From: Ferrithrix thermotolerans DSM 19514
GTDB lineage: Bacteria; Actinomycetota; Acidimicrobiia; Acidimicrobiales; Acidimicrobiaceae
Direction of reading: 5' to 3'
Length of the DNA stretch: 47,754 nt
Assembly: GCF_900128965.1 (NCBI RefSeq)
Contig: NZ_FQUL01000017.1
Location: forward strand, 1 to 47,754
The position numbers were made by a program, and so were the translations under genes. The notes below the pieces were generated by a model, which saw only the letters and a list, made by a program, of their open reading frames with translations, searched no databases and had not been told where the DNA came from. Below are positions 1 to 47,754 of the stretch, one piece after another; the first letter of the stretch is position 1; each line of letters opens with the position of its first letter.

Positions 1-95
1 AGCCTCACCAACAGGAGCCTCACCAACAGGAGCCTCACCAACAGGAGCCTCACCAACAGGAGCCTCACCAACAGGAGCCTCACCAACAGGAGCCT
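1..95 (-). repeat. 15-bp tandem repeat (VNTR) encoding PVGEA units
   Basis: Six identical copies of agcctcaccaacagg lie head to tail from position 1, followed by the first five bases of a seventh. The array continues beyond the window. Being a multiple of three, each unit adds Pro-Val-Gly-Glu-Ala to the minus-strand protein without shifting the frame. Exact identity between copies points to recent expansion by replication slippage. Confidence 0.95.
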
Positions 96-1380
96 GCTTC
101 CTTTGTGGAGTCTTTCGAGAATGCGTTCTTTCGCGCTGTTGCTTTACCTTTACAGTTCCCATGACCTTTGGCGGAGGAGGTACGCTTATACCGAGCATCT
201 TCGCAAGAGCTGGGATTCGTCCAGAGTGCTCTTTTGCAAGTTCGATCAAGGCGGGGGAAGCAGACTCCGGAAGTCCGACTGGTATGATCTGACGACGAAT
301 CGGCGACTCTGACGAAGCGTCTATTAGGGCGATCCACCGATCTTCTGATGTCTCAGGAGTCATAGCCTGATTTGTCGCTTCGATCAACCGATTCATGAGT
401 TCCTGTGGAAACTTCGCTGTAGGTTCTGGTGGTCTTGCGGACAGACGCAGAGCGCGCACTATCCGCCCTTGATCAAGAGCCTCAGCGATATCGTTGGTCC
501 ACGCCTTGGCGGTAGCTTCGCTTCGCTCTTGAAGTTTTTGCTTGAGTTGCTCGGCAAGTTCTCGAGCGCGCTCATCCTTGGATCGGACTGAATCAGCCGA
601 TGCAACAACGGACCTTAGGTCACGAAGTGATATCTCGTCCGCATCTTTTAGAGCGGCCTCGGCACGATCTAGCCAGATTGCAAGTTTGGAGCCGGGAAGG
701 AGGTTCTCGGCAAGCTTCATCATGACGTCTTCTGGCGTCTCTGGCAGCCCCTTCAAACGTGCCTCAGCGTTACCTTCTCTAAGGGCCGCTCTTACTGCTG
801 GGATTCCGCCTCGCAAAAGTTGTTCAGCGATGGGCTTGTGTTCAGATGGAACTGACGATATGAACTCATCTTTGTGTCGAGAGCCAACCACCAAGCGTTT
901 AAAGCGTGGCTTGGGTGCGTTCGCAGTGATGCTGGGCTGAGACAAAGTTGGATCAGGCTTAGGAGTCCGTCGTTGGTGCCTGTTTTCACTGCTGATCTCT
1001 GGTCGAGATAGTCTTTTTCGTTCGCCAGCATCAACTGAAGGTCCTTGTCTGCGAGTTCTTTCTCTAGCTTGTCTTCGCTCTCGGTCTGGACGTGTGCCCT
1101 TCGTTAGACGTGTCGTTACCAGCGGACCCGTAGCAGTAGCTGGCTTTAGCTCGATCGCGTTCTTTGGAGCCTCTTTTACCTTTGGTGGAAGGATCTGTTG
1201 AATCGTGATACCGTCAATCTCAAATAACGCTTCTGCTCGTACGATATCTCCGACCTTTGCTCCGGGGTATAGCAACTTTGAAGACAAAACACCTTTGGGC
1301 TGCTTAGCTCCGGCGGCCCTCCAAGTCCAGGTATCATCATCTCTTTTGCTCGTTAACTCTACGTCGATCCTTGAAGACAT
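1..1380 (-). CDS. Unknown protein with C-terminal pentapeptide tandem repeat (3' end outside window)
   Basis: The minus strand is open from an ATG at 1380 to the left edge (460 codons), so the gene is partial at its C-terminus. I do not recognise a characterised family. Residues 1-65 look like a small beta-rich domain (it contains AGAKQPKG, GAKVGDIVRAEA and EIDGITI), perhaps OB/S1-like. Residues 85-145 are rich in Arg, Lys and Pro and probably disordered. Residues 145-420 are mostly helical, with Leu/Ala/Glu-rich stretches such as PIAEQLLRGGIPAVRAAL. After a basic linker the chain enters repeated PVGEA units that run off the window. GAGAAGG lies just upstream of the ATG, though very close to it. 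It is divergent from nfo, with about 190 bp between them. No signal peptide or membrane segment is visible, so it is probably cytoplasmic. The reading frame is certain; the function is unknown. Confidence 0.8.
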   Translation of the reverse strand, partial: MSSRIDVELTSKRDDDTWTWRAAGAKQPKGVLSSKLLYPGAKVGDIVRAEALFEIDGITIQQILPPKVKEAPKNAIELKPATATGPLVTTRLTKGTRPDRERRQARERTRRQGPSVDAGERKRLSRPEISSENRHQRRTPKPDPTLSQPSITANAPKPRFKRLVVGSRHKDEFISSVPSEHKPIAEQLLRGGIPAVRAALREGNAEARLKGLPETPEDVMMKLAENLLPGSKLAIWLDRAEAALKDADEISLRDLRSVVASADSVRSKDERARELAEQLKQKLQERSEATAKAWTNDIAEALDQGRIVRALRLSARPPEPTAKFPQELMNRLIEATNQAMTPETSEDRWIALIDASSESPIRRQIIPVGLPESASPALIELAKEHSGRIPALAKMLGISVPPPPKVMGTVKVKQQRERTHSRKTPQRKQAPVGEAPVGEAPVGEAPVGEAPVGEAPVGEA

Positions 1381-1570
1381 TACCTTCTCTTTGGTTGTGC
1401 TACTAGTTCCTTAGATTTCGAGGTATAACCTGGGCATCGCAAGGTAAAACACTCGGTGAGAAAGCCTAGCCGCTCTAAAGGCAATTTACTCTTGTATTGG
1501 ATCATCTTTGTGTAGTGGGGAGTTCTATGTTGTGGCAGAAGTGTACTAACCATGCGGCGGAGTGTCCGTG

Positions 1571-2422
1571 ATGCTTATCGGTGCTCATGTGTCTGCCTCT
1601 GGAGGGCTTTATAACGCCGTTTCTAACGGAGAAGAGATTGGAGCTCAGTGTATCCAGATCTTTGTTGGCAGCCCGAGAACGTGGAAAACTCCAACTCTTG
1701 GTGAAAAGGTTTTATCGAGATATCGAGAAGCTTTGGCGAACTCTGAGGTCGTGCAAGATGCGGTGGTGCATGCTTCGTATCTGATTAATCTTGGAAGTTC
1801 GGACCCGGACCTCTTTGAGAGATCAAAGGATCTGCTCATAAGTACTGTAGACGTGGCCTGTGCGATAGAGGCTTACGGTGTGGTGCTACACCTCGGATCC
1901 CACAAAGGACACGGCCTCGATGCAGTGGAGGCTCAACTCGCCGATGTGTTTGAAGAGGTAGGGGAGCGATTGCCCAGGAGCTCTAGAACAAAACTTTTGC
2001 TTGAAAACACCGCTGGCGCTGGAGGTACTATTGGGGGTTCCTTAGAGGAGGTGGAGAGGATTTTGCAACTTGGAGCAAAGAGAGCAAGAGTTGGACTTTG
2101 CATCGACACCCAACATATTTTCGCATACGGTTATGACCTTAGGAACCCTGAAGATCGTGGACGCACGATAGATAAACTCTCCAGGTTCCTTGACGCCGTT
2201 GACTGCGTACATCTGAACGACTCGAAGAGCAAATGTGGAGGGCTACACGACAGACACGAGAATCTAGGAGAGGGTGAGATAGGGGAAGATGCTCTAGCCG
2301 CCTTCCTCGGAGCTTCGATCTTTGCGAACTCACTTGTGTTTCTAGAGGTTCCTGGTGACGGTAGTGGTCCTAGGTCATCGGACGTCGAGGCAGCCAAGAG
2401 ACTGCTGACGGCGAGTGGTTAG
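1571..2422 (+). CDS. nfo: Endonuclease IV (AP endonuclease)
   Basis: Deoxyribonuclease IV cleaves 5' of abasic sites in base-excision repair using a tri-zinc centre. The product (283 aa) has the usual family length and opens with LIGAHVSASGG. It keeps the metal-binding stretches: H in VVLHLGSHKGHG, E in LLLENTAGAGG, D and H in CIDTQHIFAYGYD, H and D in VHLNDSK, the HDRHENLGEG block with its following E, and E in FLEVPG. The ATG at 1571 is preferred because GGCGGAG lies eight bases upstream. A GTG at 1562 would overlap that ribosome binding site. The gene ends 10 bp before the convergent thioesterase gene. Confidence 0.96.
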   Translation: MLIGAHVSASGGLYNAVSNGEEIGAQCIQIFVGSPRTWKTPTLGEKVLSRYREALANSEVVQDAVVHASYLINLGSSDPDLFERSKDLLISTVDVACAIEAYGVVLHLGSHKGHGLDAVEAQLADVFEEVGERLPRSSRTKLLLENTAGAGGTIGGSLEEVERILQLGAKRARVGLCIDTQHIFAYGYDLRNPEDRGRTIDKLSRFLDAVDCVHLNDSKSKCGGLHDRHENLGEGEIGEDALAAFLGASIFANSLVFLEVPGDGSGPRSSDVEAAKRLLTASG

Positions 2423-2432
2423 CGATAGGATG

Positions 2433-3203
2433 TTACGCAAATCTAACACGAGCTCTGGATTTAACTGAACCTTGCGAGAGCTCGACGTGAAATACTTTCT
2501 CCTCAACTCCAAAGAGCGTAGACGTAACTTGATTAGGCTCGATCTCAAGGGCGTCTCTAAACTCCACTAGAAGTGATCGCGGGGTGGCTTCAGAATGAAG
2601 CCCTGCTCTTTTGAGTGTCTCTTCAACAAAGACTAAATGAATGGCGTTGTTTACATGATCCATCACGTCTAGGTCACTATGTCTTAGCTCAAAGACGTCT
2701 TCGCGTATGGGGGAGTTCTTGGGAGTCTTGAGTCTATGTTGAGCGCTGACTTCGATGTTTCCGATGTCTGGACCATATACGTCGAAAAACTGACTTGGTA
2801 GAGCCTTTGCTCCCTGTCTCACTCCACCTACGTTGACCCATATCGATCTGGTATCGATGATCTTCTCGGAGTACCGATACACATCTGTGCTTCGTTGCGC
2901 CCAAGCCTTCCCAGTCCCCGAACAGTAAGTGACAAGTCTAAGGGAGTCGAGGTAGTGTGCGTTCTCCTTTACCTCGATCGACATGGACCTTAGAACCCAT
3001 ATGCTTATGCGATCCAACTTTGTCTCTTCAATGTCTAAGGTAGCTGCGTCATGGAGATACCTCGCCAGTGCGTCTGCACGTAGATCGCCCTTGGGGTCGG
3101 TATCGGACAGAAGTACGCGCACCTTGTGCTCGAAGGTCCGCGTAGTCCATGAAGGCTCCGAAGAAAGATCTTCGTTGGTTGATTTGTCCTTATCGTTAGT
3201 CAC
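2433..3203 (-). CDS. Acyl-ACP thioesterase (double hot-dog, FatA/FatB-like)
   Basis: Predicted to hydrolyse acyl-ACP to free fatty acid in the cytoplasm. The 256-aa chain has two hot-dog halves: residues 25-130 (VRVLLSDTDPKGDLRADALARYL, then WVLRSMSI) and residues 150-255 (FELRHSDLDVMDHVNNAIHLVF, which holds the D-x-NxHxxN-type active-site region of bacterial FatA homologues, here DHVNNAIH). The gene starts with GTG about 9 bp after the acyl-CoA ligase stop and lacks an obvious Shine-Dalgarno sequence, so it is probably translated by coupling. The first 25 residues are polar and unconserved, so an internal start is possible. Together with the upstream ligase it would form a release-and-reactivate module for fatty acids. 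Confidence 0.85.
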   Translation of the reverse strand: MTNDKDKSTNEDLSSEPSWTTRTFEHKVRVLLSDTDPKGDLRADALARYLHDAATLDIEETKLDRISIWVLRSMSIEVKENAHYLDSLRLVTYCSGTGKAWAQRSTDVYRYSEKIIDTRSIWVNVGGVRQGAKALPSQFFDVYGPDIGNIEVSAQHRLKTPKNSPIREDVFELRHSDLDVMDHVNNAIHLVFVEETLKRAGLHSEATPRSLLVEFRDALEIEPNQVTSTLFGVEEKVFHVELSQGSVKSRARVRFA

Positions 3204-3212
3204 ACGTAAAGG

Positions 3213-4823
3213 CTAATTTGTAATTCGCGAGCGCAAGACTTTCTTGTCGAATTTTCCTACTGAGGTCCTTGGAACTGCGTCGATAATCTCCACCCTATCT
3301 GGGAGCTGCCATTTTGGGAAACCCTCTTTTATGAGGTGTTCTCTAACCTCTTCCAAGGTTATGTTGCATCCAGGTTTCGGCACAATGCAGGCGACCGGTC
3401 TCTCCTGCCACTTTTCGTCGGGAACGGCTACAACGGCAGCCTCGGCCACTTGCTCCATTCCCATGATCGCTCCCTCCATGGCAACAGATGAGATCCATTC
3501 ACCTCCGGACTTTACTAGGTCTTTGGTCCGATCTGCGATTACAAAGTATCCTTCGCTATTTTTTATCGCCACGTCTCCAGTCGCAAAGTATCCGTCGCTA
3601 CTAAAGGAGTCTTTGCCTTTGCCCTTAAAGTAGGAGTCGATCACCCAAGCGCCCTTGACAAAGAGATTTCCCATGTGCTGTCCGTCGGCTGGAACCTCAG
3701 CTCCATCATCGCCTCTGAGGCTGATGGTTATGCCGGGCAAGGGAATCCCGCCTTGAGAGTACACCTTATCCAAAAGCTCATCTTTTGGAAGACTTCGTAA
3801 GTGATGTTTTGGTCTGGCTGTAGAAGCTAGTGGAGAGGTCTCGGTCATGCCCCAGGCCTGAATGATTGGGATGTTGAACTCGTCGCGATAGCGGGCTATT
3901 AGAGGCTTTGGGGGTTGAGATCCTCCACTTACGATCTCCCTGAGGTTAGGAAGCTTTATTTGAGATCTGGAGAGTTCTTCTGCAACTTGAATCCATACCG
4001 TTGGGACGCCTGCTGATATCGTGACCTCCTCGTCCCTTAGTAACCTCACAAAGCTCTCGGGATGAAGGTGAGGGTATGCAAAGACGAGCTTCGCTCCTAC
4101 TGACACCGCTGCGTAGACCATACCCCACGCGTTGGCGTGAAACATGGGGACCACAGGAAGGACAGCGTCGGAAGGTCCAATTGACATTCCCGCAGCTGAA
4201 CCGCAGCCCATGGCGTGAAGATATGTAGAGCGGTGTGTGTATAGCGCTCCCTTGGGCTGCCCAGTCGTGCCAGAGGTATAGCAAAGTCCGGCTGGCGTGT
4301 TCTCGTCTATCTCTCGATATGGGTAGTCTTCCTTGTGCGGGGCGATCAAGGACTCGTAACTTACCATCTGAAACGATCCGCTCTTTGGAAGGTTGCTATC
4401 ATCTCCCATAACCACTACGAGCTGTACGGAAGGTATTTGGTTGGAGATCTTCTCGAGGGCTTCAACGAGCTCTGGCTCTGCAAATATGACCCGATCTTCG
4501 GCATCGTTGATGATGTATGCCAAGTCCTCAGGTGACAATCTGGCGTTCAATGTGTGAAGTATGCGCTCGGTACAGGGAACTGCGAAGTAACATTCGAGGT
4601 GACGATAGTTGTTCCAGGCCAAGGTCCCAACCCTTTCACCGCGTTCAAGTCCTAGCGAGTCGAGAGCGTTCATAAGCTGATAAGTTCTCTTTGCCATATC
4701 GGCGTAGCTGTATCGATGTCTCGTATCGATCGTCTGCTGGGTCACGACCTCGACATCGAAGTTATGTGTCAGGGCATGCTCCAACATCAGCCATGTACCA
4801 AGCTGAGTATTCATGATCGCCAC
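3213..4823 (-). CDS. Acyl-CoA synthetase (AMP-forming, FadD-like)
   Basis: An ANL-superfamily ligase that activates a carboxylic acid, probably a medium- or long-chain fatty acid, to acyl-CoA through an acyl-adenylate. It shows the P-loop YTSGTTGQPKGALYTHR (about residue 185), the AWGMTETSP motif, DGYFATGDVA, the hinge IADRTKDLVKSGGEWIS, and the C-terminal catalytic Lys in PRTSVGKFDKK. The length of 536 aa is normal for the family. I place the start at GTG 4823 because AGGAGG lies seven bases upstream; a TTG at 4841 would precede that site, and the ATG at 4814 is too far from it. It is the first gene of a two-gene unit with the thioesterase and divergent from the photolyase-like gene. The exact acyl substrate cannot be read from the sequence. 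Confidence 0.92.
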   Translation of the reverse strand: MAIMNTQLGTWLMLEHALTHNFDVEVVTQQTIDTRHRYSYADMAKRTYQLMNALDSLGLERGERVGTLAWNNYRHLECYFAVPCTERILHTLNARLSPEDLAYIINDAEDRVIFAEPELVEALEKISNQIPSVQLVVVMGDDSNLPKSGSFQMVSYESLIAPHKEDYPYREIDENTPAGLCYTSGTTGQPKGALYTHRSTYLHAMGCGSAAGMSIGPSDAVLPVVPMFHANAWGMVYAAVSVGAKLVFAYPHLHPESFVRLLRDEEVTISAGVPTVWIQVAEELSRSQIKLPNLREIVSGGSQPPKPLIARYRDEFNIPIIQAWGMTETSPLASTARPKHHLRSLPKDELLDKVYSQGGIPLPGITISLRGDDGAEVPADGQHMGNLFVKGAWVIDSYFKGKGKDSFSSDGYFATGDVAIKNSEGYFVIADRTKDLVKSGGEWISSVAMEGAIMGMEQVAEAAVVAVPDEKWQERPVACIVPKPGCNITLEEVREHLIKEGFPKWQLPDRVEIIDAVPRTSVGKFDKKVLRSRITN

Positions 4824-4958
4824 TTTGGTCTCCTCCTGCAAAGACTAACTATCAAGAGGGTATCACTTTGGATGTGGTTACGTCACTTCATCTCGAATCG
4901 ATCTGATATGGCTTTAGGACAGATGGACTGTACAGATAAATTACTTTGGACAACGATG

Positions 4959-4964
4959 TAGTAT
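4959..4964 (+). promoter_or_regulatory. Candidate -10 element of a leaderless transcript
   Basis: TAGTAT fits the TAnnnT form of an actinobacterial -10 box and ends exactly six bases before the ATG at 4971, which has no Shine-Dalgarno sequence. This would place the transcript start on the A of the ATG. No convincing -35 box is seen, so this is an inference from spacing only. Confidence 0.35.
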
Positions 4965-4970
4965 CTCGTT

Positions 4971-6257
4971 ATGGTTGTAGAGTTAGAGCCGCCTCCCTCG
5001 CCAAAGGGGTTGGCGGCTGCTGAAGCCCATGAGGCAGCGACGCGTTGGGTGAGGGGATCTCTCTCTGGGCTTTACTTGGAGTCGGAGGGATCTGAGATCG
5101 CATCCGATCAATTTGTCGGTGGGCACAGCGCAGCGTATCAAAGACTGTCGGAGTTCGACTGCAGCGGATATGGGTCTAAGAGAGGCAACGTTTACCCAAC
5201 TACCAAACGAGGGGCGTCACGTCTCTCTCCCTATATTCGACATGGGATTATCACGTTGAAAGAGGTTTATCTTTGGACGGAGAAACACTGTTCAGACTTT
5301 GATCGAGACCGTTTTCGCTCCGAGCTGCTCTGGCAGGAGTATGCACGGCATCTGTACTTTTTTTATGGAAGGGGGCTGAGGCGCCCTTACAGGTACAGAC
5401 CAAAGGATCCGGTATGTAGCACAAGTACTGCTGAGTACTTCGAAGACGAGGAGATGCTGTGCATCAAGGAGGTGTACGGCGAACTGGTTCGTTCGGGATA
5501 TATCGTGAATCAGAGCCGAATGTGGCTAGCCTCACACGCAACGGTCAGGCATAGAAAGGACTGGCTAGAGGGCGAGGAGATCTTCTTTCGACATCTTGTA
5601 GATGGATCCAGGGCAGCGAATCGTCTTGGATGGCAGTGGGTAGCGGGATATGCGACCGGTCGGCCGTATGGATTCTCACAGAGTCAGGTAGCGCGCTATG
5701 CGCCTCGCCTTTGCGCAAAGTGTTCCTTGAAGAGTACGTGTCCGATTCAGTTCTGGCCAGAGACGTATGAAGTTGTAATGGCTGAGCCTATCGCTAGATA
5801 CGATCACTTGGTGAAGGAGATGGAGGAGATGGTCTCAGCTCGTGTTGAACCCTCAGATGTCGCATGGATAACAGCTGAGAATCTGGGACTATATCAGGAG
5901 GTACTGCGGCTGCCGCGCAAAGAAGTCCTCTTTATCTTCGATGAACCGCTGTTGAGGAAGTTGCAGATCTCGAGTAAACGGCTGATATTCATTGCCCAGA
6001 CGTTAGGGGAGATACAGGAGTACTATAGCAACCTTAGAGTATTTAGGGGTGATCCAACGGATCTTCTAAAAGATAGGGAGGTTGACACATGTTACTCCCC
6101 AGTTCCTCTTTGGCGAAGATATGCAAAGAGCGCACAGCTTCGTAACGTCTATCCTTACCCTTGGCTAAGAGAACCGAAAGAAAATGAACCTTTATCTTCG
6201 TTCTCAAGGTGGCGCTCTTATCTAGAGCGAGGGGATAGGGCGAGTCGGAGAAATTAG
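4971..6257 (+). CDS. Photolyase/cryptochrome-like FAD-binding protein with apparently permuted domains
   Basis: Residues 50-235 match the FAD-binding half of photolyases: SRLSPYIRHGIIT, ELLWQEYARHLYFFYG, GYIVNQSRMWLAS, HLVDGSRAANRLGWQWVAG. This half normally follows an N-terminal Rossmann-like domain, but here only about 50 residues precede it. A Rossmann-like stretch resembling that antenna domain instead follows at residues 290-400 (VAWITAENLGL, EVLFIFDEPLL, KRLIFIAQTLGEI, VFRGDPTDLL). Between the halves lies a cysteine group, CAKCSLKSTC, which could bind metal or Fe-S. By my alignment the Asn that faces flavin N5 in E. coli PhrB is Arg here (AANR versus ASNN). The membership of the superfamily is secure, but the activity (DNA repair, light sensing or other) is not. 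There is no ribosome binding site; see the upstream -10 candidate. The 3' end lies 8 bp from the convergent EAL gene. Confidence 0.85.
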   Translation: MVVELEPPPSPKGLAAAEAHEAATRWVRGSLSGLYLESEGSEIASDQFVGGHSAAYQRLSEFDCSGYGSKRGNVYPTTKRGASRLSPYIRHGIITLKEVYLWTEKHCSDFDRDRFRSELLWQEYARHLYFFYGRGLRRPYRYRPKDPVCSTSTAEYFEDEEMLCIKEVYGELVRSGYIVNQSRMWLASHATVRHRKDWLEGEEIFFRHLVDGSRAANRLGWQWVAGYATGRPYGFSQSQVARYAPRLCAKCSLKSTCPIQFWPETYEVVMAEPIARYDHLVKEMEEMVSARVEPSDVAWITAENLGLYQEVLRLPRKEVLFIFDEPLLRKLQISSKRLIFIAQTLGEIQEYYSNLRVFRGDPTDLLKDREVDTCYSPVPLWRRYAKSAQLRNVYPYPWLREPKENEPLSSFSRWRSYLERGDRASRRN

Positions 6258-6265
6258 GTGGACCT

Positions 6266-7573
6266 TTAGGAAAGAACTATCTCTGGGTCGTCTTTTTGTT
6301 TGGTGAGCTCGATGGTCATTAGCTCTACCATCTGCGATGCCTGCATTCTTGCCATATCCGCTAGCTTCTCAAGGCGCAGAAAGCTACCGGCCTCGGCAGA
6401 CTCAACTACCGCATGAGCCAAGGTGTGAAACGCAGTGTGGGACTCTCGAATAAGTGTGAGGTTTCCGAATCGCTCTGGTTGGATGTTCATCCAGTTGTCC
6501 AGACTGCATCGGGCCGTAAGCTCCTGTACCAAATTAAGCCTTCGATGTGGAATTTTGACGTCCTGAGTTAGACGACCTAGTAGGCGAAGATGATCCAACA
6601 GAGCCCCAAACCACATCTGTGAGGAGTCTGCCATGTCGAGCCTGTAGTTTTGTGCAAAATCTCTTATCTTGTTCTCTGGCATTGGACGCGATATGCCATA
6701 TCCCTGTAAAAAGCCAACGCCCGTCTGGCTCAAAGCCTCCACGTGCAACGGAGTCTCTGCACCCTCAGCTACTATGTCTACCCCTACCCCGTTTCCCAGT
6801 TGAACGATCGTGTCAAAGAAGGCGAGGTTTTTAGGTGAATGTAGTATGTCTCGAGCGAAGCCCTTGTCTATCTTGATCTCGTCTATCGGGAGTTCTCGAA
6901 AACGTAGTAACGAGGAGTATCCTGAGCCGACGTCGTCCAGGGCTATCCTGATTCCGAAGGCTCTCATTTGAGCGATGTTTGCATATGCTATCTGAGATGC
7001 AAGGATCTCACCTGTCTCAAGTATCTCTAGAACTATGTCTTTGGGATCTGAAGAGGAGGGGAGTAGTGAGAGAAGCTCTGTGGCAAAGTTAGGATCTGCA
7101 AGGTCGTCTGGTGTTGTATTAATGCTCATAAAGAGAGGTTTTTTGTCTACACGATTTCGTTGTTGAGCCGCCAGGGCTTCTTTGAAGACTGCTCGCCTAA
7201 AGTCTCTTGCCTCTCTTTTGTCTAGCTGTTGCAAAAATTCCGGCGGGGTCAAAGTACGGTGGTCTATCTTCCATCTGGTAAGGGCTTCAAAGCCAACCAC
7301 CTCCCTTGTCTGTAGCGATATGATCGGTTGATAGAGTAGGAATGCGTCACCGGCACGAAATGCACTATTTACCTTTGGGAATCCTCCAAGCTCTGAGTAG
7401 AAGTTGACGCTTGCACACTTGGTTTCGGATCTCTTGGCACTATAAAGCGCCTGCTCGGCGCTTCTTAGGATCTCTTTAAATTCGCCTCCATCCGCGGGGA
7501 AGAATGCGACACCGGTTGTCCAAGTGTAAGATATGGTTCCAAGAGGTTTGGACTTGCTCACCAAATGGGACAC
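6266..7573 (-). CDS. EAL-domain c-di-GMP phosphodiesterase, C-terminal part of a split GGDEF-EAL gene
   Basis: This frame begins with the last piece of a GGDEF domain (TTGVAFFPADGG, SAEQALYSAKRS). A full EAL domain follows: YQPIISLQTREVVGFEALTRW, the Asn in FMSINTTPDDL, Glu in LEILETGEI, DDVGSGYSSL, the Lys in IDEIKIDKGF, Glu in AEGAET, and QGYGISRPMP. The metal-binding and catalytic residues of EAL enzymes are therefore kept, so pGpG formation is plausible. The last 120 residues are a helical tail of unknown role. It is in the same frame as the upstream GGDEF part and is separated from it only by a TGA at 7616-7618. The GTG at 7573 is the first usual start codon after that stop and has no clear ribosome binding site, so independent translation is doubtful. 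The frame is open up to 7615. Confidence 0.8.
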   Translation of the reverse strand: MSHLVSKSKPLGTISYTWTTGVAFFPADGGEFKEILRSAEQALYSAKRSETKCASVNFYSELGGFPKVNSAFRAGDAFLLYQPIISLQTREVVGFEALTRWKIDHRTLTPPEFLQQLDKREARDFRRAVFKEALAAQQRNRVDKKPLFMSINTTPDDLADPNFATELLSLLPSSSDPKDIVLEILETGEILASQIAYANIAQMRAFGIRIALDDVGSGYSSLLRFRELPIDEIKIDKGFARDILHSPKNLAFFDTIVQLGNGVGVDIVAEGAETPLHVEALSQTGVGFLQGYGISRPMPENKIRDFAQNYRLDMADSSQMWFGALLDHLRLLGRLTQDVKIPHRRLNLVQELTARCSLDNWMNIQPERFGNLTLIRESHTAFHTLAHAVVESAEAGSFLRLEKLADMARMQASQMVELMTIELTKQKDDPEIVLS

Positions 7574-7615
7574 TGAACCCCGCTTACCTATGCGGCCTGT
7601 ATCGTAGCGGCTTGT

Positions 7616-9001
7616 TCAAAACAAAAATTTGATCTTCAGCTGGGCTGCGGTTGTAAGGGTATCGAAGAGATCCAGGACTACTTTAGGGTCTGTTGTGTCG
7701 TCGACGATTACCGCGAATTGGTCTCCGCCGACACGAAATACACTGTCGAGGTCCTCAAAGGTCTCAATTAGAGCCTTTGAAAAGTGCACGATTAGTTGAT
7801 CACCAACCTCCGTGCCGTGCATTGAGTTTATCGACCGAAGATCGTCTATGTCCAAAAGGCAAAGGGCGAATGGCCTAGGTGCGGTATTGGTTTTCTTTGT
7901 CTTTGCAAAAAGCACGTTCTCAAACTGTGCCCGATTCGCCAGTGACGTGGCTTGGTCGTGTGTTGAGAGCCAGAGAGTGTTTTGTCTGAACTGAGTAGCT
8001 TGTTGTTGCTGTCTTAGAAGCCGAAGAGACTGGACGATCAACTTGTTTATCGTCTCCATCGCCTCAAGAGTGTGGGGCTGGAAGAGGTTGCTAATCGGAG
8101 AGGCCGCCACTAAAACCGACTCGGCCACGGCGTCGCCAACAGGCATTGCGACTACTGAACGCCATCTATGTGCGATAAAAAAGTCCCGCCATGGGCCCAG
8201 TCCTGGTGCGTTTATCTGGTCGTTGTTGTAGCACAACGAGTTCGAGGCGTAAGCCTTTGAAGAGAGTGGGGTTAGGTGATCGTTGACCTGTACGGGAATC
8301 TTGAAGTTTTTCATCTCACCGGCACCGGCTCCGGCTGCATCCACAATGTCAAAGCATCCGGTACTGAAGGACTCTGTCCCTAGCCACGCAGCATGGAAAA
8401 TTCCCGATCCAAGGAGGCTGTCAATACAAGCGCTCATTAGTTGCGGCTCTTCTGTGATCTGTTCTCCAATAGAGGCGATGATCTCGGTAAAGCGAGCGGT
8501 GAGAGCAACTAGCTTTCTAGAGCTGACGGACCCTACTCTCAGTGTGTCCCTCTCGGTCGTCTGTGCAAAGAGTGCTACTGAGTACTCATTAGGAGCGCAG
8601 TCCTCTCCGCGCTTTACGATAGCTGCCACCCTGTACCCTTGGTTGCGAGTGCTAGAAGCCGACTTTATCTTTATGTATGAAGATCCCACATACCCCGGAC
8701 CGAGCGTATTTTCTGAAAAAGCTGTCGTTACATCAAAGCCGGGCAGTAATTGGGATATGTTCATCCCATCTACAGCTCCAGGAGGTATGGAGATGAAGTC
8801 GAACCATGGGTCGAGGGCTGTAAACGCTGTAATTAGGCCAAAGCGGTTGCACGACAGCGTGCCAATCTCAATGGCGGTGCCTCCGGATAAGAGCTTTGAC
8901 TCATAGGCCTGATCGTTAGTTATGGACCAAGGCTCCTTTGATCCATCGCCACTAACGTACTCCGAGTTCACATACCCTCCCAATACCCAACCGAACCTCA
9001 C
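7616..9001 (-). CDS. Sensor plus GGDEF domain, N-terminal part of a split GGDEF-EAL gene
   Basis: Residues 1-160 form an unassigned sensor-like region. Residues 165-335 resemble a GAF domain (WLGTESFSTGCFDIVDAAG, then WRSVVAMPVGDAV). A Gln-rich helix, LRLLRQQQQATQFRQ, leads into a GGDEF domain with the degenerate entry HDQATSLANRAQF, the metal/nucleotide stretch LLDIDDLRSINSMHG, and a GGDQF signature. There is no RxxD inhibitory site before GGDQF (EDLD occupies it). The domain is cut by TGA after about 32 residues past GGDQF, and its missing end continues in frame in the next entry. The first codon is GTG with no clear Shine-Dalgarno, so the true start is uncertain. As read, the diguanylate cyclase domain is incomplete. 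The gene may be a recent pseudogene, or the TGA may be a sequence error. Confidence 0.78.
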   Translation of the reverse strand: MRFGWVLGGYVNSEYVSGDGSKEPWSITNDQAYESKLLSGGTAIEIGTLSCNRFGLITAFTALDPWFDFISIPPGAVDGMNISQLLPGFDVTTAFSENTLGPGYVGSSYIKIKSASSTRNQGYRVAAIVKRGEDCAPNEYSVALFAQTTERDTLRVGSVSSRKLVALTARFTEIIASIGEQITEEPQLMSACIDSLLGSGIFHAAWLGTESFSTGCFDIVDAAGAGAGEMKNFKIPVQVNDHLTPLSSKAYASNSLCYNNDQINAPGLGPWRDFFIAHRWRSVVAMPVGDAVAESVLVAASPISNLFQPHTLEAMETINKLIVQSLRLLRQQQQATQFRQNTLWLSTHDQATSLANRAQFENVLFAKTKKTNTAPRPFALCLLDIDDLRSINSMHGTEVGDQLIVHFSKALIETFEDLDSVFRVGGDQFAVIVDDTTDPKVVLDLFDTLTTAAQLKIKFLF

Positions 9002-9115
9002 ACTGAAAGTGTTTCTTAACTCACTTAGAACGGTAATTGACTACTGTTGAGCATATACCTATTTCTCAGTCGGTGTTTATCTGTTTTTACAGATATTTAT
9101 AAATTCTGAAGAAGT

Positions 9116-9140
9116 TTTTTAGAAATGGGACTTTGGTCCC
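9116..9140 (-). terminator. Candidate terminator after cbiX
   Basis: GGGAC-TTTG-GTCCC (9127-9140) folds into a five-base-pair hairpin 24 bp beyond the cbiX stop. On the minus strand it is followed by a weak T-containing tail. A second perfect hairpin, TATCTGT/ACAGATA, lies at 9078-9095. Either could end the long cobalamin transcript. The tail is poor, so confidence is low. Confidence 0.35.
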
Positions 9141-9163
9141 GGGATGTTCTCTGAAGCCGCTAC

Positions 9164-10006
9164 TCAGATGGACGAACTGTTGCCACGCATAGTGGGCGAG
9201 CGATACATGCATAGATCGCAAGAACTTAAAGTAATCTCTCCCAAGGCTTGATCTACTCTATAGGAGATAGCATCTAGAAGTAGCTTACCGGGACCTATCT
9301 CTTGGCCTAGAGTTAGCTTTGGGGAAGGCTCATGGGTTTTGGACCAGGCGTAAGCCTGATCGAACATTCGATCGATTAGTAGTCCGTGAAATAGAAAGTA
9401 AGGCTGAACTACGACCTCTCGATACCCCATCTTGTAAAGACTTTCGAGTGCATCAGGCACGGAGGGCGCTGCCAAAGAGACAAAGGCGCTTTGCACTGAA
9501 AGTGGGTCGAGCTGCAACTGTTCTGTAACTAGCCGTGAGGCTTTGTAGAGCTCAGCGTTGCCATCAGGATCTGTGGATCCACGCCCCACCAACAACACGG
9601 CTCGATCTTCACTGGCCTCTGTGTGCCCATATGCTTCAACGATCCGTTCACTGATCGCAGTGACTACTTCAGGTAGCGTTCCAAGGAAGCTGGAGTAGGT
9701 GACCTTGAGGGACTTGTTCCTCGACGATCCTTTGGCGCGAGCTACAAGGACAGGACCGTCGTCTTTCATGTGTCCAGCGGGAAAGAGGACTACGGGTACA
9801 ACTACCAACTCATCTAGGTCCTCTGCCTCTAAAAAGGTGTCCATAGCTAGATTCATCTCAGGCTCTGCAAGCTCGATAAACCCTCCACTTACAGCTATGG
9901 GGAATCTTTGATTGGCTAAAGAGATCAACTCCATGAACTGATCTTTGCCTCGCTGGGACTTTGTCCCATGCCCCATAAGAAATATCCCTCGTCGTCTTGA
10001 ATTCAT
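9164..10006 (-). CDS. cbiX: Sirohydrochlorin cobaltochelatase, long CbiX type
   Basis: Inserts Co2+ into sirohydrochlorin, the first committed step of the early-cobalt cobalamin route. The 280-aa chain is a tandem of two chelatase domains: residues 1-125 start with GIFLMGHGTKSQRGKDQF, whose His is the metal ligand, and residues 135-255 contain LLVGRGSTDPDGN and VVVQPYFLFHGLLIDRM. A C-terminal SSCDLCMYRSP matches the CxxC tail of long CbiX proteins, where a redox or Fe-S role has been proposed. GAGGA lies nine bases before the ATG. It is the last gene of the minus-strand corrin operon and starts 2 bp after cobH ends. It coexists with the late chelatase CobN plus ChlI/D, which is the main metabolic puzzle of this locus. 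Confidence 0.93.
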   Translation of the reverse strand: MNSRRRGIFLMGHGTKSQRGKDQFMELISLANQRFPIAVSGGFIELAEPEMNLAMDTFLEAEDLDELVVVPVVLFPAGHMKDDGPVLVARAKGSSRNKSLKVTYSSFLGTLPEVVTAISERIVEAYGHTEASEDRAVLLVGRGSTDPDGNAELYKASRLVTEQLQLDPLSVQSAFVSLAAPSVPDALESLYKMGYREVVVQPYFLFHGLLIDRMFDQAYAWSKTHEPSPKLTLGQEIGPGKLLLDAISYRVDQALGEITLSSCDLCMYRSPTMRGNSSSI

Positions 10007-10008
10007 GG

Positions 10009-10638
10009 TCAGTGATCCTCTCCGTATTCACCTTCAGAGACGATTTGATAAGTTCCCTTTGCCATCTTGATAACAGCGTTCACTGCTCCGGCTGTAACGG
10101 CAGTGCCCCCACGTCTACTCAGATTTGTAATGTATCTCCTACCTTCTTTTACAAGGCGGGTCTTGGACTCATAAGCTCCCACGAAACCAACCGGCATTGC
10201 GATGATTAGGGGTGAGAACTTACTTTCAGCTGCCAAGTCCAATAGAGCCTCCAGAGCCGTGGGTGCGCATCCTACTACGTAAATGGTGTCTTTATCTCCA
10301 AATACTTGAGCGGCGTGGCGCATGGCTGCATATGACCGAGTTTGATTTGCTAGCAAGGCATAAGGTAGCTCAAACGCAGAGACGGTTGCATCGCTGTAGA
10401 TCAGGTGAGAGAGAGAGGTAACGTCGGTGACGATGCGTACTTGATCCATCTCTTTGAAGGTGGCAACCATGTCTCTTACCACATCTTGACTGAAGCTCAT
10501 CTCCTCGACATAGGAAGGTTCCGCACTCGCATGAACTACGCGTGCAACAACCTCACGCTCGTAGAGGTCAAAGCCGTAGAGGTTGACCTCTTTCTGTATT
10601 AGCTTGAAGCTCAGTGTCTCTATCTCGTTGCCAAGCAA
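10009..10638 (-). CDS. cobH: Precorrin-8X methylmutase (CobH/CbiC)
   Basis: Moves the methyl group from C11 to C12 to give hydrogenobyrinate or its cobalt form. Visible motifs are VVARVVHASAEP with the catalytic His, TSLSHLIYSDATVSAF, IYVVGCAPTALEAL, MPVGFVGAYESK and ITNLSRRGGTAVTAGAVNA. The frame stays open upstream to 10752, but that stretch reads the ferredoxin gene in another frame. I therefore place the start at TTG 10638, with GGAGGA five bases upstream, giving 209 aa, which is the usual family length. It begins 19 bp after the ferredoxin stop and ends 2 bp before cbiX. Family assignment is secure; the start codon is an inference. Confidence 0.92.
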   Translation of the reverse strand: MLGNEIETLSFKLIQKEVNLYGFDLYEREVVARVVHASAEPSYVEEMSFSQDVVRDMVATFKEMDQVRIVTDVTSLSHLIYSDATVSAFELPYALLANQTRSYAAMRHAAQVFGDKDTIYVVGCAPTALEALLDLAAESKFSPLIIAMPVGFVGAYESKTRLVKEGRRYITNLSRRGGTAVTAGAVNAVIKMAKGTYQIVSEGEYGEDH

Positions 10639-10657
10639 GAAGCTCCTCCCAACTTTG

Positions 10658-10921
10658 TTATTGTAGACAACCTTTACCTCGAGGCTCCTTTTCTTTCGGG
10701 GCTTCGTAGTAGAAAGAGATCGATCCAGCGGGACATACGTCCACACAGTCAAGGCAGCCAGTGCAGTTTTGTGTCAAAATCTTAGGAGGTCTCGACGGGG
10801 CTGCGACTAGAGCCTTAGCTGAACATGTCAACAGGCAAAGACCACACCCCTTGCAGCTGTCTAAGATCTCTACTGTCACTTTATGGATCGTGGGGGTTGT
10901 TTCCGTTCTAGTGGGCGCCAT
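10658..10921 (-). CDS. 2[4Fe-4S] ferredoxin within the cobalamin operon
   Basis: A small 87-aa protein carrying two cluster motifs, CKGCGLCLLTC and CTGCLDCVDVCP, as in bacterial 2[4Fe-4S] ferredoxins. In the first motif the usual Pro after the fourth Cys is Ser. The N-terminal 15 residues are Thr-rich and the C-terminal tail is charged. Its ATG lies inside the 3' end of the cbiG-cobJ gene (14-bp overlap), so it is translationally coupled to the pathway enzymes. A likely job, by context only, is to pass electrons to a reductive step of corrin synthesis, such as ring reduction or cobalt reduction to Co(I). It could also be a general ferredoxin that happens to be coexpressed. Confidence 0.9.
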   Translation of the reverse strand: MAPTRTETTPTIHKVTVEILDSCKGCGLCLLTCSAKALVAAPSRPPKILTQNCTGCLDCVDVCPAGSISFYYEAPKEKEPRGKGCLQ

Positions 10922-12641
10922 CGACGCTGTATCCCCTTGGTGTATAGATATACTCTCCTTCTAGAGCCGAGGATGTAGAACCCACAATTACGACCGTCTC
11001 CATGTCGACGAGGTTCTCATCCAGATCGCCTAAGGTAGTCACCGTAAGGTTCTCTGAGTCTCTGGTGACAGACTTTGCCAGTAGCACGTAAGTGGAGTTG
11101 CCTCGTATCTCCTTTAGTATCGAAATGGCGCGCTGAAACTGCCACCTTCTTCCTTTGGATCTAGGGTTATAAATCGCCACGACAAGGTGCGTGCCAGCGA
11201 GAGACCTAATAGCCTGTTCTATCTTTGACCATGGAGTGAGCAGATCCGACAGGGATATGTAGGCGTGGTCGTGACCCAAGATCGCTCCCTTAGCGGCTGA
11301 GGCGGCGAGCGCCGCAGTGACACCCGGCACTACTTCAATGTCGTAGCTAAGGGAGGATAGATCTCTAGAGGCTCTGGTCTCAAAGACCAAAGACGCCATG
11401 GCGTAAACCCCTGGATCCCCCGAGCAGATAAGGGCCACATCGTGACCCATCTCCGCCTCCTCGATGGCGCGCTCAACCCGCTTTGACTCCTCACCTATCT
11501 CGTAAGGGATCCGTTGCTGACCGTTTGTAAGGAGGTCGCTGCACAGCTCTAAGTAGCCTCTAAAGCCAATCACTATCTCGGCGTTCGCTATAGCGATCTC
11601 GCTGCGCCTGGTTCTATGAAGCGGTGACCCAGGTCCAACACCGACGATCCTAAGCTTCCCCCTCGGCGCGATCTCTGCCACCGCAACTGTGGCTTGCTCG
11701 AACTTTATCTTCTCAAGGACCAGTCTAGACCTGGGTCCAAGAGCCAAGAGGGCTGCAGCCTCGGCCACCGAGGAAGTTCCTACCTCTTCCATGACCTTTG
11801 AGGACGGATTTGGAACCCTTACTCCTCTAAGCTGCTCTGACGTAAACGCCAAGACGGGAAGACCAAGGCCGGTTACTGCGTGATGGTCCTTCCTGCGATC
11901 GATCGTTGCCACAGCAACGAAGTCGCTGATTTTAAGCCCAACCTGTGAGGCGGCTTTTATTACAGCGGATCGCATCTCTTCTTTAGTGCACGACAAAGAA
12001 CAACCGACCCCTAATACAACCGAGCGTTCTTTGGTTAGATGGACGATCTTCTTGTCCGAGTCATAGGTGGGATCGGTGGATGAAGCCTCTGTTCTAAGGA
12101 CAAATCCTAAAGAACGGTCGGCCTCAAAGTTGACTTCTCTCAGTGCCGGCGGCAGATCTTCTCTTTGACCCTCAAGCCAAAGAGGCATACGATTGTTTAT
12201 ACGACCTTGTATTGCTGGAAGGTCTCCTGAGACGCGTACCCCTGGGATCTCATCTAGCGAAGGTGCGTTTCTCAGGTCGGATGCGGTCGTGACGATCGCC
12301 TTGGCTCCTATGGTCTTTTCAAGGTACCTTGCAGCCTGATTTCCACCTTTGTGCGCACCGAGGAGGACCACACTGTGTTGCAAGGTGTCATCCACGCACA
12401 CTACTGCGGGATCTGCGGCCTTTGTTAGACGTGCCCGAGCGATCGCTCGGACAGCGATCGGGGCTGCACATACATAGATGATTAGATCGAAGACTCTGAA
12501 AAGATCATCTACATCTTTAGCCTCTTTGAAGGTGTAGATCTTGGATCCGACTGCCTGCCTTACCGGTTCAGCTGCTAATGAGTTAGAGACTATCACTGAG
12601 TTGGTGGCACTCGGTATAAAGTCGCTTGCGCTAGGGGTCAT
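10908..12641 (-). CDS. cobJ: Fused cobalt-precorrin-5A hydrolase (CbiG) and precorrin-3B C17-methyltransferase (CobJ/CbiH)
   Basis: Residues 1-325 are CbiG, which opens the delta-lactone and releases acetaldehyde. It shows AAPIAVRAIAR, LLGAHKGGNQAARYL and the C-terminal-domain motif VVLGVGCSLSCTKEEM. Residues 328-577 are CobJ, an SAM-dependent methyltransferase of the tetrapyrrole methylase family: GKLRIVGVGPGSP, ALICSGDPGVYAMASLV, VVPGVTAALAASAAKGA, LVVAIYNPRSKGR and VVIVGSTSS. The two activities are consecutive around ring contraction, and such fusions are known in other bacteria. The total of 577 aa equals the sum of the two enzymes. It starts 3 bp after cobL and overlaps the ferredoxin start. 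CbiG is a marker of the cobalt-containing (anaerobic-type) route. Confidence 0.94.
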   Translation of the reverse strand: MTPSASDFIPSATNSVIVSNSLAAEPVRQAVGSKIYTFKEAKDVDDLFRVFDLIIYVCAAPIAVRAIARARLTKAADPAVVCVDDTLQHSVVLLGAHKGGNQAARYLEKTIGAKAIVTTASDLRNAPSLDEIPGVRVSGDLPAIQGRINNRMPLWLEGQREDLPPALREVNFEADRSLGFVLRTEASSTDPTYDSDKKIVHLTKERSVVLGVGCSLSCTKEEMRSAVIKAASQVGLKISDFVAVATIDRRKDHHAVTGLGLPVLAFTSEQLRGVRVPNPSSKVMEEVGTSSVAEAAALLALGPRSRLVLEKIKFEQATVAVAEIAPRGKLRIVGVGPGSPLHRTRRSEIAIANAEIVIGFRGYLELCSDLLTNGQQRIPYEIGEESKRVERAIEEAEMGHDVALICSGDPGVYAMASLVFETRASRDLSSLSYDIEVVPGVTAALAASAAKGAILGHDHAYISLSDLLTPWSKIEQAIRSLAGTHLVVAIYNPRSKGRRWQFQRAISILKEIRGNSTYVLLAKSVTRDSENLTVTTLGDLDENLVDMETVVIVGSTSSALEGEYIYTPRGYSVDGAH

Positions 12642-12644
12642 AGG

Positions 12645-13871
12645 TTATATCTCGTTCCAGGCTAGAAATACAGGGTTCGAAGGAACAAGCCTAGTGTGTG
12701 AGCTACTTTTGCTAAACGGAGAGAGGGTAAAAGAGACGATCTCTTTGACGTTGCCAAAAGCCTCGTAGGCAAGTGATAGATCTAGGGGCGAGACGAATAC
12801 AGCACATATCCGGGCAGGCCTCCTTAGAGCTTTGGAGGTCTCGTAGGCAAGTTCCACGCCGCCCCCTCCAAAGAAGATCGCTGCGGGATCGATATCGTTT
12901 ACTTCGTTAGGATTAAAGGTCTCATTTTTTAGGACTGATGTAACCCCGAATGACTTTAGGTTCGTCCTTATCGTTGGGATCTTCCTTGCATCTTTTTCGT
13001 ACTGGTAAAGCACGAGGTCTGGACGAAGTCTCGCTGCAAGTATACCGACACCGCCGTAACCAGCGCCAACCTCTAAAAACACAGAGCCCAAGCTTAAGCT
13101 GTCGACTTGAAGCAGAGCCATGACAAGGGCTTTCACCTCTATCTTGGAGAAGTTTCTATCAGGATGTGAAAACTCTTTCTCAGAAAAGGCCGATGGCATC
13201 TTAGAAGGAGGCTCTGATCTAAAGATTAAAGACGCTGTGTCTGGGTGGCGTCTTTTTAGGAGGAGAACTACGGCGTTGGATGAGTAATCCTTATGTGGGG
13301 GCTCTGGTCCAGTAACTCTCTCCCTGTCTGTCATAAGGTCTTCGAATATCCATATCTCATGCCCTTTTACGCCTCTGGCGCCAATCAGGCTAAGGATCTC
13401 AAGTGGAGGGAGCTTTGGGCCACAAAGTACAAACACTCCACCATTATCTTCGGAGAGGGCTGTATCTAAGGTCGACACAAACTCTTCCTCTTTACGACCG
13501 TGGGCTGAGAGTACGACCTTGTCTTCCCAGGGTATCTTTAGTCTTGCTGCCGCTATCGACACCGATGATGGGGCAGGTAGAACCTCAAAGTCAAGGTTGT
13601 TGGCGGAGAGATAGCTTGTGATGCCGAAGAACCCTGGATCTCCACTTGCGACCACCACTACTGGATGCTCTACGGATGCAACTATCTCTGCCAAGGAGCT
13701 AAGGGGTTTGGGATACTCCTCGATCTTTGTGTTTGCGGTATCTACAAACTTCGCTATGGCCTTGGCTCTCGATCTATTCGCTAAGACCGTCTTTGCGCTA
13801 ATTAGTCGTTGGATTGCATCCTGGTTTAGCTCCGAGATCGTATCTCCAACCATGCCGATAACCGTTATCAA
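12645..13871 (-). CDS. cobL: Precorrin-6Y C5,15-methyltransferase, decarboxylating (CbiE-CbiT fusion, CobL)
   Basis: Methylates C5 and C15 and decarboxylates the C12 acetate. Residues 1-205 are the CbiE half: ITVIGMVGD, VVVASGDPGFFGI, VLPAPSSVSIAAARL, VLSAHGR, and the typical WIFEDLMTDRERVTG. Residues 270-408 are the CbiT half with the SAM-binding VFLEVGAGYGGVGILAA and AIFFGGGGVE. The frame is open to 13994, but that part lies over cbiD. The TTG at 13871 shares TTGA with the cbiD stop, gives 408 aa (normal length) and begins directly with the conserved ITVIG strand, so I take it as the start. AAGGAG lies eleven bases upstream and AAGAGG directly abuts the codon. Confidence 0.92.
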   Translation of the reverse strand: MITVIGMVGDTISELNQDAIQRLISAKTVLANRSRAKAIAKFVDTANTKIEEYPKPLSSLAEIVASVEHPVVVVASGDPGFFGITSYLSANNLDFEVLPAPSSVSIAAARLKIPWEDKVVLSAHGRKEEEFVSTLDTALSEDNGGVFVLCGPKLPPLEILSLIGARGVKGHEIWIFEDLMTDRERVTGPEPPHKDYSSNAVVLLLKRRHPDTASLIFRSEPPSKMPSAFSEKEFSHPDRNFSKIEVKALVMALLQVDSLSLGSVFLEVGAGYGGVGILAARLRPDLVLYQYEKDARKIPTIRTNLKSFGVTSVLKNETFNPNEVNDIDPAAIFFGGGGVELAYETSKALRRPARICAVFVSPLDLSLAYEAFGNVKEIVSFTLSPFSKSSSHTRLVPSNPVFLAWNEI

Positions 13872-15016
13872 CCTCTTCGGATCTCCTTGTAAAGAGTCGG
13901 CAGTTCTTTGTTTGTCGATACGACGGCTCTTTTTCCCTCTAGATCCACCATTGTTATATCGATGTTCGCTTTGGTTGCTATGTCTTCCTCGCACCTCTTT
14001 TTGGCCAAATAGACGAGGCTATAAAGAGGTTCTAGCTCGTTGTTCTCAAGACAAACCTCAAAAAAGTGTCTTGCGGTATTCGTAGCGGTTGCGGCCTCTA
14101 CGATCACCTCATTTGCTGATGACTGCTTTGCAACGGTCCTAAGTAGAGACGTGTCCACGTTTGATCTGTGAAAGTGCGTCATCATCATCCCTTGTGCCAA
14201 CTTGGTGACTTTGCCAACCATTCCGATCCACTCAACTGAGCGGAACCCTACCTTTGCGCAGTGTCTGAAGGCGACGCCGCTAAAGTCTCCTACCTCCGCA
14301 AATACCAAAGGCGATAGCAAGGGAAAGAGGGATCTAGCACAGGCCTCGCTTCTCGAACCTGTGGCGAGCACCATCTTGTTTGAACCTTGGGCGATCGCCA
14401 CGTCTATCTGCTGGACCATCGCCGCTCTAAAGGAAGCGGTGGAGAAGGGTTTTACTATTCCAGTGGTTCCAAGGATAGAGATACCCCCCAAGATGCCTAG
14501 GCGATCGTTGGTGGTTTTCTTGGCCATCTCTTCGCCTCCGGGCACTGAAATCGTTACCTCAACGCCTCCTTGGTATATCTCTCTGATCGCTTCCCGTATC
14601 ATTTTTTGAGGTACTGGATTTATGGCAGGACCACCTATGGGAAGCCCTAGCCCAGAGAGTGTCACTCGCCCAACTCCCTCTCCTCCCAGTATTTGGATCT
14701 CGGGGCTGGAGCTTATTAGCTTGCACGATGCGGTTATGTGAGCTCCGTCGGTACAGTCCGGGTCGTCTCCTGCGTCTTTCACCACGAAACAGCGCCCAAG
14801 TTCATCTACTTCAACTTTGAAGGTGGCCCTTCCACCTTTGGGAAGGGGTATGTCCACCAAAGCGGGAGAACTTCCCCTTAGATTCTTTATCACCTCGGCT
14901 TTGGCTGCGGCCGCTGCGCAGGATCCGGTCGTCCAGCCGTTACGTAGATGTTTTTTGTTAGAAGGCGCTGGCGCCATCACGTCTTGAAGGTCGATGGGGT
15001 CTAGATCTTGAGGCAT
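13868..15016 (-). CDS. cbiD: Cobalt-precorrin-5B C1-methyltransferase
   Basis: CbiD methylates C1 using SAM in the anaerobic-type corrin pathway; the aerobic route uses the unrelated CobF. The 382-aa chain has the family opening LRNGWTTGSCAAAAAKA, the DAGDDPDCTDGAHI block, the glycine-rich GEGVGRVTLSGLGLPIG, TGIVKPFS, VLATGSRSEACA and MGVKVTKLA-like GMVGKVTKLAQGMMMTHF. The ATG follows AGGTAACT weakly. It lies 10 bp downstream of cobM, and its stop overlaps the cobL TTG by four bases, a typical coupling overlap. Together with CbiG and CbiX it argues that cobalt is inserted early in this organism. Confidence 0.95.
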   Translation of the reverse strand: MPQDLDPIDLQDVMAPAPSNKKHLRNGWTTGSCAAAAAKAEVIKNLRGSSPALVDIPLPKGGRATFKVEVDELGRCFVVKDAGDDPDCTDGAHITASCKLISSSPEIQILGGEGVGRVTLSGLGLPIGGPAINPVPQKMIREAIREIYQGGVEVTISVPGGEEMAKKTTNDRLGILGGISILGTTGIVKPFSTASFRAAMVQQIDVAIAQGSNKMVLATGSRSEACARSLFPLLSPLVFAEVGDFSGVAFRHCAKVGFRSVEWIGMVGKVTKLAQGMMMTHFHRSNVDTSLLRTVAKQSSANEVIVEAATATNTARHFFEVCLENNELEPLYSLVYLAKKRCEEDIATKANIDITMVDLEGKRAVVSTNKELPTLYKEIRRG

Positions 15017-15026
15017 AGTTACCTAG

Positions 15027-15836
15027 CTACAAGGAGCTGCGTAACGCCTTTGTAGGTCTTCCCACTGTGTTGCCTACCGACTTTTTCCTGAACTTGTGTG
15101 CGAAGCTTGGATTGTATAGGTGAGAGCGTAGTGGCTCGCTATCAAGGGCGTCTCCTACCAACACCAAGACGGTTCGTCTTGCACCAATGGAGTTCATCGT
15201 TGCAGCTAGATCCCCTAACCTAGTCATCTGAAGCTTTTCGTCATCCCATCCAACTCTTACGACAACAGCTACAGGCGTCTCTACATCGTAAGCGCTACCC
15301 TCACAAAGAAGTTCGTCCTGAAGTTCCTTTGGGTAGCTTCCCGATAGAAAGACGCACAGGGTCCCTCCGACCTTTGCATACGCAGATACTGTCTCCCGAT
15401 GAGGCATCGATCCCTTGGTCTTTTTGGCCATCCGAGTAAAGACGACGCTTTGTGACACCCCAGGTACCGTAAGTTCTCGCTGCAGAGCTGCTGAGGCAGC
15501 GGCGACTGAGGTTACCCCCGGCACGACCTCGAAGTCAATATTGTGTTCTTCGAGGTAGTCGATCTGCTCTTGGATTGCGCCGTATATCGAAGGGTCGCCT
15601 GAGTGAAGTCGCACCACCTTTTTGTCCTTGTTGGCGTCGTAAAGAGCTACTACATCTTCTAGGGTCATCCCGGCTGAGTCATATATCTCGCAGCGTGACC
15701 TATCTACATAGGACAGGATTGAGGGGGGTATCAAGGACGAAGCCCAGATAACAACCTCAGCGTCTCGCAGTCGTTCTACGCCTCGAAGAGTTATCAGATC
15801 TTCGGCTCCGGGTCCTGCACCAACTAGAGATATCAC
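15027..15836 (-). CDS. cobM: Precorrin-4 C11-methyltransferase (CobM/CbiF)
   Basis: A tetrapyrrole methylase that transfers a methyl group to C11. Motifs: ISLVGAGPGAEDLITLRG, VIWASSLIPPSIL, VRLHSGDPSIYGAIQEQ, VVPGVTSVAAASAAL, VFTRMAKKTKGSMP and LCVFLSGSYPKEL. The frame is open to a GTG at 15896, but the extra 20 residues show no family similarity. GTG 15836 has AGGAGAG nine bases upstream and starts the protein right at the first conserved strand (269 aa), so I prefer it. The longer form would sit only 8 bp behind cobI, so it cannot be excluded. The C-terminal 35 residues form a basic tail beyond the normal domain. Confidence 0.93.
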   Translation of the reverse strand: MISLVGAGPGAEDLITLRGVERLRDAEVVIWASSLIPPSILSYVDRSRCEIYDSAGMTLEDVVALYDANKDKKVVRLHSGDPSIYGAIQEQIDYLEEHNIDFEVVPGVTSVAAASAALQRELTVPGVSQSVVFTRMAKKTKGSMPHRETVSAYAKVGGTLCVFLSGSYPKELQDELLCEGSAYDVETPVAVVVRVGWDDEKLQMTRLGDLAATMNSIGARRTVLVLVGDALDSEPLRSHLYNPSFAHKFRKKSVGNTVGRPTKALRSSL

Positions 15837-15904
15837 AGACTCACACTCTCCTACCGTCTCTTTGCCTTGTGGCGTCAGGCGACGGACACCTGTCACCTAC
15901 CTAT

Positions 15905-16672
15905 CTAATCAAGCTTATTGTTCCAAGATGACTTTTTATCTGCCCCTTTATGATGTAGGGGTGGAACTACTACGGTGCTTAGATAAGGAAGAGGACCGTC
16001 AATCTCTGAAAGTGGCAAGACTCTAGATGTAGCTGTGCCAACCTCAACGCCGACTATGGCGCCCTCGAGTCTTCCCGATCGATACAGGGAAGCCTTGATC
16101 TCGGGTATCTTAGATCCACCTTTATAGATCACGACCGCTCTATCTGGGCGTTGCGCCGCAAGGTCGATATCTTTTATGTCCGCCAGTCCACTTAGGAGAA
16201 TCAGCGAGTCGTCTTCATCTGTTAGTTCCATAGGGTGACCCGATAGGACCGCTTGAAACGCCATAACTCCAGGGATTGAACGTATAGATAAAGCGGGATC
16301 CATGGCCTTTAGATACTTTGCCATAAGCCCAAAGGTCGAGTAGATGTTGGGATCGCCAAGTGTTATGAAGGCGACTTTTTTGAAAGAGTTGGAGTTGGCA
16401 ATTGCCAGAATTTGCCGAGACGCCTCCTTAGCACTTTGCTCTCTTAGAGATATCCCCTGTGGTCCTTGGGTCATGTCAAAGAGTATTCTTGTGACTTCGA
16501 TGTCGGGGAGTATCGCCTTTACTACCGACTCCGCCCTACCGGCAGAGTCCTCCTTAGAGGTTGGAGCCGCTATAAGGTCTGCTTCCTCAATCGCCCTAAT
16601 GGCCGCAAGGGTCAACAGGGAGGGGTCACCCGGTCCCACGCCTATGCCTGTGATGGTAATGGACTGTGTCAT
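15905..16672 (-). CDS. cobI: Precorrin-2 C20-methyltransferase (CobI/CbiL)
   Basis: Methylates C20 of (cobalt-)precorrin-2, the entry step after the cobalt branch point. The 255-aa tetrapyrrole methylase shows ITGIGVGPGDPSLLTLAAI, the CobI-specific LIAAPTSK, VAFITLGDPNIYSTFGLMAKYL, IPGVMAFQAVLS and AVVIYKGGSK. It is the promoter-proximal gene of the minus-strand corrin operon. No Shine-Dalgarno sequence precedes the ATG, but a TACATT hexamer ends eight bases upstream, so a leaderless or near-leaderless transcript is possible. I searched the upstream 219 bp for cobalamin-riboswitch boxes on this strand and saw none. Confidence 0.93.
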   Translation of the reverse strand: MTQSITITGIGVGPGDPSLLTLAAIRAIEEADLIAAPTSKEDSAGRAESVVKAILPDIEVTRILFDMTQGPQGISLREQSAKEASRQILAIANSNSFKKVAFITLGDPNIYSTFGLMAKYLKAMDPALSIRSIPGVMAFQAVLSGHPMELTDEDDSLILLSGLADIKDIDLAAQRPDRAVVIYKGGSKIPEIKASLYRSGRLEGAIVGVEVGTATSRVLPLSEIDGPLPYLSTVVVPPLHHKGADKKSSWNNKLD

Positions 16673-16792
16673 CGTCTAAGAATGTAGCAACCCTTTGAGC
16701 AGCATATCGGAGATGTTAGAACAATTAGGAAAACTTTTGTTTACTTTCTGTGGTGGATATGTCACATTTAAGCTATTTTGTTGTCTAAGGGC

Positions 16793-16848
16793 TCGGCATG
16801 AAAGACGATCTCCGCATTAGTGCTAAGGAAAAACCGTCTAGATGCCGA
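16793..16848 (+). promoter_or_regulatory. Nested stem-loop in the leader of the diguanylate cyclase gene
   Basis: Three coaxial inverted repeats fit inside one another: TCGGCAT/ATGCCGA (16793-16799 with 16842-16848), AGACG/CGTCT (16803-16807 with 16835-16839), and TCC-GCA/TGC-GGA (16811-16816 with 16821-16829) closed by a TTAG loop. It lies about 30 bases upstream of the ribosome binding site of the GGDEF gene. No T-tract follows, so it is not a simple terminator. It does not match the c-di-GMP-I or cobalamin riboswitch consensus as I remember them. It may be a structured regulatory leader. Confidence 0.4.
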
Positions 16849-16891
16849 TGTACGTAGCTGGAGTTCTATTTGCAAATGAGGTGAGGTCTTC

Positions 16892-17995
16892 TTGATTAGG
16901 GGAGTCCGGTCAAAGGTGGAGGAGATGGGCAAAGGCGTTAGCTCCTATTTGAACTCTAGCAAACGCCAGAACCACTTCTCGAACCTCTTTTTGAACGAGG
17001 CTCACCTCTGGCTTGCGATCTTCTTCATCGTCGAAGCTTTTGTGACCCTGTATCAGAGTTTTGTCTTTCATCTTGGAGATAGAGCCTTAGACATTCTCGT
17101 CGCTACAGTGGCGCTTTGTGGATACCTAACGGTCTCCAAGATCAGACGCAAGGCCACCACAACGGGGTTTATCTACGCCGCAATCGGAGCAGCGACACTC
17201 TCTAGCTACCTGGCTTACCTCGATACTAACGGAGAACTCTCCGCTATTTTGGTTCTTACTTATGCGTGGCTCGCACTGGTTCTCTACAGTGTTCTCTCGT
17301 TCCGGCAGGCTATGTTAGTAAGCTTCGCCATGGTACTTCTGTACAGTCTCGGCCTTGGTCTAGGGAACGGTTTTGGCCCCGGACTCTCGACGTGGATTCC
17401 CGTTCTGGCGGTTCTCGTTGTGGGCGGAGTGTTTGTATCTAGGGTTATCTCCCGGCTTGGTGAGTTTGCTTACATAGATGAGCTCACGGGTCTACCTAAC
17501 CGCCGCTTTTTGATCATGAATCTGACGAGGGAGATCAAGGCTGCGAGAAGGCTTAAGACACCCTTATCCGTTGCGATCGTCGATCTTGATGACTTCAAGG
17601 TTCTAAACGACTCCTTGGGTCATGTTGCTGGAGATAAAGCCCTGGTAGATCTCGCCTATGCATGGAGCTCTTCACTGCGAGGCAGAGACTTTATCGCAAG
17701 GTACGGCGGAGACGAGTTCGTTGTAGTCATGCCAGAGTGCAACTCTACACAAGCCGAATCCGTGCTGAAGCGTATCTTATCTGCTACCCAGTCGATCTCT
17801 GGAGCCTCCTTCGGTGTTGCTGAGTGGGATAGAAAATCTACCATTGAAGAGTTGCTTATGTCCGCAGACTCCTCGCTCTATGAGTGCAAGAGAAAAAGAC
17901 GAGCAAATGGCGTAGCCTCTCAACGCAACTCAGTTACTCCTATGGGAAGCAGTCACATGATCGACCTTCGATCTGACTCGATAAAGATCTTTTAG
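16892..17995 (+). CDS. Membrane-bound diguanylate cyclase (GGDEF)
   Basis: Makes c-di-GMP from two GTP. The first 190 residues contain about six hydrophobic segments (for example LWLAIFFIVEAFVTLY, ILVATVALCGYLTV, FIYAAIGAATLSSYLAYL, WIPVLAVLVVGGVFV), so the sensor is embedded in the membrane. The GGDEF domain then starts with YIDELTGLPNRRF and VDLDDFKVLNDSLGH and has a canonical GGDEF at residues 272-276. The inhibitory site RGRD precedes it by five residues, so product inhibition is expected. It starts with TTG behind GAGGTGAGG at 16878-16886. It lies between two cobalamin operons, is divergent from cobI, and overlaps the 3' end of cobB by four bases in convergent orientation. Confidence 0.93.
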   Translation: MIRGVRSKVEEMGKGVSSYLNSSKRQNHFSNLFLNEAHLWLAIFFIVEAFVTLYQSFVFHLGDRALDILVATVALCGYLTVSKIRRKATTTGFIYAAIGAATLSSYLAYLDTNGELSAILVLTYAWLALVLYSVLSFRQAMLVSFAMVLLYSLGLGLGNGFGPGLSTWIPVLAVLVVGGVFVSRVISRLGEFAYIDELTGLPNRRFLIMNLTREIKAARRLKTPLSVAIVDLDDFKVLNDSLGHVAGDKALVDLAYAWSSSLRGRDFIARYGGDEFVVVMPECNSTQAESVLKRILSATQSISGASFGVAEWDRKSTIEELLMSADSSLYECKRKRRANGVASQRNSVTPMGSSHMIDLRSDSIKIF

Positions 17996-19389
17996 TAACT
18001 GTCTTTTAGCGAAGCTGCCTGAATGGCTCCAAGATGAAAGTGCATGTAGGAGCTGATAATATTGTCTCTCGCCACTCCGTTAGCGCCGCTTTTACCATAA
18101 CCTACATACCTAAGATCCGATGAGTCGTCTTGGGTCAGGGAGTAGTGGTACTCATGCGCAGGCAAGACCATACCTTTGTGAGTAAGGGGGTTATCTCTGG
18201 TTGCGGTTACCACTCGATAACCGAGCGAGAGCTTTTTGGTCATGTAACTCCGATGGGGTAGTAGAGATACAGCCTCGACCCCATCTATCGCCCTTCCAAG
18301 GAGCATATGGCCGCCGCACTCCGCCCAGAGGGAACCTCCACCTAAAGCAAAGCTCCGAATATCTCTCGTGAGTACGGTGTTCTTGGCTATCTCTTCGATC
18401 TCAAGCTCGGGGTATCCTCCACCAATGTAAAGATGTGTGGTATCTGTGTCAAAGGTGTCTGTAAGTGGGTCGAAGTACCTTATCTTCGCTCCGTTTTCTT
18501 TGAGGATGTCTAAGTTCTCTTCGTAGATAAATGAAAAGGCGCTCCCCTTGGCCACAGATACGATTGGAGTTTCTGTATTATCAAGGAAACGTAGCCTGGA
18601 TACTCTGTGTTTCACTCGATGAACGATAGGTGGCTCTGCTAAGGCTAGGAGTAGGTCCAGATCTACAGAGTTGGATATAGCCAAAGCAGCCTCGTTGAGC
18701 CATATGGCCATTCTCTCTTTCTCTTCGTGAGGCTGGATGAGCCCTAGGTGCCTCGATGGTGTGTGAAGCTCTGGTAGCTTGGGTATCTTGCCTACAATGG
18801 GTACCGAGCATCTTGACAACGATCTGTCCAAGATGGCTTCGTGATTTACTGAACCTACCTTGTTCAAGATCACCCCAGCTATGTTGAGTGACTTTGAGTA
18901 CTCCAAAAACCCCGCAACCACCGCTGCCACGGAAGACGCTACGGAGCTGACGTCTACTAGGAGAACAATGGGAAGCCCAAGAACCTCTGCTACCTGTGCG
19001 GTAGAGGAGAATGGGATCTTTGAGTCTCTTTCTCGGCGTTCAAGATACCAACTCGGCGGTTCTAAGTAGGTGCCGTCAAAGAGCCCCATCACTCCTTCGA
19101 CCAGGAGGAGATCGTGCGGTCCCATGTGTCTAAGGGTGCGACTTAGCCCTTCCTCGCCTCCTGTTAAGAAGGGATCGAGGTTGTAGCTGGCTCTTTTCGT
19201 TGCTAGTCGATGGAACTGTGGGTCTATGTAGTCTGGACCCACCTTTGCTCCTTGAACAGACATGCCCCTGTCTAAGTACGCCTTCATGAGTGCGGCTGAG
19301 ACGGTAGTCTTCCCGCTGCGAGAAGACGTGGCCGCAACGACTAGCCCACGAGAGGATGTTAGATCGTCAAAGGGTAAGTCGTCAGGCAT
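17992..19389 (-). CDS. cobB: Cobyrinic acid a,c-diamide synthase (CobB/CbiA)
   Basis: ATP- and glutamine-dependent amidation of the a and c side chains. Residues 1-200 form a dethiobiotin-synthetase-like domain: VVAATSSRSGKTTVSAALM (P-loop), GAKVGPDYIDPQFH and VEGVMGLFDG. Residues 260-465 form the class-I glutamine amidotransferase-like domain, with YIGGGYPELEIEEIA, Cys in WAECGGHMLLG as nucleophile, and ARDNIISSYMHFHLG with the catalytic His. The length of 465 aa is normal. It is the second gene of a pair with cobO (7-bp gap). The early-cobalt enzymes nearby make cobyrinate a plausible substrate, but hydrogenobyrinate would be needed if CobN acts later. Confidence 0.95.
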   Translation of the reverse strand: MPDDLPFDDLTSSRGLVVAATSSRSGKTTVSAALMKAYLDRGMSVQGAKVGPDYIDPQFHRLATKRASYNLDPFLTGGEEGLSRTLRHMGPHDLLLVEGVMGLFDGTYLEPPSWYLERRERDSKIPFSSTAQVAEVLGLPIVLLVDVSSVASSVAAVVAGFLEYSKSLNIAGVILNKVGSVNHEAILDRSLSRCSVPIVGKIPKLPELHTPSRHLGLIQPHEEKERMAIWLNEAALAISNSVDLDLLLALAEPPIVHRVKHRVSRLRFLDNTETPIVSVAKGSAFSFIYEENLDILKENGAKIRYFDPLTDTFDTDTTHLYIGGGYPELEIEEIAKNTVLTRDIRSFALGGGSLWAECGGHMLLGRAIDGVEAVSLLPHRSYMTKKLSLGYRVVTATRDNPLTHKGMVLPAHEYHYSLTQDDSSDLRYVGYGKSGANGVARDNIISSYMHFHLGAIQAASLKDSY

Positions 19390-19396
19390 TACGTGT

Positions 19397-19921
19397 TTAG
19401 TACTCTATTCCCTTTTTAGCTCGGATACCCTGATCATAGGCGTGTTTTACCTTGGTCATCTCCGTTACGGTGTCAGCAACCTCGATCAGCTCAGCAGGAG
19501 CGTTGCGCCCTGTAAGGATCAGATTGGTTCGCTTAGGACGTTCGGCGATGGTCTTTACGACGTCTTCTAGAGGTATCCAGCCGTAGTTGATGGCATAGGT
19601 GATCTCGTCCATAATGATCATGTCATACTCCCCCGAGCCGATCTTTGCCTTTGCGATCTCCCATGCGTGTGCCCCTAGCTTGGCCGTCTCCACCAAGTCC
19701 TCGGACTCCCATGTAAAGCCATCACCTAGGGCACTCCACTCTATGCCGAGATGGTCAGCGAGCTTTTTCTCTCCGACCTTCCACCTGCCGCTCTTGACGA
19801 ACTGGATCACGCAGACTCGCCATCCCCTCGCCCACGCCCTGCTCATCACCCCGAAGGCGGCAGACGACTTGCCCTTTCCATGTCCAGTGTTTATAAGTAC
19901 TCTTGATTCGACGCGTTCCAC
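19397..19921 (-). CDS. cobO: Cob(I)yrinic acid a,c-diamide adenosyltransferase (CobO/BtuR)
   Basis: Attaches the 5'-deoxyadenosyl group of ATP to Co(I) corrinoids. The 174-aa protein has the P-loop INTGHGKGKSSAAFG, VIQFVKSGRW, the Walker-B-like MIIMDEITYAINYGW and LILTGRNAP. It lacks the 25-30 residue N-terminal arm of E. coli BtuR. The GTG start has no spaced Shine-Dalgarno. A TAGCTT hexamer ends seven bases before it on the coding strand, so the mRNA may be leaderless. An in-frame TAA just upstream limits the start to this GTG or an internal codon. It is divergent from the riboswitch-controlled cobU operon. Confidence 0.95.
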   Translation of the reverse strand: MERVESRVLINTGHGKGKSSAAFGVMSRAWARGWRVCVIQFVKSGRWKVGEKKLADHLGIEWSALGDGFTWESEDLVETAKLGAHAWEIAKAKIGSGEYDMIIMDEITYAINYGWIPLEDVVKTIAERPKRTNLILTGRNAPAELIEVADTVTEMTKVKHAYDQGIRAKKGIEY

Positions 19922-19951
19922 CTTTTATAAGCTAGTATCTCCTAGTACATA

Positions 19952-20080
19952 TTCAGGGAATCTGGTGCAACTCCAGAGCTGGCCCGCAACTGTAACCGGG
20001 GAGTCTACCTCATAGGTCACGGCGTCTTTGACGCTGGAAGGCGAGGATAGATGCTGATTCGGAAGTCAGGATACCTGATA
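19952..20080 (+). promoter_or_regulatory. Cobalamin (AdoCbl-class) riboswitch upstream of cobU
   Basis: The classical conserved blocks appear in order on the plus strand: the AGGGAA entry with GGTGCAACTCC (from 19955), the core GGCCCGCAACTGTAACCGG (from 19981), a GACGCTGGAAGGCG block around 20030-20043 and the closing GGAAGTCAGGATACCTG (20061-20077). It ends about 20 bases before the AAGGAG site of cobU, which fits control of translation or of early termination. It should switch off cobU-cobS-cbiB-cobQ-cobN-chlI/D when cobalamin is plentiful. Its promoter must lie near or inside the 5' end of the divergent cobO. Exact ends are approximate. Confidence 0.94.
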
Positions 20081-20108
20081 TGGATAGAAACTGTAGTTAA
20101 GGAGATGC

Positions 20109-20654
20109 GTGGACGCCGTCGATTTGACACTCGTACTTGGAGGTACGAGATCTGGTAAGTCAGCTTACGCGGAGACCATTTTGGCGCGAGCTGGCGGAGT
20201 TACCTACGTAGCCCCCACCCAGTTAGGTAAAGACGATAGAGAACTTCTAAGACGTGTGCAGCGTCATAGGGAACGCCGACCCGATACCTGGCATACTCAT
20301 GAAGTAATAGATCTCGAAGAACTTGTTGGGTTTCTTTATCAAAAACAGAGATATCCGGTTTTGCTTGACTCCTTTGGCTCTTTGGTTGCAAGAGCCATGG
20401 AGGACTGGGACGAAGAAGGGGCGAGGGCTTACCTGCTCTCGGTCATAGAGGCTATCGTCCGATCCGGCAACTCCCATGTGGTGGTCTCCGAAGAGGTGGG
20501 ACTCTCGCTTCACCCCCTTACCAAGGTAGGTAGAGACTTTGTAGATCTGCTTGGTATGTGCAACCAACGAATCGCTAAATCAGCAAAAGACGTGGTTCTG
20601 ATAGTAGCTGGGCTTCCTCTTGTACTCAAGGGCTCTGGTTCCTTCCTTGCTTAG
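20109..20654 (+). CDS. cobU: Adenosylcobinamide kinase / adenosylcobinamide-phosphate guanylyltransferase (CobU/CobP)
   Basis: Phosphorylates adenosylcobinamide and then adds GMP to form AdoCbi-GDP. The 181-aa chain has the P-loop LVLGGTRSGKSAYAE at residues 8-22, YVAPTQLGKDDRELLRRVQRHRERRPDTW with the guanylylated-His region, VLLDSFGSLVARAM and VVSEEVGLSLHP. Its start is GTG with AAGGAG four bases upstream, directly below the cobalamin riboswitch. It is the first gene of the nucleotide-loop assembly operon. Confidence 0.95.
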   Translation: MDAVDLTLVLGGTRSGKSAYAETILARAGGVTYVAPTQLGKDDRELLRRVQRHRERRPDTWHTHEVIDLEELVGFLYQKQRYPVLLDSFGSLVARAMEDWDEEGARAYLLSVIEAIVRSGNSHVVVSEEVGLSLHPLTKVGRDFVDLLGMCNQRIAKSAKDVVLIVAGLPLVLKGSGSFLA

Positions 20655-20670
20655 AGATATCGGAGCCTCT

Positions 20671-21399
20671 GTGTCGTTTTTGACGATACTTCCCGGGGGA
20701 AGATCTCCGATGACCCTAAGAGGAGCGATATGGTTTTGGGTGGCGGGGCTGCTCGTGGCTACTTTGGACGTCTCTTTGTTCGTGGTCTTCTTTCATGTAC
20801 TTACCAAGATGGAGACAGCAGTGATAGTCGTATTAGCAGACGGCGTAGTCACTCGAGGGATGCACTACGACGCTGTGGCGGACTTTTCTGATGGGTTTTT
20901 TGCTCCTTTGGATCGTAACAAGAGGCTAAAGGCCATGGGTGACTCTCGGCTCGGTGCTTTTGGTGCCATGGGGCTCATAGCAGTGGTACTACTTAGGGTG
21001 GCCGCATTCGCCTCATTTAGCACCTCTGAGATGTATCTATTTATACCCTTGGCGGTGGCGTCTAGAGATCTCATGGCGATAGCTCTGTACTTCTACCCTT
21101 CCGCTAAGAAAGAAGGTTTCTTTTACTACTTTTTGAGCGGTGACGACCTAAGCCGTAGATCTAAAGCTGTGCGAAGGTTTGTTGTCATAGGTATCTTCTT
21201 GCTCAGCGGAGTCGCAGCGTTTGAGATGGAGGGGATATGGTCGATAGTCGCCGTGGTACTTGAAGCATCCGTGTTCTTTGCGGTGATGCAGTGGTCCATA
21301 GGGTCGATAGATGGCGTTACAGGCGACGTCGTCGGCGGCGGAGGTATCCTGGCAGAGTCCGTGGCACTTGTTGCCATCTCGCTGGTGGGGTTGCGATGA
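20671..21399 (+). CDS. cobS: Adenosylcobinamide-GDP ribazoletransferase (cobalamin synthase, CobS/CobV)
   Basis: An integral membrane enzyme that joins AdoCbi-GDP with alpha-ribazole or its phosphate. Visible are the N-terminal SFLTILPGG, several hydrophobic segments, and the active-site signature GMHYDAVADFSDGFFAP with the metal-binding Asp residues, followed by RLKAMGDSRLGAFGAMGL. The C-terminal GVTGDVVGGGGILAE is also typical. I place the start at GTG 20671, with GGAG five bases upstream. TTG 20647 would add MLRDIGAS, and TTG 20620 would overlap cobU by 35 bp, so the start is uncertain. The stop shares ATGA with cbiB. Confidence 0.92.
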   Translation: MSFLTILPGGRSPMTLRGAIWFWVAGLLVATLDVSLFVVFFHVLTKMETAVIVVLADGVVTRGMHYDAVADFSDGFFAPLDRNKRLKAMGDSRLGAFGAMGLIAVVLLRVAAFASFSTSEMYLFIPLAVASRDLMAIALYFYPSAKKEGFFYYFLSGDDLSRRSKAVRRFVVIGIFLLSGVAAFEMEGIWSIVAVVLEASVFFAVMQWSIGSIDGVTGDVVGGGGILAESVALVAISLVGLR

Positions 21400-22349
21400 G
21401 GGTGAGAAGAGCACTGCGTAATGGCGCTTTGGTACTAGTTGCTCTTTGGGGTGACCGAGTCTTTGGGGATCCCCCAGATAACTTGCACCTCGTAGCCTAC
21501 TTCGGACGTCTTGCAGGATATCTCGAGCGTCACCTGTATAAAAACTCAAAGGTAGCAGGTGGAGCTGTGTCGTCTTTATCGCTTGCAGCTGTGTTTTCAC
21601 TGCTGCTTGTTTTAGAGAGAGCAAGCTGGCCGTTTGAGCTTTTAACGCTTTACTTTTCAATCGCTGACTCACAGCTTAGAGACGTGGTTCATGAGGTGGC
21701 TAGCTCTATTCAAAGTGGCGACATCGTCTCGGCAAGGAGGCATGTGCAAAAGATCGTGGGAAGAGACTCCGGATCTTTAGATGAGGCGGAGGTGTTACGT
21801 GCCGCATTTGAGTCTTTGGCGGAGAACTCTTCGGATGGTGCTGTCGGTCCAATCTTCTTTGGTACGGTCTTTGGTGTAAAGGCAGCCGCTCTTTATCGGG
21901 CGATCAACACAATGGACTCAATGTTCGGCCATAAAAGCAAGCGGTACAAGGAGTTTGGGTTTATACCAGCCAAAGTAGACGACATCGTAAATCTCATACC
22001 CGCTCGGCTGACGTGGTTGTGCGCGTATCTGCTTTCGGGTCCGAGAGAAAGAGATTCGATGCGCAAAGGTCTAAAGGCGGCAAGGCAGCACCCCTCACCA
22101 AACGCTGGCGTCGTTGAAGCAGCCTTTGCGTGCAGGTTTGGCGTAAGGGTTGGAGGTGTAAACAGCTATGAAGGACGGATCGAAGAGAGGGTTCGCTTTG
22201 GGGGTGAAAAAGAGGTGGATCTACAGTCGCTCCTTGACGCTTTGGTGTTTGAGAGGCGGGTCGTTGACGTCGCTTATCTGTTCTCTTTGATCGTCTCTGT
22301 GGTGGTTTGGACTTTGGTAGAAGGTCGAGGGACGTGGGAAGGGCGCTAA
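21396..22349 (+). CDS. cbiB: Adenosylcobinamide-phosphate synthase (CbiB/CobD)
   Basis: Attaches the aminopropanol (phosphate) arm to adenosylcobyric acid at the membrane. The 317-aa protein shows the family blocks DRVFGDPPDNLHLVAYFGR, RDVVHEVASSI, IVGRDSGSLDEAEVLRAAFESLAENSSDGAVGPIFF (catalytic core), AALYRAINTMDSMFGHK, and KVDDIVNLIPARLTW, followed by HPSPNAGVVEAAFA. Hydrophobic segments flank these. The frame is open upstream to 21291, but the ATG at 21396 overlapping the cobS stop (ATGA) is the evident start. Confidence 0.95.
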   Translation: MRVRRALRNGALVLVALWGDRVFGDPPDNLHLVAYFGRLAGYLERHLYKNSKVAGGAVSSLSLAAVFSLLLVLERASWPFELLTLYFSIADSQLRDVVHEVASSIQSGDIVSARRHVQKIVGRDSGSLDEAEVLRAAFESLAENSSDGAVGPIFFGTVFGVKAAALYRAINTMDSMFGHKSKRYKEFGFIPAKVDDIVNLIPARLTWLCAYLLSGPRERDSMRKGLKAARQHPSPNAGVVEAAFACRFGVRVGGVNSYEGRIEERVRFGGEKEVDLQSLLDALVFERRVVDVAYLFSLIVSVVVWTLVEGRGTWEGR

Positions 22350-23863
22350 TAGTAACTGGTACAAGCTCGAGTGCCGGCAAGTCTACTCTAGTTAGTGCCC
22401 TGGGCCGAGTGTTAGCTGACCAAGGGGTAAAGGTGGCGCCCTTCAAAGGTCAGAACATGGCGCTTAACTCTATGGTGACTCGGTCAGGGCACGAGATTGC
22501 ACGGGCCCAGTACACTCAGTCTCTTGCGTGTAGGACCGAGGCGGTGGTGGAGATGAACCCCGTGCTGTTGAAGCCTACCTCTGAGCACTCTTCGCAGGTC
22601 GTAGTGATGGGTAGGCCGATGTATGAAAGCTCGGGGGTCTCTTATCAGCTACTAAAAAAGCAGCTAAGAGCTACGGTGGAAGAAGCTCTAGAGGAGCTGT
22701 TGGGTCGGTACGACTTTGTGCTACTTGAAGGGGCCGGCTCACCAGCAGAGATCAATCTAATGAGCAACGACCTTGTAAATTTGGGTCTCGCCAAGCGGTT
22801 CAACATACCTTCCATATTGGTAGGAGACATAGAGCGCGGAGGGGTGTTTGCATCGATTTTTGGGACGCTTCAAATCTTACCTCCGGAGCTTTCGGAGCTG
22901 ATCTTTGGGTTTGTCATCAACAAGTTTCGCGGGCAGAAAGAACTTCTAAAAAGCGGCATTGTCGAGCTTGAAGAGCGCCTGGGGGTAACCTCTTATGGAG
23001 TACTCCCATACCTAGCGCTAGACCTTCCCGAGGAGGACTCTCTCTTTAGCTATCGTCAAAAAGAGGTAAAGAGGGCCTCCTCATCTAGGAAGAGACTTCG
23101 AGTGAGTGTCCTTAGGTTCCCCTATCTGTCAAACGCATCTGACTTCGATCCCCTGATCTTAGAGGACGACCTCGAGGTGATCTTTACCGACTCTCCCTCA
23201 GATATAAAAAGCAGTGATCTCGTAGTGCTTCCAGGTTCTAAATGCACGGTTGCGGATCTCAACTGGATCAGGGAGTGTGCTTTAGATGACGCTCTTAGTA
23301 GTGCCCAAAGAGCTGGTTCGGTGATCTTTGGTGTCTGCGGAGGCTTTCAGATGTTGGGAGGGGAGATCAAAGACGGTGTGGAGTCGGAGTTTGACTCTGC
23401 CTTAGGACTTTGCCATCTACCCATAACGACGACGTTTCAAAGAGATAAGGTGCTTAGGCAGATAAAGGGCGTGTGTGTGGCCAACTCCTTATCCGATCGT
23501 CTTGTCTCGGGGTACCAGATACACATGGGTATCATAGATGCATCCGGGGCATCGCCGTTGTTCCGGGTGAGATCACTCTCTTTGGGTGAAGGAGGAGAGG
23601 AGTTCTTAGAAGGTGCTGTCTCTGCCTCCTTTAGTGTCTTTGGGACCACTATCCATGGGATCTTTGAGTGCGATGGTTTTCGGGCTGGTTTTCTCTCCCT
23701 GGTTGCACAGAGGGTGTCTAAAAGCTTTACCCCAAGCCTTCGCAGCTACAAAGATCATCTCGAAGAGAGCTTCGACAGGCTTGCAGATGTGACGTCCCGT
23801 GAGATAGACGTCGCAGGGATCTTCGAACAAGCCAAAAGATGGAAACCCAAAGAAAGTATTTAA
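22334..23863 (+). CDS. cobQ: Cobyric acid synthase (CobQ/CbiP)
   Basis: Amidates the b, d, e and g side chains of adenosylcobyrinic diamide with glutamine and ATP. The N-terminal half shows IVTGTSSSAGKSTLVSAL, PFKGQNMALNSMVT, GHEIARAQYTQSLACR, MNPVLLKPTSE, VLLEGAGSPAEINL and VGDIERGGVFASIFGTL. The glutamine amidotransferase half has VLPGSKCTVADL, the nucleophile Cys in FGVCGGFQMLGG, and His in YQIHMGI and TTIHGIFE. I choose GTG 22334 (509 aa), which has AGAAGG nine bases upstream and overlaps the end of cbiB by 16 bp. A TTG at 22307 is a longer option without family similarity. Confidence 0.95.
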   Translation: MGRALIVTGTSSSAGKSTLVSALGRVLADQGVKVAPFKGQNMALNSMVTRSGHEIARAQYTQSLACRTEAVVEMNPVLLKPTSEHSSQVVVMGRPMYESSGVSYQLLKKQLRATVEEALEELLGRYDFVLLEGAGSPAEINLMSNDLVNLGLAKRFNIPSILVGDIERGGVFASIFGTLQILPPELSELIFGFVINKFRGQKELLKSGIVELEERLGVTSYGVLPYLALDLPEEDSLFSYRQKEVKRASSSRKRLRVSVLRFPYLSNASDFDPLILEDDLEVIFTDSPSDIKSSDLVVLPGSKCTVADLNWIRECALDDALSSAQRAGSVIFGVCGGFQMLGGEIKDGVESEFDSALGLCHLPITTTFQRDKVLRQIKGVCVANSLSDRLVSGYQIHMGIIDASGASPLFRVRSLSLGEGGEEFLEGAVSASFSVFGTTIHGIFECDGFRAGFLSLVAQRVSKSFTPSLRSYKDHLEESFDRLADVTSREIDVAGIFEQAKRWKPKESI

Positions 23864-23899
23864 AAGTTCAGTTTCATTTGGAGAGATAGCGGGGTTGAC

Positions 23900-26800
23900 T
23901 TGGCGAAGATAGCGTATTTTACGAACGCAGACACAGAGCTCTTAGCCTTTAGAACCGTTTGGGAACAGTTACCTGAGGGCTTTCCTGAGTTGATGGTAAG
24001 GTCTCTTGAGGCTCAAGATCAGCTAGGTGTGGAGTTATTGACTGACGTTGATGTTCTGATCGTACGTTCTTTAGGTGGGCTAAACAGTAAAGGGGTGAAA
24101 GAACTCCTAGATCTTGCTAGCTCTATTGGGGTTGTAACTCTTTGTTTCCCCGGAGAGAGCTCTTTGGATCTTGATCTAATGGAAAGATCCACGGTGGTCT
24201 CTGGTATCTGGAAGTCAGCCTTCCGTTACCTCGTAGAGGGAGGCGCCCATAACTTTGAGAACTTCCTTCGTTTTGTTGCAGATACTGTACTAGGTCTGGG
24301 ATTTGGCTTTGAGGAAGCGAAATCGGTGCCTAACGTCGGCCTTTACCGTTCTTTGTTGGCGAACGACCCAGTCGGCAACGTAGTAGTGCTTTTTTATAGG
24401 GCTCACCTAATCTCAGGAAACACGACCTTCATAGAGGACATGTTGGAGAAGATGGCCTCTTTGGGGCTCAATGCCCATGGAATCTATGCCTATTCACTGC
24501 GAAATAGCGAAGATGATGGGTCCGATCCAATCGTCGAACTCTGTCGAAGCTATAAGGCAGACGTTGTAGTATCAACGATGTTAGCGGCGGGCTCTTTCGA
24601 CGAAGAGAGCCACTCATGGGATCCGGGGACGCTTAGCAGCCTCGACGTCCCGATAGTCCAGGCGCTTGTATCTACGAGGCCTCGTTCGGAGTGGGAGAAC
24701 TCCGACTACGGCCTTATGCCTATGGATGTTGCGATGTCTGTGGCGGTACCGGAGTTTGATGGAAGGATAGTCTCCCATATAGTTGCCTTTAAAGAACTCA
24801 TCGATGAGGACGAAGAGTTTGGTTCCAAGATCTACGCCTACAGAGTCGATCATGAGCGCTTGGGACGTTTTGCAAACTACTTAGTAAAGCTGGTTCGCCT
24901 GGGTAGGGTTGCGAACAGAGACAAAAAGATAGCTATTGTGCTGTCTGCGTACCCTACGAAGCGCTCACGTCTGGGTAACGCTGTTGGTCTCGATACCCCT
25001 GCTTCAACGATCAAGGTCTTGGACAAACTGGCAGAGGCTGGATACAGTGTCGAGGGATACCCCAAAGACGGCGATCTATTGATGCAGATGCTGGGGGATA
25101 CCTTGGACTACCATACTCCCTTAGGCTTTGGAGCTAAAGCAGACTCCGCACTTTACATGCATGCCTCAGACTACCTAACTTTTTTTTCGCAACTACCCGC
25201 TTCGGTGCGCGATCAGCTCGAAACCGACCATAAAAAGGCGCCTGGGGAGGTGTACTATAAGGACGAAAAGCTCTATATGCAGGGGTTGCGCTTTGGAAAC
25301 GTTCTCGTCTGTATCCAGCCGCCTAGGGGCTTTGGCGACAATCCCATTGCGATCTATCACTCGCCAGAGCTGGCTCCGACCCATCACTACCTTGCCTTTT
25401 ACCGTTACCTGGAGGAGGTAGAGAAGGTAGATGCAGTTGTGCACGTCGGCAAGCACGGCACGTTGGAGTGGCTTCCGGGAAAAAGTGTCGGCCTGTCAAA
25501 GCAGTGTTTCCCAGATCTAGCCATTGGGTCCACTCCGGTGTTTTACCCATTTGTCATAAACGACCCAGGGGAGGGTACTCAGGCAAAGAGAAGAGTGCAT
25601 GCCACCTTGATAGGTCATATGATTCCGCCTATGACGCGAGCTGAGACCTATGGGGCCCTCTCTAAGCTCGAGGCGCTCTTGGACGAACATCAGCGCCTTA
25701 CCTCTTTGGATCCATCAAAACTTGCAAGGATAAGGGAACAGATCTATGAGATCTTGGTTAGCGCCGAGATCGACAAGGAGCTTGGTCTCGAGGAAGAGCC
25801 CGACTTTTTAGACGACGGTTTCGACGACTTCTTGGTTCATGTAGATGGGTATCTATGTGAGATCAAAGACGCCCTCATCCGTGGAGGGCTCCACATCTTT
25901 GGACAGGTCCCATCCCACGAGGAGCTCCTTGATCTAGTTGTTGCTATTACCCGTGAGGATCAGCCCGGAGCTGCCTCCCTTCGAGAGGCAGCTGCTAGAC
26001 ACCTCGGCTATGGACCGAACTATCTGGGCGAGATGAGAAAGGTGGAAGAGGTTGAGTCCTTGGTCCGCAGCGAGGTGGAGAGACTCTTCTTCTGTGACTT
26101 TGACGACGCCGCCATATCAGAGGCTCCTTTGGAGATGCAAGACACCTTGAGGTGGGTGGCGCAAACACTTGTTCCCAACATCGAAAGGTGTGGTGATGAA
26201 CTAGAGAGTCTACTGAGGGGACTTAGTGGCCGCTTTGTGCCTCCAGGCCCCTCTGGGTCTCCTACGAGGGGGATGTCTAACGCTCTTCCAACGGGGCGCA
26301 ACTTCTACTCCATCGATCCGCGTGGAGTTCCCTCACGTTTGGCTTATGAGGTCGGGGTCGATCTCTCTGATCGTCTCATCGAACGATATTTGAATGAGAC
26401 AGGTCAGTATCCTCGCTCTGTTGGTGTTGTGATCTGGGGAACTGCTGCCATTAGAACCGGCGGGGACGACGTAGCCCAGGTTCTAGCTCTTTTGGGAGTT
26501 AGACCGAAGTGGAACGAATCGTCTCAGAGGGTCAGTGCCTTAGAGGTCGTTCCACTTTCGGAGCTTAATAGACCCAGGGTGGATGTAACTTGTCGGGTCT
26601 CTGGGTTTTTCAGAGACGCTTTCCCCCAAAGCCTGAAACTTCTAGATGAGGCCTTTGAACTGGTCGGATCTCTAGACGAGCCCTTCGATATGAATCCACT
26701 AGTCAAAGACCGTGATACCCCTCGAATATTTGGACCAAAGCCAAGGGCGTACGGCTCTGGTATCTTGCCACTCCTTGAGTCTCAGCACTGGCGCAGCGAC

Positions 26801-27436
26801 GAGGATCTTGCGGAGGTGTATGTCTCCTGGGGAGGGTACTCTTACACCAAGGACGCCTTTGGCGTCGAGAACAAAGAAGCCTTTAGGTCTCGTCTTTCAC
26901 AGACGCAGATCGCCTCGAAGAATCAGGACAACAGAGAACATGACATCTTCGACTCCGACGACTACCTACAGGACCACGGAGGTATGATCGCAGCTATTCG
27001 ACATCTAAGTGGCAAAGACCCAAAGGCCTACTTCGGTGACAGCTCAAGGACCAAGGCGATAAAGGTCAGCTCTTTGGAACAAGAGGCGGCAAAGGTTGTG
27101 AGGTCTAGGGTTGTAAACCCTAAATGGATCGAGGCGATGATGAAACATGGGTACAAAGGAGCTTTTGAGATGGCTGCTACGGTGGACTACGTCTACGGGT
27201 ACGACGCCACTGCCCATGTGGTAAAGGACTGGATGTATGAGTCGATAGCCGCCTCTTATGTAGGTGATGAGACGGTGAGGAAGTTCTTTCGTTCCTCCAA
27301 TCCTCACGCCTTGACCTCCATATGTGAGCGCCTCCTAGAGGCCGCACAACGAGGACTTTGGAGTGCAAAGGGAGAGACTCTAGATATGGTCCGAGACACT
27401 ATGTTTGAGTCAGAGGCGTGGGAGGAAGAGCGATGA
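23900..27436 (+). CDS. cobN: Cobaltochelatase large subunit CobN
   Basis: The large, tetrapyrrole-binding subunit of ATP-dependent cobalt chelatase, homologous to magnesium chelatase ChlH. At 1178 aa it has near-normal length. The core motif VVHVGKHGTLEWLPGKSVGLS lies at about residues 512-532, GFGDNPIAIYHSPELAPTHHYLAFYRYL before it, and GVVIWGTAAIRTGGDDVAQVLALLGVRPKW near residue 850. EHDIFDSDDYLQDHGGM and the C-terminal HGYKGAFEMAATVDYVYGYD are also family signatures. The start is TTG with GGGG five bases upstream. It overlaps the ChlI/D fusion gene by ATGA, which suggests it uses that AAA+ motor in place of CobS-CobT. Substrate choice between cobalt and magnesium is inferred from the B12 operon. 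Confidence 0.94.
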   Translation: MAKIAYFTNADTELLAFRTVWEQLPEGFPELMVRSLEAQDQLGVELLTDVDVLIVRSLGGLNSKGVKELLDLASSIGVVTLCFPGESSLDLDLMERSTVVSGIWKSAFRYLVEGGAHNFENFLRFVADTVLGLGFGFEEAKSVPNVGLYRSLLANDPVGNVVVLFYRAHLISGNTTFIEDMLEKMASLGLNAHGIYAYSLRNSEDDGSDPIVELCRSYKADVVVSTMLAAGSFDEESHSWDPGTLSSLDVPIVQALVSTRPRSEWENSDYGLMPMDVAMSVAVPEFDGRIVSHIVAFKELIDEDEEFGSKIYAYRVDHERLGRFANYLVKLVRLGRVANRDKKIAIVLSAYPTKRSRLGNAVGLDTPASTIKVLDKLAEAGYSVEGYPKDGDLLMQMLGDTLDYHTPLGFGAKADSALYMHASDYLTFFSQLPASVRDQLETDHKKAPGEVYYKDEKLYMQGLRFGNVLVCIQPPRGFGDNPIAIYHSPELAPTHHYLAFYRYLEEVEKVDAVVHVGKHGTLEWLPGKSVGLSKQCFPDLAIGSTPVFYPFVINDPGEGTQAKRRVHATLIGHMIPPMTRAETYGALSKLEALLDEHQRLTSLDPSKLARIREQIYEILVSAEIDKELGLEEEPDFLDDGFDDFLVHVDGYLCEIKDALIRGGLHIFGQVPSHEELLDLVVAITREDQPGAASLREAAARHLGYGPNYLGEMRKVEEVESLVRSEVERLFFCDFDDAAISEAPLEMQDTLRWVAQTLVPNIERCGDELESLLRGLSGRFVPPGPSGSPTRGMSNALPTGRNFYSIDPRGVPSRLAYEVGVDLSDRLIERYLNETGQYPRSVGVVIWGTAAIRTGGDDVAQVLALLGVRPKWNESSQRVSALEVVPLSELNRPRVDVTCRVSGFFRDAFPQSLKLLDEAFELVGSLDEPFDMNPLVKDRDTPRIFGPKPRAYGSGILPLLESQHWRSDEDLAEVYVSWGGYSYTKDAFGVENKEAFRSRLSQTQIASKNQDNREHDIFDSDDYLQDHGGMIAAIRHLSGKDPKAYFGDSSRTKAIKVSSLEQEAAKVVRSRVVNPKWIEAMMKHGYKGAFEMAATVDYVYGYDATAHVVKDWMYESIAASYVGDETVRKFFRSSNPHALTSICERLLEAAQRGLWSAKGETLDMVRDTMFESEAWEEER

Positions 27437-29304
27437 AAGACCGCTACTTTCCCTTCTCTGCGGTTGTAGGTCAGGAACAGCTCAAGTTAGCTCTCTTGAT
27501 CTCTTTGGTTGCACCAGAGGTGGGGGGGCTCTTGATCTCTGGAACCAAGGGTTCGGCAAAGACCACCTTGGTCCGCTCTCTTAGGTATCTGCTAGGCGAC
27601 CCTTCGAAGTTCGTCGAGTTGCCGATGGGCGTAACAGAGGATCGGGTAAAGGGTTCCCTTGACATATCCGTTGCACTTAGAGACGGAGAGATAAAGGTGA
27701 AAGATGGGCTTTTGGCCAAGGCGGACGGAGGTGTGTTATACGTCGATGAGGTAAACCTTCTGCCCGACCACATCGTAGATCTAATCCTGGACGCCTCGGC
27801 GACTGGTATAAACGTGGTGGAGCGAGACGGCGTATCTATTACCCAACCGGCGCGTTTCGTGCTTATTGGAACCATGAACCCAGAGGAGGGGGAGCTGAGA
27901 CCCCAGCTTTTAGATCGCTTTGGTCTCTCAGTCAGCGTACTAGACGATCTGTCGTTCAAAGAGAGGTTTGAGGCGGTCACCCGACGTCTTGCCTTTGACG
28001 CTAACGACAGCTCCGTGATCGCTCCTTACCTAGAGGAAGACCAGCGACTCAAGGAAGAGATCGAACGAGCGCGAATAACGCTTACTGAGCAAGGCCTAAC
28101 TATGTTCATCACCGATGAGGTTGTCTCGGAAGCGATAGAGATCTCGATGCAAGAGATGTCGGAGGGTTTGAGGGGAGATCTGACGCTTCTGCGTGCAGCT
28201 GTTGCTTTATGCGTCTTACGCCTTGAGAACTCCGTGAAACGCTCTCATCTTTTGGAGGTAGCTCCTTTAGTCTTTGCCCATAGAAGTAGAGCTCAACGCT
28301 CACACCAACAAAACGACCAGGAGGGCAAAGGATCAAAGACCTACCGGGCACAAAACAGCGAGCCGAACACCAACAACAACGACAAAACAGGGCAACAGGA
28401 CAACAAGGACTCTAACCGTGCTCGTGTTAGGGGAGACTCAGGTACAGATAAGGGTCCAAACGATTCAGTCTCTCAAAACCAAGAGATCGGCAGAGATCCT
28501 CAAAGTGATGAAGCCAAAGGTAATCTAGAGGAACCAGGCGGCGGACAGAGCCTAGAGATGGCCGTAACCCTGTTCGATCCTAAGCTTTCTATCTCAGATA
28601 GTTCTTCTCCATTATCTGAGGTCTATAGACGTCTTGGAGGCGAGGGAAGAGCTAGCCATAGATATGAGGAAGGGTCCTCGATCAACCTTGCGGCTTCCAT
28701 CTTGAACCTCGTTAAAGAGGCTGACGATGCATCTTCTCGGTCACAATTGGAAGAGAACGACCTGGTCTATCGAACCCGAGAGAAGGTACTGTCATCGACC
28801 GTTATCTTTGTGGTAGATATCTCCAAGTCGATGGGTGCCGATCTCAGGGTTGCTCTCGCAAAAGAGGTGTCTTTCAAGTTGCTGTCCTCCGCTTATGTAA
28901 AGAGGCTCAAGGTAGCTTTAATTACGTTTGCCGGCGAGAGGGCTCACGTGGCACTTCGACCGACAAAGAGCCTTGAGGTCGTTCGTAGCAGGCTTGAGGC
29001 TTTGAGCTATGTCGGTAGGACCCCCCTTGACTCTGCGATAAGGGAGTCGGTAAAGATGGCGGAGATGGAGAAGAAAAAGGGTGTACGCCCGTTGTTGGTG
29101 TTCATCTCTGATGGAAGAGCAAATGCAACCGACTCCAACCTCTCGCCCTTTGAGGCTGCGAAGATAGAGGCTAAAGAGGTGCAAAGGCGGTCGATAGAGA
29201 CGATCTTTTGTGCTATCTCAAGTGAGAGGTCTTCGACGACCTATGCAAAAGAGATAGCGCTCGAGATGGGGGCAACCTACTTTGAGCTAAGTGAACGGAC
29301 CTAG
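27433..29304 (+). CDS. ChlI-ChlD fused AAA+/VWA chelatase subunit, partner of CobN
   Basis: An ATPase motor of magnesium-chelatase type. Residues 10-290 form the AAA+ domain: Walker A GTKGSAKTTLVR at about residue 37 (the usual GKT is AKT, with Lys kept), Walker B GGVLYVDEVNLL, and sensor region VLIGTMNPEEGELRPQLLDRFG. Residues 290-380 form an Asn/Gln/Asp-rich low-complexity linker. Residues 455-623 form a VWA domain with MIDAS residues in DISKSMG (about 462), GRTPLDSAI and FISDGRAN. The ATG overlaps the cobN stop and has GGAGGA seven bases upstream (623 aa). No separate ChlI or CobS/CobT is present in the window, so this single gene may supply both motor roles. Confidence 0.9.
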   Translation: MKDRYFPFSAVVGQEQLKLALLISLVAPEVGGLLISGTKGSAKTTLVRSLRYLLGDPSKFVELPMGVTEDRVKGSLDISVALRDGEIKVKDGLLAKADGGVLYVDEVNLLPDHIVDLILDASATGINVVERDGVSITQPARFVLIGTMNPEEGELRPQLLDRFGLSVSVLDDLSFKERFEAVTRRLAFDANDSSVIAPYLEEDQRLKEEIERARITLTEQGLTMFITDEVVSEAIEISMQEMSEGLRGDLTLLRAAVALCVLRLENSVKRSHLLEVAPLVFAHRSRAQRSHQQNDQEGKGSKTYRAQNSEPNTNNNDKTGQQDNKDSNRARVRGDSGTDKGPNDSVSQNQEIGRDPQSDEAKGNLEEPGGGQSLEMAVTLFDPKLSISDSSSPLSEVYRRLGGEGRASHRYEEGSSINLAASILNLVKEADDASSRSQLEENDLVYRTREKVLSSTVIFVVDISKSMGADLRVALAKEVSFKLLSSAYVKRLKVALITFAGERAHVALRPTKSLEVVRSRLEALSYVGRTPLDSAIRESVKMAEMEKKKGVRPLLVFISDGRANATDSNLSPFEAAKIEAKEVQRRSIETIFCAISSERSSTTYAKEIALEMGATYFELSERT

Positions 29305-29394
29305 TCTCCACAGCATCTCTGCATGCGTCTTGGCGGTATGATCGATCGCACATGTTGGGAGTCGGTAGCCTTTGTTGGGTAGCTAAGACTTTAG

Positions 29395-30294
29395 ATGGAT
29401 AGGTGCCAGAGGTTTGTGGATAGCATTTCAGATATCTTTAGGGGAACCGCCCCCGGTGCGGTTGTACTGGGAGATAACCTGGGTGTGCTCAGAGAACTTC
29501 CGAAGGGAAGCTTCCAGGTTATATACGTGGATCCGCCTTTTAATACTGGAAGGGTCCAGACACGGCAGTCTCTAAAGACTACCCGTTCACCAAGTGGCAA
29601 GCGGAAGGGATTCAAAGGCGAGTCGTATGAGACGATAAAGACCACCTTGAAATCTTACGACGACATCTTCGATGACTACTGGAGCTTCCTTGAACCTCGC
29701 ATAGTTGAGGCGTGGAGGGTGCTAGCTCCAACAGGCACGTTCTATCTACACCTGGACTATCGTGAGGTTCACTACGCCAAAGTCCTTCTTGACGCAGTGT
29801 TTGGTAGGGAGTGTTTTTTGAACGAGATTATCTGGGCTTACGACTACGGAGCCCGGAGTAGACGAAGATGGCCTACGAAACACGATAATATCTTGGTATA
29901 TGTAAAAGATCCAGATAACTACTTCTTTGACTCCGAAGCCGTCGACAGGGAACCTTATATGGCTCCCTCCCTCGTGACCGAGGAAAAAGCGGCTAAGGGG
30001 AAGCTTCCAACCGATGTATGGTGGCACACGATCGTCTCGCCGACAGGGAAGGAAAAGACAGGATATCCCACTCAGAAGCCAGAGGGAGTCCTAAGGCGCA
30101 TCGTCCAGGCGAGCAGCAAGGAGGGGGACTGGGTTATGGACTTCTTCAGCGGTAGCGGAACCTTGGGCAAAGTGGCCTTAGATCTTGGCAGAAGGTTTCT
30201 ACTCGTTGACAACAACGAAGAGGCGTTCTCTGTGACCAAGAGGCGGCTTGGTGAAGAAGGATCTGGGAGTCAAATATCCTACATCCGTCTCTAA
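29395..30294 (+). CDS. Site-specific DNA methyltransferase, beta class (orphan)
   Basis: An amino-methyltransferase (N6-adenine or N4-cytosine). The catalytic motif DPPFNTG lies at residues 46-52 and the SAM-binding DFFSGSGTLGK near residue 250, so motif IV precedes motif I as in the beta class. The body GTFYLHLDYREVHYAKVLLD and IIWAYDYGARSRRRWPTKHDNILVYV resembles a methyltransferase that I remember as widely shared among actinobacteria. There is no restriction endonuclease or specificity subunit beside it, so it may act as a housekeeping epigenetic methylase. It lies 90 bp after the chelatase gene with no ribosome binding site visible. The recognition sequence cannot be derived. Confidence 0.9.
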   Translation: MDRCQRFVDSISDIFRGTAPGAVVLGDNLGVLRELPKGSFQVIYVDPPFNTGRVQTRQSLKTTRSPSGKRKGFKGESYETIKTTLKSYDDIFDDYWSFLEPRIVEAWRVLAPTGTFYLHLDYREVHYAKVLLDAVFGRECFLNEIIWAYDYGARSRRRWPTKHDNILVYVKDPDNYFFDSEAVDREPYMAPSLVTEEKAAKGKLPTDVWWHTIVSPTGKEKTGYPTQKPEGVLRRIVQASSKEGDWVMDFFSGSGTLGKVALDLGRRFLLVDNNEEAFSVTKRRLGEEGSGSQISYIRL

Positions 30295-30310
30295 TGTCTC
30301 AGCCGGTGCG

Positions 30311-30345
30311 ACCAAAGATAAGCCGGTGACGCTTTGGTTTCCTCT
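30311..30345 (+). terminator. Candidate rho-independent terminator after the DNA methyltransferase
   Basis: ACCAAAG (30311-30317) pairs with CTTTGGT (30332-30338) around a 14-base loop and is followed by TTTCCTCTT on the plus strand. It lies in the 60-bp gap between two convergent genes. The stem is short, so the call is tentative. Confidence 0.4.
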
Positions 30346-30354
30346 TACAGTCAC

Positions 30355-31182
30355 CTATATCGTGTAAGCGATGTTGTCTAACACCTCTTGAGCTAAGACA
30401 ACGTCTCCAGTGCTTGAGACTCTATCTCCCCCAGAGAGTTCCTTGGCGGTGACTCTGCCGGCTATAAGACGCATAAAGGTAGCTAGGTCTGTGATGATCG
30501 AGCAGTTAGCAGAGCTTTCGTTGGCGTCTTCTACGATGCCTTTTCCCTGTGACACTACGACCGAGAAGGGCTCTGCGTCTTGGATGAGAAATGCTACAGA
30601 GTCTCCTTCCTTCGCAGAGGTCCTTTTTGCGACTACATATCCCATCGTGTAGAGAGCTTCAAGGTACGAGCGTCTAGCTGGTGATGTATCTAAGTTGCCG
30701 TATCTGTGGGTAGCCTCCCTTATGTCTTGTTCGTGGGTCCATATATCAAAGACCCTTATGGACATGAATCGCTTGTAGGGAACCTCACCCACTGGGGACC
30801 AGCCCGGCTTGTCAAAGTCAGACTCTGTCATCTTCGAAAGCGCAAGCTCCCTCTCCAGTACTGTCTCGCTCAACAGGGTGATGAGTGCGGTTACATCCAA
30901 GTTGGCAAGTGCTAGAACCCACCTCTCATTTAACTCGCCCACCTCGTTTTTTATGTGTGGGGACACATCAAGCGTGACGTCTGGGACCGGTTCTCCGAGC
31001 AACATCTTTTCGATACCGATTATGTGAGCCACGACGTCTCTGGCTCTCCAGTTTGGACACTGGGTTTCGTAGTTCAGCTCTGACTCCTCCAAAGACTCGA
31101 CCAAGGCTTTGAAGCTACGCCAGGAGTCTATAAGATCACGGGAGACTTCGTTGTGGTCGAAAGACAACTGTGAGATAGCCAT
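30355..31182 (-). CDS. Maleylpyruvate isomerase-family protein (MDMPI/DinB-like N-domain, TIGR03083-like)
   Basis: Residues 10-170 form the four-helix DinB-like domain of mycothiol-dependent maleylpyruvate isomerases: the start CPNWRARDVVAHIIGIE with its metal-ligand His, and FDIWTHEQDIREA carrying the second ligand group. Residues 180-275 resemble the C-terminal SCP2-like domain (FSVVVSQGKG, LATFMRLIAGR, VVLAQEVLDNI). The overall length of 275 aa fits the family. Most members have no known substrate; use of mycothiol as a cofactor is plausible because mshC lies 7 kb away. GGGAGGA lies nine bases before the ATG. It is transcribed alone, divergent from the agmatinase-family gene. Confidence 0.85.
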   Translation of the reverse strand: MAISQLSFDHNEVSRDLIDSWRSFKALVESLEESELNYETQCPNWRARDVVAHIIGIEKMLLGEPVPDVTLDVSPHIKNEVGELNERWVLALANLDVTALITLLSETVLERELALSKMTESDFDKPGWSPVGEVPYKRFMSIRVFDIWTHEQDIREATHRYGNLDTSPARRSYLEALYTMGYVVAKRTSAKEGDSVAFLIQDAEPFSVVVSQGKGIVEDANESSANCSIITDLATFMRLIAGRVTAKELSGGDRVSSTGDVVLAQEVLDNIAYTI

Positions 31183-31317
31183 TGATCTAGATCCTCCCGT
31201 TATCTGCGACTGCGCTCATGGTCCAAAGTATATCAATCAAGTGCATTGGGTGTCGTCTGAGACCTTTACCTACCGGCTTATTTTGTTCAAAGATCCCCTG
31301 GGGTGACGTTCAGATCC

Positions 31318-31323
31318 TAGGAT
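31318..31323 (+). promoter_or_regulatory. Candidate -10 element of a leaderless transcript (ureohydrolase gene)
   Basis: TAGGAT ends exactly six bases before the ATG at 31330, the same spacing as for the photolyase-like gene, and no Shine-Dalgarno sequence precedes that ATG. No good -35 box is present. The inference rests on spacing alone. Confidence 0.3.
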
Positions 31324-31329
31324 TTAGCT

Positions 31330-32340
31330 ATGGAAGACGACCCTATTATGTCACAGCTATCCCCCTATATGGCGGAGCAGCTATCTGGCTCCTCCTATCA
31401 AGGTCTGGCAACCTTCGCACAGCGACCCTTTGCTGCGTCCCCTTCGGACCTTGATCTTCTTGCACCTGACGTTGCCGTGGTCGGTGCGCCCTGGGACGAC
31501 TCTACCACGAATCGTCCAGGTGCGCGATTTGGCCCGAGGGCTCTTAGGGCGTTAGCGTACGGTCCTGGAACCTACCATCTGGATCTGGGTGTTGAGATCT
31601 TTGAGCACCTGCGTGTCGTGGACTTTGGTGATGCTCTTTGTGCTCATGGCATGACGGAGGTCTCCCACCGGGCGATCGAGCAGCGGGTGCATGAGGTAAG
31701 TCGTCGCTCTATAGTGCCGATTGTCCTAGGTGGTGATCATTCGGTTACACTTCCATCTGTCACCGCAGTCGCCAGAGCTGTGGGATGGGGGAAGGTAGGC
31801 GTAGTGCACTTTGATGCTCATGCAGACACCGCCGATACGATCGAAGGCAATCTCTTTAGTCACGGGACTCCCATGAGGCGGCTCATCGAGTCAGGAGCTG
31901 TAAGGGGAGAGAACTTCGTACAGGTGGGTCTTCGTGGTTATTGGCCTGGGCCTGAGGTCTGGGAGTGGATGAGAGAGCAAGGTATGCGATGGCACATGAT
32001 GCAGGAGGTTTGGGAGGTTGGTGCCCCTAGGGTCATAGAGACAGCTATCTCTGAGGCGATGGAGGGGTGTGACCAAATTTATCTCTCAGTAGATATAGAT
32101 GTGCTAGACCCTGGATTCGCCCCAGGGACAGGTACGCCAGAGCCAGGCGGCATGACCCCGGCTGATCTCTTGCGTGCCGTGAGAAAGATCGTTGGATCTG
32201 TCGAATTGGCGGGAATGGATGTTGTAGAGGTCTCTCCTCCTTACGACTCAAGCGAGGTAACGATCAACAACGCTCATCGGGTTGTGCTCGAGGCTCTAGC
32301 AGCGCTTTCGGCGAAGAAGCGCCTAAGAGATAGCGAGTAA
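31330..32340 (+). CDS. speB: Agmatinase / arginase-family ureohydrolase
   Basis: A binuclear manganese (or nickel) hydrolase that releases urea from a guanidino compound. Metal ligands are visible in order: His in VLGGDHSVTL, the DAHAD cluster in VVHFDAHADTAD, and the two Asp in LSVDIDVLDPGFAPGTGTPEPGG. The N-terminal VVGAPWDDSTTNRPGARFGPRALR is typical of agmatinases. The length of 336 aa is normal. Agmatine, guanidinobutyrate, proclavaminate or guanidine are all possible substrates, since the family is hard to separate by sequence. A second ATG at 31348 is an alternative start. It converges on an NCS1 permease across a strong shared terminator. Confidence 0.88.
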   Translation: MEDDPIMSQLSPYMAEQLSGSSYQGLATFAQRPFAASPSDLDLLAPDVAVVGAPWDDSTTNRPGARFGPRALRALAYGPGTYHLDLGVEIFEHLRVVDFGDALCAHGMTEVSHRAIEQRVHEVSRRSIVPIVLGGDHSVTLPSVTAVARAVGWGKVGVVHFDAHADTADTIEGNLFSHGTPMRRLIESGAVRGENFVQVGLRGYWPGPEVWEWMREQGMRWHMMQEVWEVGAPRVIETAISEAMEGCDQIYLSVDIDVLDPGFAPGTGTPEPGGMTPADLLRAVRKIVGSVELAGMDVVEVSPPYDSSEVTINNAHRVVLEALAALSAKKRLRDSE

Positions 32341-32424
32341 GGACATCACCTCTGCGCAGGTCTTTGACGAAGTCGTACAATGTAATTAAAGATGAGATAT
32401 ATCTTTGGGATTAAATATTTCTTA

Positions 32425-32470
32425 AATGACAGAGAGGAAGTAGCTAACTACTTCCTCTCTTTGAGTCATT
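32425..32470. terminator. Strong bidirectional terminator between ureohydrolase and NCS1 permease genes
   Basis: A perfect 13-bp stem AGAGAGGAAGTAG/CTACTTCCTCTCT with a CTAA loop (32431-32460) is flanked by a second matching arm, AATGAC/GTCATT (32425-32430 with 32465-32470). It lies midway between two convergent stop codons. The symmetry suits termination in both directions, although neither side has a long T-tract. Confidence 0.8.
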
Positions 32471-32485
32471 GTAAGTTGATCGGCA

Positions 32486-33952
32486 CTAGGCGGTAGTTAC
32501 GTCGCCGCTCTTCGATGCAGCCTCCAAAGCCTCGTTCTCCCTCTTGACGCCTTTTCTGGCTAGCAGCCAGTAGAGCAGACCGCCGACTATGAGACCGGTG
32601 AATATGGAAAAGTCAGCACCTCCCCCAGATGTCTTTGTGGTTGTAAGATTCGAGATGGGGCTCACGTAGTGTGGGTAGGCGTCCAACGCCATAAGTGCAG
32701 CGATCATCCCGCCGATCTGTGCTACGATCGCAGGCCAGTGGACTCCGTTTCCTCTAAAGTACAGCCCACCTTTGGTCTTTTGAAGATCCTCGGGAGAGTA
32801 CCTCATCTTTCGCATCAGCCAGTCGACTAGGTATATTGCGGTCCAAGGGGCCACCCAGACGATTATGAATAAGATGAACTCGTTTAGGAGGTTGTTGAAG
32901 GAACTCGCAAAGATGGCGTAGGCAGCGAGCGAGGTGCAGATAACGGTGTCTAATACCACCGCCTGCCAGCGTTTTAGACGTAGGCCCAACGCCTGGAGAG
33001 TAACGCCCGAAGAGTACAGGTCAAGGGAGTTGATTGCAAAGAGCTGCACCATTGCGACTAGAAGGTAAGGCCACAGGAACCATCCAGAAAAGGCGTGCGC
33101 CATACCGGTGATCGATGCATTTTGGCTCCCCACAAAGGTGGCTACCGCTGCACCTAGGACCATTAGCGCCACTGATGGAATGTAGCTTCCTAAGAATACA
33201 GACAGTACCGTCGCCTTCTTAGAGGCGTTTCTTGGGAGATACCTTGAAAAGTCGTTTCCGTTCTCTGTCCATCCAAGCCCTGAGGCTGAGATAGTAAAGG
33301 CAAGTCCCTCAAAGTACACCTGCCAGGAGGCTCCGTGGCTTACCTCATACAACTTGACCTTAGTCACCGTTAGTACGGCAAAGACGATGAATAGAGCTAA
33401 GAACGGCCAGAACAAGACCCTAAGTGTCTTGAAGATCTTCTCATGTCCATAAAGAGGCAGGACTAATTGGATGAGACCAGCCGCAACTATGAAGGCGATC
33501 TTAAGTCCCGTGGAGGGGTGTGTTATACCGGCCTTGTCCGATAGAGCAAGGGCGGCAAGTACGATTAGGGCAACTCCTTCTGTCTCAAACCCTACCTGGG
33601 TCAGCCAGTTGAAAAACGCAAGCAGCTTTGATCCCTGAATACCAAATGGTGCTCTGTTGATCGTGAATGTGGTGGTGCCGGCCTCAGGCCCCTGCAAAGA
33701 GGTGAGTCCGAGGAGTACGTAGGAGAGGTTCCCGATCAGGATTATCGATAAAGCCTGCAAAAACGTAAAGCCAAAGCCGTAAAGAACGGCTCCGTACACT
33801 AGGTACTCCACGTTGAAGAGTGCTCCGGACCACATCCAAAAAAGGTTGTGTGGCTTCGCCCAGCGTTCGCTGGAAGGTATGTAGTCGATGCCGCGTTGTT
33901 CGATCCCTATCGGTCCAGCCTCGGCTATAGGAATCTCGTGGGCTTCTTTCAA
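32486..33952 (-). CDS. NCS1-family permease (nucleobase / hydantoin / related cation symporter)
   Basis: A 488-aa integral membrane transporter with about 12 hydrophobic segments. The NCS1 hallmarks are the N-terminal polar arm followed by FWMWSGALFNVEYLVYGAVLYGFG, FTINRAPFGIQGSKLLAFFNWLTQVGFETEGVAL, and the mid-protein GLGWTENGNDFSRYLP. It resembles cytosine/purine/uracil/thiamine/allantoin permeases. The start is TTG with AGGAGG seven bases upstream. It lies about 100 bp downstream of the Rieske oxygenase gene on the same strand, so the pair may import and oxidise the same nitrogen heterocycle. The substrate is not evident from sequence. Confidence 0.9.
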   Translation of the reverse strand: MKEAHEIPIAEAGPIGIEQRGIDYIPSSERWAKPHNLFWMWSGALFNVEYLVYGAVLYGFGFTFLQALSIILIGNLSYVLLGLTSLQGPEAGTTTFTINRAPFGIQGSKLLAFFNWLTQVGFETEGVALIVLAALALSDKAGITHPSTGLKIAFIVAAGLIQLVLPLYGHEKIFKTLRVLFWPFLALFIVFAVLTVTKVKLYEVSHGASWQVYFEGLAFTISASGLGWTENGNDFSRYLPRNASKKATVLSVFLGSYIPSVALMVLGAAVATFVGSQNASITGMAHAFSGWFLWPYLLVAMVQLFAINSLDLYSSGVTLQALGLRLKRWQAVVLDTVICTSLAAYAIFASSFNNLLNEFILFIIVWVAPWTAIYLVDWLMRKMRYSPEDLQKTKGGLYFRGNGVHWPAIVAQIGGMIAALMALDAYPHYVSPISNLTTTKTSGGGADFSIFTGLIVGGLLYWLLARKGVKRENEALEAASKSGDVTTA

Positions 33953-34054
33953 AGATATTCCTCCTCACTTTCGTGTTCTAACTTACTTGTGCCTCTCAGA
34001 GATCAGTTCGTCTTGAGATCCGTCTAGGAGGTCGACCAGGTCGTCTTAGTTCCA

Positions 34055-35062
34055 CTAAGCCTCCAAGAACTCTTTCAGGACCCGCCTAAAGGTGGTGGTT
34101 ACCCTATCCGCTGTTGTGTGCAGCTCCGCAGATGGGTTGAGTGGTAGGGCTAGCTCCCGATAGCTCCGTTGAACCAGTAGATCTTCTTCTATGATCTTTT
34201 CTTCGAAGGCGACCGCCTCTTTCATAAAAGACTCCTCGGTTAGGTCGTTTCGCCATAGCTTTGAGAGGACACGAGCTTTGTCTCTGCTGCTTGGACAGAG
34301 GAAAAAGCCGATGACGTTACGTCCACCGCTATCTAAGAAATCGATGGTAAGAGTTAGGGACAGGGGGGCAAAATAACGATAGGTTAACCGTCGTCTTTGC
34401 CGAAGAGGGCGTAGTCCCGAGGCGGCCAAGGGATCTTCCCGATTTATAAACCAGTGCTCATAGATAGCCTCAAAGCCATGGTCTTTACGTGTAACTTGAA
34501 ACTCAGCCTTAGAGTCGTCGGTGCTATCTCCAAAGGTGGATCTATGTACGAAGGGAAAGTGAGCTACGTCAAGGAAGTTATCTGCCATTAGCCCTACGGA
34601 GACCCTCTCTTCAAAGGGAGCTATTGTTCCCTCCAAGAAATCAGAGAGGTCCGCCTCTTTGACTTCAGGGGGTGGTGCTACGGGTCTTTCAAGCGCGATA
34701 AATACGACTCCAAATTTCTCTACAACGCGGTAGGGGACGGTAAGTTTTGCTTTTTCCGATATGGGACCCTGGGGGAGGGCTGGTATCTCTATGCATGAGC
34801 CTTTTGCATTGAACCGCCATCCGTGATAGGCGCAGGTTATGACTCCGTCTTCACAGTGGCCTAAAGAGAGCCGTGCTCGTCTGTGAGGACAGCGATCTAG
34901 GTAGGCGTGGACCGTGCCATTTATTCTGGTAAGCACAAACTCATTTGACAGGACCTCAAAGACCTTTAAAGACTCGTCGATCTCTTGAGAGTACGCGACT
35001 GGAAGAAATCCCTTCGAGAGACGTGGGTCGTCGTTAAAGAAAAGCTCATCTTCAGCCTTCAC
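34055..35062 (-). CDS. Rieske [2Fe-2S] non-heme iron oxygenase, catalytic subunit
   Basis: A ring-hydroxylating or demethylating oxygenase of 335 aa. The Rieske motif is CPH at residues 58-60 with CAYHGW 16 residues later (CxH-x16-CxxH). The mononuclear iron site lies in ADNFLDVAHFPFVHRSTFG (N-x2-D-x2-H-x4-H). The size and single-subunit look recall vanillate O-demethylase and pheophorbide-type oxygenases rather than dioxygenases with small subunits. No ferredoxin reductase is adjacent, so electrons must come from elsewhere. The GTG start has AAAGGAG 15 bases upstream, which is unusually far. The location upstream of the NCS1 permease suggests action on an imported heterocycle, for example N-demethylation (inference). 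Confidence 0.9.
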   Translation of the reverse strand: MKAEDELFFNDDPRLSKGFLPVAYSQEIDESLKVFEVLSNEFVLTRINGTVHAYLDRCPHRRARLSLGHCEDGVITCAYHGWRFNAKGSCIEIPALPQGPISEKAKLTVPYRVVEKFGVVFIALERPVAPPPEVKEADLSDFLEGTIAPFEERVSVGLMADNFLDVAHFPFVHRSTFGDSTDDSKAEFQVTRKDHGFEAIYEHWFINREDPLAASGLRPLRQRRRLTYRYFAPLSLTLTIDFLDSGGRNVIGFFLCPSSRDKARVLSKLWRNDLTEESFMKEAVAFEEKIIEEDLLVQRSYRELALPLNPSAELHTTADRVTTTFRRVLKEFLEA

Positions 35063-35216
35063 GAAGTTGATGAGTTTCTCCTTTCACTGTAAAAAACAAT
35101 CGAGGTCCTCGCTAGCTTCAATTACGGCCGAAAGGCTTTCTGTGTACAACCATGGACCGTTAGTAAACGTAGCTAAAACTATAGCAATCTAACAAAGAGT
35201 TTGTGTTAATTGTTCG

Positions 35217-36098
35217 TTACAGCTGACCACTGCGTACCCGCACAGCCTGAAGTGCCTCTACTTGAAAGTTAGAGATGTTGTACTGCCTAAGCACCGGTGC
35301 AAAATATCCAGATTCACCGTCAAGTTGCCACCTTGCGCTCCAGGTAAGGCTCGCAGTGATAGAGTCGAAGCCTGGCTGGCCCCAGTTTATAACCGCTGTG
35401 CCAAGAGGCCACGGCTGTAAGGGGGTGAAAAACGGACCAAGACTCTGAATCCGTCCTCCATCTGAGCTTTCGGTTGGTCTTGTGGTTAAATCCAGCGACC
35501 CTAGCGCTGAGATGGTCAGCTGCCCATAGGGTGTGAAGGCCCGATACAAAAGCGTGAATGGAAAGTGGGTGACTACATAAGAGGGAATGCCTACCACGCC
35601 GAATCCTGGTGGGATGGTGACGTTGGGAACAGGGAGGTTTTGCATGTAGGTCTTTGTCCAGATGTTGTTGATGTAGGCTCCTAGATTTGTCGTAGCACTC
35701 GTTGTGGATCTGCACATCGGATACCTCGGAAGGAGCGCGCTCCACAGGTCTTGGGCATAAGTCAGTTCTACCTGGTAGTCATACCTACTTGGAGCAAAGT
35801 AGACCGAGTAGGTGATGCAGTCAACCGAGAAAGAGTTGGCTGTATGTGTGATTAGCTTTGGTAGATATATAGGAGGAATTCCAACTGTAGACGATCCAGT
35901 CGAGCTACTCGTAGATCCGCCACGCAGGACCACTCCAACACCTGTGCCTCCTTGGACTGGGCTTATAGGATTTGGCTGTATCAAGACAACTTTACTTTCA
36001 CTTATCTGCGATGACCAAGTAGCTATGGTCATAAGTACGAAGATAGAAAGTTGCACCAAGATCTTCGCAAAGGTGCGCATAGGTTTTGTACGGTTCAT
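35217..36098 (-). CDS. Secreted protein of unknown function
   Basis: I do not recognise the family. The chain (293 aa) starts with MNRTKPMRTFAKILV, and a hydrophobic run to about residue 27 looks like a signal peptide without a lipobox. A Gly/Ser/Thr-rich linker (GGTGVGVV, GGSTSSSTGSSTVG) follows at residues 50-75. The mature part is rich in aromatic residues, Pro and Thr and probably all-beta. It carries two cysteines (in VDCITY and PMCRST) that could form one disulfide outside the membrane. The start is chosen at ATG 36098 because GGAGGG lies five bases upstream; the frame is open to 36137. It stands alone, with no clear terminator between it and fabI, which is on the same strand 225 bp upstream. 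Confidence 0.7.
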   Translation of the reverse strand: MNRTKPMRTFAKILVQLSIFVLMTIATWSSQISESKVVLIQPNPISPVQGGTGVGVVLRGGSTSSSTGSSTVGIPPIYLPKLITHTANSFSVDCITYSVYFAPSRYDYQVELTYAQDLWSALLPRYPMCRSTTSATTNLGAYINNIWTKTYMQNLPVPNVTIPPGFGVVGIPSYVVTHFPFTLLYRAFTPYGQLTISALGSLDLTTRPTESSDGGRIQSLGPFFTPLQPWPLGTAVINWGQPGFDSITASLTWSARWQLDGESGYFAPVLRQYNISNFQVEALQAVRVRSGQL

Positions 36099-36322
36099 CT
36101 CTGCCCTCCGTGGCTCTATAGTTCTATGACCGAACATCCAATCAGTCTTTCCTGACTCGAATTTAACAGAGATTTAGAGCCTCTGCTGCGTGATCTCCTT
36201 AGTTTTTGTTTGTGGTGGCTTTAGTTATAGACCCTGTAATTTCTTGGTTGCCTACCCTTGTCAGCTTATGTGTTGTGGCACGTAGGTTAGAGATCTGAGC
36301 TGAGGGAAGAACTAGGAGGCTC

Positions 36323-37096
36323 TTACGCTCCAAGAGCATGGAACCCGCCGTCGACGTGTATTATCTCGCCGGTTGTCTGCGGCATATAGTCTGAGAGCAG
36401 CGCCACAATACTTCTTCCAACGCCGGTCGCATCTGTGGGGTTCCATCCAAGGGGTGCCTTTTGCCCCCAGTCGTCTTGAAAGGAGGAGAAGCTCTCGACG
36501 CTTTTGGCTGCAATCGTTCGAATCGGTCCTGCTGATATGAGGTTGACTCTTATGTTCATCGGACCACAGTCTCGAGCGAGGTACCTAGTAAGGGACTCAA
36601 GCCCTGCCTTTGCCACGCCCATCCAGTTGTAACCAGGCCAGGCTACCTGAGCGTCGAAGTCAAGACCTACAACCGATGCACCCGTAGGAGCCTCTTTTAG
36701 AAGAGGAAGTAGTGCCTGCGTTAGTGACTTGAGTGAGAAGGTCGACACCTCAATTGCGGTAGCCACATCAAGAAAATTTGCTTGAAAGATGTCTCCGCCT
36801 ATACAGCTTGGAGGTGCATATCCAATGGAGTGAAGGACGCCGTCGAGGTGTTTCCAGGGCTGGAGCTGATCGACCAGGGAGTTGAGGTGGCTTTCATCTG
36901 TCACATCGAGTTCAATCACCTTTACCGACTCTCCGAGTTTTCTAGCAGCTCTTTGTGTTATGGAGAGTCCTCGGCCAAAGCCGCTTAAGACAATCTCGGC
37001 GCCTTCCGCTATGGCGACCTCAGAAGCAGCGTACGCGATAGACGAGGTGTTCAATACGCCGGTTATAAGTATCTTCTTTCCTTCTAAAATCCCCAC
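36323..37096 (-). CDS. fabI: Enoyl-[acyl-carrier-protein] reductase, InhA/FabI type
   Basis: An NADH-dependent short-chain-dehydrogenase-fold enzyme that completes each fatty acid elongation cycle. It opens with GKKILITGVLNTSSIAYAASEVA, has LELDV-like VIELDVTDESHL, LDGVLHSIGYAPP, the catalytic Tyr-x6-Lys in YNWMGVAKAGLESLTRYLARDCG, and GPIRTIAAKSVESF followed by GEIIHVDGGFHALG. The YNWM-VAK block and GPIRT match mycobacterial InhA more than enterobacterial FabI (YNVMGLAKA). The start is GTG with GGAGGG four bases upstream. No fabG precedes it in this window, in contrast to the mycobacterial mabA-inhA pair. Confidence 0.93.
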   Translation of the reverse strand: MGILEGKKILITGVLNTSSIAYAASEVAIAEGAEIVLSGFGRGLSITQRAARKLGESVKVIELDVTDESHLNSLVDQLQPWKHLDGVLHSIGYAPPSCIGGDIFQANFLDVATAIEVSTFSLKSLTQALLPLLKEAPTGASVVGLDFDAQVAWPGYNWMGVAKAGLESLTRYLARDCGPMNIRVNLISAGPIRTIAAKSVESFSSFQDDWGQKAPLGWNPTDATGVGRSIVALLSDYMPQTTGEIIHVDGGFHALGA

Positions 37097-37173
37097 AAGA
37101 CCCTCCTACGATTTAGACTTCAATAACATTAGCGTTACCTTATACATAGATACGCGCACATTTAGGAGATGGT

Positions 37174-37836
37174 TTGGCTAGGGAATCTATTGGGGTTATC
37201 GGAGGAACGGGACCTTTGGGTCGAGGGCTTTCGATCCGGCTAGCGATGTCTGGGAGGGACGTAACGGTTGGATCGAGGGACGAGACAAAGGCGAGGTCTT
37301 TGGTTGAAGAGTTAGATCTTTCAGACTCAGCCAAGGCTCACATCCAAGCAGGATCGAATGAGGATGCAGCCAAGGCAGATCTGGTCGTCGTTTCAACCCC
37401 GTGGGAGGCTATAGCGCAGACCCTAAAGCCCATACGTAGATATTTAGAGGGAAAGACGGTAGTGACCGTCGCTAATGCACTCCAGCGCGTAAATACTGTC
37501 TTTGAGCCCATAGTGCCAGCCCGAGGCTCTGTTGCTTCTATGGTGTCTTCCATCCTTCCTCACTCAGACGTAATCGCTGCGTTTCAACACGTCCCTGCCA
37601 AAGAGTTGCTAGATATAAAGACTTCTTTGCACACAGATGTGTTGGTCTGTGGTGACTCTGCTGAGGCTAAAAGATCTGTCATGGATGTATTTTCCTGCAT
37701 CGATGGTCTGCGATTTTTAGATGCAGGGACGTTGGCGGTAGCTGGGGCTGTGGAGGCTATGACGGCCGTCCTATTAAATCTGAATGTAAAGTATAAGGCA
37801 CAGACGTCTATCTCGATAAGTGGAATTGAGGCTTGA
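37174..37836 (+). CDS. npdG: NADPH:coenzyme F420 oxidoreductase (NpdG/Fno-like)
   Basis: Exchanges hydride between NADP and the deazaflavin F420. The 220-aa protein starts with the nucleotide-binding IGVIGGTGPLGRGLSIRLA, then VTVGSRDETKA, with a Ser-Arg pair suited to NADP phosphate. It continues with ADLVVVSTPWEA and the F420-site region of this family, VAAFQHVPA-like DVIAAFQHVPAKELL. RFLDAGTLAVAGAVEAMTAVLLNLN forms the C-terminal helix. The start is TTG with AGGAG five bases upstream. It lies 6 bp ahead of mshC and is probably cotranscribed, so two cofactor systems typical of actinobacteria are linked here. No F420 biosynthesis genes are in the window. Confidence 0.88.
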   Translation: MARESIGVIGGTGPLGRGLSIRLAMSGRDVTVGSRDETKARSLVEELDLSDSAKAHIQAGSNEDAAKADLVVVSTPWEAIAQTLKPIRRYLEGKTVVTVANALQRVNTVFEPIVPARGSVASMVSSILPHSDVIAAFQHVPAKELLDIKTSLHTDVLVCGDSAEAKRSVMDVFSCIDGLRFLDAGTLAVAGAVEAMTAVLLNLNVKYKAQTSISISGIEA

Positions 37837-37842
37837 TCTAAA

Positions 37843-38958
37843 GTGATGCGAATTTTCGATACCAAGGCACGGGAAAAGGTTCCATTGGAGGTCGGGGAGA
37901 CGGTTCGGATATATACATGTGGCATCACCCCGTACGACGCAGCCCACGTCGGTCACGCCGCTGTGTACCTCACCTTCGACATATTACAGAGACGTCTTAT
38001 CGACATGGGGGTGCGTGCTCTATGTGTGCGAAACGTTACCGATGTCGACGACGACATCTTGCGAAAAGCTAGAGAACTTGACTGCAACTACCTAGACCTT
38101 GCGGCCTCTGAGATGGCTAAGTTTGACGCTAACATGGCGGCGCTAGGGGTGCTTGCGTGTTACTCCGAGCCAAGGGCAACCTCTGCAATCCCTGAGATTC
38201 TCTCCCTCATCTCCGATCTCTTCGAGAAGGGTCACGCGTACGAGGTAGGTGGCTGGGTGTACTTCGACGTCACCACATTTGCCGACTTTGGAGGGTTAAG
38301 CCACTATCACTATGAAGAGATGATCACCCTATCAGCAGAGCGGGGGGCTGATCCCGATGACCCGCGAAAGCGTAACCCCTTGGACTTTGTCTTATGGCAG
38401 CCCTCTGCCCCAGGTGAGCCCTCGTGGGAGTCGAGGTATGGGGCAGGAAGGCCGGGATGGCACATTGAGTGTTCCGCACTTGCGATGAGGGAACTTGGCG
38501 AGACCATCGACATCCATGGTGGGGGTTCCGATCTGATCTTTCCTCATCATGAGTGCGAGATCGCACAGAGCGAGTCAGCGACCGGAAAGACGTTTTCTAG
38601 ATACTGGATGCACGTAGGCATGGTCAATCTAGATGGTATCAAGATGTCAAAGTCCCTTGGGAATCTTGTATTCGTAGGAGATCTGCTAAAGCGTCACTCC
38701 CCGGGAGCTGTTAGGCTCGCTATCGCATCGAATCACTACAAGTCTTCCTGGGACTTTAGCGAAGGGCTCGTGGAGATCGAGGAAGAGAGGCTCGCTCGGT
38801 GGAAGAGGGCTGGAGCGGGCAGCGGCGCGCTTGATGAGGTACGTGCGCATCTAGACGATGACTTAGACGTCAAAGGCGCAGTGTCGGCGATAGATGAAGC
38901 GGTTAGTAAGGGTCAGGGTGTCTCTACCTCTGCTGCCCTTTTGGGAGTAACTCTTTAG
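37843..38958 (+). CDS. mshC: L-cysteine:1D-myo-inositol 2-amino-2-deoxy-alpha-D-glucopyranoside ligase (mycothiol, MshC)
   Basis: A paralogue of cysteinyl-tRNA synthetase that ligates cysteine to GlcN-Ins in mycothiol synthesis. The diagnostic opening YTCGITPYDAAHVGHA matches MshC, whereas CysRS usually has CGPTVYDxxHIGNAR. It keeps HVGH (HIGH motif), the zinc-site region GRPGWHIECSALAM plus PHHECEIAQSE, and KMSKSLGN. With 371 aa it is shorter than typical MshC (about 410) at both ends. The N-terminus lacks about 25 residues, and the C-terminal helical part is short. GTG 37843 and ATG 37846 are both possible starts, without a clear ribosome binding site. CysS is the alternative assignment. 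Confidence 0.8.
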   Translation: MMRIFDTKAREKVPLEVGETVRIYTCGITPYDAAHVGHAAVYLTFDILQRRLIDMGVRALCVRNVTDVDDDILRKARELDCNYLDLAASEMAKFDANMAALGVLACYSEPRATSAIPEILSLISDLFEKGHAYEVGGWVYFDVTTFADFGGLSHYHYEEMITLSAERGADPDDPRKRNPLDFVLWQPSAPGEPSWESRYGAGRPGWHIECSALAMRELGETIDIHGGGSDLIFPHHECEIAQSESATGKTFSRYWMHVGMVNLDGIKMSKSLGNLVFVGDLLKRHSPGAVRLAIASNHYKSSWDFSEGLVEIEEERLARWKRAGAGSGALDEVRAHLDDDLDVKGAVSAIDEAVSKGQGVSTSAALLGVTL

Positions 38959-39009
38959 CTGGGACTCAAATCGTCTCATATACTCCAAGACTAAGTATCA
39001 ATAGGTGGT

Positions 39010-40995
39010 GTGGATTTGAACGTGTTTATAAAAGACGTCGGAGAACTCTCTGTGGACTCCGGTCACTCGGCCGCTGAGCTGGCCAAGCGATATGGCAAGG
39101 GTCCTAAGGTCGTTGTGGCGATGAAAAAAAACGGGGAGCTTGTCGACCTCAGCACACCGCTTGATGCAGGAGACGAGATCGAATGGGTACACGCCGACAC
39201 AGACACCGGTCGCTCAATACTTAGGCACTCAACCGCGCATGTTCTAGCACAAGCGGTTACCAGGCTTTGGCCCGGAGCTCACTATGCGATTGGACCAGCG
39301 ATAGACGAGGGTTTCTACTACGACTTCGAACTACCTGGATCAGCACACTTCGAAGAGAAAGACCTTGAGGAGATCGAGACAGAGATGCGCAAGGTCATAG
39401 CTGAGGGTCAAAGCTTCGAGCGCAAGGCTTACAGCTTTGAAGATGGACTTGAGATCTTTTCAGATCAGCCCTTCAAGGTCGAGATCATAAAAGGGGTGGC
39501 TAGCCAGTCTGAGGATTCCTCGACCGCTTCGGAAGAAGGTGTCTCCCAAGCAGGAATTACCGTGTATGCGAACTCCTCGGGTTTTGTGGACCTTTGCAGA
39601 GGACCCCATGTTCCATCCACCTCCTATCTAGGTCACTTTAAGCTCACTCGCATATCAGGTGCCTACTGGAGAGGCGATGAGAAAAGGCCGCAGCTGCAGA
39701 GGATATATGGAACTGCGTGGGAGTCAAAGGCCGCTCTTGAGGGTTATCTCAAGATGCTCGAAGAGGCAGCTAAGAGGGATCATCGAAAACTGGGACTAGA
39801 GCTCGACCTTTTTCACTTCCCGCCAGAGATAGGCTCTGGACTTCCGGTGTTTCATCCAAAAGGTGCTCTCCTTAGATACCTTATGGAGGAGTTTTCCAGG
39901 AAGGCTCATCTGCGGGCGGGGTATGAGTTTGCCTGGACTCCGCATCTGGCGAAAGAAAATCTGTTTAACATCTCGGGCCATCTGCAGTGGTACAAAGACG
40001 GAATGTTCCCTCCGATGGAGCTTGAGGGGTCGACGTACTACATGAAACCGATGAACTGTCCGATGCACATACTCATCTACCAGTCTCGGGCCCGTTCTTA
40101 TCGAGAGTTGCCACTAAGGCTCTTTGAGTTTGGCACCGTGTATCGCTATGAGCGCTCTGGAACCCTGCATGGTCTCGCCCGGGTTAGGGGGCTTACCCAA
40201 GATGACTCCCATATATTTTGTGCAAAGGATCAGTTAGCTACTGAGGTTGAGCGGCTGATCCGATTCGTCTTGGCCCTACTTGGAGCTTTTGGTCTAACTA
40301 ACTTTGAGGCTGAGGTCGCTACAAGGCCTGAGAAGTACATAGGGTCCGATGAGGATTGGGAGGTGGCGACTGCGTCACTAATCGAAGCGCTCGACAATAT
40401 AGGCGTGGCTTACAAAATCGCTCCGGGGGAGGGAGCCTTTTATGCTCCAAAGATCGACGTTCATCTTACCGACGCTATTGGAAGACGATGGCAAGTCTCT
40501 ACCTTGCAGGTCGATCTACAAGAGCCACAGCGTTTCGACTTAGGCTATACAAGCCAAGACAACACCTCCGAGACACCTTATATGTTGCACAGGGCGCTTT
40601 TTGGTTCGGTCGAGAGATTCATGGCTATCCTCATCGAACACTACGCCGGTGCGCTTCCAGCCTGGCTCTCGCCCACACAGGTTGTTGTCTTGCCGGTAAG
40701 TGAGGGGTCCATGTCCTATGCCAAGGCGGTCTCCAAGGCAGCAAAGGGGATCGGAGCAAGAAGCCATGTGGACGAGGCTAGAGAGCCCTTAGGTGCAAGG
40801 ATTCGTCGTGCAAAGATGGACAAGGTGCCTTTCGTCATCGTGGTTGGAGAGGAAGATGAGAAGGCAGGTACCGTAGGGGTCAACCGGCGGGGATCGTCCG
40901 CACCTGAAAGAGGCGTGGCTTTGGCAGCTTTTCTTGAAGAGCTGAGCTCAGAGGTTAAAGAGCCTGAACTGGTGGGGTTCAGCTATGACGATTGA
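39010..40995 (+). CDS. thrS: Threonine--tRNA ligase
   Basis: Class II aminoacyl-tRNA synthetase of 661 aa, the usual bacterial length. The N-terminal TGS domain covers residues 1-62 (VFIKDVGELS, DLSTPLDAGDEIEWV). The editing domain follows with HSTAHVLAQAV and VDLCRGPHVPSTSYLGHFKL. The catalytic core shows MNCPMHILIYQS (zinc Cys), RVRGLTQDDSHIFC and MLHRALFGSVERFMAILIEHYAGALPAWLSP. The C-terminal anticodon-binding domain ends the chain. The start is GTG with AGGTG just upstream. The HIT-family gene begins inside its last codons, an order shared with mycobacteria. Confidence 0.96.
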   Translation: MDLNVFIKDVGELSVDSGHSAAELAKRYGKGPKVVVAMKKNGELVDLSTPLDAGDEIEWVHADTDTGRSILRHSTAHVLAQAVTRLWPGAHYAIGPAIDEGFYYDFELPGSAHFEEKDLEEIETEMRKVIAEGQSFERKAYSFEDGLEIFSDQPFKVEIIKGVASQSEDSSTASEEGVSQAGITVYANSSGFVDLCRGPHVPSTSYLGHFKLTRISGAYWRGDEKRPQLQRIYGTAWESKAALEGYLKMLEEAAKRDHRKLGLELDLFHFPPEIGSGLPVFHPKGALLRYLMEEFSRKAHLRAGYEFAWTPHLAKENLFNISGHLQWYKDGMFPPMELEGSTYYMKPMNCPMHILIYQSRARSYRELPLRLFEFGTVYRYERSGTLHGLARVRGLTQDDSHIFCAKDQLATEVERLIRFVLALLGAFGLTNFEAEVATRPEKYIGSDEDWEVATASLIEALDNIGVAYKIAPGEGAFYAPKIDVHLTDAIGRRWQVSTLQVDLQEPQRFDLGYTSQDNTSETPYMLHRALFGSVERFMAILIEHYAGALPAWLSPTQVVVLPVSEGSMSYAKAVSKAAKGIGARSHVDEAREPLGARIRRAKMDKVPFVIVVGEEDEKAGTVGVNRRGSSAPERGVALAAFLEELSSEVKEPELVGFSYDD

Positions 40996-41497
40996 GTCGA
41001 TCTGGGCTGGTTGGAGGATGTCTTTCATAGAAGGATCGGCCTCTGATCGCTACGACAGAGGTGTCTGCGTGCTCTGCGAGATCGCACAGACAACGGGATC
41101 GGATAAAGATCTAAAGGTGATCGAACGCGGGCGACACTGCTATGTGGTGATGAACATCTACCCCTATACCTCAGGTCATCTCATGGTGGTTCCCTATCTT
41201 CACTCCGCAGAGGTCGCAGATCTAGGTGTCGAGAGTCGCATTGAGATCTTCGACCTCTTGGATCGTGGAATCTCCACGCTCAAAGGGGTATATTCGCCTC
41301 ATGGTTTCAACGTCGGCGTAAACCTTGGGCGGGCTGCAGGTGCTGGGATAGCAGAACACATACACTTCCACATAGTGCCTCGGTGGAACGGAGATACCAA
41401 CTTCATGACCACAGTGGCCGGCGCCCGAGTTCAACCTGAGTCGCTTGAGGTCTCATACGAGAGAATTACCACCTCATGGAACAAAGGTTCTACGTAG
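40985..41497 (+). CDS. HIT-family nucleotide hydrolase/phosphorylase (Rv2613c-like)
   Basis: A 170-aa histidine-triad protein. The active-site HIHFHIVPRW lies near residue 120, and MNIYPYTSGHLMVVPYLH is the conserved substrate-binding strand pair. The N-terminus IWAGWRMSFIEG and the neighbour thrS match the mycobacterial Rv2613c type, for which Ap4A phosphorylase activity is described. CVLCEIA is a CxxC that may bind zinc, as in some HIT proteins. It overlaps thrS by 11 bp and is therefore cotranslated. Ap4A turnover next to an aminoacyl-tRNA synthetase makes sense, because synthetases form Ap4A as a side product. Confidence 0.9.
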   Translation: MTIESIWAGWRMSFIEGSASDRYDRGVCVLCEIAQTTGSDKDLKVIERGRHCYVVMNIYPYTSGHLMVVPYLHSAEVADLGVESRIEIFDLLDRGISTLKGVYSPHGFNVGVNLGRAAGAGIAEHIHFHIVPRWNGDTNFMTTVAGARVQPESLEVSYERITTSWNKGST

Positions 41498-41538
41498 CGT
41501 CTCCTTGTGTCTCTTATGTATTCCTACCTACCGATTAC

Positions 41539-43527
41539 TCAGGGCCTTTTGTTGGTGGTTAGTATTTGATAGCCATGGCGCTTTTCTTGAAAGGTGCCCC
41601 TTCCCCCTGTGATTGAACGGAGCTGGATCGTGTACCCTGACATCTCGCTCTCTGGTACAAGTGCCGAGATAGCAACGAGGTCGCCATCGAGGTTTTCTGT
41701 CCCAAGTACTTGGGCTCTCTTAGAGCTTAGGTCGCCAAGGACATCCCCTTGAAACCTAGAAGGAACGTGCACTACAACCTCGGCGACAGGTTCGAGAACT
41801 ACGGGCTCAGCGAGTGAAACAGCGTTCTTTAGTGCCAGTGCTCCAGCTAGCTTAAAGCTCATCTCTGATGAGTCGACGGGATGGTACTTTCCATCTATCA
41901 CTCGAACCAAAATATCTACGATCGGGTATCCGTTGGGCCCTCCTGACTCCATGGCTTCCAACACCCCTTTTTCGACGGCGGGGATGAAGTTCTTGGGAAT
42001 TGCCCCCCCTACCACCTCGTCAACAAAGCGAAACCCCTCTCCTCGAGGCAAAGGTTCGATCGTTAGGTTTACGACTCCGTACTGCCCATGGCCGCCGCTT
42101 TGTTTCTTGTGCTTACCCTCGGCGGATGCGCTTTTAGTTATGGTCTCAAGGTACTCGATCTCTGGTTGGTCAAACGTTGCGGAGATCTTTGTTCTTCTTT
42201 GTACCTTCTCCAAGACGTTAGCGATATGGGAGTCACCTATACCTTGGCACGTTATGCGATGCGAACGCTCCTCTCGGCCAACTAAGAGAACAGGCTCTTC
42301 CTCGGCGATCTTTAGAAGTGCGCCGAAGAGCTTCTCATCGTCGTTCTTGTTAGGTGTGGTCACTACTACCTTGTACGTGGGCAGTGGAAGATTAAGAGGG
42401 GGTAGTGGAGACTGGTCTGGGCGTAGCCCAAGTGTGTCTGAGGTGTGAAGCGAGGCCTGTTTGTTTACAAAGACGACGTCCCCTTTCATCGCTGACTTTA
42501 GTGGTATCGATTCGTGCCCTACCCTTTGATAGATGCCGTGAAGTTTCTCGATGCTATGGTTGGTTAGATTGACGTAGGTGTCATCGGATTTGAGTTCTCC
42601 TTGAAACACCTTTATCAGGGAAACCTTACCGAGGTAGGGGTCTGAGTAGGTCTTTACAACCTGCGCCAAGAGCTCTTCCTCTTTGATGGGTGGTTTTGGA
42701 GATGGACCCAGTTCTATCAGATATTTAATGAGTAGGTCGACCCCAACCTGTCTCGTCGAGCTGCAGCACAGAGCCGGGAAGACCTTTCGCTCTCTCACGC
42801 GCTTGGCAAGAAGAGCCTCGACAGTATCTGGACACGGCTCTTCGCCTTCTAGGTATCTCTCCATCAAAGCGTCGTCTTCTTCTATTGCATCTTCGACGAG
42901 GTGTTCGTGTTCGTGGTGTTCTATGGGGAGCTGTTCGTCAGGGATAGCTTCCGTTTTCCGGGCATCTGGGGTGTATCTTGTTGTGTTTTCGAAGAGAACG
43001 TCGGTTACGGCGCTAAACGCAGCTTCTTGACCCACGGGGATGTCTATAACGTCGATAGTTGGGCTAAGCACATCACGGAGTTTGGATATCGTAGCCAAGA
43101 AGTCAGCGTTCTCCCTATCTAGTTTGGTGACGCATAGAAGCACCGGGAGTTTGTTCTCACTTGCGAGGGACCAGAGTCGATGCGTATCGGGGCCTATTTC
43201 ATCGGCTGCCGAAACCGTAAGCACTACCATCTCGCTAGCGGCTAGTGCTGGAGCTACCTCTGCGGCAAAGTCCGGTGAACCTGGTGTGTCAAATAAGTTG
43301 ATCTTGACCCCGCCTACCTCAAGGGTGGTAACCGCCAACGTAGTGGAGTGGTGATGAGCTATCTCCTCTGCTTCGGTGTCGGATAAGGTGTTGCCTTCTG
43401 TCACGGACCCTTTTTTGGATATTGCCTTTGCCTCAAAGGCAAGTGCTTCAACTAGTGAAGTTTTTCCGCTCCCGACCTGTCCGACTACTGCCACGTTGCG
43501 AACGTCTGAACTTTCATAGCTCTTCAT
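41539..43527 (-). CDS. Elongation factor G-like GTPase (FusA2/EF-G-like subfamily)
   Basis: A 662-aa translational-GTPase relative. The P-loop GQVGSGKTSLVEAL lies near residue 16, G3 is DTPGSPDF and G4 is TKLD. The usual switch I sequence is replaced by HHHSTTLAVTT, and the catalytic His after DTPG is Ser, so GTP hydrolysis may be altered. Domains II-V are present: GGHGQYGVVNLTIEP, FVDEVVGGAIPKNFIPAVEKGV, and a C-terminal RSITGGRGTFQEKRHGYQIL. An acidic insertion (EHHEHEHLVEDAIEEDD) sits inside the G domain. Such paralogues occur widely in actinobacteria with no settled role. The ATG at 43527 follows GAGG by six bases. It interrupts the HIT-pgsA order on the opposite strand. Confidence 0.9.
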   Translation of the reverse strand: MKSYESSDVRNVAVVGQVGSGKTSLVEALAFEAKAISKKGSVTEGNTLSDTEAEEIAHHHSTTLAVTTLEVGGVKINLFDTPGSPDFAAEVAPALAASEMVVLTVSAADEIGPDTHRLWSLASENKLPVLLCVTKLDRENADFLATISKLRDVLSPTIDVIDIPVGQEAAFSAVTDVLFENTTRYTPDARKTEAIPDEQLPIEHHEHEHLVEDAIEEDDALMERYLEGEEPCPDTVEALLAKRVRERKVFPALCCSSTRQVGVDLLIKYLIELGPSPKPPIKEEELLAQVVKTYSDPYLGKVSLIKVFQGELKSDDTYVNLTNHSIEKLHGIYQRVGHESIPLKSAMKGDVVFVNKQASLHTSDTLGLRPDQSPLPPLNLPLPTYKVVVTTPNKNDDEKLFGALLKIAEEEPVLLVGREERSHRITCQGIGDSHIANVLEKVQRRTKISATFDQPEIEYLETITKSASAEGKHKKQSGGHGQYGVVNLTIEPLPRGEGFRFVDEVVGGAIPKNFIPAVEKGVLEAMESGGPNGYPIVDILVRVIDGKYHPVDSSEMSFKLAGALALKNAVSLAEPVVLEPVAEVVVHVPSRFQGDVLGDLSSKRAQVLGTENLDGDLVAISALVPESEMSGYTIQLRSITGGRGTFQEKRHGYQILTTNKRP

Positions 43528-43639
43528 CACACACCTCGCTGACTAGGCGTTAGGCGTTTGGCCCAACGAGGTCACCCTCAAGGCTAAAGATATCAAAGTT
43601 TTGTGCTATCCTGTTAGCCGTACAAGGAATTATTTTGAC

Positions 43640-43660
43640 AGATCGATGTACCACCGATCT
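43640..43660. promoter_or_regulatory. Inverted repeat next to a TTGACA box in the divergent EF-G-like/pgsA region
   Basis: AGATCG and CGATCT are separated by nine bases, and TTGACA at 43635-43640 abuts the left arm. The repeat would overlie the -35/-10 spacer of a plus-strand promoter, as an operator might. The expected -10 box is poor, so this remains speculative. Confidence 0.3.
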
Positions 43661-43712
43661 GAACATGGGTTGAGAAGGACAAAGTCTCGACACACTAGGG
43701 AGTCGGTAGCTG

Positions 43713-44474
43713 GTGTTTGACGGAAATTTGAGAACAGAGGTCGATAGGGTAACGAGGCCTCTGGGTAAGTCTCTGGCGCGCATGGGGGTGACCGCAGATA
43801 CCCTAACCGCCTTGGGAGTTGCGTTCTCACTGGTAGCGGGTGGGCTGATTGTAACTGGGCATCTCTTTCTAAGCGTGATTGCCGTGGCTGCAGCGGGTGT
43901 CCCCGATCTCTTAGACGGACCGGTGGCCAAGGTTACCGCTGCCACCTCCAAGCGTGGAGCGTTCATAGACTCCTTCGCCGATCGAATCAGTGATTTTATA
44001 ATATTTGGTTCTCTCGGATGGTTCTATCTCGACCGCCACAACACCGCAATGACACTCGTTTCCTTTGCGTCGTATGGTATGGCGTCGTTCATCTCGTACC
44101 AGAGGGCAAAGGCGGAACTCTTAGGGTTTAACGCTAAAGGTGGACTCATGGAGCGAGCCGAGAGGGTGTTCTTGGTCATAGTTGGACTGGCATTCTCAGC
44201 CGTACTGTCCTATGTGCTGATCTTCATACTGGTCGCAAGTGCTCTTACCGTTGTCCAACGTTTCTTGAAGATCTGGGGCCAAGCCTCTAAACAGATGGAT
44301 AGACCTAAGAGAGTACGTAGCAGGGTGTATGGGTCTAGACGTTCAAGGTCTAGGCGTGACACCTTGTTGGGTCGATCGGAGAAACAGATGCCTCGTCCTT
44401 ATCGCAGTGGAGTTCTAGCTCGACGATCCTCTGAGGGTGTGTTGAAGAGGTTTAGAGAGACTTACAAGGGATAG
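43713..44474 (+). CDS. pgsA: CDP-alcohol phosphatidyltransferase, probably phosphatidylinositol-phosphate synthase (PgsA1-like)
   Basis: An integral membrane enzyme that transfers a phosphatidyl group from CDP-diacylglycerol. The signature appears as DLLDGPVAK, eight residues, G, three, D, three, D, that is DxxDGxxAR-x8-Gx3Dx3D with Lys in place of the usual Arg. Several hydrophobic segments follow. The chain ends in a basic tail of about 55 residues rich in Arg and Ser that is not part of the enzyme fold. Position between a Rv2613c-like HIT gene and a Rv2611c-like acyltransferase parallels mycobacterial pgsA1 (PI-phosphate synthase). A GTG start is used with only a distant GGGAG, so the start is uncertain. 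Confidence 0.85.
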   Translation: MFDGNLRTEVDRVTRPLGKSLARMGVTADTLTALGVAFSLVAGGLIVTGHLFLSVIAVAAAGVPDLLDGPVAKVTAATSKRGAFIDSFADRISDFIIFGSLGWFYLDRHNTAMTLVSFASYGMASFISYQRAKAELLGFNAKGGLMERAERVFLVIVGLAFSAVLSYVLIFILVASALTVVQRFLKIWGQASKQMDRPKRVRSRVYGSRRSRSRRDTLLGRSEKQMPRPYRSGVLARRSSEGVLKRFRETYKG

Positions 44475-44591
44475 TTTCCAAACTCTTCCTCGATCGGCGA
44501 TGAGACGGAGATCCCCTGTATCTAGTTGTCGCTGCTATAAGGTTGGAGGTCCCCGCGCATTGTCCGGTGTTTCGGTTAGTTTAGAAAGACC

Positions 44592-45488
44592 ATGTTTATC
44601 CGCGCTTTAGATACTCTTTGGTACCTTCGCCTTGCTGAAAGGGTACTTAGGAGGTTGTCAGCAAAGACGCATGAGACTCTTGCATTCACTGCCGGTGCCG
44701 TTGCATACATGACTTCCCCAAAGTCTAGAAGAAGGGTAGTGCGACATCATCAGCGTGTGGCATCTCTACGTCCTTTGGGCATTCTAGCTCTTGAACATCG
44801 TGTTATTCAAGCCTACAAGAACTACGCTCGTTACTGGGTGTCCCTGCTTGTGACGCCGAGTCTATCCAAGCTCGAGATCGCTTCAGAAGCTAGAGTTACC
44901 AATCTCCACTACCTAGAAGAGGTGCTAGAACGGGGTATGGGAGCTCTGGTAGTTTCTCCGCACATCGGAAACTGGGACTTCGGAGCCGGATGGTTTGCCT
45001 CAAGAGGTGGACGAGTGGCTGCAGTAACGGAGGAGCTTGAGGATCCAGATCTAAAGGAGTGGTTCTGGCGAGACCGAAGGGGAATGGGGATTGAGCCGAT
45101 CTACCCAGGGAAAGCTACGACTGCCTCTATCCTGGGGGCGCTTAAAGATAACTACGTAGTAGCTTTGGTCTCAGATCGCGACATAACAGATACAGGAGTA
45201 GAGGTGACTCTCTTGGGGGAGAAGGTTCAGATACCGGGTGGGCCTGCGGTCCTGTCCCTTAGATCAAAGACGCCCATCCTGCCTTGTGCGATCTTTATGA
45301 CCTCCCACCTTGAGCACAACATAGTCTTTTACCGCCCGATCTATCCAGAGACAATACAAGGGAGTAACCTAAAGCAAAAGGTCGAGTTCTTGACCCAACT
45401 AATAGCTGACGCTATGGGCGATATGATACATACAGCTCCAGAGCAATGGCTCGCCTTTGTTCCACTAAAGGGTGAAGAGATACCTTGA
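44592..45488 (+). CDS. Lysophospholipid/phosphatidylinositol-mannoside acyltransferase (LpxL/PatA-like)
   Basis: A 298-aa member of the LpxL/HtrB acyltransferase family, which in mycobacteria acylates phosphatidylinositol mannosides (Rv2611c). The catalytic HxxxxD is in VVSPHIGNWDFGAGW. Other family blocks are VALVSDRDITDTGVEVTLLGEKVQIPGGPAVL, with the conserved Asp and Gly-Pro, and WLAFVPL at the end. A short hydrophobic segment near the N-terminus may anchor it at the inner face of the membrane. It lies 117 bp after pgsA and is probably cotranscribed. The mannosyltransferase pimA, which follows in mycobacteria, is not here. Confidence 0.88.
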   Translation: MFIRALDTLWYLRLAERVLRRLSAKTHETLAFTAGAVAYMTSPKSRRRVVRHHQRVASLRPLGILALEHRVIQAYKNYARYWVSLLVTPSLSKLEIASEARVTNLHYLEEVLERGMGALVVSPHIGNWDFGAGWFASRGGRVAAVTEELEDPDLKEWFWRDRRGMGIEPIYPGKATTASILGALKDNYVVALVSDRDITDTGVEVTLLGEKVQIPGGPAVLSLRSKTPILPCAIFMTSHLEHNIVFYRPIYPETIQGSNLKQKVEFLTQLIADAMGDMIHTAPEQWLAFVPLKGEEIP

Positions 45489-45517
45489 CCTTGAGGTTGA
45501 CACGGTCTAACCCTTAC

Positions 45518-46405
45518 TCAGACAACTTTGCTGGCCTTTAGTTGCTCTAACAGCCATTTTATAACGTTGTCGCTCTGATTTAGTGTCATGGAGATATGCC
45601 CCTCTTCTACAAAGTAGGCAAACTGTGCGCCGGGAATGTGGTCCTTGAGCCATACACCGTGAGATGGTGGAACCATGAGGTCCTTTTCACCTTGAAATAT
45701 CCGAATAGGAACCTTTATCTCCTCTACATCAAAGCCCCAGGATTTTACAAACGCCAGGTCGTCGTCGATCCATCCTTCTATACCCGAAGACAAAGCACCC
45801 CTAAAGTTCTCAACTATCTCCTCACCTAGTACCGTTACCGCCTCGACGTCGACCTTGGACAGTAAAGATTCAAGTCCATCTAAAAGGCTCTGAAGCGTCA
45901 GATCCTTGAGCTGGTGTTGGGCGGCCTCTAGGTATGTGGTAAGCTCTGGCTCTCCGAGCACAGCCGCTTGAAACTCTTCTATGTTGTCGGCACCCATGCC
46001 ATCTAAAAATTCAAGATCAGGTGCTAGGTAAGGTGCTACCCCGCTTACCGATGCTGCACCTTTGACTCGACTTGGTAGTAATGCTGCGCACGCTAGAGCG
46101 TGTGGACCACCGCCTGAGACTCCATATGTGGCGAAGCTTTCGATACCAAGCCTGTCTAGAACCATTTCTACATCAGTGGCTATAGATGACACCGAACGTC
46201 CACGTTGTCTAGAAGAGCCGTGATACCCAGGCCTTGAAAGGGCCAAGAGACGCACTCCAGCTCGCTCCGCTGCCTCTCGTTCTTTGTGTGAGGGATCCCC
46301 AAACCCTGGCGTACCGTGATGAGCCACGACGACATATTCGCTTTTTAGTTCCGAGTCGAAGTAATCTATGGTTCGTCCGTCGTCGAGTTTCAAGGTTTTG
46401 TTCAT
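45518..46405 (-). CDS. Alpha/beta-hydrolase
   Basis: A 295-aa alpha/beta-hydrolase-fold enzyme. The oxyanion region is AHHGTPGFGDPS, the nucleophile elbow is GVSGGGPHALACA, the acid is probably Asp in FQGEKDLMVPPSHG, and the catalytic His is in VEEGHISM. A helical cap lies between residues 130 and 220. The substrate is unknown; esterase, epoxide hydrolase and C-C hydrolase activities all occur with this layout. ATG 46405 is preferred, with GGGAG eleven bases upstream. A TTG at 46423 would add six residues. It converges on the acyltransferase gene with a 29-bp gap and shows no operon partner. Confidence 0.88.
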   Translation of the reverse strand: MNKTLKLDDGRTIDYFDSELKSEYVVVAHHGTPGFGDPSHKEREAAERAGVRLLALSRPGYHGSSRQRGRSVSSIATDVEMVLDRLGIESFATYGVSGGGPHALACAALLPSRVKGAASVSGVAPYLAPDLEFLDGMGADNIEEFQAAVLGEPELTTYLEAAQHQLKDLTLQSLLDGLESLLSKVDVEAVTVLGEEIVENFRGALSSGIEGWIDDDLAFVKSWGFDVEEIKVPIRIFQGEKDLMVPPSHGVWLKDHIPGAQFAYFVEEGHISMTLNQSDNVIKWLLEQLKASKVV

Positions 46406-46423
46406 AGAATTTGACGCTCCCAA

Positions 46424-47580
46424 GAAGATCTTTATTATCGAGCCTCATTCTATACCAACACCTGACCATAAGTTTTGCATGGACATGTAGGTAAAGAGTC
46501 GCCTCAAGTTGAGGCTTGAGGTGCTGGGGTTCTGGATGATACTCCTTATTATTTGAAGCTCCAGAGTTCTCTAGTCCGAGCGCCAAGGCTTTGTCTCTGC
46601 GCAACAACGATAAGGCTTTGATTTGGGGACGATGCGCTCCGGGGGCACGGGACTTTGTCAATAAAACGGAGGCTAGGCGATTGCAAATCCGTACATACAG
46701 CCTGCTTAGGATGGGAGAAAGACACTAATGCGCCATGGTGCAAAACCAGAGTTTCCTCTAATATCTCAAGGACATAGTTTTCAGGAGATGCCTGGGTATT
46801 AGCAACGTGGGGGTGACACGAGGTTCTTGATCGCGTCAGAGATAAACAGGGGCTTGGGAAGCAACCTTGGGCGTTGCAGATGACGTTTACAAGGGTGTGT
46901 CGTGCCAACCGCACCTCTTTTTAGGGTCGCTGGCAGCCAATTAGTGGTGATGTCGTAGGTTTCTCCTCAGCAATAGCAAAAGTGGCTGGTGAGAAGGATA
47001 TCAGGCAGTCAAGGCTATGAGGGGAACGCTAGGTTATAGCGGTATGTTGAACACTGATGAGCCATTGGATGATGAAAGAACCTCTCTAGGACGTCGTGTC
47101 TTTCGTCTAATGACGGGAAGACCGCTACGGGCTAGCGAGATTCAGTCTGAAGAGATAAGCGGGTCTTCGGAAATAAGCGGTAATCCGGTGCCAAGATCGA
47201 CCAGGAATCGGTAAGTTGTTGAGCGTTCTTGGGTGTATGGCCAGATTGAAGCCGTCATTTTGAGAGGTCTAGGCTACACAACCTATGAACGGGCAAGGAA
47301 AGCCAAGGGGTTCTCCATGGTGTCTCACTTATTGGGTTGGTTGGATCCTGTTACGAACCAAGTGCGCTAGAGAGCTGCGTTGTCACCGGGTAAGCGTTCC
47401 TAGTAGTGACCAGTCAGGCTTACAAGCAATTAGGAGCGCTCGGATTCTAAAGTTTGCAAAGTTTGTCATTCCAAAGGCGATGCGCTTGGGCGAGGTTGTT
47501 CATCGATTCTGTCGGGCCATTGGTCACAAAGGCACTGTGCCAGGCCAGGATCTCATCGTGCCAGCTTTTCAAGGTTCTCC
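46424..47580. other. Gene-poor stretch, probably degenerate
   Basis: I find no convincing gene here. Short open frames exist on both strands (the longest about 120 codons on the minus strand near 46549-46914), but their composition is unlike the neighbours and no motif is recognisable. A small palindrome, CCTCAAGTTGAGG, lies near 46503-46515. GGCACTGTGCC lies near 47532-47542, close to the transposase end. An open plus-strand stretch from about 47217 to 47370 gives VERSWVYGQIEAV, which I cannot place. The region is best explained as decayed sequence beside an insertion element. Confidence 0.5.
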
Positions 47581-47754
47581 CTAGTGTCCCTCCTCAGAAG
47601 TTTGCGGAGAAACAATAGGCTCCAGGTATTTCTGCATTGAAGCGAAGATCTCGTCGGCGCTCTTGGTCCAGATGAAGGGCTTGGGGTTCTCGTTCCAGTT
47701 GTCAGTCCACTCCTTGATGCCACGGGTGAGCTCGGCGACGCTGCGATGCACGCT
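47581..47754 (-). CDS. IS630-family transposase, C-terminal fragment (5' part outside window)
   Basis: The minus strand is open from the right edge to a TAG at 47581-47583, giving 57 residues that include SVAELTRGIKEWTDNWNENP and KPFIWTKSADEIF. The WNENPKPFxWTKxADEI signature is that of the IS630/Tc1-mariner transposase C-terminus, at the end of the DDE domain. Codon use is richer in G and C at third positions than in the neighbouring genes, consistent with acquired DNA. Whether the element is intact cannot be judged, and the terminal inverted repeat was not identified. Confidence 0.88.
   Translation of the reverse strand, partial: SVHRSVAELTRGIKEWTDNWNENPKPFIWTKSADEIFASMQKYLEPIVSPQTSEEGH

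What the first reader, a model, noticed from the sequence alone, without database searches (positions are those of the whole stretch)
4971..6257. Photolyase-like protein with swapped domain order, a cysteine cluster and a changed flavin-site residue
The FAD-binding half comes first (residues 50-235) and a Rossmann-like half that resembles the normal N-terminal antenna domain comes last (290-400). This is the look of a circular permutation. A CxxC-x5-C group sits at the junction, which may hold a metal or Fe-S cluster. The Asn that contacts flavin N5 in E. coli photolyase seems replaced by Arg. The protein may be a new photolyase/cryptochrome class with a different chemistry.
Basis: partly seen in the sequence, partly recalled or inferred. 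Interest (0 to 1): 0.6.

Follow-up and report, generated by a model that had tools for sequence, protein, structure and literature searches.

The report
Domain-swapped, Cys-cluster photolyase of known class
This gene encodes a light-driven DNA-repair enzyme (photolyase) whose two halves are in the reverse of the usual order and which probably carries an iron-sulphur cluster; the layout is real but already described in other bacteria, and the supposed change at the flavin is a one-residue misreading.

Summary
Mostly right observation. window:4971-6257 (+) encodes an intact 428-aa protein: photolyase FAD domain first, a Cys cluster, then a domain that is the photolyase antenna domain moved to the C-terminus (profile P 1.4e-7, 0 of 100 shuffles; 49 of 50 listed fold matches are photolyases/cryptochromes). 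Four Cys (164, 248, 251, 257), not three, are invariant in 62 of 62 aligned sequences and align with the four conserved Cys of Fe-S (6-4) photolyases, so a [4Fe-4S] cluster is likely.

The class is known: cyanobacterial Phr4/Phr5 and Phr6 (2022) have the reversed order and near-identical Cys spacing, and 'short photolyase-like' (SPL) proteins are described as Fe-S CPD photolyases. Lesion-site residues (Glu118, Trp121, Asn180, Met184) are of CPD type, against the published guess of (6-4) activity for Phr4/Phr6. Most likely: a blue-light CPD photolyase with FAD and Fe-S. One useful wrinkle: actinobacterial members of this 'short' class are not antenna-less; the domain is permuted, which bears on the idea that SPLs are the antenna-less ancestor of all photolyases.

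The parts
4971..6257 (+). permuted photolyase gene, 428 aa
   Evidence: open frame; 37 of 148 class genomes, own genome included, hold a homologue at E<=1e-70; AF2 mean pLDDT 94.2, pTM 0.93
5118..5669 (+). photolyase FAD-binding catalytic domain, residues 50-233
   Evidence: PF03441 2.1e-11; NCBIfam class I models under cut-off; PDB photolyases; VIA-align Z up to 17.5 over model residues about 1-273
5460..5462 (+). Cys164, first of four putative Fe-S ligands; 16 residues before Asn180, as Cys350 lies before His366 in PhrB
   Evidence: 62 of 62 rows; aligned with the conserved Cys of Fe-S bacterial photolyases; PhrB numbers from passages of PMC3204975 and PMC4619345
5508..5510 (+). Asn180, lesion-site residue (E. 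coli N341; His366 in (6-4) PhrB)
   Evidence: 62 of 62 rows Asn; alignments; role of His366 from passages of PMC4619345
5619..5621 (+). Asn217, the residue facing flavin N5 (A. nidulans N386, E. coli N378); retained
   Evidence: FAD-site residue list in PMC9426592; conserved switch Asn described in a passage of PMC12083526
5631..5633 (+). Trp221, equivalent of E. coli W382 (inner Trp of the electron chain)
   Evidence: 62 of 62 rows; alignment; the triad itself is recalled
5712..5741 (+). Cys248-x2-Cys251-x5-Cys257, remaining three putative Fe-S ligands at the domain junction
   Evidence: 62 of 62 rows; aligned with the CxxC...C of Fe-S bacterial photolyases
5856..6170 (+). permuted antenna-type alpha/beta domain, residues 296-400
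   Evidence: hhalign P 1.4e-7 with controls; fold match to photolyase N-terminal domains
6201..6251 (+). C-terminal helix region with the SFSxW motif, residues 411-427; possible counterpart of the VFTPF..AW linker motif that follows the antenna domain in ordinary photolyases
   Evidence: SFS and W columns fall near the canonical VFTP and AW columns in a forced (-mact 0) hhalign alignment; suggestive only, since many rows of the fold search carry this helix on to canonical residues of about 230-300 instead

Best explanation
It is a FAD-dependent, light-driven CPD photolyase of the FAD-first type (Fe-S branch of the 'short photolyase-like'/Phr6 class). The N-terminal half binds FAD and holds a flipped-out cyclobutane dimer against it; on absorbing blue light, FADH- gives an electron to the dimer, which splits, and the electron returns. 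Four Cys (164, 248, 251, 257) hold a [4Fe-4S] cluster that mainly stabilises the fold. The antenna domain, moved to the C-terminus by a circular permutation whose new ends probably lie in the old interdomain linker, packs on the catalytic half and may or may not still hold an antenna pigment. Shown here: domain order, homology and fold of both halves, Cys and active-site conservation. Inferred: cluster, substrate, photochemistry, packing, antenna use.
For: Catalytic half. CPD-type lesion site: Glu118, Trp121, Asn180 in 62 of 62 and Met184 in 60 of 62 rows, whereas (6-4) PhrB has His366 and Leu370 at the last two, and H366N abolished (6-4) repair (PMC4619345 passages). Flavin Asn217 and Trp221 invariant. 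Cys aligned with those of four Fe-S photolyases, P 7.1e-8. Permuted antenna domain: and two Deinococcus FAD-first proteins as a bridge (P 1.1e-8 to 12 canonical sequences, 6.8e-15 to this family; PF00875 E 7.2e-4 on L103, below its cut-off, and no PF00875 match on L148). SPL described as CPD photolyase with an Fe-S cluster (PMC9649867 passages). Recalled, not read here: the abstract of Xu et al. 2021 reports FAD, Fe-S and CPD repair for a Rhodococcus fascians member; Rhodococcus homologues with the permuted domain are (L080, L082, L087, L098).
Against: No biochemistry on this protein. Haney 2022 predicts (6-4) activity for the Phr4/Phr6 type from its Cys; its phr4/phr5 protected E. coli from UV-C with no significant difference between light and dark, and not from UV-B (PMC9426592). 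The outer Trp of the triad (E. coli W306) has no counterpart in the alignment, which is loose there. Arg342 of the E. coli lesion site is Gln181 here, and the flavin-site Asp (A. nidulans D382) is Ser213. The helix between the third and fourth strands of the antenna domain is only four residues, so the pigment pocket may be lost. Four Cys could in principle bind zinc. The window's genome has an ordinary class I photolyase and no PF04244 (FeS-BCP) protein, so by complement one could argue for (6-4) repair.
Confidence: 0.78

Rival explanations
1. It is a (6-4) photolyase: the Fe-S cluster marks it as a functional relative of the Fe-S bacterial (6-4) enzymes, as proposed for cyanobacterial Phr4/Phr5 and Phr6.
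For: Four Cys aligned with those of Fe-S (6-4) photolyases; published prediction and the UV-C rather than UV-B phenotype of the Synechococcus phr4 mutant (PMC9426592); the window's genome has no PF04244 protein.
Against: The His required for (6-4) repair in PhrB is Asn180 in 62 of 62 rows and the neighbouring Leu is Met in 60 of 62; in the FAD-domain tree the family is far from Fe-S BCPs; 6 of 9 homologue-bearing genomes outside genus g30 in the class sample also have a PF04244 protein, so it is not in general a substitute for one.
Confidence: 0.12
2. It is a cryptochrome-like light sensor or a DNA-binding protein that has lost repair, kept beside the ordinary class I photolyase.
For: All 9 homologue-bearing genomes outside g30 in the class sample also carry a canonical PF00875 photolyase; phr4/phr5 protection of E. 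coli was not light-dependent (PMC9426592).
Against: Conservation of the CPD lesion-site and of Asn217 and Trp221; no added signalling domain found by Pfam; the EAL and GGDEF neighbours of the window are on the other strand, and the only window neighbour whose cluster reached four of the 65 loci compared is an AMP-binding enzyme (6 loci).
Confidence: 0.08
3. The C-terminal half is an unrelated Rossmann-like domain added to an FAD domain, not a permuted antenna domain.
For: PF00875 matches only 3 of 62 members and weakly (E 0.029 at best); Foldseek finds no match at E<=0.001 for the domain alone and mixes photolyases with methyltransferases.
Against: hhalign P 1.4e-7 against 0 of 100 shuffles; 49 of the 50 listed VIA-align entries are photolyases or cryptochromes; Deinococcus bridge.
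Confidence: 0.03

Closest known systems
Phr6 and split Phr4/Phr5 of Cyanobium and marine Synechococcus (Haney et al. 2022, PMC9426592; sections 5 and 9, part 1 of section 10 and passages seen)
   Same: FAD domain first, photolyase domain last; four Cys with spacing 85-3-6 (C169, C254, C257, C263 given for Phr4) against 84-3-6 here.
   Different: Cyanobacterial, partly split into two frames; authors predict (6-4) activity. Their sequences could not be fetched, so direct homology was not scored.
Short photolyase-like (SPL) class (Xu et al. 2021; not held, known from passages in PMC9649867, PMC9178010, PMC13274461 and from recall)
   Same: No N-terminal alpha/beta domain, class I-like FAD domain, CPD-type active site, four Cys / Fe-S.
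   Different: [quoted passage not shown] here, and in the four Rhodococcus homologues held, such a domain is present at the C-terminus.
NewPHL (Emmerich et al. 2020; not held, known from passages) and three proteins that I label NewPHL-like (L104, L105, L149: alphaproteobacterial, FAD-first; L104 and L105, the two shown, lack the Cys)
   Same: FAD-first topology with a further C-terminal domain; the FAD domains fall in one clade with this family (support 80/81).
   Different: No Cys cluster; C-terminal domain not alignable with confidence to this family or to canonical antenna domains (P 0.1 and 0.015).
Fe-S bacterial cryptochromes/photolyases (PhrB, CryB; PF04244)
   Same: Four Cys in aligned places; best fold match of the FAD half, Z 17.5, tied within 1 with class I enzymes.
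   Different: Normal domain order, Cys spacing 88-3-13 in the four checked here, His instead of Asn180, distant in the tree.
Class I CPD photolyases (E. coli, A. nidulans, T. thermophilus)
   Same: Lesion and flavin Asn residues; best sequence matches of the catalytic half.
   Different: Antenna domain N-terminal, no Cys cluster, complete Trp triad (recalled).

Membership tests
SPL / Phr6-type FAD-first Fe-S photolyase | FAD domain without an N-terminal alpha/beta domain | tested here: met
[quoted passage not shown]
   best PDB matches are class I chains and the class III chain 4u63
SPL / Phr6-type FAD-first Fe-S photolyase | antenna-type domain C-terminal (Phr6 description) | tested here: met
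SPL / Phr6-type FAD-first Fe-S photolyase | four Cys at Phr4 spacing (85-3-6) | tested here: met
   84-3-6 in the window, one residue off; pattern in 80 of 80 loci; Phr4 positions from PMC9426592
SPL / Phr6-type FAD-first Fe-S photolyase | direct sequence homology to Phr6 or to the R. fascians SPL | not tested
   those sequences were not reached; the Rhodococcus homologues held (L080, L082, L087, L098; 42% best-segment identity each) are not titled R. fascians
SPL / Phr6-type FAD-first Fe-S photolyase | bound FAD, Fe-S cluster and CPD repair | not testable with these tools
   needs purified protein
Fe-S bacterial (6-4) photolyase (FeS-BCP, PF04244) | N-terminal PF04244 domain | tested here: not met
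   no PF04244 match in the protein at E<=10
Fe-S bacterial (6-4) photolyase (FeS-BCP, PF04244) | 12-15 residues between Cys3 and Cys4 (PMC3204975 passage) | tested here: not met
   5 residues
Fe-S bacterial (6-4) photolyase (FeS-BCP, PF04244) | His366 equivalent | tested here: not met
   Asn180
NewPHL | FAD domain first | tested here: met
NewPHL | no Fe-S Cys (as stated for Phr7 in PMC9426592) | tested here: not met
   four invariant Cys
NewPHL | C-terminal Z-domain | tested here: inconclusive
   profile comparison of C-terminal parts P 0.1; the Z-domain definition itself was not read
Class I CPD photolyase | N-terminal antenna domain then FAD domain | tested here: not met
   reversed order
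Class I CPD photolyase | CPD-type lesion residues (E. coli E274, W277, N341, M345) | tested here: met
   E118, W121, N180, M184; E. coli roles recalled, except that Asn and Met are the CPD counterparts of H366 and L370 in PMC4619345

The most novel reading that the evidence does not exclude
The Fe-S 'short photolyase-like' proteins, proposed as the antenna-less ancestor of the whole photolyase/cryptochrome family, are not antenna-less at all: in actinobacteria they are complete two-domain photolyases whose antenna domain has been permuted to the C-terminus, with the Fe-S site of the (6-4) Fe-S enzymes but a CPD active site. Shortness would then be no argument for ancestry, and the Fe-S cluster, shared by two deep and functionally different branches, would be the older feature.
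Probability: 0.4. Interest if true: 0.5.

Novelty: new member of a known kind. Interest (0 to 1): 0.3.

Why it matters
As a find it is one more member of a published class, so its own interest is modest. What it offers is a clean way to settle two open points: whether FAD-first Fe-S photolyases repair CPD (the residues say so) or (6-4) lesions (as guessed for cyanobacteria), and whether the 'short' class postulated as the root of the family is really short. The four-Cys site in a CPD-type enzyme also bears on how old the Fe-S cluster is in photolyases.

Tried and rejected
Rejected: the Asn-to-Arg claim (one-residue misalignment). Rejected: 'sole CPD photolyase of the host' as an argument for CPD function. 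None of the 63 PF00875-positive genomes (146 searched) belongs to g30, the genus of 0.6-1.1-Mb genomes that supplies 28 of the 37 homologue-bearing genomes (one of the 28, G147, seems not to have been in the sample of 146). But two ORFs scanned from that genus, of four fetched, are class II CPD photolyase-like (TIGR00591, 2e-109 and 5e-110, under the model's cut-off), so the argument falls. Rejected: co-occurrence with FO synthase as evidence for an 8-HDF antenna: 20 of 21 family-bearing genomes have it, but so do 136 of 146 genomes of the class. Inconclusive: NewPHL-like C-terminal domain as a degenerate antenna domain. Inconclusive: PF00875 on single sequences (3 of 62, best E 0.029). Neighbourhood: no strongly recurring partner in 64 loci plus the window (the largest clusters hold 10 loci, perhaps only by shared lineage). 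Searches with no relative found: viral contigs, phages, genome contigs with the single protein; plasmids gave 38 records, none covering 80% of the query. Cyanobacterial Phr4/Phr6 could not be reached: attempts through Nostoc plasmid accessions I recalled and a Myxococcota centre failed. Rows dropped: A2 uses 61 of the 80 loci plus the window (near-duplicates, frames with stops or Ns, short contigs and some others left out); the canonical antenna set uses 11 of 19 candidate loci (the rest failed my motif filter); the tree uses 40 hand-picked rows, with support of only 80/81 for the FAD-first clade and a root placed by me on the Fe-S BCPs; four Fe-S BCPs were used, one of which has a second candidate for the first Cys. 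My stricter motif check for the lesion and flavin stretches failed on 7 of the 80 loci; five of these fail on the lesion motif alone, two on both, although in the alignment the Asn columns are invariant in the members held there.

Full report
OBSERVATION. The frame window:4971-6257 (+) is open and gives 428 aa. Its first half is a photolyase FAD domain: PF03441 2.1e-11, class I NCBIfam models within residues 35-229, all under their curated cut-offs, and A. nidulans, T. thermophilus and E. coli photolyase chains within residues 51-233. AlphaFold2 with an alignment of 62 rows gives mean pLDDT 94.2 and pTM 0.93. The FAD half (model residues about 1-273) matches photolyases with Z up to 17.5 (4dja, rmsd 3.3, 251 aa) and 16.5 for E. 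coli (1dnp, rmsd 4.7, 246 aa); the leading rows are tied within about one Z unit.

THE LAST DOMAIN. Residues 285-428 folded alone (pLDDT 87.3) match photolyase/cryptochrome N-terminal domains: best 5kcm, Z 9.6, rmsd 2.5, 105 aa on residues 2-132; 49 of the 50 listed entries are photolyases or cryptochromes and the other is a mitoribosomal protein. Some leading rows end at residues 126-132 of the chain; many others, at higher rmsd, run on to about 230-300. Foldseek is weaker (best 2j07, E 6.6e-3, probability 1.00, with methyltransferases among the rows). A profile of this region against 11 ordinary antenna domains gives P 1.4e-7 (score 48.9); the reversed profile gives P 0.24 and 100 column shuffles at most score 19.2. 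Two FAD-first Deinococcus proteins carry a longer version (PF00875 E 7.2e-4 on L103, under its cut-off, none on L148) that aligns with canonical domains (P 1.1e-8) and with this family (P 6.8e-15). The domain has therefore moved. In a forced alignment the closing SFSxW stretch falls near the VFTPF..AW motif that follows the antenna domain in ordinary enzymes, which suggests that the new ends lie in the old interdomain linker; the fold search does not confirm this detail.

CYSTEINES. All four are invariant in 62 of 62 rows of A2, the window and 61 relatives, and the spacing pattern is found in 80 of 80 loci. A profile comparison places all four on the conserved Cys of four Fe-S bacterial photolyases (P 7.1e-8), and Cys164 precedes Asn180 by 16 residues just as PhrB Cys350 precedes His366 (passages of PMC3204975 and PMC4619345). 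The spacing differs: 84-3-6 here, 88-3-13 in those four. A [4Fe-4S] site is the likeliest reading; no chemistry was done.

FLAVIN AND LESION RESIDUES. The Asn at flavin N5 is A. nidulans N386 (listed as an FAD residue in PMC9426592). It aligns with Asn217, invariant. A true change at the flavin site is Ser213 for the Asp at A. nidulans 382, invariant in this family. Lesion-site residues are of the CPD type: Glu118, Trp121, Asn180 (62 of 62) and Met184 (60 of 62). In the (6-4) enzyme PhrB the last two are His366 and Leu370, and H366N abolished (6-4) repair (PMC4619345 passages). Two of the three Trp of the electron chain (the chain is recalled) are present (Trp221 in 62 of 62, Trp198 in 60 of 62); the outer one has no counterpart in a loosely aligned stretch.

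RELATIVES. In a sample of the host's class, 37 of 148 genomes, the window's own included, hold a homologue at E<=1e-70, 28 of them in one genus (g30) of 0.6-1.1-Mb assemblies. In a phylum sample 20 of 296, own included, do at E<=1e-50. A scan of public genomes confirmed 502 stretches as relatives and kept the best 80; by their titles 78 of these are actinobacterial (among them Rhodococcus, Mycolicibacterium, Nocardioides, Patulibacter), one is labelled Myxococcota and one only 'uncultured bacterium'; some labels on metagenome-assembled records, such as 'Bifidobacterium breve', look doubtful. None was found in viral contigs or phages. In a tree of 40 FAD domains the 17 family rows are a clade (100/100); they group with Deinococcus FAD-first and NewPHL-like proteins (80/81, moderate), and Fe-S BCPs are distant (root set by me).

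KNOWN OR NEW. Haney et al. 2022 (PMC9426592; sections 5 and 9, part 1 of section 10 and passages seen) describe Phr4/Phr5 and Phr6 of picocyanobacteria: FAD domain first, photolyase domain last, Cys at 169, 254, 257, 263 in Phr4 (85-3-6 there, 84-3-6 here), and predict (6-4) activity. [quoted passage not shown] PMC13274461 (passage) equates SPL and NewPHL and mentions inverted topology. From recall only, Xu et al. 2021 showed FAD, Fe-S and CPD repair in a Rhodococcus fascians member; that paper and Emmerich et al. 2020 were not held. Four Rhodococcus homologues here have the permuted domain. Full-text searches around photolyases with inverted, permuted or reversed domains, NewPHL and SPL brought up Haney 2022 as the one listed paper in which I saw the reversed FAD/antenna layout described, besides the sentence in PMC13274461; they cover only the open-licence library, and I opened only some of the papers listed.

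HOW IT WORKS. Most likely a blue-light CPD photolyase: FADH- excited directly, or through a pigment in the C-terminal domain if one is bound, reduces the flipped dimer; Asn180, Glu118 and Met184 face the lesion; the Fe-S cluster is structural (in PhrB, Cys mutants were insoluble or not expressed; PMC4619345 abstract passage). The host has an FO synthase, but so do 136 of 146 class genomes, so an 8-HDF antenna is possible and unproved. The host also has an ordinary class I photolyase and no PF04244 protein; the 9 genomes outside g30 with the family all have PF00875 and 6 of them also PF04244, so there it is an extra enzyme, perhaps for single-stranded DNA as reported for NewPHL (PMC13274461 passage).

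VERDICT. Real permutation, probable Fe-S, ordinary flavin Asn, known class. Interest 0.3.

Noticed in passing
L150:6520-6939 (+), and the same position in L008, L009, L011, L014-L022: In all 12 loci held from genus g30 (about 1-Mb genomes), a gene starts 4 bases inside the end of the permuted photolyase gene; the one scanned (L150, same place as L008) is an F420H2-dependent quinone reductase (PF04075, 1.5e-38) and the others are 60-99% identical to it. The two genes are probably one operon; tblastn at E<=1e-3 finds none in the other loci L003-L102 or the window. A deazaflavin link to the photolyase is worth a look.
   Followed up: partly
L105:1037-1978 (+) and L053:3367-4365 (+): A flavin-containing amine-oxidase-like protein (NAD_binding_8/Amino_oxidase in the two scanned) lies within about 0.5 kb upstream of the permuted photolyase in 6 of 64 loci, and a similar protein overlaps the start of the NewPHL-like gene of Asticcacaulis.
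   Followed up: partly
L029:4196-4828 (-): A cluster whose representative is a DUF2256-DUF3253 protein lies within about 1.5 kb of the permuted photolyase in 6 of 64 loci.
   Followed up: no
L126:1432-2973 (+): This PF04244 (FeS-BCP-type) protein of genus g30 has Pro in place of the first Fe-S Cys, so it may be a cluster-less (6-4)-type enzyme.
   Followed up: no
window:19955-20076 (+): Cobalamin riboswitch (RF00174, 87.6 bits); several ORFs at 9-15 kb look like cobalamin biosynthesis genes by eye, not scanned.
   Followed up: no
window:6266-9001 (-): An EAL-domain protein and a GGDEF-domain protein follow the photolyase gene on the opposite strand as two adjacent frames; they might be one GGDEF-EAL gene split by a frameshift or two genes.
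   Followed up: no
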